From assembly GCA_014874475.1 (NCBI GenBank), contig JADBJJ010000021.1:47850-80505 (forward strand): a stretch of DNA of 32,656 nt, in the 5' to 3' direction. Each line of letters begins with the position of its first letter. Position 1 is the stretch's first letter. Position numbers and translations under genes: made by a program. The notes beneath the pieces are model-generated. The model did no database searches. It saw only the letters and a program-made list of their open reading frames with translations, and had not been told where the DNA came from. The stretch comes from Chloroflexota bacterium. GTDB lineage: Bacteria; Chloroflexota; Anaerolineae; B4-G1; DUEL01. Shown piece after piece: positions 1-32,656 of the stretch.

Positions 1-29
1 TATGTTGCATCCGAAGGGATTCGTTGCGG

Positions 30-1082
30 CTACTCTATACTGATCATCACAGTGCACCCCCCCTCATCCTTCGGGGAGATCATCAGACTGGCTTTGCGGT
101 CGCCTTTGGTCCATTCTTGGCTAACTATGTTGCCCAGCGTGCTCTCCTGCCCTTCCGTCCAGCCCTGGCCGGGCATCTCGTTGCGGTAGAACTCCGCCAC
201 GTCCTCCACCGGGTCCGCGCTGGAGAACATAATGAGATTGCCTATAATGGTCTGATCGGTGGCTCCGGGGTAGAGGGGGATGTCCTCGGGCACGCCCGCT
301 GCTCCTTCCGGCGGCTCAATCGTAATGGGCTTGTTCACATCGTAGATCTCGTAGGTCCAGTCCCCCTGGATTTTCTTGCCGTCTTCCTGGGTACCCTCCC
401 AAGAGACCGTCATGCGGGTCACATAGTTGGGCATCCCGGCTTCATCGGCAACCCATATATCGGCTTTAACGGCCGTCACATCGCCCTGGACCATCGCTGC
501 CAGCATCTCTGGGGTCAGTTTCAGGGTATAATGGCGGCTGCGCACGCCGTTGACCGTGTCTCTGCCGACGTACTCATAGTCAGAAGAAGCGAAGTCCTCG
601 GGTTGGAAAAAGATTCCTCCGCCGAATTCGCTTGCTTCCTCCGCCGACTGCTGGGTCTGGATACAGCCACTGTCGGGGCTGCACATCCAGGAGGTATCGC
701 CAATCTGGACAAATTCCACCGTACCGGGGCTCTCGCCTCCTTCGGAGGTGATGACGATACGTCGGGCGGCGGGCTCGCGCGTCTCCTCCTGCTCCATAGT
801 GAGGACCTCAGTGGCACCGCCTTCTACCGTTTGCCGCCAGACTAGGCGGGAGCGGTAACTGTTGAGGTTCTCCAGCGCGTTGGGGGCAATTTCCAAAGGT
901 GGAGCCTCTTCCGTCGCGGACTCTTCGGTCGGAGAACCGGAAGGGGCCGTTGGCTGGCCCCCGGAGGGCGGAGCGCTGGTGGCTTCGGGGGGTGGGGTAG
1001 CCGTTCTTCCACCCAGCGAACAGGCTATCCCGGCCAGAACCAGGAGCGCGATGGCCCCCAATATGAATTGTCTCTGCTTCAT
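30..1082 (-). CDS. secreted lipoprotein, outer-layer hypothetical
   Basis: A 350-residue exported protein of unknown function. The start at 1082 follows a strong AGGAGG ribosome site. Residues 1-20 are a lipoprotein signal ending in A-G-I-A-C, so Cys21 is the probable lipidated residue. Residues 22-65 form a Pro/Thr/Ser/Glu-rich low-complexity linker, and the globular part runs from about 70 to 350. That part has alternating beta-strand character and resembles LolA/LppX-like lipoprotein folds, with one C-x5-C pair (Met-Cys-Ser ... Gly-Cys-Ile) that could form a disulfide. Near the C-terminus is a D-I-P-L-Y-P-G-A stretch followed by an A-E-F-Y-R-N-E-M-P segment, an arrangement I recall from other secreted Chloroflexota proteins. 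It appears to be transcribed alone from a predicted promoter at 1224-1251. No catalytic motif is visible; a surface-lipid or ligand-binding role is only a guess. Confidence 0.8.
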   Translation of the reverse strand: MKQRQFILGAIALLVLAGIACSLGGRTATPPPEATSAPPSGGQPTAPSGSPTEESATEEAPPLEIAPNALENLNSYRSRLVWRQTVEGGATEVLTMEQEETREPAARRIVITSEGGESPGTVEFVQIGDTSWMCSPDSGCIQTQQSAEEASEFGGGIFFQPEDFASSDYEYVGRDTVNGVRSRHYTLKLTPEMLAAMVQGDVTAVKADIWVADEAGMPNYVTRMTVSWEGTQEDGKKIQGDWTYEIYDVNKPITIEPPEGAAGVPEDIPLYPGATDQTIIGNLIMFSSADPVEDVAEFYRNEMPGQGWTEGQESTLGNIVSQEWTKGDRKASLMISPKDEGGCTVMISIE

Positions 1083-1392
1083 GTGAGTGCCTCCTGCTGA
1101 TAAAAGTATCTCATCTCCGCCATCCGCGAAGACTCAGGGGGCCTGGGGGGAGAAGTAGAGGGGCGGGGGGTGATCAGGATGATCCCTGGGTGTTCCCGGT
1201 TGGTGGGTCTAAGACCTGGGTATAGTTTATCACCATCTGCTCAAAAGTCAAGTTCGGTTGCGGAGTTGGCCAGGGGCATTCTACCGGTCAGCGCAAAATG
1301 AATCCTGCACTGACATCAAAGGCTTGCCCCGGGCGGCCTTGCCCCGATGCGAGGCGGTGTCCTGCTCGCTGCCGGATGTCCCGGCTCGGGGG
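1083..1392. other. intergenic stretch, promoter and leader of the lipoprotein
   Basis: About 310 bases lie between the lipoprotein start and the DUF166 stop. Apart from the promoter at 1224-1251 and the ribosome site next to 1082, I see no coding signal, RNA gene or clear terminator. The 135-nt leader shows no riboswitch core that I recognise. Confidence 0.5.
1224..1251 (-). promoter_or_regulatory. sigma70-type promoter for the 30-1082 lipoprotein
   Basis: On the minus strand a TTGACT -35 box (1246-1251) is followed after 16 nt by TAAACT (1224-1229). Transcription would start near 1217, giving a leader of about 135 nt before the ATG at 1082. The same TTGACTTTTG -35 context recurs in front of the amidase at 19008. 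Confidence 0.5.
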
Positions 1393-2139
1393 CTATGGGG
1401 GCACGATGTAGACCTCCCGCCGGTACGGCTTCACCTGCTCCGCTACCTGCTCCTTCAGAATGTGCCCGGAGACGTGCATCAGCGTGTCGTTGAAGTCCGG
1501 GTCCTGGACCATCCCCGCCAGGCAGGGGTAATGGTGATGGAGCATTCCGGCCTGGAACTCTGCCTCGTCCACAGAAACCCCCACCAGCCCCTGAGCCACA
1601 AAGCGCGCACACCCGCAGACGGAATCCCGAATCACCTCTATTTCTGCGATAGTGCGGGTCTTCGGGTCCACGGTGATCCGCAGTTCCGGTCTCCCGAAGT
1701 GCTGGGCAAATTCGGCAATGGTAGGATCGTCGTACTCCGTCCGGTAGCGACGGATGTTATAGGCCGTCTCAGTCAGGGAGCAGAGGGGCTTGGGGGTGAC
1801 GCAGGCGACGCCCATCTCCGCCAGCCAGCCGCGTAACTGGCGCGCCAGCCCTCTCGGCAGCCACTCCTCTCGGTCTACCGGCGCGATGACGGCCCGCGCG
1901 CCGGTCCGCTTCACCACCTCCGGCACCAACTCCGCCCCCCCTGGATGCTCCCCGAAGGCCAGCACCAGGTCCACAGGGGGCAGGTCGTCGGGGACGTAGT
2001 CCTCCGGATAGTCAATGACCGGCGGGTAGGACGCCGGCGCCTTCCAGACGTGAATCTCCCAGTCCGCGGGCGCATGGGCGCGAATGTTCTCCACGTGCCG
2101 CTGGCCGTATTCGCCGGTGATGATGGCCAGGATGCGCAT
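1393..2139 (-). CDS. DUF166 / COG1810 family protein
   Basis: A 248-residue cytoplasmic protein of the uncharacterised DUF166 family, which I know mainly from methanogenic archaea and some anaerobic bacteria. The chosen start (2139) gives M-R-I-L-A-I-I-T-G and has AGGAGG five bases upstream; the reading frame stays open further upstream without a better ribosome site. The N-terminal half resembles a nucleotide-binding alpha/beta fold. Conserved-looking cysteines lie at 113, 120, 175, 177 (C-G-C-A-R) and 206 next to a triple histidine at 201-203, suggesting a bound metal or Fe-S cluster. The family has no assigned reaction; older database notes of thymidylate synthase resemblance should not be taken as function. 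It lies 221 nt downstream of the PAS chimera and may have its own promoter. Confidence 0.8.
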   Translation of the reverse strand: MRILAIITGEYGQRHVENIRAHAPADWEIHVWKAPASYPPVIDYPEDYVPDDLPPVDLVLAFGEHPGGAELVPEVVKRTGARAVIAPVDREEWLPRGLARQLRGWLAEMGVACVTPKPLCSLTETAYNIRRYRTEYDDPTIAEFAQHFGRPELRITVDPKTRTIAEIEVIRDSVCGCARFVAQGLVGVSVDEAEFQAGMLHHHYPCLAGMVQDPDFNDTLMHVSGHILKEQVAEQVKPYRREVYIVPP

Positions 2140-2360
2140 AAGGTCCTCCTGAAGGTTATGTTGCATGTTGTGTAAAACGTCGGGCAGGAAGTGCTTGACT
2201 TTTCCTGTATTCGCTGACAATGCGGACTTCGCTGATGCTTACCAGGGCGCCTGGATGCTGGCGCAGGCGTCCATACAATGCACTTTTACTGCGGGCCCTT
2301 CTGCCGCTTGCCGGGCATTGCGGTTTTCCAACCGGCGTCGCGCGATTCTCTTGCCGCCCC

Positions 2361-2804
2361 CTACGCGGCGTCATCCAGCAGCCTCCGCTCTCCTTCCAGC
2401 GCGCGGATGTCCGTGACGTCCTGCACGACCTCCAGTGTCCCCCGATACTCCCCCTTTTCGTCCCGCAGCGGGAAGTAGCGGATGTGGATGAAGCGTCCCT
2501 GCATCGGAAGCCAGAACTCCGCCACGTCCCGCCGCCCGGCCCGGAAGTCGTCCAGGATACGCTGGACCCGGTGCAGGCTGGCGGGCGGGTGACACTTCTG
2601 CACTTTGCGCCCGATGGCCGCCGTGGGCCGCAGGAAGGTCCGCTCCCGGGGTTTGTTGAAGTAGCGGACGGTGTCCTCCGCGTCCACGTAGGTGATCTCC
2701 ACCGACCCGTCTTTCGGCAACAGGCGGTCCAGGTGGAGCGCGGTGTAGAGGCCGGCGAAGCCAGCGCCCAGAATCAGGATGTGAGGACTCTGCTTCTCGG
2801 TCAT
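2361..2804 (-). CDS. chimeric protein: NADH dehydrogenase N-terminus joined to a PAS domain
   Basis: A 147-residue protein made of two unrelated pieces. Residues 1-36 read like the first beta-alpha unit of a type II NADH dehydrogenase (FAD-binding G-A-G-F-A-G at 13-18, then T-A-L-H-L-D-R-L-L-P). From about residue 37 the sequence is instead a PAS domain of the type at the C-terminus of DUF438/hemerythrin proteins: Y-V-D-A-E-D, V-R-Y-F-N-K, I-G-R-K-V-Q-K-C-H-P-P, a basic R-R-D-V-A-E-F-W strand and an ending with T-L-E-V-V-Q-D-V-T. The remaining Rossmann fold and NADH domain are absent, so it cannot be a dehydrogenase. The start overlaps the methyltransferase stop by ATGA, so translation is coupled. 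The PAS part could still sense a ligand or redox state. A deletion fusion in the genome or an assembly join are both possible. Confidence 0.72.
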   Translation of the reverse strand: MTEKQSPHILILGAGFAGLYTALHLDRLLPKDGSVEITYVDAEDTVRYFNKPRERTFLRPTAAIGRKVQKCHPPASLHRVQRILDDFRAGRRDVAEFWLPMQGRFIHIRYFPLRDEKGEYRGTLEVVQDVTDIRALEGERRLLDDAA

Positions 2805-3556
2805 TCTCGGGTCGCTACCACCACCAGATTCGGGCTTCGGTCGGGGTCAAAGGGCGCGCCCTGCATGTTGCCGTAGAGGGTGATGGCCGTAAACCCTGCC
2901 TCTGTCAGCGCACCGGTCAATTCTCCCCGCCGTAGGGGCCACAGGCGAGTAGAGAGAGCCCGCTGTTCCCACGGTCCGCCCGCGCGGTAGAGCCGGACGA
3001 TGTTGAAGGTGAGCAGGCCGTCGGGGTCAAAGTCATAGAAGCGCAGGAAAAGCCATTCCTGCTCTCCTTCCCGATAGGCCTGGGGCTCCATCCACCGCTC
3101 CCGGCGGGCCAGAATCCGATCGTAGTTGAGGTTCTGGACCATCAGGACGCCGCCGGGTCGCAGGCAGGCGGCGAAATCGGCCAGAGCGATGCACAGGGCC
3201 GGTGGCGTCAGGATGTGGGGCAGGGAATTGCCCAGGCAAAGGAGCCCGTCAAACCCCGCGCCGAGATGGGCGTGGAGTTCGCCGAATCCCGCGACCTCAA
3301 AGCGGACCTCCACCCCGGCAGCCCGCGCGTTGGCCCGGGCGCGGGCGATCATCTCGGGGCTCAGGTCAGTGCCCGCCACCTGCCAGCCCCGCCGAGCCAG
3401 CGCCACCGCGTGCATCCCGGTCCCGCAGGCAGCATCCAGAACGTGGCGCGGGCCTTCGGCCTGGGATACAACGCGCTCAATGAACGGTAATTCCATCGCC
3501 AGGCGGGCGGGCCAGTCCACGAAGCGGTCGTAGTCGGTGCTGAAGGCGTCGTACAT
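2801..3556 (-). CDS. class I SAM-dependent methyltransferase
   Basis: A 251-residue cytoplasmic Rossmann methyltransferase. Motif I is V-L-D-A-A-C-G-T-G at about residues 39-47, the acidic motif II region is A-G-T-D-L-S-P at about 61-67, and the post-motif region L-R-P-G-G-V-L lies near 132-138. This matches the Methyltransf_11/25 group, whose members act on many small molecules, so the substrate cannot be told. The start at 3556 has only a weak AAGGAA ribosome site. The 3' end overlaps the start of the PAS chimera by four bases, indicating one transcript. The gene lies 67 nt downstream of the MoaD-like gene and is probably in the same operon. Confidence 0.85.
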   Translation of the reverse strand: MYDAFSTDYDRFVDWPARLAMELPFIERVVSQAEGPRHVLDAACGTGMHAVALARRGWQVAGTDLSPEMIARARANARAAGVEVRFEVAGFGELHAHLGAGFDGLLCLGNSLPHILTPPALCIALADFAACLRPGGVLMVQNLNYDRILARRERWMEPQAYREGEQEWLFLRFYDFDPDGLLTFNIVRLYRAGGPWEQRALSTRLWPLRRGELTGALTEAGFTAITLYGNMQGAPFDPDRSPNLVVVATRE

Positions 3557-3623
3557 CGTGTTGCGGATTCCTTGTCTCGTGCCCCCTGCGACCTGCTCCC
3601 TGTGACTTGTGCCCCGCTCTCCG

Positions 3624-3947
3624 TCACACTACCAGCATGGCCATATCCCGCCCAAAGAGGCCCAACCGGTCGCCGTCGCAGAGGGGATGGTCCAGGTTGG
3701 GCTCGCAGGTGGGGACATCTTCCCGCACTCGCTGGTAGCGGAGCCAGGGGGCCATAGAGTTGCAGGTGGTCAGGAGCCGACCATTGAGGAAAATGTGGGC
3801 GATCTCCGTCTGGGGGATGCCCAGCCGCGCCAGTACATCCCCGACGGTCTTCCCGGGCTTCGCCTCCAGGCGGACTATCGCCTCCCGGTCGCCGCGCGGG
3901 TCAGGCCCGAAGCGGCGCAGTTTGCCATACAGTCGGACTTCTATCAT
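3624..3947 (-). CDS. MoaD/ThiS-like beta-grasp protein lacking the C-terminal Gly-Gly
   Basis: A 107-residue protein with the beta-grasp pattern of small sulfur carriers: N-terminal strand M-I-E-V-R-L-Y-G-K-L, a T-V-G-D-V-L-A-R-L-G helix at 34-43, I-F-L-N-G-R at 52-57, and D-G-D-R-L-G-L-F near the end. True MoaD, ThiS and CysO proteins end in Gly-Gly, the residue pair that is adenylated and thiocarboxylated. This one ends R-D-M-A-M-L-V-V, so it cannot be activated in the usual way unless trimmed. It also has an insert between residues 60 and 90. The ribosome site GGAG is seven bases before the ATG. An E1-like enzyme lies 3 kb away in the cysteine operon. It may be a structural or regulatory ubiquitin-like protein rather than a sulfur donor. 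Confidence 0.75.
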   Translation of the reverse strand: MIEVRLYGKLRRFGPDPRGDREAIVRLEAKPGKTVGDVLARLGIPQTEIAHIFLNGRLLTTCNSMAPWLRYQRVREDVPTCEPNLDHPLCDGDRLGLFGRDMAMLVV

Positions 3948-3962
3948 AGTTTCGCTCCAACG

Positions 3963-3990
3963 TTGGTTTTCTGCCTTTTTGCAGTATAAT
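3963..3990 (+). promoter_or_regulatory. plus-strand promoter candidate with perfect TATAAT
   Basis: TTGGTT (3963-3968), 16 nt, then a consensus TATAAT (3985-3990). It points right, into a region with no large gene. The -35 box overlaps a perfect 10-bp palindrome, CCAACGTTGG (3957-3966), that also lies just upstream of the minus-strand MoaD-like gene, so it could be an operator for either direction. Confidence 0.4.
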
Positions 3991-4115
3991 AACCGCCTTT
4001 ATCCTATCCAGTTAGAATCGGATTGGCTCATCTCGGCCAAGCCAGCCCCGGCAGAAGATTTTGAGCAGGGGCGCACCCGGTTGTATCGCATCGCCCGGCG
4101 AGCGGGGATTCGGAT

Positions 4116-4259
4116 ATGAGCGGGCCAGCGACGTTTGATTTGCGCAGCGTGGGCGATGGTGGTGGACCGGCGCATGTTTCTCCTCTGGAAGCGGAGCGAG
4201 CGATAGAAGCAGCCGAGAAGTTTGTGGATGCTGTCAGGGCCCTTCTGCAAACTCCTTGA
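4116..4259 (+). CDS. possible 47-residue small protein
   Basis: ATG at 4116 opens a 47-codon frame ending in TGA at 4257-4259. The start overlaps the stop of an upstream open frame by ATGA, a typical arrangement for translational coupling, and a plus-strand TATAAT lies 126 nt upstream. The C-terminal half (E-A-E-R-A-I-E-A-A-E-K-F-V-D-A-V) would form an amphipathic helix. The ribosome site is weak and I recognise no family, so it may be chance. It is the only plausible product of the plus-strand promoter at 3963-3990. Confidence 0.3.
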   Translation: MSGPATFDLRSVGDGGGPAHVSPLEAERAIEAAEKFVDAVRALLQTP

Positions 4260-4267
4260 GAATTTCC

Positions 4268-4810
4268 TCACCCCTCCGCCAGCCGGTGAGCCAGTTCGTG
4301 ATACCGCTCGTGCACGCCCTCGCCGATCTCCTCCCGTTCCATCCGATCAAAGGCCTCCTCCAGCGCCCGCTGGTCCTCCGGCAGAAACAACTGGTCCGCC
4401 ATCGGGTAGAGGATATGGTCTTCTTTGCAAATGTGGTCCCGCAGCAACTGGATGTAGAGGGTCAGGTTATCCAGAACGGTCTGCCGCGCGGCCGGGTCGC
4501 TGTGGGCGCGGGGGAGCGCCTCCGCTACGGCACGCACGTACCCCCGCCCCAGGTCGTGCTCGTAGAGCATCACGACGATGGGACCGGCCTCCCGGGGCAT
4601 CCCCCGCTCCTCCATCCGCACAAAGAGCAGATTCTCCTCTTTGGCGTGGTGGCAGCGGTCGGCGAAGTTGCGGAAAAAGTCCACCATCTGCTCCAGCCGC
4701 TCCGTCCGCACCTCCCCCGTCTCCTGCGTCCGCCGCACCTCCCGCGCGGCGGCGTCCAGAACGGTCAGAATGATCTGATGTTCATGCATCAAGGTTTCTG
4801 TGGGTCGCAT
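4268..4810 (-). CDS. hemerythrin HHE cation-binding protein
   Basis: A 180-residue cytoplasmic four-helix-bundle protein of the hemerythrin-like HHE family, which binds a di-iron centre and takes part in oxygen, nitric oxide or iron handling. Visible ligands are His11 (with His9), His54-His55-x2-Glu58, His85, and His126 with Glu130/His132. The start at 4810 is supported by GGAGGTGA eight bases upstream; the longer frame runs back through the ferredoxin gene in another phase and is not used. The start lies 29 nt inside the ferredoxin 3' end, so the two are coupled. Proteins with this domain are often fused to DUF438 and PAS domains; here the matching PAS domain is encoded separately at 2361-2804. 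The context suggests a redox or nitrosative-stress function, which is inference. Confidence 0.85.
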   Translation of the reverse strand: MRPTETLMHEHQIILTVLDAAAREVRRTQETGEVRTERLEQMVDFFRNFADRCHHAKEENLLFVRMEERGMPREAGPIVVMLYEHDLGRGYVRAVAEALPRAHSDPAARQTVLDNLTLYIQLLRDHICKEDHILYPMADQLFLPEDQRALEEAFDRMEREEIGEGVHERYHELAHRLAEG

Positions 4811-5033
4811 TTTCACCTCCTTCGGGGGGGCCCCACACAATCTCGTACGCCGCAGAGATGGCGCCCGTCGGGCAGTATGTTTCGCATTCCGCGCAGTAGG
4901 TGCAATCTTCCGGACGGGCAATGAAGGGGCCCTGAGGCCCCATCTCCACCGCGTGGACAGGACAGGCGAAGATGCAGGCCCCGCATTGGGTACAGAGGGT
5001 CAGATTGATTTCGGGAAGTACCCGCTCGTTCAT
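4782..5033 (-). CDS. 2[4Fe-4S] ferredoxin
   Basis: An 83-residue bacterial-type ferredoxin that carries low-potential electrons. Two complete cluster motifs are present: C14-x2-C17-x2-C20-x3-C24-P and C44-x2-C47-x2-C50-x3-C54-P. The C-terminal tail of about 25 residues overlaps the start of the hemerythrin gene. I chose the start at 5033 because GGAAGG lies eight bases upstream; a start at 5051 would add six residues. It is the first gene of the transcript and diverges from the Crp/Fnr regulator, with a likely operator at 5093-5104. It could supply electrons to the neighbouring di-iron protein, though no partner is shown by the sequence. Confidence 0.9.
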   Translation of the reverse strand: MNERVLPEINLTLCTQCGACIFACPVHAVEMGPQGPFIARPEDCTYCAECETYCPTGAISAAYEIVWGPPEGGENATHRNLDA

Positions 5034-5063
5034 CGGCCGCCTTCCAGGCACAGAGTTGCTTCC

Positions 5064-5104
5064 AGTTTAGCGGAGAAACCGTCCGGTTTCTATGACAAAA
5101 GTCA
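5064..5104 (-). promoter_or_regulatory. Crp/Fnr-type operator and activator-dependent promoter of ferredoxin-hemerythrin
   Basis: A perfect palindrome TGAC-AAAA-GTCA lies at 5093-5104. On the minus strand a TAAACT -10 box (5064-5069) follows with no proper -35 box. The expected start near 5057 puts the palindrome centre (5098.5) at about -41.5, the classical class II activator position for Crp/Fnr proteins. The neighbouring regulator has an E-x2-x-R recognition helix that suits TGA half-sites. Confidence 0.6.
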
Positions 5105-5160
5105 CATCTCAGCGGAACCGGGTCGTGCAGACGGACCTGGGGGGGCGCCCGGGGGCCCGG

Positions 5161-5189
5161 TTGACAGATTGCCAGACCTGTTGTACTCT
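5161..5189 (+). promoter_or_regulatory. promoter candidate for the Crp/Fnr gene
   Basis: A consensus -35 TTGACA at 5161-5166 is followed by TGTACT (5182-5187, spacing 15) or TACTCT (5184-5189, spacing 17). The -10 match is modest. The coding start at 5225 lacks a clear ribosome site. Confidence 0.45.
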
Positions 5190-5224
5190 CAAAGCGGCTT
5201 GTGGGGTGTGATTTTCTTTAGCCT

Positions 5225-5914
5225 ATGGACGAACAGACCGTTCAGGCGCTTCGGCGGGTGCCGCTTTTTTTCAGTCTCCCCGAACGGGTGCTCCGCCAGT
5301 TGGCGGCAGTGGCCGCGCGCCGGGAGTACGCGCCCGGCGAACTGGTGATCCTGGAAGGAGAGCCCTGCCGGTCTGTCTATTTTGTCGCTGAAGGGGAGGT
5401 GCGTGTGGTTCGGACAGCCCCCGACGGCCGGGAGCAGGTGCTGGCCCTGCTGGGGCCGGGCGGCGCGCTGAACACCGTTCCCCCCTTCCTGCCCCGCAAG
5501 GTCAACCACGCCACCGTCCAGGCTGTGACCCCCACCGTCCTCTACGCCGTCCCGGCCTCGGACTTTCTCCTGCTGGTGGACGAGTGCCCGGAACTGGCGC
5601 GAGTGCTGCTGGAGGACTTTGCCCGTCGGCTGGACCGGCTGAGTTACCTGGTGGAGGACCTCTCGCTGCGGACGGTGCGGGAGCGCCTGGCGCGCTTTCT
5701 GCTGAAGCACGCAGAGGGACAGGAGGGGGAATCAGGCACAATGGCCCTCCTTCGGCGCTGGACGCAGGAGGAAATCGCGACTCAGATTGGGACGGTGCGG
5801 GAAGTGGTGGCGCGGACCTTGCGCGCCTTTGCCAGCGCTGGCCTGCTGAAGATAGAAGGCCACCGGATTATCCTGCTGGACCGAGAAGGGCTGGAGAAGG
5901 AAGCGGGGCAGTAA
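5225..5914 (+). CDS. Crp/Fnr family transcriptional regulator
   Basis: A 229-residue DNA-binding regulator. Residues 15-120 form a cyclic-nucleotide-binding-like beta barrel (Y-A-P-G-E at 35-39, P-G-G at 78-80), residues 122-150 the dimer helix, and 150-220 a winged helix. The recognition helix T-V-R-E-V-V-A-R-T-L carries Glu193 and Arg197, the pair used by Fnr-type proteins to read TGA half-sites. Only Cys48 and Cys121 are present, so there is no Fnr-type N-terminal Fe-S cluster; the ligand is unknown, and heme or another effector is possible. It is divergent from the ferredoxin-hemerythrin transcript and the TGAC-N4-GTCA palindrome between them is its likely target. The NO-sensing DNR/HcpR groups within this family are a reasonable comparison but not proven. 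Confidence 0.88.
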   Translation: MDEQTVQALRRVPLFFSLPERVLRQLAAVAARREYAPGELVILEGEPCRSVYFVAEGEVRVVRTAPDGREQVLALLGPGGALNTVPPFLPRKVNHATVQAVTPTVLYAVPASDFLLLVDECPELARVLLEDFARRLDRLSYLVEDLSLRTVRERLARFLLKHAEGQEGESGTMALLRRWTQEEIATQIGTVREVVARTLRAFASAGLLKIEGHRIILLDREGLEKEAGQ

Positions 5915-5970
5915 CAGGGGGCGGTGGAGCGGCAAAGTTGTTCCCCCGTCTCCCCGGCATACGCGGCTTT

Positions 5971-6035
5971 TCCGCCCACGCTGAACCGCAAAAAACGGAC
6001 ATCTCAGGCCCGAGAACTTATCGTGCGTGGGCGGA
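5971..6035. repeat. long-loop inverted repeat between convergent genes
   Basis: Perfect 11-bp arms TCCGCCCACGC (5971-5981) and GCGTGGGCGGA (6025-6035) enclose 43 nt. It sits in the 157-nt gap between the convergent Crp/Fnr gene and the 69-residue gene. It could be a bidirectional transcript end or a structured RNA; there is no uridine tract. Confidence 0.5.
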
Positions 6036-6071
6036 TAGGCCTGTGCGGTGGCTAGTCCTCGGCTTTTCTTG

Positions 6072-6281
6072 CTACCGCGGCAGGATGACCGGGCAGACTG
6101 AGAGCCGCTCCCGCAGTTTCTCCGGCATCTTCGGGTCCTCCGGAGAGACCCCCAGCCGGTTTGCCAGGAAGCAGCAGAAGCGCTGTTCCTCCAGGTCGCC
6201 GTTGGCGTCCTGGAAGCAGAGTTCCAGCGCTTCCAGTGCCTTCCCCTGATTGGCCGCCGTGAAGATGGCATCCGCTTTCAT
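6072..6281 (-). CDS. small cysteine-rich protein of the cysteine operon
   Basis: A 69-residue protein I do not recognise. The start at 6281 has AAGGAGGTG upstream and overlaps the cysE stop by ATGA, so it is translated from the same message. It looks mostly helical ([12 protein letters not shown]) and has four cysteines: C26, a C-C pair at 39-40 and one before the C-terminal P-V-I-L-P-R. It has no Gly-Gly end and is not a sulfur carrier of the ThiS/MoaD type. Its place after cysE, thiF and cysK suggests a role in sulfur handling, perhaps metal or persulfide binding, but this is only from context. Confidence 0.75.
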
Positions 6282-7042
6282 TGCACACCTCCTTCCCGTA
6301 CATTGGGTTCCCGCAGAAGAGAGGGCAACGGCTCCATCTCTTCCGCGCATACCCCTTTGCCCAGCAACTGCCGTTCCAGCCGCGCGATGCGCTCCTCCAG
6401 TTCCAGGTAGCGGTGGCTGATCTCCTCCAGGGCCCCCGCCAGCGGGTCAGTGATGCGGCCATGCTCCAGGGCTGTCTCTGGACGGGCACCGTTGCCCAGC
6501 CGGGCTACGTGAGCGGGCACCCCCACCACCGTCGCGTGGGCCGGCACCGACCGGACCACCACGGACCCCGCGCCGATGCGGGCGTGCTCTCCCACCGTGA
6601 TGGGCCCCAGCAGGATGGCCCCCGCCCCGATGACCACCCCATTGCAGACGGTGGGGTGCCGCTTGGTCTTCTGGCGGCTGGTTCCGCCCAGAACGACCCC
6701 CTGGTAGAGGATCGCGTCATCTCCGACCTCCGCCGTCTCGCCGATGACGACCCCCATTCCGTGGTCAATGAAGACCCGCCGTCCGATGCGCGCGCCGGGG
6801 TGAATCTCCACCCCCGTCAGCGCCCGGTTCAGGTGGGAGACCAGGCGGGCCAGCAGATAGCGCCGTCTCTTCCAGAGAAAGTGGGCCACGCGATGGAGCC
6901 ACAGCGCGTGCACCCCCGGATAGCACAGGATGATTTCCCAGGTGGACCGGGCCGCCGGATCGTTCTCCCGCGCAGCCCGGATATCTTCCTGAAGCCGCTC
7001 TATGATGCGGCGAATGCCCTCAAGCACCGATATATTTCGCAT
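6278..7042 (-). CDS. cysE: serine O-acetyltransferase
   Basis: A 254-residue enzyme that acetylates L-serine with acetyl-CoA to give O-acetylserine, the substrate of the neighbouring cysteine synthase. The left-handed beta-helix hexapeptides run from about 78 to 178 ([10 protein letters not shown], then I-G-A-G-A-I-L-L-G). The family signature D93-H94[10 protein letters not shown] is intact; the aspartate and histidine form the active site. A coiled-coil-like tail at 200-230 extends beyond the usual short bacterial form, while the cysteine-sensing C-terminus of E. coli CysE is not obvious. The start overlaps thiF by 23 nt and has AAAGGAG upstream. Confidence 0.93.
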
Positions 7043-8048
7043 AGACTCCTTTGGCTTCGGCCTCGTCGGACGCTCCCTTTACCAGAACCCGGCCGCTGGC
7101 GAAGACGGTCAACTCGTAGGGAGCAACCCGGACCCGGAGAAGGTAATCGTTCCGGAACACGTCACCGATCTGGCTCAGACGGTCGGCCAGGCGCTCCAGT
7201 GGGATATGGCCCTCCCTGCGCGGGGTGATCTGAAAGGCATTCTCCCCGCAGAGTTCCACCACCCGGTCGGCCTCCTGGGCGGTCAGGAAGTCAAACCGGC
7301 CCTCGTCGCAGGCCGGACAGCGGCGCTCCCCCTTGCGGAGCGCGAGAACCTCCCAGAGTCCCTCCCAGACGTCCACGAAGACCAGCGGCGGGTCGGGCTC
7401 CACCTGTCCGGTGAGGACCTTCAGCGCCTGGACGACCTCCAGCGAAGCGACGACGTTCACCGCCGCTCCCAGGACGCCGACCGTATCACAGGTAGGCATC
7501 GTCCCCGGCGGGGGTTTCTTGGCCAGAATACACCGAAAGCAGACCGTCCGACCAGGCAGGAAGGTCGTCGTCATCCCGTAGGTGGCAACGACGGCGCCGT
7601 AGACCCAGGGTCGGCGGTGTTTGACGCAGACGTCGTTAACCAGGTAGCGGGTCTCCATGTTGTCTGTCCCGTCCACTACCAGGTCCACCCCGTCCAGCAG
7701 CCGCTCCGCGTTGCGGGGGGAGAGGTCGGCGACCACCGGCTCCACCCGAATCCCGGAGTTGATGCGGGCCAGTTTGTTTGCCGCTGCGACCGCTTTGGGC
7801 AGGCTCGCCGCCACGTCCGTTTCGTCAAAGAGGACCTGCCGCTGCAGGTTGTGCAGTTCCACCACGTCCCGGTCTATCAGGCGCAGGAAGCCGACGCCAG
7901 CGCGGGCCAGTCCGTCGGCGATGACGGTGCCCAGCGCGCCACAGCCGACGACGGCCACGCGGGCCGCGCGCAGCCGTTCCTGCCCCTCCGGGCCAATCTG
8001 AGGCAGGAGGACCTGTCGGGCGTAGCGATTCTGTAGTGCGAGATTCAT
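7020..8048 (-). CDS. ThiF/MoeB/HesA-type E1-like adenylyltransferase
   Basis: A 342-residue enzyme that adenylates the C-terminal glycine of ubiquitin-like sulfur carriers. Visible parts are the ATP-binding G-C-G-A-L-G (35-40), Asp59, Arg70 in N-L-Q-R-Q, the T-D-N motif at 128-130, zinc pairs C170-x2-C173 and C244-x2-C247, and Cys187 in P-T-C-D-T, the candidate catalytic cysteine. Instead of the rhodanese of MoeZ there is a C-terminal domain (about 255-342, Y-E-L-T-V-F, V-K-G-A-S-D, Y-A-K-Y-I-G) seen in other bacterial members. It sits between cysK and cysE, so it probably feeds activated sulfur into cysteine or cofactor synthesis. No carrier with Gly-Gly is in the window. An alternative start at 8084 would overlap cysK; 8048 matches the family start better. 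Confidence 0.88.
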
Positions 8049-8074
8049 CTTGACCTGTGCAGCACCGGCTGGCG

Positions 8075-9034
8075 CTACAGGCACCCAGCGACGGTGAGGC
8101 CGACTTCCTCGTCGGCGAAGAGGTCGGTGCTCAGGTATCGCTCGCCGGTATCGGGCAGGACGGCAACGATCATTTTCCCCGCGTTCTCCGGGCGGGCGGC
8201 CACCTGGAGGGCCGCCCAGGCCACCGCACCGGAGGAGATGCCCACTAGGATGCCCTCTTCGCGGGCCAGCCGCCGGGCCGTGCGGGCGGCGTCCTCATCT
8301 GTCACCTGGATAATTTCGTCCAGCAGGTCCCGCCGGAGGACATCAGGGACGAACCCTGCGCCGATGCCCTGGATACGGTGTCGGCCCGGTTGTCCGCCGG
8401 AGAGGACCGGGGAGGCCGCCGGCTCCACCACCACGGCCTGCAGCGAGGGCTTGAGAGGCTTCAGGGCTTCTGCCACACCGGTGATAGTCCCGCCTGTCCC
8501 CACTCCAGCAACGACGATGTCCACCGCGCCGTCGGTATCCCGCCAGATTTCCATCGCGGTGGTGCGGCGGTGGATGTCGGGGTTGGCCGGATTTTTGAAC
8601 TGTTGCAGAAGCAAATAGCGGGAGTCCTGCGCGGTCAGTTCTTCGGCCCGTCGGACTGCGCCCTTCATTCCCTCCTCGCCGGGGGTGAGGATGAGTTCGG
8701 CGCCCAGAGCGCGCAGGAGTTTGCGCCGTTCCACACTCATTGTCTCTGGCATCGTCAGCACCAGCCGGTACCCCCGCGCCGCACAGACGAAGGCCAGGGC
8801 GATGCCCGTGTTCCCGCTGGTTGGCTCAATGAGGATGGTGTCGGGGCCGATTTTCCCCTCCCGCTCCGCCGCCTCAATCATACTGACGCCAATCCGGTCC
8901 TTGACGCTGGCGAGAGGGTTGAAACACTCCAGTTTGACCAGCACCGTCGCTGCCAGCCCAGCGGTGAGGCGGTTCAGGCGGACCAGGGGGGTCTCGCCGA
9001 TCGTTTTGGTGATGTCGCTGTAGATGCGGGCCAT
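8075..9034 (-). CDS. cysK: cysteine synthase A (O-acetylserine sulfhydrylase)
   Basis: A 319-residue pyridoxal-phosphate enzyme that makes cysteine from O-acetylserine and sulfide. Lys45 in A-S-V-K-D-R is the cofactor-binding lysine, T72-S-G-N-T-G is the substrate/carboxylate loop, and G-T-G-G-T-I-T-G binds the phosphate. The start at 9034 has GGAGGAGG eight bases upstream and gives the family-typical length. The gene follows the Rrf2 regulator by 44 nt and precedes thiF by 26 nt. The product of cysE in the same operon is its substrate. A CysM-like use of a protein thiocarboxylate donor is possible given the E1 neighbour but is not visible in the sequence. Confidence 0.95.
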
Positions 9035-9078
9035 ATAGATGCCTCCTCCCTGGAGAGTGTGAATGAGCCTGCAAAGGG

Positions 9079-9507
9079 TTAGGAATCCGGCGCGCTGGTC
9101 GCCTGGGTACAGACATCCTGCAAGGTCACGCGATCCAGCACATCGGCGATGGCTGCTGACGCTTTCTGCCAGAGGTGACGGGTCACGCAGCCATTGGCCC
9201 GGGGGCACTCTTTCTCACCGCCCGGAGCCACGCAGTGTACCAGCGCAATGGGCCCCTCCACAGCCCGGATAATCTCGCCGACGGTGATTTCAGAGGGGGG
9301 CCGCATCAGGCGATATCCCCCTGCAGGCCCTTTCACGCCCTCTACCAGCCCAACCCGCTCCAGTTTGCGGAACAACTGGGCAATGTAGTCGGGGGAAATC
9401 CCCTGTCGACGGGCGATTTCGGCCCGGGGAATGGGACCCTCCTGCGCGTGGAGGGCAACGTCTGCCAGCGCACGGACAGCGTATCGGCCTCGGGTAGAAA
9501 GTCTCAT
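9079..9507 (-). CDS. Rrf2 family transcriptional regulator (IscR/CymR type)
   Basis: A 142-residue winged-helix regulator and first gene of the cysteine operon. Residues 1-80 carry the Rrf2 start ([10 protein letters not shown]), the recognition helix [12 protein letters not shown] and the wing G-P-A-G-G-Y-R-L. Cys92, Cys101 and Cys107 with His111-Leu-Trp resemble the [2Fe-2S] cluster site of IscR, although the first spacing is longer (C-x8-C-x5-C). This suggests control by Fe-S or sulfur status, as with IscR, or by cysteine supply as with CymR. The gene has a near-consensus promoter so close to the ATG that the mRNA would be almost leaderless, and probably regulates itself. Confidence 0.9.
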
Positions 9508-9516
9508 GGCACTTTA

Positions 9517-9545
9517 ATTGTAACATAGTTGAGTATTTTTGTCAA
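9517..9545 (-). promoter_or_regulatory. near-consensus promoter of the Rrf2-cysteine operon
   Basis: TTGACA (9540-9545), 17 nt, TACAAT (9517-9522) on the minus strand. Transcription should begin about 2-4 nt before the ATG at 9507. An imperfect AT-rich inverted repeat (TATTTTTG / CAAAATA) spans the -35 box and is a candidate autoregulatory operator. Confidence 0.75.
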
Positions 9546-9581
9546 CAAAATAGAGAGACTACCTGGACCCCAGCCAACGGG

Positions 9582-9613
9582 AAAACAAAAAGCGGGGAAT
9601 TCCTTCCCCGCTT
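9582..9613 (-). terminator. intrinsic terminator after tRNA-Arg
   Basis: Perfect 10-bp arms AAGCGGGGAA and TTCCCCGCTT (9590-9613) with a 4-nt loop, followed on the minus strand by TTTTTGTTTT. Confidence 0.8.
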
Positions 9614-9620
9614 GGGGCAG

Positions 9621-9693
9621 TACCCCCGCCGCGACTCGAACGCGGGCCACCGGCTCCGGAGGCCGGTGCTCTATCCTGCTGAGCTACGGGGGC
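9621..9693 (-). tRNA. tRNA-Arg(CCG)
   Basis: A complete 73-nt cloverleaf without encoded CCA. It has a 7-bp acceptor stem with a G-U pair at its end, a GCTC/GAGC D stem, anticodon stem CCGGC/GCCGG with loop CTCCGGA (anticodon CCG at 9657-9659), a four-base variable loop and T stem CCGCG/CGCGG around TTCGAGT. It reads CGG, a common arginine codon in this GC-rich window. Confidence 0.95.
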
Positions 9694-9705
9694 CTTTGCA
9701 TTTTA

Positions 9706-9734
9706 CTTATACCACACTTTGCCCCTGCGCGCAA
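9706..9734 (-). promoter_or_regulatory. promoter of tRNA-Arg
   Basis: TTGCGC (9729-9734), 17 nt, then TATAAG (9706-9711) with an extended TGG just before the -10 box. The start would be about 7 nt upstream of the mature tRNA 5' end. Confidence 0.6.
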
Positions 9735-9751
9735 GTCGTCCGCAAGCCGAT

Positions 9752-9780
9752 TTGTCTTTTCCGGCATTCTGTAGTATATG
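9752..9780 (+). promoter_or_regulatory. promoter candidate for the penicillin-amidase gene
   Basis: TTGTCT (9752-9757), 17 nt, TATATG (9775-9780); four of six matches in each box. It diverges from the tRNA promoter. Confidence 0.35.
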
Positions 9781-9842
9781 TTAAAAGCGATGCCGCGAGA
9801 GCCACTTTTATCCACTCCCGCATTTCCGGAAAGGAGGAAGCC

Positions 9843-12272
9843 ATGCGAACCCTCATGCGCATCCTGCTGATTCTCCTCGCGGTCATTCTGATTATCGGTT
9901 TGGCGGGCTTCGGCGTCGGCTACACCACCGTCCGCCGACCCTGGCCCCAGACCAGCGGTACCCTGAAAGTCCCCGGCCTTCGCGCCCCCGTCACCGTCGT
10001 CCGGGACCGGTGGGGCGTTCCTCATATCTATGCCTCCAACCTCCATGACCTCCTCTTCGCCCAGGGGTACGTCCACGCCCAGGACCGCTTTTGGCAAATG
10101 GAGTTCTGGCGACGGCTGGGCTCTGGGCGGCTGTCGGAAGTGCTGGGCAGGTCTGCCCTCCCCACCGACCGCTTCGTCCGCACCGTCGGCTGGCATCGCG
10201 CGGCTGCGCGGGATTGGGAGCATCTCGACCCGGAGACCCGCTCTGCGCTGGAATCCTACGCCGCGGGCGTCAACGCCTATATCTCCACCCATAAGGGCCG
10301 TCTGGGCCTGGAGTTCACCCTCCTGGGGCTGATGGGCCGGAACGTGGAACCCGAACCCTGGGAGCCGGTCCACACCGTCGCCTGGGGGAAGGTGATGGCC
10401 TGGGACCTGGGCGGCAATATGGGCGCCGAACTGGTCCGGGCCGGCATCATCGCCCGGCTGGGGACCGGAGCCGTCTCCGACTTGATGCCCCCTCCGCCGC
10501 CAGACCGGCCCATCATCGTCCCCCATCCGCTGAGCCCGGCGACGCTCCAATCGGTGCCGGAAGCCGTCTTCACTGCCCATTTCCTGGGCGAGGGGGCCGA
10601 CCTGGGGAGCAATAACTGGGTGGTCGCCGGAAGCCGCACCGAAACGGGGAAACCTATGCTGGCCAACGACCCCCACCTGGGCATCCAGATGCCCTCTATC
10701 TGGTACGAGGTCGGTCTGCACTGTGAGCCCAAAGGCCCCGATTGCCCCCTCAACGTTGTCGGCGCGTCTTTCCCCGGCTGTCCAGGGGTCATCATCGGCC
10801 ACAACGACCGCATCGCCTGGGGCGTCACCAACGTCAACCCGGACGTCCAGGACCTCTTCGTTGAGAAAGTCAACCCCGAAAATCCCAACCAGTACGAGTA
10901 TCAGGGTCGCTGGGAGGATATGCAGATCATCCGGGAGGAAATCCGCGTCGCCGGGGAGGAGGAGCCGGTGGTGGTTTTCGCCCGCATCACCCGCCACGGC
11001 CCCATCATCAACGACATTGTCGGCGGGGAGGAGGAGGACTGGTCCTACGGCTGGCAGCCGCTGGCCCTTTCCTGGACCGCGCTTCAACCGGGCACCCTGA
11101 TGCGGAGCGTCCTCCTGCTGAATCGGGCCCAGAACTGGGAGGAGTTCCGGGAGGCGCTCTCGTACTGGGACATCCCTAGCCAGAACTTTGTCTACGCAGA
11201 TGTGGAAGGGAACATCGGCTATCAGATGCCAGGCCGCATTCCCGTCCGCGCCAGCGGCGACGGCTCTCTCCCCGTCCCTGGCTGGACCGGCGAGTACGAG
11301 TGGGTGGGGACCATCCCCTTTGATGAACTCCCCCGCGCCTTCAACCCGCCGGAAGGGTACATCGTCACCGCCAACAACGCGGTGGTGGGGGCCGATTATC
11401 CCTATCTGCTCACAGTGGACTGGAGCGACCGGACCGCTCTGCGGGCCCAGCGCATTGTGGAGTTGATAGAGGAACTCACGCCCATCTCTATAGACGATAT
11501 GAAAGCCATCCAGGGGGATAATCTCTCCGTCTGGACGCGTGAAGCGATGCCATATGTCCTCTCTGCTCTGGCCGACTATCCCGATCCCCGCCCGACTGAA
11601 CTCTTGCGCGCCTGGGATATGCAGGCTACGCGCGATAGCGCCGCTGCCGCGCTGTTTGAGTCCTTCCGGTTGCGCCTGGTAGAACGGACCTTCCGGGACG
11701 ATCTGGGGGATTCGCTCCTGCGACAGGCGAAAACATTCACCCTGTATGCTCTGGAGGACCTCCTGGCTGACCCCCAGTCCCCCTGGTTTGACAACCGGGC
11801 GACCCCTCAGGTGGAGACGCGGGATGAGGTCATCCGGCAGGCAATGGACGACGCAGTGAAGGAACTGACGGAGCGACTGGGGCAGGATATGAGGAAGTGG
11901 CGCTGGGGCGACCTACACACGGCGACGTTCAAGAACCAGGCGCTGGGCCAGAGTGGCATCGCCTGGGTGGAGCGCATCTTCAACCGGGGGCCCGTCGCCG
12001 CCGACGGAACCGCTGGGACGGTCAACAACACTGCCCACAACTTCAACGCGCCGTACGCTGTCCGCACCGTCCCCTCCTACCGCCAGATTGTGGATGTGGC
12101 GGACTGGTCCCGGTCGCTCTCCATACATACTACGGGGCAATCAGGCCATCCATTCCACCGCCACTACGACGACATGATTGATCCCTGGCGGAACATCCAG
12201 TATCACCCGATGCTCTGGAGCCGGACGGAGGTAGAGGCGCAGGCAGAGGGGATTCTGCGGCTGGAGCCGTAG
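9843..12272 (+). CDS. penicillin amidase family (S45) Ntn-hydrolase
   Basis: An 809-residue exported or membrane-anchored acylase that cleaves amide bonds, such as those of penicillins or acyl-homoserine lactones; the natural substrate is unknown. The start at 9843 follows GGAAAGGAGG. Residues 5-26 form a hydrophobic anchor or signal helix. The alpha chain includes V-R-D-R-W-G-V-P-H-I-Y near 52-62 and G-Y-V-H-A-Q-D-R-F-W near 76-85. Autoprocessing should occur before Ser256 in L-G-S-N-N-W, the N-terminal nucleophile of the beta chain, followed by A-N-D-P-H-L and G-H-N-D-R-I-A-W-G-V-T. Late elements N-T-A-H-N and G-Q-S-G-H-P are present. Length matches the family. The EEP-type gene follows by 58 nt. 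Confidence 0.93.
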   Translation: MRTLMRILLILLAVILIIGLAGFGVGYTTVRRPWPQTSGTLKVPGLRAPVTVVRDRWGVPHIYASNLHDLLFAQGYVHAQDRFWQMEFWRRLGSGRLSEVLGRSALPTDRFVRTVGWHRAAARDWEHLDPETRSALESYAAGVNAYISTHKGRLGLEFTLLGLMGRNVEPEPWEPVHTVAWGKVMAWDLGGNMGAELVRAGIIARLGTGAVSDLMPPPPPDRPIIVPHPLSPATLQSVPEAVFTAHFLGEGADLGSNNWVVAGSRTETGKPMLANDPHLGIQMPSIWYEVGLHCEPKGPDCPLNVVGASFPGCPGVIIGHNDRIAWGVTNVNPDVQDLFVEKVNPENPNQYEYQGRWEDMQIIREEIRVAGEEEPVVVFARITRHGPIINDIVGGEEEDWSYGWQPLALSWTALQPGTLMRSVLLLNRAQNWEEFREALSYWDIPSQNFVYADVEGNIGYQMPGRIPVRASGDGSLPVPGWTGEYEWVGTIPFDELPRAFNPPEGYIVTANNAVVGADYPYLLTVDWSDRTALRAQRIVELIEELTPISIDDMKAIQGDNLSVWTREAMPYVLSALADYPDPRPTELLRAWDMQATRDSAAAALFESFRLRLVERTFRDDLGDSLLRQAKTFTLYALEDLLADPQSPWFDNRATPQVETRDEVIRQAMDDAVKELTERLGQDMRKWRWGDLHTATFKNQALGQSGIAWVERIFNRGPVAADGTAGTVNNTAHNFNAPYAVRTVPSYRQIVDVADWSRSLSIHTTGQSGHPFHRHYDDMIDPWRNIQYHPMLWSRTEVEAQAEGILRLEP

Positions 12273-12285
12273 CGGGAGGGATTGG

Positions 12286-12312
12286 GCCGCGGCAGCCGAA
12301 GGCCGCCGTCCC
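12286..12312. repeat. imperfect palindrome with CCGAAGG loop
   Basis: GC-rich arms around a GAA loop, in the 58-nt gap after the amidase-family gene. Its core CCGAAGG(C/T)CGCCG resembles the palindrome at 28563-28599, so it may be a shortened copy. Confidence 0.4.
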
Positions 12313-12330
12313 TTTCCCAGGAGGGATCAA

Positions 12331-13092
12331 TTGCTCCGTGTGATGACCTACAACATCTTGCAAGGTGGCGAGGGAAGAGAGCAGGCCCTCTTTGAGGTCC
12401 TGCGATCCGTACGGCCGGACATCGCTGTACTTCAGGAAGTCCGCAATCCCCAGACGATTCGGGATTGGGCCCGTTCGCTGGGTATGCAGGTCTTCATTGC
12501 CCAGGGGAACGTCGGGCGTCACCTGGCGTTGATGAGCAATGCCCCGATCCTTTCCCGTCGGGCTCATCGCCCGTTTCCGCCGATGCTCCACGTGTTTCTG
12601 GAAGCGGCAGTGGAGATGGCTCCCGGGGAGCACCTCTGGGTCTACGGTGTCCATCTGGCGCCCTGGTACAGTGTGCTGATGGAGGCCTGGCGCTGGTGGG
12701 AAATCCGCACGGTCCTCCGACGGGCACAGGCCCACCTCCGGGATCCGTGTTTCCTTCTGGGCGACTTCAACACTATCGGCCCTTCGGATATGACCAATGT
12801 CCGGGCTATGCCCCTGCCGCTTCGGCTGATGATTCTGATACAGGGGCAACGGATTTATCGCCTCGCGATCCCCGAGGTCTTGCGCGCCGGATTTGTGGAC
12901 TGCTTCCGGGAACTGAACCCGACCGATGCAGGCCACACTCTTCCGGCGTCGGCTCCCAATGCTCGGCTGGACTATATCTTCGCCAGCCCACCGCTGCTGC
13001 CGTACCTCCGCAACTGTGCGGTCGTCCGCGAGCCCGACCTGGTTCGGGACGCATCAGACCATCTCCCGCTGGTCGCGGAGTTTGATCTGTGA
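12331..13092 (+). CDS. endonuclease/exonuclease/phosphatase (EEP) family hydrolase
   Basis: A 253-residue metal-dependent phosphodiesterase or phosphatase. The EEP signature is complete: Asn8 in T-Y-N-I-L, Gln35-Glu36 (metal ligand), His108 in G-V-H-L, Asp145 and Asn147 in G-D-F-N, and Ser242-Asp243-His244 at the end. It begins with TTG, supported by AGGAGGG six bases upstream; no ATG gives the conserved N-terminal strand. No signal peptide is seen, so it is probably cytoplasmic. Substrates in the family range from DNA to sphingolipids and nucleotides and cannot be chosen here. It is likely cotranscribed with the amidase-family gene upstream. Confidence 0.9.
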   Translation: MLRVMTYNILQGGEGREQALFEVLRSVRPDIAVLQEVRNPQTIRDWARSLGMQVFIAQGNVGRHLALMSNAPILSRRAHRPFPPMLHVFLEAAVEMAPGEHLWVYGVHLAPWYSVLMEAWRWWEIRTVLRRAQAHLRDPCFLLGDFNTIGPSDMTNVRAMPLPLRLMILIQGQRIYRLAIPEVLRAGFVDCFRELNPTDAGHTLPASAPNARLDYIFASPPLLPYLRNCAVVREPDLVRDASDHLPLVAEFDL

Positions 13093-13200
13093 CCCCGATC
13101 TTGAGCCCAGACGGGGTGCGCCCCCGGCGGGTGCAAAGGTAGGGACCTTGCCCGTGGAGGAGCCCGACGGTTTACTTTCGGACTTACAGGAGCATCCCTG

Positions 13201-13782
13201 ATGACCGCAACCCCCAAACCTAACGGCCGTGCTCTGGGATGGGAGCACATAGAGACCCGGTATCCCTATACCTTCCGGATGTTCCGCGTTCGCGAGGATG
13301 TTGTCCGCTGGCCCGATGGGCAGATTCGGCCCTTCGTCTACGTGGAGGCTGCCGGAGCGGTCTGGGTGGTCCCTGTGACCGCCGACGGGCAGGTGGTCCT
13401 CATCCGCCAGTTCCGCTATATGATAGACGACTGGTCGTGGGAACTGCCCGCCGGGGGGTTTCACGATTTCCAGGGCTCTCCGCTGGACCTGGCCCGGCAC
13501 GAACTGGCGGAGGAAGTGGGCGGCGAGAGCGACGACTGGGAATACAAGGGGTTCTTCCGGACTGGCATCAGTCTCTTTGACCAGGTGGGCCACATCGTCC
13601 TGGCCCGCAACGTCCGCCTCTGCCGGAAGCCCCAACTGGAGCCGGGGGAAATCATAGAGGTCCATCCCGTCCCGGTGCCCCGCGCGCTGGAGATGGCCCG
13701 CAACGGTGAGATTCTGGATGTCCACAGCGCGCTGGCGCTGCTGCGCTGTGAGGAAGACCTGTGGGAGGTGTATCCCCGATAG
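13201..13782 (+). CDS. Nudix hydrolase, ADP-ribose pyrophosphatase-like
   Basis: A 193-residue Nudix protein of the class that cleaves ADP-ribose or other nucleoside diphosphate derivatives. The entry strand E-L-P-A-G-G (81-86) and the core H-E-L-A-E-E-V-G-G (100-108) are present, including metal-binding Glu101, Glu104 and Glu105. Two consensus positions differ: the first Glu of the box is Gly92 and the Arg is His100. Activity may therefore be altered. AGGAG lies nine bases before the ATG. It follows the EEP gene after 108 nt and ends 22 nt from the convergent glycosyltransferase gene. Confidence 0.88.
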   Translation: MTATPKPNGRALGWEHIETRYPYTFRMFRVREDVVRWPDGQIRPFVYVEAAGAVWVVPVTADGQVVLIRQFRYMIDDWSWELPAGGFHDFQGSPLDLARHELAEEVGGESDDWEYKGFFRTGISLFDQVGHIVLARNVRLCRKPQLEPGEIIEVHPVPVPRALEMARNGEILDVHSALALLRCEEDLWEVYPR

Positions 13783-13804
13783 GGGATGGGGTGGCCGGTG
13801 GCTT

Positions 13805-16090
13805 CTATGGCCGGACGTCCAGCAGAATGCGGCCATCTGGCAGGGGGCCAGCGGGGCCGGTGACCGGTAGCCGCTCCAGCGTGTCCGGTCGGTACATCCC
13901 CACCGCCAGGGAGAAGGGACCCTCCGGCAGAGATGGAGGGATGGCCAGGACGTGCTCGTCCGGGACGACGTCGCCTGCCTGCCAGGCCGGGGTCGGATAC
14001 CGGCCCCACCGGGGCGGGCCGTCGTGCTGGGTCACCATCTCCCCCCGGGCGTCCAGCAGGTGGACGAAGACCCGGTAGTCTCCCCCTGGAGCCCCGTCCG
14101 CGCGCCAGTAGAGGGTGACGGTCAGTGTGCCTCCCGCCTCTACCCCACCTGTTAGGTCGTACCCCACCAGTCGGATAGCATCCCCCAGATGGTAATCCAG
14201 CAAATGGGTGGGGGTGACTGCCAGGGGCTGCTCTGGGGCCACCCGTACCCGGAAGGCAACGGGCATCTCCACCCTCCGCCCGTCCTCCCCTATCGCCGGC
14301 AGCCGAGCCGAGGGGTCTGCCTCGTAGAGGCCAATCAGCCCATCGTACAGTTCAGGCCCAGGAGCCCAGGAGGCCACCCGGACCCGGTAGTCGTCGCAGA
14401 AGGCCCGCCCGACGGGCCAGAGAGAGGTGGGGAACCGCCCCAGGCCAGGGTAGGTGTGCCGCTCGCCGATGCGGGTCTCCTCCCGGCCCACCAGTTGGAC
14501 GAAAAGGGTGTAGTCTTTTTCCATTGGGGCCAGCGCGGTCCAGCAGACGCGCACCGTCAGGACTTCTCCTGGCGCTACCGATGGACGGTCGGGGGAAGCC
14601 CCCAGCAATCGCACTGCCTCCCCATACGTCCATTGCGGCCCGCTCACCGTGCGGGCGATCGCCGCCGGGTCCGTCAGACGTGGCGGAGCGAAAGCCGGAC
14701 GGATGACCCGAAAGGGGGTCAGCAGGTTCAGCAGGAGAAGGGCCAGGAGAACCCCGTTCGCCCCGTGCCAGGCACCTCGGGAAGTGGCTAGCACGTTGTT
14801 CCATCCTGCCGCCATCAGCAGGGCCCAGGCGCCGATGGCCGGAAAGAGCAACCGCCCGTGGGGAGCCTCCACCTGGCGCATCCACTGGAGGAGGGCCAGG
14901 AAGATGGCCGCGCACCAGAGGGCGGCCAGCAGGAGGACGCGCGGGGAGGCCGGGAGGGAGCGCCGGAACAGTGCCCGTCCCCACCCGACCAGGGCCAGGA
15001 CGACCAGCCCGCCCAGCGCAGCATAGATCCAGGTCGGATATTCCACATGCCCCCAGCCGAACGCGCCCCAGAAGGAGCGGTACAGGCGGGGCATTTCGCC
15101 CAGCAGGGTGGCCAGAGAGGCCGGGGTTTGCCGGCCCCAGGGGGTCTGGATGTGGCGGCTGATGCCCAGGGGGTCGCCGTAGAGGAGGGCGTTGCGCCCG
15201 TACCACCAGCCGCTGACAGCGGCGGCGCTCCCCAGCATAAGGAGCGCGCCGAGCACGCGCGAGAGCAATCCTGCGCTCCGATTCGGGGCCAGCAGGAGGG
15301 CCGCCAGCGCCAGCGGGAGCAGGAGCAGCGTGCTGGTCTTGGTCAGCGTGGCCAGGCCCACCAGCAGGCCCAGGAGCAGTGCGCGCCGGGGAGAAACTCC
15401 CCGTCGCAGGATGCGCGCGGTCATCCAGAGGGAGAGGGTGGAGGTCGCGGCGGCGGCGCTATCATTGCTGACGATGCCGCTGATGAACAGAAACTGGGGG
15501 GTCAGCGCCACCAGCGCGGCGGCCTGGAGGGGAAGTCCCCCCCGACGGTCATCGCCGGCGGCCTCCTGGGCCAGCAACCCGGTGGCCGCGACGGTCACCA
15601 GTCCAAAGAAAAGGGAAACCAGGCGGGTAACGTGAATCGCCCGGGCGGCGCCGGTCCAGGGGAACCGTTCCTGGTCGGTGTGGATGAGCATGTTTTTGTT
15701 GTCATTGACCGTGCCGCCGGCCTGGTAGCCGAAGAAGGGGTTATGCCACATCAGGGCGGGGAGGTCGTCATCGGGAAAGAAGCGGCGGACGGCGGCGGCG
15801 ACCAGGTAGTAGAGGGGCGGCTGGGCGGCCTCCTGATAGGCGCCGCTGCGGTCTTCGTCCAGGGGGGGCAGGCCGTTCCCCCTCGCCACCCAGCGGACGT
15901 AGGCGTCGTGCCAGACCTCGTCGGGCGCCTCGTAGATGGGGGTAACCGCACTGTAAAGGAAGCCCAGCAGGGCGAAGAGGCATTCTAAAACCACGAAGGC
16001 ACGAAGATACGAAGTCAATTTTATATTTTTTCTTCGTGTCTCCGTGTCTTGGTGATGAAAACAATCCGCGTTCATCCGCGTCCCAATCAT
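13805..16090 (-). CDS. GT39-like membrane glycosyltransferase with C-terminal beta-repeats
   Basis: A 761-residue integral membrane protein of the GT-C/ArnT-PMT type, which moves a sugar from a polyprenyl-phosphate donor. The first periplasmic loop has the acidic motif E54-A-P-D57-E58; some ten or more membrane segments follow up to about residue 480. The C-terminal 260 residues hold two related beta-domains (about 500-620 and 630-760), each with a strand like L-T-V-x-L-Y-W and F-V-H/Q-L, and each with a G-R-Y/F-P-T motif. Residues 4-35 are encoded by a dispersed inverted repeat (15988-16080), which also supplies part of the first membrane helix. The start overlaps the rsmG stop by ATGA. Whether the altered N-terminus is functional is uncertain. 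Confidence 0.82.
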   Translation of the reverse strand: MIGTRMNADCFHHQDTETRRKNIKLTSYLRAFVVLECLFALLGFLYSAVTPIYEAPDEVWHDAYVRWVARGNGLPPLDEDRSGAYQEAAQPPLYYLVAAAVRRFFPDDDLPALMWHNPFFGYQAGGTVNDNKNMLIHTDQERFPWTGAARAIHVTRLVSLFFGLVTVAATGLLAQEAAGDDRRGGLPLQAAALVALTPQFLFISGIVSNDSAAAATSTLSLWMTARILRRGVSPRRALLLGLLVGLATLTKTSTLLLLPLALAALLLAPNRSAGLLSRVLGALLMLGSAAAVSGWWYGRNALLYGDPLGISRHIQTPWGRQTPASLATLLGEMPRLYRSFWGAFGWGHVEYPTWIYAALGGLVVLALVGWGRALFRRSLPASPRVLLLAALWCAAIFLALLQWMRQVEAPHGRLLFPAIGAWALLMAAGWNNVLATSRGAWHGANGVLLALLLLNLLTPFRVIRPAFAPPRLTDPAAIARTVSGPQWTYGEAVRLLGASPDRPSVAPGEVLTVRVCWTALAPMEKDYTLFVQLVGREETRIGERHTYPGLGRFPTSLWPVGRAFCDDYRVRVASWAPGPELYDGLIGLYEADPSARLPAIGEDGRRVEMPVAFRVRVAPEQPLAVTPTHLLDYHLGDAIRLVGYDLTGGVEAGGTLTVTLYWRADGAPGGDYRVFVHLLDARGEMVTQHDGPPRWGRYPTPAWQAGDVVPDEHVLAIPPSLPEGPFSLAVGMYRPDTLERLPVTGPAGPLPDGRILLDVRP
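15990..16080. repeat. dispersed inverted repeat of ACGAAGNC type
   Basis: The left arm at 15990-16014 contains three ACGAAG units eight bases apart; the right arm at 16032-16056 is its complement with 20 of 25 matches; the 17-bp loop is AT-rich. A tandem ATCCGCGTTC/ATCCGCGTCC follows at 16064-16083. I recall very similar CACGAAGGCACGAAGA elements in many copies in Chloroflexota and other genomes. It lies inside the 5' end of the glycosyltransferase gene. Confidence 0.75.
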
Positions 16091-16803
16091 AACGGGCGCT
16101 TCTCTGGTATGCCTGGTCGGCGGGGATACTTTTCGGGGGTTGCAGCCACCTTGTCCACAATGACCAGGTAGCGAGTCTCGGCCAGGCCATGGAGGCCCAC
16201 CGGGACCAGTTTGCGCACGCGGCCACCCAGGATGCGGATGGCCCTCTCGGCGGAGCGGACCTCATCCGGGGCATTCTCCCCCTTCTGGGCCAGGATCGCC
16301 CGCTGGACGCGCACCAGGGGAAGGAGGTATTCCACCAGTGTCGGCATCTCCGCCAGCGCGCGGGCGATGGCCCAGTCGTACCCCTCCCGATAGCCGGGCC
16401 GATGACCCAGTTCTTCCGCCCGCGCGTGGATAACCTCCACGTCCATCAGCCCCAGCCGCTTTATCAGGTGTTCCAGGAAGTCCACCTTCTTTCGGGTTGC
16501 CTCCAGCAGGGTCAACCGCATCCCCGGACAGACGATGCGCAGGGGAACGCCCGGAAATCCGGCGCCGGTGCCCACGTCAATCACGCGCGCTCCGGCCTGG
16601 AGTTCGGCCCGGGGCAGGACCAGCAGGCAGGAAAGGGAATCCAGGAAATGGCGGACCTGAACGCCCTCATAGTCGGTGATGGCGGTCAGGTTGAACCGCC
16701 GGTTCCACTCCACTAGTTCCTCGTAGTAGGTCTGGAAGAGGGCAAGGTGGCTCTCTTTCAGGGTAATGCCCAGTTCCCGGGCGCCGCGGAGGAGTTTTTC
16801 CAT
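16087..16803 (-). CDS. rsmG: 16S rRNA (guanine527-N7)-methyltransferase RsmG
   Basis: A 238-residue SAM-dependent enzyme that methylates N7 of G527 in 16S rRNA. The family signatures are clear: N-L-T-A-I near the N-terminus, H-F-L-D-S, motif I V-G-T-G-A-G-F-P-G-V-P-L, and K-K-V-D-F-L. The start at 16803 gives the usual length; the ribosome site is poor (GGAG is 14 bases away), so coupling to the transpeptidase gene 28 nt upstream is likely. Loss of this gene is known to give low-level streptomycin resistance in other bacteria. The stop overlaps the glycosyltransferase start. Confidence 0.95.
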   Translation of the reverse strand: MEKLLRGARELGITLKESHLALFQTYYEELVEWNRRFNLTAITDYEGVQVRHFLDSLSCLLVLPRAELQAGARVIDVGTGAGFPGVPLRIVCPGMRLTLLEATRKKVDFLEHLIKRLGLMDVEVIHARAEELGHRPGYREGYDWAIARALAEMPTLVEYLLPLVRVQRAILAQKGENAPDEVRSAERAIRILGGRVRKLVPVGLHGLAETRYLVIVDKVAATPEKYPRRPGIPEKRPL

Positions 16804-16831
16804 AGTGTGTTGCGTACTCCGTATTTCCTTT

Positions 16832-18970
16832 TTACGGCTGCAGCGTTGGAGTGGGGAGGGCATCTGGTGGGAGCGGGGTCAGCGGAAGGCCGAAGTACGC
16901 CTCTACCACCTGCCGGGCCATCGGCGCCGCCAGGGTGGAGCCCTCTCCGGCGTTCTCCACCACCACGGCGAAGGCGATCTGCGGATTGTCGGCTGGGGCG
17001 AAGCCCGCAAACCAGGAGTGCGGCGCTTTCCCCGGGTTCTCCGCGGTCCCCGTTTTCCCGGCTACCGGGATGCTCATCCCCAGGAACCGATGAGTGGCCG
17101 TGCCGATGGGGGCCGTCGTGACGCCCGCCAGCGCCTCCCGGATGACCGCCAGATTCTCCGGGGAGACGGGGAGTGTCCCCACAGCCTCCGGCTGGAAAAC
17201 CACCTCCGGCTCACTCCCCGCTGCTGCGGCGCGGGCCACGATGTAGGGCCGGTAGAGAGTGCCGCCGTTGGCGACCGCTGCCATCATCCGCGCCACCTGC
17301 AGCGGTGTCGCCAGGAGGTCCCCCTGCCCGATGGCCAGGTTGACCGAGTCCCCAGGCCACCAGGGGGTCCCATACGCCGCCTGCTTCCAGGCCGGATCGG
17401 GCATCAGCCCCGGCGTCTCCGGGATGCCCACCAGTCCGGTGGCGACGCCCAGGCCGAACGCGCGCCCGAAGGAAGGGAGAATGTTCGGGTCTATCCGGTC
17501 CAGCGCCTGTCCCACCGTGAAAAACGTCGTGTTGCAGGAGGCGGTCAGCGCGTCCTTCAGGTTGATGTTCCCGTGGGCTTTCCAGCACCGCTTCTGGTAC
17601 GCCGCTCCCATTCCCTCCCAGTAGCCGGGGCACCAGAAAGCGTTTTCCGGGGTCAGTCCGCCTTTCTCCAATCCCGCCGCCATCGTCACCACCTTGAAAA
17701 CCGAGCCAGTGGGGTACGCTCCCTGAGTGGCCCGGTTCAGGAGGGGACGGTTCGGGTCGGAGAGGACGGCGACGCGCTCCAGCCCACTCCCCGGCCCCAC
17801 AAAAACGTTCTGGTTGAAGCCCGGGCCGCTGGCCATGGCCAGTATGGCCCCGGTGTGGACGTCCAAGACAACGATGGCCCCCCGTCGGTCGCCCAGGATC
17901 TCCTCCACCTTCTGCTGGAACTCCCGGTCCAGGGTGGTGTAGAGGGCCCGGCTGGGGACGGCGTCCCGATGAGCCAGAACTATCAGGGTCTGCCCGGTGG
18001 GGGACATCAGATAGAGGGTGCCGCCGTGCCGCCCGGCCAGGTACGGCTCTCCCCATGCCTCCAGCCCGGAGACGCCCACCCACTCGTCGCCGCGATAGCC
18101 CTGACGGCGGTACACTTCCGCCTGCTCCGCCGGAATCAGCCCCACCCAGCCGACCACGTGCGGCGCGATGCCGTCCCCCCAGTACACCCGCCCCGGCTTC
18201 TCCCGCGCCTCAATCCCCGGCGTGCTCAGCAAGAGGTCCGCGTTCTCCACGCTGACCTGCGCCGGGATGTCGGCGATGGGGGTCCACCAGTTGGCAGGGC
18301 GACCAGCGTAGCGGGCCCGGATCTTCTCCGGAGAAAGCCCCGTCAGCCGGGAGAGGACGGCCAGGACAGCCCCTTCATCCCGAATCTGGCTGAGAACAAC
18401 GCCCACGGTGACGATTTTCCCCTCCGTCGCCAGCGCCAGGCTGTTGCGGTCGTAGATGTTGGCCCGGGCAGGGATGTGGTAGTCCATATAGAGATAGTTT
18501 GCCTCCCCCAATCCCGGCCAGATGAGGTCGCCGGAGCCCTCTACCCACCACTGGCGGTCTTGCAGGACCAGCGAGAAGACCGTGTCGGTCACTATTGTGC
18601 CCACCAGCGCAGTCTCCCAGGAGAGACGAGCAGCAGCCAGGGCGCGGGGGCCGTCCTGGAGGACAGCCTGAAGAGCGGCGGTGGCGGTGAGGACGGTGGC
18701 AGTCTGGACGGCGGCCCGGTAGCGGCCGGAGAACGCTTCCGGCGATAGGACGGTCCGAAGGTGGGGGGCCAGCAGGCCGTACATCCCGTCCGTATCCCCC
18801 TGCTCCCAGGCCGCCAGGAAGGCCGCCGCCACCGCCTCCGGGTTCTCCAGGACCGGCGTCAGGGTTGGCGTGGGCGGAATGGAGGTCGGGTTGCCCGTCG
18901 GGGAGACCGGCCCGTTGCAGGCGGCCAGTAGAAGAACGACTATCAGCCAGAGATGTCGCACCTGTTTCAC
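16832..18970 (-). CDS. PBP2a-like class B penicillin-binding lipoprotein
   Basis: A 712-residue D,D-transpeptidase that crosslinks peptidoglycan. The N-terminus is a lipoprotein signal (L-L-L-A-A-C, Cys18) instead of the transmembrane helix usual in PBP2/PBP3. A Thr/Pro linker is followed by an NTF2-like MecA_N domain (about 43-150), the dimerisation domain (150-330), and the transpeptidase domain (340-700). Catalytic motifs are complete: S423-V-F-K426, S478-C-N480 and K639-T-G641. The start is GTG at 18970, seven bases after a TATAAT, so the mRNA is probably leaderless. It heads an operon with rsmG and the glycosyltransferase. Low-affinity resistance proteins share this architecture, but many bacteria use it for ordinary wall synthesis. 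Confidence 0.9.
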   Translation of the reverse strand: MKQVRHLWLIVVLLLAACNGPVSPTGNPTSIPPTPTLTPVLENPEAVAAAFLAAWEQGDTDGMYGLLAPHLRTVLSPEAFSGRYRAAVQTATVLTATAALQAVLQDGPRALAAARLSWETALVGTIVTDTVFSLVLQDRQWWVEGSGDLIWPGLGEANYLYMDYHIPARANIYDRNSLALATEGKIVTVGVVLSQIRDEGAVLAVLSRLTGLSPEKIRARYAGRPANWWTPIADIPAQVSVENADLLLSTPGIEAREKPGRVYWGDGIAPHVVGWVGLIPAEQAEVYRRQGYRGDEWVGVSGLEAWGEPYLAGRHGGTLYLMSPTGQTLIVLAHRDAVPSRALYTTLDREFQQKVEEILGDRRGAIVVLDVHTGAILAMASGPGFNQNVFVGPGSGLERVAVLSDPNRPLLNRATQGAYPTGSVFKVVTMAAGLEKGGLTPENAFWCPGYWEGMGAAYQKRCWKAHGNINLKDALTASCNTTFFTVGQALDRIDPNILPSFGRAFGLGVATGLVGIPETPGLMPDPAWKQAAYGTPWWPGDSVNLAIGQGDLLATPLQVARMMAAVANGGTLYRPYIVARAAAAGSEPEVVFQPEAVGTLPVSPENLAVIREALAGVTTAPIGTATHRFLGMSIPVAGKTGTAENPGKAPHSWFAGFAPADNPQIAFAVVVENAGEGSTLAAPMARQVVEAYFGLPLTPLPPDALPTPTLQP

Positions 18971-18977
18971 AGGGAGA

Positions 18978-18983
18978 ATTATA
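18978..18983 (-). promoter_or_regulatory. TATAAT -10 box of the transpeptidase operon
   Basis: A consensus -10 box on the minus strand with only a weak -35 (TTTGCT at 19001-19006, spacing 17). It is 7 nt from the GTG start codon and there is no ribosome site, pointing to a leaderless transcript. It lies back to back with the amidase promoter. Confidence 0.6.
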
Positions 18984-19007
18984 ACCGGATTGGGGATGGG
19001 AGCAAAT

Positions 19008-19035
19008 TTGACTTTTGCCCGATTTGAGATACAAT
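19008..19035 (+). promoter_or_regulatory. sigma70-type promoter of the amidase gene
   Basis: TTGACT (19008-19013), 16 nt, TACAAT (19030-19035). The start near 19042 leaves a short leader carrying the AAGGGGGG ribosome site. Confidence 0.7.
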
Positions 19036-19053
19036 CTTTGGAAAGGGGGGTAC

Positions 19054-20550
19054 ATGGACGGTTTCAAAGAGTACGAGCGCTATGATGGCCTCGGGCTGGC
19101 CGAACTGATCCGCCGTAAAGAAATATCCCCAGCCGAAGTTGTAGAAGAAGCGATTCGCCGCATAGAGACGGTCAACTCCCAGATCAACGCTGTCATCCAC
19201 CCCATGTACGACCTGGCCCGCCAGCAGGTGCAGCAGGGATTGCCCGAGGGGCCGTTCCGGGGGGTGCCCTTTCTGCTGAAGGACCTGCTGGTCCACTATG
19301 CCAGTGTTCCCACCCGCAGCGGCAGCCGTTTTTTCCGGGATTTCGTCCCCGACCACGATAGCGAGATTGTCCGGCGCTACCGGGCGGCGGGAGTGGTGAT
19401 TCTGGGGAAAACGAATACGCCGGAACTGGGATTAGTTCCCTATACGGAACCGGTGCTCTTTGGACCGTCCCGGAATCCCTGGGACCTCTCCCGCACTACC
19501 GGCGGGTCCAGCGGCGGGTCGGGGGCGGCGGTGGCCACCCGTCTGGTCCCGGTTGCCCACGGGAACGACGGCGGCGGCTCCATCCGCATCCCGGCCTCCT
19601 GTTGCGGCGTCTTCGGGCTCAAGCCCACGCGCGGCCGCATTCCTATGGGCCCGGATATCGGCGAGGCCTGGCGCGGGATGGCCATCAACCACGTCCTGAC
19701 CCTCTCGGTGCGGGATAGCGCCGCGATGCTGGATGCCACCGCCGGGCCGGATGTCGGCGCTCCGTACATTATCCCGCCGCCCCAGCGCCCGTTTCTGGAG
19801 GAGGTGGGGCGGGACCCGGGGCGGCTGCGCATTGCCTTCACCACCCGGCCCCTCCTGCCCGGCACTGTCCACCCCGATTGCGTCCGGGGTGTGGAGGAGA
19901 CGGCCCGCCTCTGCCAGGACCTGGGCCACATTGTGGAAGAGGCCACCCCTCAGATAGACGGCCACGCCTTCGCTCGCGACTTTCTGACGATGGTCTGCGC
20001 CGAAACGCAGGCAGATATCAAGGAGGGTGAGGCCCTCACAGGGAAGAAGGCCCGCTACGGGGAGTTTGAGCCGGCCACCTGGGCGCTGGGGCTTCTGGGG
20101 CGGCAGATTTCGGCGGGCGAATACGCCTGTGCCCTGCGCTCGCTTCAGCGCGCGGCCCGTCAGGTGGGGGCGTTCTTTGAGAAGTACGACGTCCTCCTGA
20201 CTCCCACGCTGGCAACGCCGCCGATGGAGATCGGGTGGCTACAGCCCACTGGCGTCAAAGTCTCTGCCCTGAAACTCCTGGGGAGCCTCAATGCGGGCGC
20301 GCTGCTGAACCGGCTGGCCGGGATTGAGGCGTTGGCGGAGGAGGTCTTCGCCTTCATCCCGTTCACGCCTGTCTTCAACGTCACCGGGCAACCGGCGATG
20401 TCGGTGCCGCTGGTCTGGAACGACCAGGGGTTACCCATCGGGATGCACTTTGTGGCCCGCTTCGGAGACGAGGCCGCTCTCTTCCGGTTGGCCGGGCAGT
20501 TGGAGCGGGCCCGTCCCTGGTTTGACCGCCGTCCGCCGGTGTGCGGGTAG
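19054..20550 (+). CDS. amidase signature family hydrolase
   Basis: A 498-residue serine amidase that hydrolyses an amide to acid and ammonia. The Ser-cisSer-Lys triad is visible: Lys76 in L-L-K-D-L, Ser152 in G-G-S-S-G-G-S, and nucleophile Ser176 in G-G-G-S-I-R. The start at 19054 has an AAGGGGGG site; a longer frame upstream would begin before the promoter. GatA, the tRNA amidotransferase subunit, shares this fold, but gatB/gatC are not adjacent, and the sequence between the motifs (C-C-G-V-F-G-L-K) fits general amidases of the NylA or aryl-amide type. No signal peptide is seen. It is followed by a hairpin and then the amino-acid transporter. Confidence 0.9.
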
Positions 20551-20555
20551 GAAAG

Positions 20556-20592
20556 GGCTTTCGCGGCGGCTCTCCAAATCGCCGCAGAAGCC
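20556..20592 (+). terminator. hairpin after the amidase gene
   Basis: 13-bp arms with two mismatches (20556-20568 and 20580-20592) around an 11-nt loop, then CTATTTTAACTTAT. The U-tract is broken, so termination may be partial. The CGCGGCG/CGCCGC core resembles the other window hairpins. Confidence 0.5.
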
Positions 20593-20624
20593 TATTTTAA
20601 CTTATAACCCAAAAAGGAGGAGCC

Positions 20625-21551
20625 ATGAAACGCCTGTCGCTTATCCTGGTTGTTCTGACTGTTGCCTTGCTGGTGGTGGCGTGTAAACCGCCCGCTACCC
20701 CGGCCGCGGATAAACTGGCCGAGGTCCTGGCCAGGGGGACGCTGATCGTCTCCACCGACCCAGCCTATCCGCCCCAATCCGAACTGGTGGAGGGGGCCCA
20801 GCGCGTGGCCAACACCAAATGCACCTCCGACCAGCGCACTGCCAGCGAACTCCAGGGCTTTGACATTGAGGTCGCCAAAGAGGTCGCCCGGAGGTTGGGG
20901 GCGGAGGTCTGCTTCGTCACCCCCAACTGGGACCTCATCGTCGCCGGCGGCTGGGCCGACCGCTGGGACATCAGCATCGGCTCTATGACCATCACCCCTC
21001 CCCGGATGGAGAAACTCTACTTCAGCCAGCCCTACTACACCACCCCGGCAGCCTTCTTCGTCCACAAAGACAACACCACCTTCCAGAGCCCCTCCGACCT
21101 CTCCGGCAAACGCATCGGCTTCGGGACCGCCACTACCTACGAGTATTACCTGGAGGGCATCCTGGACATTCCCGGTGAAAAGTTTGAGTTGGTGGTCCAG
21201 GACCCCATCCTCAAGCCCTACGACACAGACCTCTTCGCCCTCCAGGACTTGGCGCTGGGAGATGGGCTGCGCCTGGACGCTGTGCTGACGGCCCAGCCGA
21301 CGGGGGCTAGCGCTATCGCCGACGGCCTGCCCCTCAAGCAGTTGGGCGACCCGGTCTTCTTTGAGTATCTGGCGGCGGCGGTGGACAAGGCTGCCGGAAA
21401 AGATCCGCTGCCGCTCATCAAGAGGGTCAGCGAGGTCATCCAGCAGATGCACGCCGACGGGACCCTTTCCAAACTGAGCCAGCAGTTCTATGGAACGGAC
21501 CTGGCCAGCCCCGCTGCGAAGTTTGACCTGAACGCGCTGAAGCAGTGGTAG
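20625..21551 (+). CDS. polar amino-acid ABC transporter substrate-binding lipoprotein
   Basis: A 308-residue solute-binding protein (SBP_bac_3 family) that captures an amino acid outside the membrane. The lipobox L-V-V-A-C puts the lipid on Cys20. Family features include G-T-L-I-V-S-T-D near residue 38, G-F-D-I-E-V-A-K-E-V-A near 78, and D-I-S-I-G-S-M-T-I-T near 114, followed by Y-F-S-Q-P-Y-Y. AAAAAGGAGG precedes the ATG. It has an inserted loop with Cys66 and a second Cys near 93 that might form a disulfide. The next genes are its permease and ATPase. A 37-bp hairpin between it and the permease could protect its mRNA for higher expression. Confidence 0.93.
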   Translation: MKRLSLILVVLTVALLVVACKPPATPAADKLAEVLARGTLIVSTDPAYPPQSELVEGAQRVANTKCTSDQRTASELQGFDIEVAKEVARRLGAEVCFVTPNWDLIVAGGWADRWDISIGSMTITPPRMEKLYFSQPYYTTPAAFFVHKDNTTFQSPSDLSGKRIGFGTATTYEYYLEGILDIPGEKFELVVQDPILKPYDTDLFALQDLALGDGLRLDAVLTAQPTGASAIADGLPLKQLGDPVFFEYLAAAVDKAAGKDPLPLIKRVSEVIQQMHADGTLSKLSQQFYGTDLASPAAKFDLNALKQW

Positions 21552-21562
21552 GCTGAAATCCC

Positions 21563-21599
21563 GTTTTGCGGCGGCGGCCAAAAGCCGCCGTCGCAAAAC
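21563..21599. repeat. 37-bp palindrome between binding-protein and permease genes
   Basis: 16-bp arms with one mismatch, GTTTTGCGGCGGCGGC and GCCGCCGTCGCAAAAC, around CAAAA. It shares the GTTTTGCGGCG/CGCAAAAC frame and the exact length with the element at 28563-28599. In this position it may stabilise the upstream message or reduce downstream expression. Confidence 0.75.
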
Positions 21600-21622
21600 C
21601 TGTCGGCTGTTGGGAGATGGCT

Positions 21623-22483
21623 ATGGAGATATCGCGAATTCCCCCAGAATCCGACCCCGATTTGGCCGTTGGCCTGGCACTGGTCCGGAAGGCCCGCCGC
21701 ATCCGCCTGATAGAGACGGCCAAAGTGGGCGTCATCTGGTTGGTCCTTCTGGCCCTGCTGACCGCCGGACTCTTGCAACTCCGCTTTGAACCCCAGTACG
21801 TCTTCCGGCATGCCAATTTTGTCCTCCAGGGAGTGGGGACAACCATCGGAGTCTCGGTGGTCTCTATCCTTATCGCCTCAGTGCTGGCCCTCCTCGGCGC
21901 ATTAGGGCGGCTTTCTAAAAACCCCATCGCTCAGGGTATCTCCAGTTTTTATATCTCAGTCATTCGCGGAACTCCCCTTCTCATTCAGGTCTATTTCATC
22001 TATTTAGGCCTGCCCCAGATCGGCCAGCAGTTTAGGGAATTGGGATATCCCCAACTGGCGAACATCTTCACCCTCAGCGAGATTCAAGCGGGCATCCTGG
22101 CGCTGAGCCTGAACTACGGCGCGTATATGACCGAGATTTTCCGCGCCGGCTTGCAAGCGGTGGGGCATGGGCAGTATGAGGCTGCCGCCGCGCTGGGAAT
22201 GACCCGCTGGCAGATGCTCCGCCGCATCATCCTCCCCCAGGCTATCCGGATTATCATCCCGGATGTGGGCAATCAGTTTATCGCTATGCAGAAGGACTCA
22301 GCGCTGGTCTCCCTGATGGGAGTCTGGGAAATCACCTTCCGGGCCAACCGTTTGGCCCGTAAGGATGCCAAGTTCATTGAGATGCTCCTGGTGGCGGCGA
22401 CGCTTTACTGGATTCTCACCGTCGTCTCCTCCTGGCTGCAGAGTCGCCTGGAGAAACGGATGGCTCATGCATACGAACGGTAA
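21623..22483 (+). CDS. polar amino-acid ABC transporter permease
   Basis: A 286-residue inner-membrane permease of the HisMQ family with about five to six helices. The EAA motif that docks the ATPase is [22 protein letters not shown], and [11 protein letters not shown] is the other family signature. The start at 21623 is chosen because GGGAG lies six bases upstream; 21617 is also possible. The 3' end overlaps the ATPase gene by 17 nt. A single permease implies a homodimer. Confidence 0.93.
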
Positions 22484-23252
22484 CCCCATCGTCCGCATCC
22501 AGAACCTCCACAAGTGGTTCGGCCTCCTCCACGTCCTGCGGGGCATCTCCCTGGAGGTCTACCCCCAGGAGGTGGTGGTCATCATCGGCCGTAGTGGCTC
22601 CGGCAAGTCCACCTTCCTGCGCTGCCTCAACCTGCTGGAGGAGCCGACCAGCGGTCGGATAGAGATTGACGGGATTGCGGTGGAGGCCGCTGACGGCGAA
22701 TTGCTCCCCGAATCTCGCGCCCTGGTGCGCGACCTGCGGCTGAAGACGGGGATGGTTTTCCAGGATTTCAATGTTTTTCCCCACAAGACGGCGCTGGAGA
22801 ACATTATTGAGGCACCGGTTATCGTCAAAGGGGTGCCGAAGGAGCAGGCGGTAGAGAAGGCCCGGGAACTGTTGCGCAAGGTGGGGCTGCTGGATAAGCA
22901 GGATGTCCACCCTATCCGCCTCTCCGGGGGACAGAAACAACGGATCGCCATCGCCCGCGCACTGGCGATGGAGCCAAAGGTCATGCTCTTTGATGAGCCG
23001 ACCTCGGCGCTGGACCCCGAACTCATCGGCGAGGTGCTGGCGGTGATGAAGGACCTGGCTATGGAGGGGACGACGATGATTATCGTCACCCATGAGATGG
23101 GCTTTGCCCACGAAGTCGCCGATCGGGTCATCTTCATGGAAGCGGGTATGCTGGTGGAGGAGGGTCCGCCGGACCAGATTTTCACCTGTCCTCAGGACTC
23201 CCGCACCCGCCAGTTTTTGGCCCGGATTATTGAAAGCGGGCGTCTGGTGTAG
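22467..23252 (+). CDS. polar amino-acid ABC transporter ATP-binding protein
   Basis: A 261-residue ATPase of the GlnQ/HisP type that drives the transporter. Walker A is G41-R-S-G-S-G-K-S-T49; the Q-loop lies in [10 protein letters not shown]; the signature is L-S-G-G-Q-K-Q-R; Walker B is [13 protein letters not shown]; and the switch histidine follows in I-V-T-H-E-M-G-F. The start at 22467 lies within the permease 3' end, so translation is coupled. Substrate is not predictable beyond polar or charged amino acids. Confidence 0.95.
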
Positions 23253-23271
23253 GGGCAACTCTTGCGGTTGT

Positions 23272-23301
23272 ACGGGGCAGGCGCAAGACCCGCCCCTGCC
23301 G
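23272..23301. repeat. GGGGCAGGCGCAAGACCCGCCCCTGCC element
   Basis: A short palindromic element between the ATPase and the membrane-protein gene, able to pair GGCAGG with CCTGCC or GGGGC with GCCCC. I recall near-identical elements in multiple copies in Chloroflexota intergenic regions; in this window there is one copy. Confidence 0.45.
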
Positions 23302-23309
23302 GTTCTGCA

Positions 23310-24203
23310 ATGAATCCGCACACCCGAAAACTGCTCCGGCTCTCCACTCACTCCGGTTCTCCGCCAGTGTGGTTCCTCCCCCTCTGGGCGACGGTCTGTG
23401 GCGCGGTGGCTGCGGCCGCCGACCCGCCGACCCTGAACGATGTGGCGCGGCTGATTATGGCGCTGTTCCTGGTGGAACTGGGCTGGGGGGAACTCTGGCT
23501 GGCGCTGACGGCGACCGACTGGGCCACTCCGCTGGACCGCTGGCAGCAGTGGAATTATGAGAGCCCCCGTTCCTCCGCCCATGATGCCGCTGGCGGGAGA
23601 AATCGTTTTGCCTTTCCCTACGCTCGCCCCGGTTCCCCCGCAGACCGTCTGGGGCGCTGGCTGGCTCAACTGACCTCCTGGGGGCGGATGGTTTTCCTCC
23701 CCCTGGTCGGTCCGGCTCTGGGGAGCGCTCTGGTCGGCCTTCTGCTCTCCCTGGCGCTCTCGGCTGTGCTGGGCCGGGATTTCCTCCTGCTCACCCTGGG
23801 CATCCTGGCGTCCGCCCAACTGGTGGCCCTGGCCTCAGGGGGGCGCGGAGAGGCCGGTCCCGGCGCCGCGTTGGCCTTCCGGATCGGGTTGGGCTGGCTG
23901 GCCGGCCATCTGACCTTCGCCCCCCTTGCCCTCCCTTCAGCCGCTCTGGCCGGGACGTTCTCCATGGCCGCGTCCGGTGCGGAGGACTCCCTGGGGAGGC
24001 GGCGCCGGGCCCTCTGGGTCGGTGGCTATCTGGGCGGGATGCTCCTGCTGATGGTGCTTCACCGCCCATTGGCTGTTCCGTTCCTCGCTTTTCTGGCCCT
24101 GCCGCCGCTCCTGACCGATCCCGCTGAGGGCTCCCCAGGCTGGCTCCGACGGTATGGGGTCTGGCTGGCGGCCGCGATGATGCTGGCGGCGCTGGCGGTG
24201 TGA
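23310..24203 (+). CDS. multi-pass membrane protein of unknown function
   Basis: A 297-residue protein I do not recognise. It has about seven hydrophobic segments: a pair at 20-60, a group from about 125 to 200, and pairs near 225-265 and 280-297. A hydrophilic loop at 65-120 contains W-x2-W and charged residues (W-Q-Q-W-N-Y-E-S-P). The C-terminus is hydrophobic. ATG at 23310 lacks a ribosome site and lies right after a dispersed repeat, so the true start may differ. The next gene, a membrane-anchored methyltransferase, begins 13 nt downstream and is probably cotranscribed, hinting at a shared membrane or lipid substrate. Confidence 0.65.
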   Translation: MNPHTRKLLRLSTHSGSPPVWFLPLWATVCGAVAAAADPPTLNDVARLIMALFLVELGWGELWLALTATDWATPLDRWQQWNYESPRSSAHDAAGGRNRFAFPYARPGSPADRLGRWLAQLTSWGRMVFLPLVGPALGSALVGLLLSLALSAVLGRDFLLLTLGILASAQLVALASGGRGEAGPGAALAFRIGLGWLAGHLTFAPLALPSAALAGTFSMAASGAEDSLGRRRRALWVGGYLGGMLLLMVLHRPLAVPFLAFLALPPLLTDPAEGSPGWLRRYGVWLAAAMMLAALAV

Positions 24204-24216
24204 GGCGCAAAGAGCG

Positions 24217-25056
24217 ATGCTCTGGCTGTGGATTCTGCTGGCTCTCCTCCTGCTGGCCGCGATTCTCTACTGGCAACTGGTCATCGCCGAGGGCTCCTAT
24301 CTGGGCCCCCGAGTGGTGGCTCTGCTCTACGATTGGGCCGCCTCCGCGTACGAACGGATCAAGGGGTTTGACCCCGAGACCGAGCAATGGTTCCTGGGCC
24401 TGCCGCTGGCGATGGCTCTGGAACGGATTCCCGACCCGTTTGTGCTGGACGTGGGTACCGGGACGGGTCGGCTTCCCCGGGCGCTGTGCTTCCAGCCCCA
24501 CTTTCAGGGGCAGGTGGTAGGGTTGGACCTCTCCCGTCGGATGCTGGCCCACGCCGTCCACCTGCTCCACCCCTATGCCGACCGGGTGACCCTCATCTGG
24601 CAAGACGCCCGCTTCCTGCCTTTCCCGGACGATACGTTTGACGCGGTGACCTCGTTAGAGATGCTGGAATTCACCCCCAACCCCCGGGCGGTCCTCCGGG
24701 AGATGGTGCGCGTCCTGCGGCCGGGGGGGATCCTTCTGGTGACCAACCGGGTGGGACGGGACGCTCTGCTCCTGCCAGGACGGGCTTTCTCCCGCCAGAA
24801 GTTTGCGGCTCTCCTGGACGAACTTCCGCTGGAAGACATCCGGACCCAGTACTGGCAGGTGGATTACGACCTAGTCTGGGCGCGAAAGAGGGGGCGGCCC
24901 GTTGGGGGCGGAGTCCGGCCGCTGGCAGAGGTGCTGCGCTGCCCGGATTGCGGTCAGACGGGAATGGTGGAGACGGGACGGGCGTACCGATGCGGGCACT
25001 GCGGGCGGGTCTGCCCAGTGGCTCCCGACGGGGTGGTGGAGATGGTGAGGGGGTAG
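24217..25056 (+). CDS. membrane-anchored SAM methyltransferase with Trm112-like zinc ribbon
   Basis: A 279-residue protein of three parts. Residues 1-22 form a membrane helix (L-W-I-L-L-A-L-L-L-L-A-A-I-L). Residues 70-180 are a Methyltransf_11 domain with motif I L-D-V-G-T-G-T-G-R-L (77-86), G-L-D-L-S near 102 and the L-R-P-G-G motif at 167-171. Residues 238-279 form a zinc ribbon, C242-x2-C245 and C259-x2-C262, followed by V-A-P-D-G-V-V, which resembles the Trm112 fold. Trm112 is normally a separate activator of methyltransferases. The substrate is unknown; a lipid or quinone is a guess from membrane anchoring. It ends 7 nt from the convergent GH1 gene. Confidence 0.83.
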   Translation: MLWLWILLALLLLAAILYWQLVIAEGSYLGPRVVALLYDWAASAYERIKGFDPETEQWFLGLPLAMALERIPDPFVLDVGTGTGRLPRALCFQPHFQGQVVGLDLSRRMLAHAVHLLHPYADRVTLIWQDARFLPFPDDTFDAVTSLEMLEFTPNPRAVLREMVRVLRPGGILLVTNRVGRDALLLPGRAFSRQKFAALLDELPLEDIRTQYWQVDYDLVWARKRGRPVGGGVRPLAEVLRCPDCGQTGMVETGRAYRCGHCGRVCPVAPDGVVEMVRG

Positions 25057-25063
25057 AGGGACG

Positions 25064-26386
25064 TTATGGCAACAGCACCGGACGCAATGCGGGGGCATAC
25101 TGGTCTATAACCTCCGGCGTGATGGCGTTGGCCCGGCAGATATCCCGATACAGATAGGCTGAAGGGCGGAAAGTCCGCTCCCCGGTCTCGGGGTTCAGTT
25201 CTATCAGCCCAAACCGCAACGTCCATCCCTCCGCCCACTCAAAGTTGTCCACCAGTGTCCAGTGGTAGTAGCCCATAATGGGGACACAGCCCTGCAGGAC
25301 GCGCCAGAGGCGGTGCAGGTGCAGGATGATGTAGCGGGGGCGCTGGTCGTCGTCGGCGTCGGGGATGCCGTTCTCGGTGACGTAGATGGGCAGATCCAGG
25401 TACGAGAGGCGCTTCAGGGCCCGCTCCATACCGTCCGGGTAGAACTCCCCATAGCCGCCGTCCAGGAGTTCCGCGTCCGGAGCGTGGATGTTACGGCCGA
25501 ATAGCGATTCGGGACGGCAGCGGTCAAAAGCCACCAGGTCGCGCGTGTAGTAGTTCAGCCCGATCCAGTCCAGCGTACCCCGCAGCCGCCAGGCGAAACC
25601 GAAGCCCAGCGGGAAAAGCCAGCGCCCCCGGATCGGGGCGGCGAGGAAGGCCTCGTTGTACCCCCGGTCCTGCAGGCCCGCGATCCAGCGGTCCATCGGG
25701 GAGCGGGGATTGGCGGGGTCAAAGATGCGCAGATTGTGGGCGAACCCGACCCTGGCATGGGGCTGGAGGGCATGGATGCGGCGGTAGGCCAGGGCGTGGG
25801 CGCGCATCAGGTTCCGCCCCGCCCGCATCCCGGCCTGGAAGTCCTGCTTCCCCGGCGGAAAGACCCCCGCCAGATAGCCCATGTAGACCAGGACGTTGGG
25901 CTCGTTGACCGTACACCAGAGGTCGCAGAACTCTTCCAGGGCCTCCACCACCCGGGCGACGTAGCGCTCAAAGAGGATCGCCGCCCGGGGGTTCTCCCAG
26001 CCGCCCATTTCCGCCAGCCATAGCGGATTGGTGAAATGGTGCAGGGTCACCATCGGCTCCAGCCCCCGTTCCCGCAGAGCGCGGAGCATAGCCCGGTAGC
26101 GATCCAGGGCAGCGTCGTCAAAGTACCCCTCGCGCGGCTCTACCCGAGACCATTCCACCGAGAGCCGATGGGCGTTCTGGCCCAGTTCGGCGGCACGGTC
26201 AAAGTCCTCTTCGGCCCGCTCCCACCAGTTACAGGCCAACCCGGATTTGTGCCCCTCTTTGATCCGACCCTCTTCCTGCTCCCAGGCCCACCAGTCGTTA
26301 TTGGTGTTGTTGCCCTCCACCTGATGGGCGGCGGTGGCGGTGCCCCAGCGGAAGTCATCGGGGAAGTGGAACGTTGCCTCCGGCAT
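25064..26386 (-). CDS. GH1 family beta-glycosidase
   Basis: A 440-residue retaining glycosidase (beta-glucosidase/galactosidase type). The N-terminal signature F-R-W-G-T-A-T-A-A-H-Q-V-E-G is present. The acid/base is Glu162 in T-V-N-E-P-N and the nucleophile is Glu338 in Y-V-T-E-N-G; the substrate tryptophans in F-E-W-A-E-G-W are also conserved. The start at 26386 follows GGGAGG; no signal peptide is seen, so it is cytoplasmic and would act on imported oligosaccharides. Length is slightly short for the family, with no visible motif missing. It is the last gene of the 28426-25064 run, 25 nt after the hemerythrin gene. Confidence 0.95.
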   Translation of the reverse strand: MPEATFHFPDDFRWGTATAAHQVEGNNTNNDWWAWEQEEGRIKEGHKSGLACNWWERAEEDFDRAAELGQNAHRLSVEWSRVEPREGYFDDAALDRYRAMLRALRERGLEPMVTLHHFTNPLWLAEMGGWENPRAAILFERYVARVVEALEEFCDLWCTVNEPNVLVYMGYLAGVFPPGKQDFQAGMRAGRNLMRAHALAYRRIHALQPHARVGFAHNLRIFDPANPRSPMDRWIAGLQDRGYNEAFLAAPIRGRWLFPLGFGFAWRLRGTLDWIGLNYYTRDLVAFDRCRPESLFGRNIHAPDAELLDGGYGEFYPDGMERALKRLSYLDLPIYVTENGIPDADDDQRPRYIILHLHRLWRVLQGCVPIMGYYHWTLVDNFEWAEGWTLRFGLIELNPETGERTFRPSAYLYRDICRANAITPEVIDQYAPALRPVLLP

Positions 26387-26411
26387 AGGACCTCCCGACC
26401 CGCTGAGTCCC

Positions 26412-26813
26412 TTACCCGGCCTGCTGGTGGAAGAAGGCGCTGTATCGTTTATCCGTCTTCTGGATGTGGGTGTAGAGCCACGAGAAGAGGAAGGCAACCA
26501 GGTCCCGGACGGCCTTGCGGTCGCCGGCCTCGTGCCGCTCCATCGCAGTCAGATACTCGCGCCGGAACATCGCGTGGGTCTCCCGATGGGGTGCCAGTTC
26601 GGGATACCCGATTTGTTCCAAAAATGCCTCTTCGGCGGAGAAATGGAAAACCGCATACCGGTCTACCCCCTCAAAGAGAGCCCGGATGCCCTCATCTCGC
26701 TCCCCTCGCTCTACGGCATTGTAGAAGTCGTTGATGAGAGCAATCAACTCCTGGTGCTGTTTGTCCATTTCCGGAATACCGAGAGCCAGGTCTTCGGTCC
26801 ACTCTATTCTCAT
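26412..26813 (-). CDS. bacteriohemerythrin
   Basis: A 133-residue di-iron oxygen-binding protein. All seven ligands of the classical site are in place: His20, His57-x3-Glu61, His76-x3-His80 and His116-x4-Asp121. The start at 26813 has GTAGGAGG upstream; a longer frame to 26906 lacks one. Such proteins store or deliver oxygen or sense it, and are common in microaerophiles and anaerobes. It is distinct from the HHE protein at 4268-4810. It lies 59 nt after the phosphatase gene and before the GH1 gene, and has no obvious link with their activities. Confidence 0.95.
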   Translation of the reverse strand: MRIEWTEDLALGIPEMDKQHQELIALINDFYNAVERGERDEGIRALFEGVDRYAVFHFSAEEAFLEQIGYPELAPHRETHAMFRREYLTAMERHEAGDRKAVRDLVAFLFSWLYTHIQKTDKRYSAFFHQQAG

Positions 26814-26872
26814 GGATTTCCTCCTACTTATCAGACTGAAAGGGCTCGCGCAGGCCCTACCATGTAGCCTCC

Positions 26873-27502
26873 CTACGACGCCAGATGGGCTGTGTCGTTC
26901 AGGCATACCAGGCGGGGACGGACGATATGAGGAGCCTGGTGCAGGGGCTCAAAAGCCACAACGGTCAGCGAGGCCGGGGAGATGGACAGCCGACGGAAAA
27001 GGTCTATCGGTAGGCCGATATAGTGGGCCACCGCCAGCCGAATCGGGTCGGCATGGGAGACGACGGCGACCGTCTCGCCGGGATGGGCGGCCTGGATTTT
27101 ATCCAGCGCGGCCAGGACCCGAACCTGGACCTCCCACGAATTTTCTCCGCCGGGAAACGGGACCCGGGACGGATAGACGCGGAGAGGAAACCAGTACGGG
27201 TCTTCCCGGAGATGGTCTACGGGCTGACCGCTCCAGTGGCCGCAATCCACCTCGTGCAGGCCGGGATGAATGCGGACCTCCAGGCCGTGTCGGTCGGCGA
27301 TGAAGCGAGCCGTCTCCTGGGCGCGCTCCATTGGGCTGGAGTAAACGGCCGCCAGCGCGATGCGGGCCAGGCGCTCCGCCAGTGCCGTCGCCTCTGCCCG
27401 GCCCTGATCGTTCAGATGGACGCCGGGCATCCGCCCGCCCAGCCGGTTTTCCTTCAACAAGTCATTGAAGGCATGCCGGATCAGCAACAACGTCGTGGTC
27501 AT
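26873..27502 (-). CDS. histidine phosphatase family protein
   Basis: A 209-residue phosphatase of the phosphoglycerate-mutase-like superfamily. The catalytic His10 is in L-I-R-H-A-F-N-D rather than the common R-H-G-x-T. The second half-motif S-S-P-M-E-R-A-Q-E-T (55-64), an acid residue in L-H-E-V-D-C-G and the second histidine in V-S-H-A-D-P-I-R are present. Substrates of this family include alpha-ribazole phosphate, phosphosugars and others and cannot be decided. The start overlaps the thioesterase stop by ATGA and has AGGAGGGGG just upstream. Confidence 0.9.
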   Translation of the reverse strand: MTTTLLLIRHAFNDLLKENRLGGRMPGVHLNDQGRAEATALAERLARIALAAVYSSPMERAQETARFIADRHGLEVRIHPGLHEVDCGHWSGQPVDHLREDPYWFPLRVYPSRVPFPGGENSWEVQVRVLAALDKIQAAHPGETVAVVSHADPIRLAVAHYIGLPIDLFRRLSISPASLTVVAFEPLHQAPHIVRPRLVCLNDTAHLAS

Positions 27503-27930
27503 GCCCCCTCCTGGAACGCCGGCTCGTAGGCGGTGATGGCGGCTCGCCAACGGTCGGGGATGGGAACGGAGCATTTGGCGGCGTAGTCGTAGCAGACCTG
27601 GACGGTGCGGCCGGTGGCGACCAGCCGCCCGTCTCCGCCCTCCATCCGGTACTCAAAGACGAAACTGGAATTGCGCATCTCGCTCACCCGCACCCAGATG
27701 GTCATCCGCTCCCCCAGGGAGAGGGGGGAGTGATAGGTGCAGGCGGCATCAGCCAGAATGATGCTCACATCCTGAGGGTCGCGGAAAGCCAGACCCAGTT
27801 CTTGAAGGTATTTCATCCGGGCACATTCCAGATAGGTGAAGTAGACAGCGTTGTTCACATGACCCAGCGCGTCCAGGTCGCGCCAGATCACTTCCAGTGT
27901 GGTGGAGAAGCGGAACAGCGGATCGGGCAT
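27499..27930 (-). CDS. acyl-CoA thioesterase, 4HBT hot-dog fold
   Basis: A 143-residue hot-dog protein of the YbgC/4-hydroxybenzoyl-CoA thioesterase type that hydrolyses acyl-CoA. The active-site strand-helix reads W-R-D-L-D-A-L-G-H-V-N-N-A-V-Y, with the catalytic aspartate at 18 or 20. GGAG lies six bases before the ATG at 27930. It follows the metallophosphoesterase by 10 nt and overlaps the phosphatase gene. Confidence 0.92.
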   Translation of the reverse strand: MPDPLFRFSTTLEVIWRDLDALGHVNNAVYFTYLECARMKYLQELGLAFRDPQDVSIILADAACTYHSPLSLGERMTIWVRVSEMRNSSFVFEYRMEGGDGRLVATGRTVQVCYDYAAKCSVPIPDRWRAAITAYEPAFQEGA

Positions 27931-27940
27931 ACTCAACTCC

Positions 27941-28426
27941 TCAGATGATGTAGAATCTGACCTCATCGGTATCCAGGTCCAGAGTACAGGCAGAAGGGGA
28001 CTCCCACTGCACACCTCCCAGCGCGCCAGGGTTGATGAGCCGGGTTCGCCCTTGCCGCTGGTCCCGGCGCCGGTGGGTGTGGCCGTGGATGACGTAATCG
28101 TACATACCCGAACTGATCAGACGGTGCAGAGTGTTGCTATCGTCGCCGTGGAGAAGGGCGACCGAGCGGCCGTCCAGCAGCAGGGTATGCAGAGGGGCGA
28201 GCCGGCCTTCCTGCCGGGCATCTATGGCCTTTCTGAGAGCGGTGATGCGCTCCTGGTTGCCCTGGGCAAAGTAGACGGTGAATCCGTCCAGCGCCTCCAC
28301 AACGGCGGGCCCGCAGACGTCGCCGCAGTGCAGAAGCGTGGTGATCCTCTCAGCGGCGAAAAGGTCGCAAACCTTCTGGACAGCCCTCAGATTGTCGTGG
28401 GTATCAGACAGGATGCCGATTTTCAT
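27941..28426 (-). CDS. YfcE/MJ0936-type metallophosphoesterase
   Basis: A 161-residue phosphodiesterase with a two-metal site: Asp8 and His10 in S-D-T-H, Asp36 in C-G-D-V, Asn57 in Q-G-N, His93 in L-L-H-G-D and the closing G115-H-T-H118. Relatives hydrolyse cyclic or simple phosphodiesters in vitro; the in vivo substrate is unknown. It is the first gene of the five-gene run down to 25064 and is preceded by an extended -10 promoter at 28477. The ribosome site is weak. Confidence 0.92.
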   Translation of the reverse strand: MKIGILSDTHDNLRAVQKVCDLFAAERITTLLHCGDVCGPAVVEALDGFTVYFAQGNQERITALRKAIDARQEGRLAPLHTLLLDGRSVALLHGDDSNTLHRLISSGMYDYVIHGHTHRRRDQRQGRTRLINPGALGGVQWESPSACTLDLDTDEVRFYII

Positions 28427-28476
28427 AGCACCACGCGATGAGTGAGCACTCCGGTTCCCTTCCGATGATGGGGAGT

Positions 28477-28485
28477 ATTATACCA
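28477..28485 (-). promoter_or_regulatory. extended -10 promoter of the 28426-25064 operon
   Basis: A perfect TATAAT (28477-28482) preceded by TGG, an extended -10 element; no good -35 box at 16-18 nt. The predicted leader is about 44 nt. Confidence 0.6.
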
Positions 28486-28562
28486 TCTCCTTTCTTCCAC
28501 GCCAGTCCCAGGGGCTTATCGCGAGAGGGAATCTCTATGGGGGGCGCGTCCCAAAAAGAGAA

Positions 28563-28599
28563 GGGGTTTTACAGCGGCCGAAGGTCGCCGCAAAACCCC
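28563..28599. repeat. 37-bp palindrome downstream of the FtsX permease
   Basis: 17-bp arms GGGGTTTTACAGCGGCC and GGTCGCCGCAAAACCCC with three mismatches and a GAA loop. On the minus strand it is followed by CTTCTCTTTTT, so it may serve as the terminator of the padR-ABC-permease operon. It has the same length and shared ends as the element at 21563-21599. Confidence 0.7.
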
Positions 28600-28662
28600 A
28601 TCTCCACTGTCTCGCCACCGGACGGGGTGGGTCACTGGCCCGCCCCGGCCCGTCATTCCCCA

Positions 28663-31188
28663 TTATTCATACCGCAGAGCGGCCACGATGTCCAGCCGGG
28701 CCGCCCGGCGCGCCGGCAGCACCGCCGCCCCGACGCCGATGAGCAGCCCCACCGCCACCGCCACCAGAATCCCTGTATACGGGAAGTAGTACGGGATCGC
28801 GAAGCCGCTCACATTCATCCCTGTCACCAGCACGTACCCGAGCCAAAGGCCCGCCAGGATTCCGAAGGCTGTCCCCAGCGCGCCCAGGAGCAGGCTCTCC
28901 GCCGCCACTATCCGCCGAATCTGGCGTCGCGTGCTCCCCACCGCCCGCAGGACGCCAATCTCGCGCGTCCGCTCCATCACGCTGATCGTCAGCGTGTTCA
29001 CCATCGCCAGTAGTGATGGCAGGGCGAACATCACCCCAATCACATTCAACAGGTAGACGCTCTGCCCAAAGACCCGCTCCTGCTCCTCCCGGAACGATCG
29101 CCATTCCGTCAGCACAAAAGACGGGTACTTCCGGACAATCTCCTCCAGCCGGGCCTGGATAGCGGCTGTGTCGGCATCTTCCGCCGCCTCCACCATCACC
29201 AGCAGGTCCGCCGTCTGGTAGAAGTCCCGCTCTAGGTTGGCTTGGGAGATGTACGCGGTGACCAGTTTGGCGTTCAGGTAGTCGGAGCCGACGCCCACCA
29301 CCCGGTATGCTCGCTTCCCCGCCGGTGTCTGGAGCGTCAGGACGTCCCCCAGCCGGACCCGCCGCTGGGCGGCAAAGACGCCATTGACGATCATCGCCCG
29401 CTCCCGCTCCAGCGCGACGAAGGCCTCCTCCGGGTCGCCGTAGCGAAAGGCCAGGCCCGAAAGGCGCGGGTATGTCTCCGGGTCCACGCCAATGACCTGG
29501 AGCGTGAGGCCGTCCACTGCGGCTGTCCCCAGCCGAAGCGTTGTCGCACCGGTGACGCCCGGCACGGCCCGAACCTCCTCCACCAACTCCGGCCCCGCCC
29601 CGACGTTCCCCCCGCCCAGCACCAGCGACGCGGGCATCAGCAGGAAGTCGGCGCGCAGGGAGTGGTCAATGTAACTCATAAAGCCGTCAAAGATTGAGGT
29701 GACCATCCCGGCGATGGCCAGAATCATCGCCAGGCCGACCATCAGCGCGGAGGCGGTGACGGCGGCCCGGTTGGGCTGCCGAACCAGATTCCCTTCCGCC
29801 AGCCGCCCCTCGCGGGCAAAAATCAACGCCAGCAACCGCCCGAAGAGCCGGGAGAGCGGTCCCACCAGGGCCGGCGCCATCAGCACCAACCCCGTCAGGA
29901 AGAGCAGCGTACCCAGCGCGGCCATGTTGAAGTTGCCGGTCAGAAGAGCAAGGGCGGCCAGGACCACGAGCACGGCTCCGGCGATGCCCCGTTTTTTCGC
30001 CGCGCGCTCGTAGGCACCAGGGGCCACGGGCCGCAGCGCCTCCAGCGGCGTCACCCGCCCGGCGGAGAGCGCCGGCCACAGACCGCCCGCCAGCGTCGCG
30101 CCCAGCCCCAGAATGGTCGCGGTGAGCAGGTTGGGCAGGGTGATGATGGGCGCAGCGGCCTCCATCCGCAGGTAGTGCTGCATCACTGATCGGACTGTCA
30201 GCAGGAGCAGCCAGGCCAATCCGTACCCCGCGGTCAATCCGATCGCCGTCCCCAGCACCCCCTGAAGCAGGCTCTCCACCAGGATGAGACCCACGACGAC
30301 CCGCCGGGACGCGCCGATCGCCCGGAGCATTCCCAGGTCATGCCGCCGCTCCACCACGACGGTGCGGAAGGTGTTCAGGATGATGAACGCGCCGATGGCC
30401 AGCGCCATCACCCCGAACAGGGCGAAGGCAATCTCGCCCATCTGCAGGCTGGCGATCAGTTCCTCTCCCATCTCCGGCGGCTCGGCCTTGAACATCTCAC
30501 CCAGCGCGGCCAGGACGGCCTGTTCGGCTTTATCCCGGTCCACCCCTGGCTTCACTACGGCCTCTATGACGTTAATCTGCCCCGGCATCCCCCACAGCCG
30601 CTGGGCCGCCGGCAGCGGGACGAAGACTTCCTCCACCCCCGGGATAGAGGGCACATCCAGGATGCCGACGATCTCAAAATCCGTCGTGCCCGTCGCCGAG
30701 GGGAGCGTCAGCGTGTCGCCAGTGGAAAGGGCCAGTTTCTCCGCCAGTCCTTTGGAGATGACCATTGCATCGCTGTCGTCGGCGGTTAGAAATCGTCCCA
30801 CCTTCAGCGGGTAGTGGCGCAGGCGCGCCGCGACCTCCGGCTCCACCCCCACCAGCGTGACCGCGTTCAGGCCGGCTTGACCTGCCAGGTCGGGCGGAAG
30901 CAGGACATTGCGGCGCAGAGAGCCCGTCACCTCGGCGATGCCTTCCACCCCCCAGACCGCCTCCAGCCGTTCAGCGGAGAACGGCCCGTCTGTCACACTG
31001 GTGAAGACCAGGTCCACCTTGCCGGTGGTGGCCAGAACCGTCTGGCGGAAGGCCTGGAGCATCGTGGGCAAAAGGGCGTTCATCCCGAAGAGGACCGCCA
31101 CGCCGAAGACCACCGCCAGCGTCGTCAGCGCGGTGCGGAGTTTCCGCCCGCGCAGATACCGCAGAGCCATCGTCCATTGTACGCGCAT
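28663..31188 (-). CDS. FtsX/MacB-type ABC transporter permease
   Basis: An 841-residue inner-membrane protein with two FtsX halves. A first helix (about 18-40) is followed by a MacB-like extracytoplasmic domain (45-250), a three-helix FtsX domain (255-385), a middle group of helices (400-495), a second extracytoplasmic domain (500-690) and a last FtsX domain (715-835). The repeated E-R-R/T-H/R-D/E-L/I-G-x-L-R-A-I/V-G motif at each domain docks the ATPase. CAGGAGG precedes the ATG. Such permeases act in lipoprotein release, macrolide or peptide export, and envelope stress rather than ordinary uptake. The ATPase gene is 60 nt upstream, with an inverted repeat between. Confidence 0.92.
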   Translation of the reverse strand: MRVQWTMALRYLRGRKLRTALTTLAVVFGVAVLFGMNALLPTMLQAFRQTVLATTGKVDLVFTSVTDGPFSAERLEAVWGVEGIAEVTGSLRRNVLLPPDLAGQAGLNAVTLVGVEPEVAARLRHYPLKVGRFLTADDSDAMVISKGLAEKLALSTGDTLTLPSATGTTDFEIVGILDVPSIPGVEEVFVPLPAAQRLWGMPGQINVIEAVVKPGVDRDKAEQAVLAALGEMFKAEPPEMGEELIASLQMGEIAFALFGVMALAIGAFIILNTFRTVVVERRHDLGMLRAIGASRRVVVGLILVESLLQGVLGTAIGLTAGYGLAWLLLLTVRSVMQHYLRMEAAAPIITLPNLLTATILGLGATLAGGLWPALSAGRVTPLEALRPVAPGAYERAAKKRGIAGAVLVVLAALALLTGNFNMAALGTLLFLTGLVLMAPALVGPLSRLFGRLLALIFAREGRLAEGNLVRQPNRAAVTASALMVGLAMILAIAGMVTSIFDGFMSYIDHSLRADFLLMPASLVLGGGNVGAGPELVEEVRAVPGVTGATTLRLGTAAVDGLTLQVIGVDPETYPRLSGLAFRYGDPEEAFVALERERAMIVNGVFAAQRRVRLGDVLTLQTPAGKRAYRVVGVGSDYLNAKLVTAYISQANLERDFYQTADLLVMVEAAEDADTAAIQARLEEIVRKYPSFVLTEWRSFREEQERVFGQSVYLLNVIGVMFALPSLLAMVNTLTISVMERTREIGVLRAVGSTRRQIRRIVAAESLLLGALGTAFGILAGLWLGYVLVTGMNVSGFAIPYYFPYTGILVAVAVGLLIGVGAAVLPARRAARLDIVAALRYE

Positions 31189-31203
31189 CGTATCCTCCTG
31201 TTC

Positions 31204-31249
31204 AACCGCAAAGGGCGCAAAGGAACTCTCTGGGGCGCTCTTTGCGGTT
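31204..31249. repeat. inverted repeat AACCGCAAAGGGCGC between ABC genes
   Basis: 15-bp arms with one mismatch (AACCGCAAAGGGCGC and GCGCTCTTTGCGGTT) around a 16-nt loop. The left arm continues as a second CGCAAAGGA unit, giving a nine-base periodicity like the ACGAAGNC element at 15990. It occupies the gap between the ATPase stop and the permease ribosome site. Confidence 0.65.
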
Positions 31250-31986
31250 CACAACGCCTCCATCCGTTCCCGAAGGGTCTGGGCTTCTCCCTCCCCGGTT
31301 CCGGCCAGGCGCGTCTCGTCTATGATGCGTCCGTCCTTCATAAAGAGAATGCGGTCGGCGTGGGCTGCGACGCGCGGGTCGTGGGTGACCAGCAGAATCG
31401 TCCGCCCCCACTCCGAGGAGATGCGGCGCAGGAGGGCCGCGATTTCATCGCCGGCGCGAGAATCCAGGTTGCCGGTGGGTTCATCGGCCAGGATGAGGTC
31501 GGGCTCGGAGACGAGCGCTCGGGCGATCGCCACCCGCTGCTGTTGGCCGCCGGAGAGTTGATCGGGCCGGTAGTGAAGCCGGTCGCCCATTCCCAGACGC
31601 TGGAGCCACTCTGCAGCGCGGCGGTGCGCCTCGGCGGGCTTCACCCCGTCCAGCAGGAGCGGCAGCGCGGCGTTCTCCAGCGCGGTCAGCACGGGGATGA
31701 GATTGTAGAACTGGAAGACAAAGCCGATGCGACGGCGGCGAAGTGCGGCCAGATCGTCGTCCCGCAGGGCGGTCAGGTCGCGGCCGTCCAGCAGGACGCG
31801 CCCCTCGGTGGGCCGGTCCAACCCGCCGACCAGGTGCAGAAGGGTGGACTTGCCGCAGCCACTGGGCCCCATCACGGCCAGAAACTCTCCCTGCTTTAGG
31901 GCCATATTCACGCGGTCCAGGGCGACAACGGCGGTCTCGCCACTGCCATAGATTTTGGTCAGGTTTTCGGTCTGGATCAGGGTCAT
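31249..31986 (-). CDS. LolD/MacB-type ABC transporter ATP-binding protein
   Basis: A 245-residue ATPase partner of the FtsX permease. Walker A G40-P-S-G-C-G-K-S-T48, Q-loop F-V-F-Q-F-Y-N-L-I-P, signature L-S-G-G-Q-Q-Q-R, Walker B L-I-L-A-D-E-P-T-G-N-L-D and switch H in V-T-H-D-P are all intact. The G-N-L-D ending and Q-F-Y-N-L are typical of the LolD/MacB/FtsE group. The start at 31986 has AAGGAG eight bases upstream. It follows padR by 32 nt. Confidence 0.95.
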   Translation of the reverse strand: MTLIQTENLTKIYGSGETAVVALDRVNMALKQGEFLAVMGPSGCGKSTLLHLVGGLDRPTEGRVLLDGRDLTALRDDDLAALRRRRIGFVFQFYNLIPVLTALENAALPLLLDGVKPAEAHRRAAEWLQRLGMGDRLHYRPDQLSGGQQQRVAIARALVSEPDLILADEPTGNLDSRAGDEIAALLRRISSEWGRTILLVTHDPRVAAHADRILFMKDGRIIDETRLAGTGEGEAQTLRERMEAL

Positions 31987-32018
31987 GGGTTGTCTCCTTG
32001 TGGGATGTGCAGCGTGAT

Positions 32019-32609
32019 TCACGTTTCGCGTTTCATTCTCGGGCGGCCCCGGGGTTTGGGCTCTGGCTGGGGGGCCGGTTGTTGCCGGATCTCCTCCAGC
32101 CGGGCCTCCACCATATCCAGCCAGCGCAGGTCGGCTTCCAGGTGCATGACCACTTTGTCCAGAAAGAGAACGTAGGCCAATTCGCTCTGAGGGTCGGCCT
32201 CCATCCGCTGGCGGGTGAAGCGATGTAGTTCCTGGTAGAGGGTGTTGCGCTGGACCTGGATCAGACGGTGCAGGTCGGTCCCCTCCACCAGCAGGCCGAT
32301 CATCAGTTTGATAAAGAACTCATCCCGGTGGTGGTCGCCGACAACGCCGGTGTGGAACCACTTCTGGAGGGCCTCTCTTCCGGGGGGGGTAAGGGCGTAG
32401 ATGCGCTTCTCCGGCCCGCCCTCTTTCTCCACACCGACCTCGGCGATGAGCCCGGCTTCGGCCAACCGCTCTAGGGTGGCGTAGACCTGGCCCGGCTTGA
32501 TCTCCCAGGTATCCCGCCCGCCGGCCAGTGCCTCAAAGGCCGCGCGCAGTTCATAGCCGTGGCGCGGTTGTTGGGCTAAAAGTCCCAGAAGGGCATATCG
32601 GACAGACAT
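32019..32609 (-). CDS. PadR family transcriptional regulator with AT-hook-like tail
   Basis: A 196-residue regulator, first gene of the operon with the ABC transporter, which it probably represses. Residues 1-80 are a PadR winged helix (Y-A-L-L-G-L-L, H-G-Y-E-L, G-Q-V-Y-A-T-L-E-R-L, K-R-I-Y-A-L-T-P-x-G). Residues 90-170 form the helical Vir_act_alpha_C dimerisation domain. The C-terminus from 172 is Pro-rich and ends in K-P-R-G-R-P-R-M-K-R, the core of an AT-hook that binds the DNA minor groove. PadR proteins often respond to toxic or envelope-active compounds. The start at 32609 lies 9 nt after a TAGACT -10 box, with no ribosome site. Confidence 0.92.
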   Translation of the reverse strand: MSVRYALLGLLAQQPRHGYELRAAFEALAGGRDTWEIKPGQVYATLERLAEAGLIAEVGVEKEGGPEKRIYALTPPGREALQKWFHTGVVGDHHRDEFFIKLMIGLLVEGTDLHRLIQVQRNTLYQELHRFTRQRMEADPQSELAYVLFLDKVVMHLEADLRWLDMVEARLEEIRQQPAPQPEPKPRGRPRMKRET

Positions 32610-32618
32610 AGAAAAATT

Positions 32619-32646
32619 AGTCTACAGGTGTTTAGGTTTGTGGAAA
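32619..32646 (-). promoter_or_regulatory. promoter candidate of the padR-ABC operon
   Basis: TTTCCA (32641-32646), 16 nt, TAGACT (32619-32624), four of six matches each. The start would be within about 3 nt of the ATG at 32609. A TGTAG direct repeat flanks the spacer, a possible regulator contact. Confidence 0.4.
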
Positions 32647-32656
32647 ATATACTACA

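Follow-up and report, generated by a model that had tools for sequence, protein, structure and literature searches.

Introduction

Proteins in which a PAS_10 domain follows a DUF438 and a hemerythrin (HHE) domain, type 2 NADH dehydrogenases (NDH-2) and small stand-alone PAS_10 proteins are the described systems closest to the gene analysed here, and the fusion of two genes through a deletion between short direct repeats is a known kind of event. The gene lies in a 32,656-nucleotide stretch of DNA from a Chloroflexota bacterium (the window; assembly GCA_014874475.1, contig JADBJJ010000021.1; G000:C25:47850-80505 in our numbering, where G000 is the source bin). Its PAS part is like that of the DUF438-HHE-PAS_10 proteins (PF0695, 3cax), both in sequence (E 2.9e-31) and in structure (Foldseek E 5.2e-14), and PAS_10 is C-terminal in both, but the fused protein lacks DUF438 and HHE. 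Of NDH-2 it retains the start site and the 34–37 N-terminal residues, among them the GAGFAG motif, but not the remaining enzyme, which exceeds 400 residues in the copy on a second contig of the bin, C28.

Materials and methods

The G000 bin has 32 contigs (completeness 97.71, contamination 1.34), and G002–G005 are its genus mates. Relatives of the gene were sought at E ≤1e-5 in 41 genomes, G000 among them (23/41 with a match), and at E ≤1e-10 in 48 genomes of the order, G000 included (28/48 with a match); 27 of the 47 other order genomes, many of which are incomplete, matched at the latter threshold. A wider contig search gave 111 loci encoding a relative, and 80 were retained for analysis; frame lengths are unreliable for four of these, L164 (wrong frame) and L125, L154 and L158 (off the contig start). 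For synteny, nine relatives' stretches were fetched, six of which hold the PAS part. Literature searches, checked at listing level, returned no publication on the locus itself.

Results

A sequence-only reading of the window had proposed, without giving a strand, a chimera of a truncated NADH dehydrogenase start and a PAS domain. The open reading frame exists, on the minus strand (Table 1), and by homology its two parental parts are certain. In Pfam, PAS_10 (PF13596) covers residues 33–131 (E 1.1e-28). The Pyr_redox_2 match at residues 8–55 is weak (E 0.0016, under the curated cutoff) and spans just profile positions 2–44 of 291; the complete Pyr_redox_2 fold, the NDH2 C-terminal domain, DUF438 and hemerythrin were all absent from the frame in the Pfam search. 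Residues 1–43 match the starts of ndh genes in G004 (74%; 445-aa frame) and G003 (79%; 435-aa frame), and residues 34–144/146 match the ends of 427–459-aa frames in G002–G005.

Table 1. Features at the chimeric gene, in window coordinates.
Feature	Coordinates	Strand	Basis
Chimeric ORF, 147 aa, NDH-2 N-terminus + PAS_10	2361..2804	-	ORF list, Pfam; own-genome match C25:50213-50653
ndh-derived part, codons 1-37 with the 10-bp match	2695..2804	-	C28 1-59 vs window 2753..2695, 58/59; relatives' ndh starts
10-bp shared sequence CGGTGGAGAT at the join	2695..2704	-	In C28 ndh (C28 50-59) and the DUF438-PAS genes of G004 and G003
PAS_10 domain, formerly the C-terminus of a DUF438-hemerythrin-PAS gene	2361..2704	-	86-94% identity to genus-mate frame ends
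SAM methyltransferase (MT), ATGA overlap with chimeric ORF	2801..3556	-	Pfam; neighbour and overlap shared with G004
Ubiquitin-like (Ub-Mut7C/ThiS-type) protein (UBL), conserved left neighbour	3624..3947	-	Pfam, synteny
DUF166 protein, conserved to the right of the PAS gene	1393..2139	-	Pfam, synteny in relatives
Spacer, ~220 bp, PAS stop to DUF166	2140..2360	.	Single copy in G000

The ATGA overlap with the upstream neighbour, which the same reading had pointed out, is real: the ATG of the chimeric frame overlaps the MT stop, and the arrangement is identical in G004. In G003 the same overlap would result from an in-frame ATG located four codons upstream, and in G005 the distance from MT to ndh is ~0.65 kb. 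On the other side, DUF166 comes next after the PAS part in 6/6 relatives' stretches that hold this part, with 10–87 bp separating it from the PAS match in six relatives versus ~220 bp from the PAS stop in G000. We considered a repeat element in this spacer and rejected it, the sequence being single copy in the bin.

The parents also change over where that reading had placed the switch. The 10 bases CGGTGGAGAT at 2704..2695, codons 34–37, fit both parents, with ndh before them and the PAS gene after them (C28 ndh, GGGTCGGTGGAGATTACG; G004 PAS gene, CTGCCGGTGGAGATCACC; window, GGGTCGGTGGAGATCACC). On the ndh side, GGGTC is common to the window and C28 and occurs in 0/5 relatives aligned. The PAS-side parent of G000 itself is missing from the assembly; with the PAS genes of G004 and G003 standing in for it, the 10 bases are found at both parental breakpoints, and one copy is left at the join. 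Such matches are common between these genes, with 22 (G004) and 25 (G003) shared 10-mer positions between the C28 ndh and the DUF438 gene, against means of ~8 in a codon-shuffled control (200 copies), so that CGGTGGAGAT is equally compatible with a deletion and with an assembly slip. The microhomology deletion proposed earlier has its short repeat, but the shared 10 bases alone are no proof of mechanism.

Relatives hold the two parents as separate, intact genes. In G004, a single contig carries UBL, MT, full-length ndh, an AhpC-like gene, a gene for a 439-aa membrane protein, DUF438-HHE-PAS and DUF166; in G007, again on one contig, the order is UBL, MT, ndh, a small ORF, cupredoxin, oxidase, the 439-aa gene, DUF438-HHE-PAS and DUF166. 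In G003 and G005, ndh and DUF438-HHE-PAS stand in the same setting on two contigs each, with the break inside a gene. An intact ndh followed by a separate PAS gene at this locus in relatives had been named beforehand as evidence against a chimera; such relatives do occur, and what they give is the ancestral state and a deletion of ~6.3 kb. The oxidase is missing at this locus in G004 and G003, and among seven genus genomes the C28-type oxidase is found only in G000 and G005. No MT match was obtained in G006 or G001, where the DUF166 matches are partial (in G006, at the contig start). If the relatives' bins are right, the respiratory cluster often changes and loses pieces. In the G002 stretch (L041 350-1180) the same cluster has eroded in a different way, as ndh is lacking from the interval that separates MT and AhpC and the 439-aa gene is reduced to its C-terminal part; we count this loss of other pieces in favour of a deletion.

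Most of the DNA missing from the window is present in the same bin. Contig C28 (5,952 bp) begins, at its left end, at the base of window 2753, is identical to the window at 58/59 positions up to the join (60/62 with the next three bases), and then continues through the ndh remainder, a small ORF, a cupredoxin-type subunit II gene, a COX1-family gene, an AhpC-like gene, the 439-aa membrane protein gene and DUF438 with part of the hemerythrin domain. The C28 ndh matches both Pyr_redox_2 and the NDH2 C-terminal domain in Pfam. When the G004 DUF438 protein was used as query, C28 matched residues 1–159, where the contig ends, and C25 matched residues 310–421, where the PAS part starts; the missing length is therefore about 5,893 + 453, or ~6.3 kb, of which C28 carries ~5.9 kb (~93%) and little else. 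The ~450 bp between the C28 end and the PAS part are in no G000 contig, which weighs against a deletion with an intact second allele, and the range of residues 159–310 is matched in the bin by just a 32% hemerythrin paralogue (C25) and a 26% match (C1). No second copy of the C28 ndh or oxidase was found in G000, and a paralogous second ndh was rejected on this ground.

C28 fits this species, since its dS to G004 (ndh 0.453, DUF438 0.548) is like that of the window DUF166 (0.489; PAS part 0.233) and since an intergenic TTTCACG-type repeat on it (L006 5405-5472) recurs on C22 and C14 of G000. The contig also encodes a COX1-family protein (L006 1863-3479), with the cupredoxin subunit II gene upstream. 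HPEVY is the usual copper-histidine motif; this oxidase has DMVADGNV in its place. In Table A4 of PMC8756737, the active-site residue of gNOR is D. Judged from these residues, the C28 protein is perhaps a divergent nitric oxide reductase, with an equivalence of the D residue that alignment does not fix.

We consider it probable that the main strain of the bin carries a recent deletion of ~6.3 kb and that C28 derives from the intact allele. The alternative that deserves most attention, an assembly mis-join at the 10-bp match in which all cells are intact and C28 is the skipped piece, is in our judgement unlikely. In its favour, C28 holds nearly all of the missing DNA with little besides, the bin is a many-contig draft, scaffolders are able to use short overlaps, and an ordinary graph fork is absent at the C28 left end. 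Among contig-end pairs with 15 or more bases in common, 17/30 share exactly 77 (C13 left out), an overlap that presumably points to a SPAdes-type assembler; C28 and C25 share only 41 exact bases, which rejects an ordinary k=77 fork, and the point at which C28 starts is not fully explained, a further count against the deletion reading.

Against a mis-join, C25 and C28 should then agree at all 59 bases leading up to the join, yet one differs. This single mismatch is an A/G difference 18 bases before the join and is synonymous, in an AAA/AAG lysine codon that reads AAA in G004 and AAG in the other four relatives aligned. With such a difference, C25 and C28 are not expected to come from one haplotype, although one mismatch in 59 bases could be a sequencing error. 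The window contains no N. In addition, the bin holds a second structural alternative with mismatches: both ends of contig C29 (L207; 5,596 bp) fall within C19:57938-58215 (L211), with 76 exact bases per side and, on one of them, 3 differences among 107 bases; the 5.4 kb of C29 correspond to 95 bases in C19. The mismatch in the overlap, together with this pair, favours two alleles over a mis-join. By reading of the sequence, C29 carries genes for an IclR regulator and a branched-chain ABC transporter, and the 95 bases of C19 include an apparent truncated transposase start.

The sequence-only reading had also suggested searching with each part separately and looking for the same fusion in relatives. 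No match spanning both parts was found in the 47 other genomes of the order, and the only match covering residues 1–147 among the 48 is that of G000 to itself. The other PAS matches in these genomes begin at residue 17 or later of the query and lie in frames of 408–542 aa, except in G015 (261 aa), G031 (342 aa), G023 (138 aa) and G039 (148 aa); six of them contain one in-frame stop. Matches to residues 1–43 or 7–43 sit in full ndh frames.

The wider set of 80 loci gave the same picture. Some loci align from residues 1–6 on, yet within long frames, and the majority are of DUF438-HHE-PAS size, as judged by frame length only. Short closed PAS_10 frames make up 9/80 loci and have no GxGxxG motif upstream of the PAS part. 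A search with residues 1–40 placed the ndh leader in 4/80 loci, and in none of the 80 within 1.5 kb of the PAS part; the distances are 2.2 kb (L116), 4.3 kb (L113), 6.9 kb (L118) and, for a marginal match (E 0.049), 3.6 kb (L122). As the leader is always at least 2.2 kb from the PAS part in these loci, the fusion is seen nowhere else. With G004 and G007 intact and no match to both parts in the 47 other genomes of the order, a new fusion gene shared across the lineage was rejected.

We then compared the product with its relatives. An AlphaFold2 model built from 32 sequences (mean pLDDT 77.9) has a confident PAS core, with ten-residue means of 76–95 from residue 41 on and values below 50 at residues 1–20. 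Among structures, the best matches come from PF0695 (3cax) and from the C-terminal domain of SMU_1151c (2qkp). The dN/dS of the PAS part is 0.106–0.197 against six relatives, compared with 0.05–0.19 among those relatives, and no relaxed selection is seen. Against the two closest relatives it is 0.11–0.12, versus 0.07 between those two; DUF166 rises likewise (0.10–0.12 versus 0.06), so the increase is not special to the PAS part. The dS of the PAS part to G004 is below that of the other genes; this and the absence of decay count against the deletion reading. In this comparison of sequences, its dN/dS fits a recent event or no event.

Of the two outcomes offered earlier, a recent deletion and a novel small sensor, the deletion is better supported, and of the sensor there is only an open, foldable frame. 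Most likely, the 147-aa product, a free PAS domain that has lost its hemerythrin and DUF438 partners, is a relic. That the fusion might instead be expressed from the ndh start signals and work as a free PAS protein seems improbable to us. Such a sensor would accord with a frame that is kept through the join together with its start and ATGA overlap, with a PAS part that is predicted to fold and has no sign of decay, and with the short closed PAS_10 frames elsewhere, which in the order are those of G039 and G023 (the latter containing one in-frame stop, as scored by the search tool). It is opposed by the lack of a both-part match in the other order genomes and of an ndh leader near the PAS part in the 80 loci, by the low pLDDT of residues 1–20, by the presence of most of the intact cluster in the same bin, and by the one-in-three chance of staying in frame. 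A version in which both alleles are kept within one natural population, the free PAS protein under ndh signals and the intact cluster each being useful at different oxygen or nitric oxide levels, would have a slightly smaller chance still. Finally, it is hardly credible that C28 is a relocated duplicate of the cluster elsewhere on the same chromosome, such that one cell would have the greater part of a working cluster besides the scar: fusion and C28 do share one bin, and ndh lies on a different contig away from the locus in G012, but C28 starts within the stretch retained in the fusion and ends near the other breakpoint, as a moved copy need not.

Discussion

The chimera is true in sequence. 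We explain it as the scar of a deletion or, with lower probability, as a mis-join; as biology it is ordinary. For the deletion that we favour, the probable route would be slippage or end-joining between the short direct repeats. The main strain would thereby have lost the interior from ndh through cupredoxin, haem-copper oxidase, the AhpC-like gene and the membrane protein gene to DUF438/hemerythrin, presumably with its function, and the first 34–37 ndh codons would now read, with the frame preserved, into the part of the DUF438 gene that encodes PAS_10. The sample would also contain an intact allele, probably that of another strain, with its interior binned as C28. The leftover product, if made, would fold as a PAS domain on its own behind a flexible leader.

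Since C28, from the same bin, holds most of the missing DNA, the fusion can represent no more than one of two alleles. What is taken for a 'new chimeric gene' in binned DNA can thus be a single structural allele, with the other present as a short contig alongside, and the remaining contigs of a bin should be screened for the lost segment before novelty is claimed for a fusion. Should the deletion be real in the cells, the loss of a respiratory cluster has been caught within one population.

The locus resembles known gene-fusing deletions between repeats in its short repeat, its intact relatives and the single repeat copy left behind; it differs in that the event is seen in a single draft bin, which also retains most of the deleted DNA. 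Stand-alone PAS_10 proteins have similar lengths, with frames of 137–146 aa (L153, L176 and L184), but their N-termini lack GxGxxG, whereas the fused protein has an ndh leader and arose separately.
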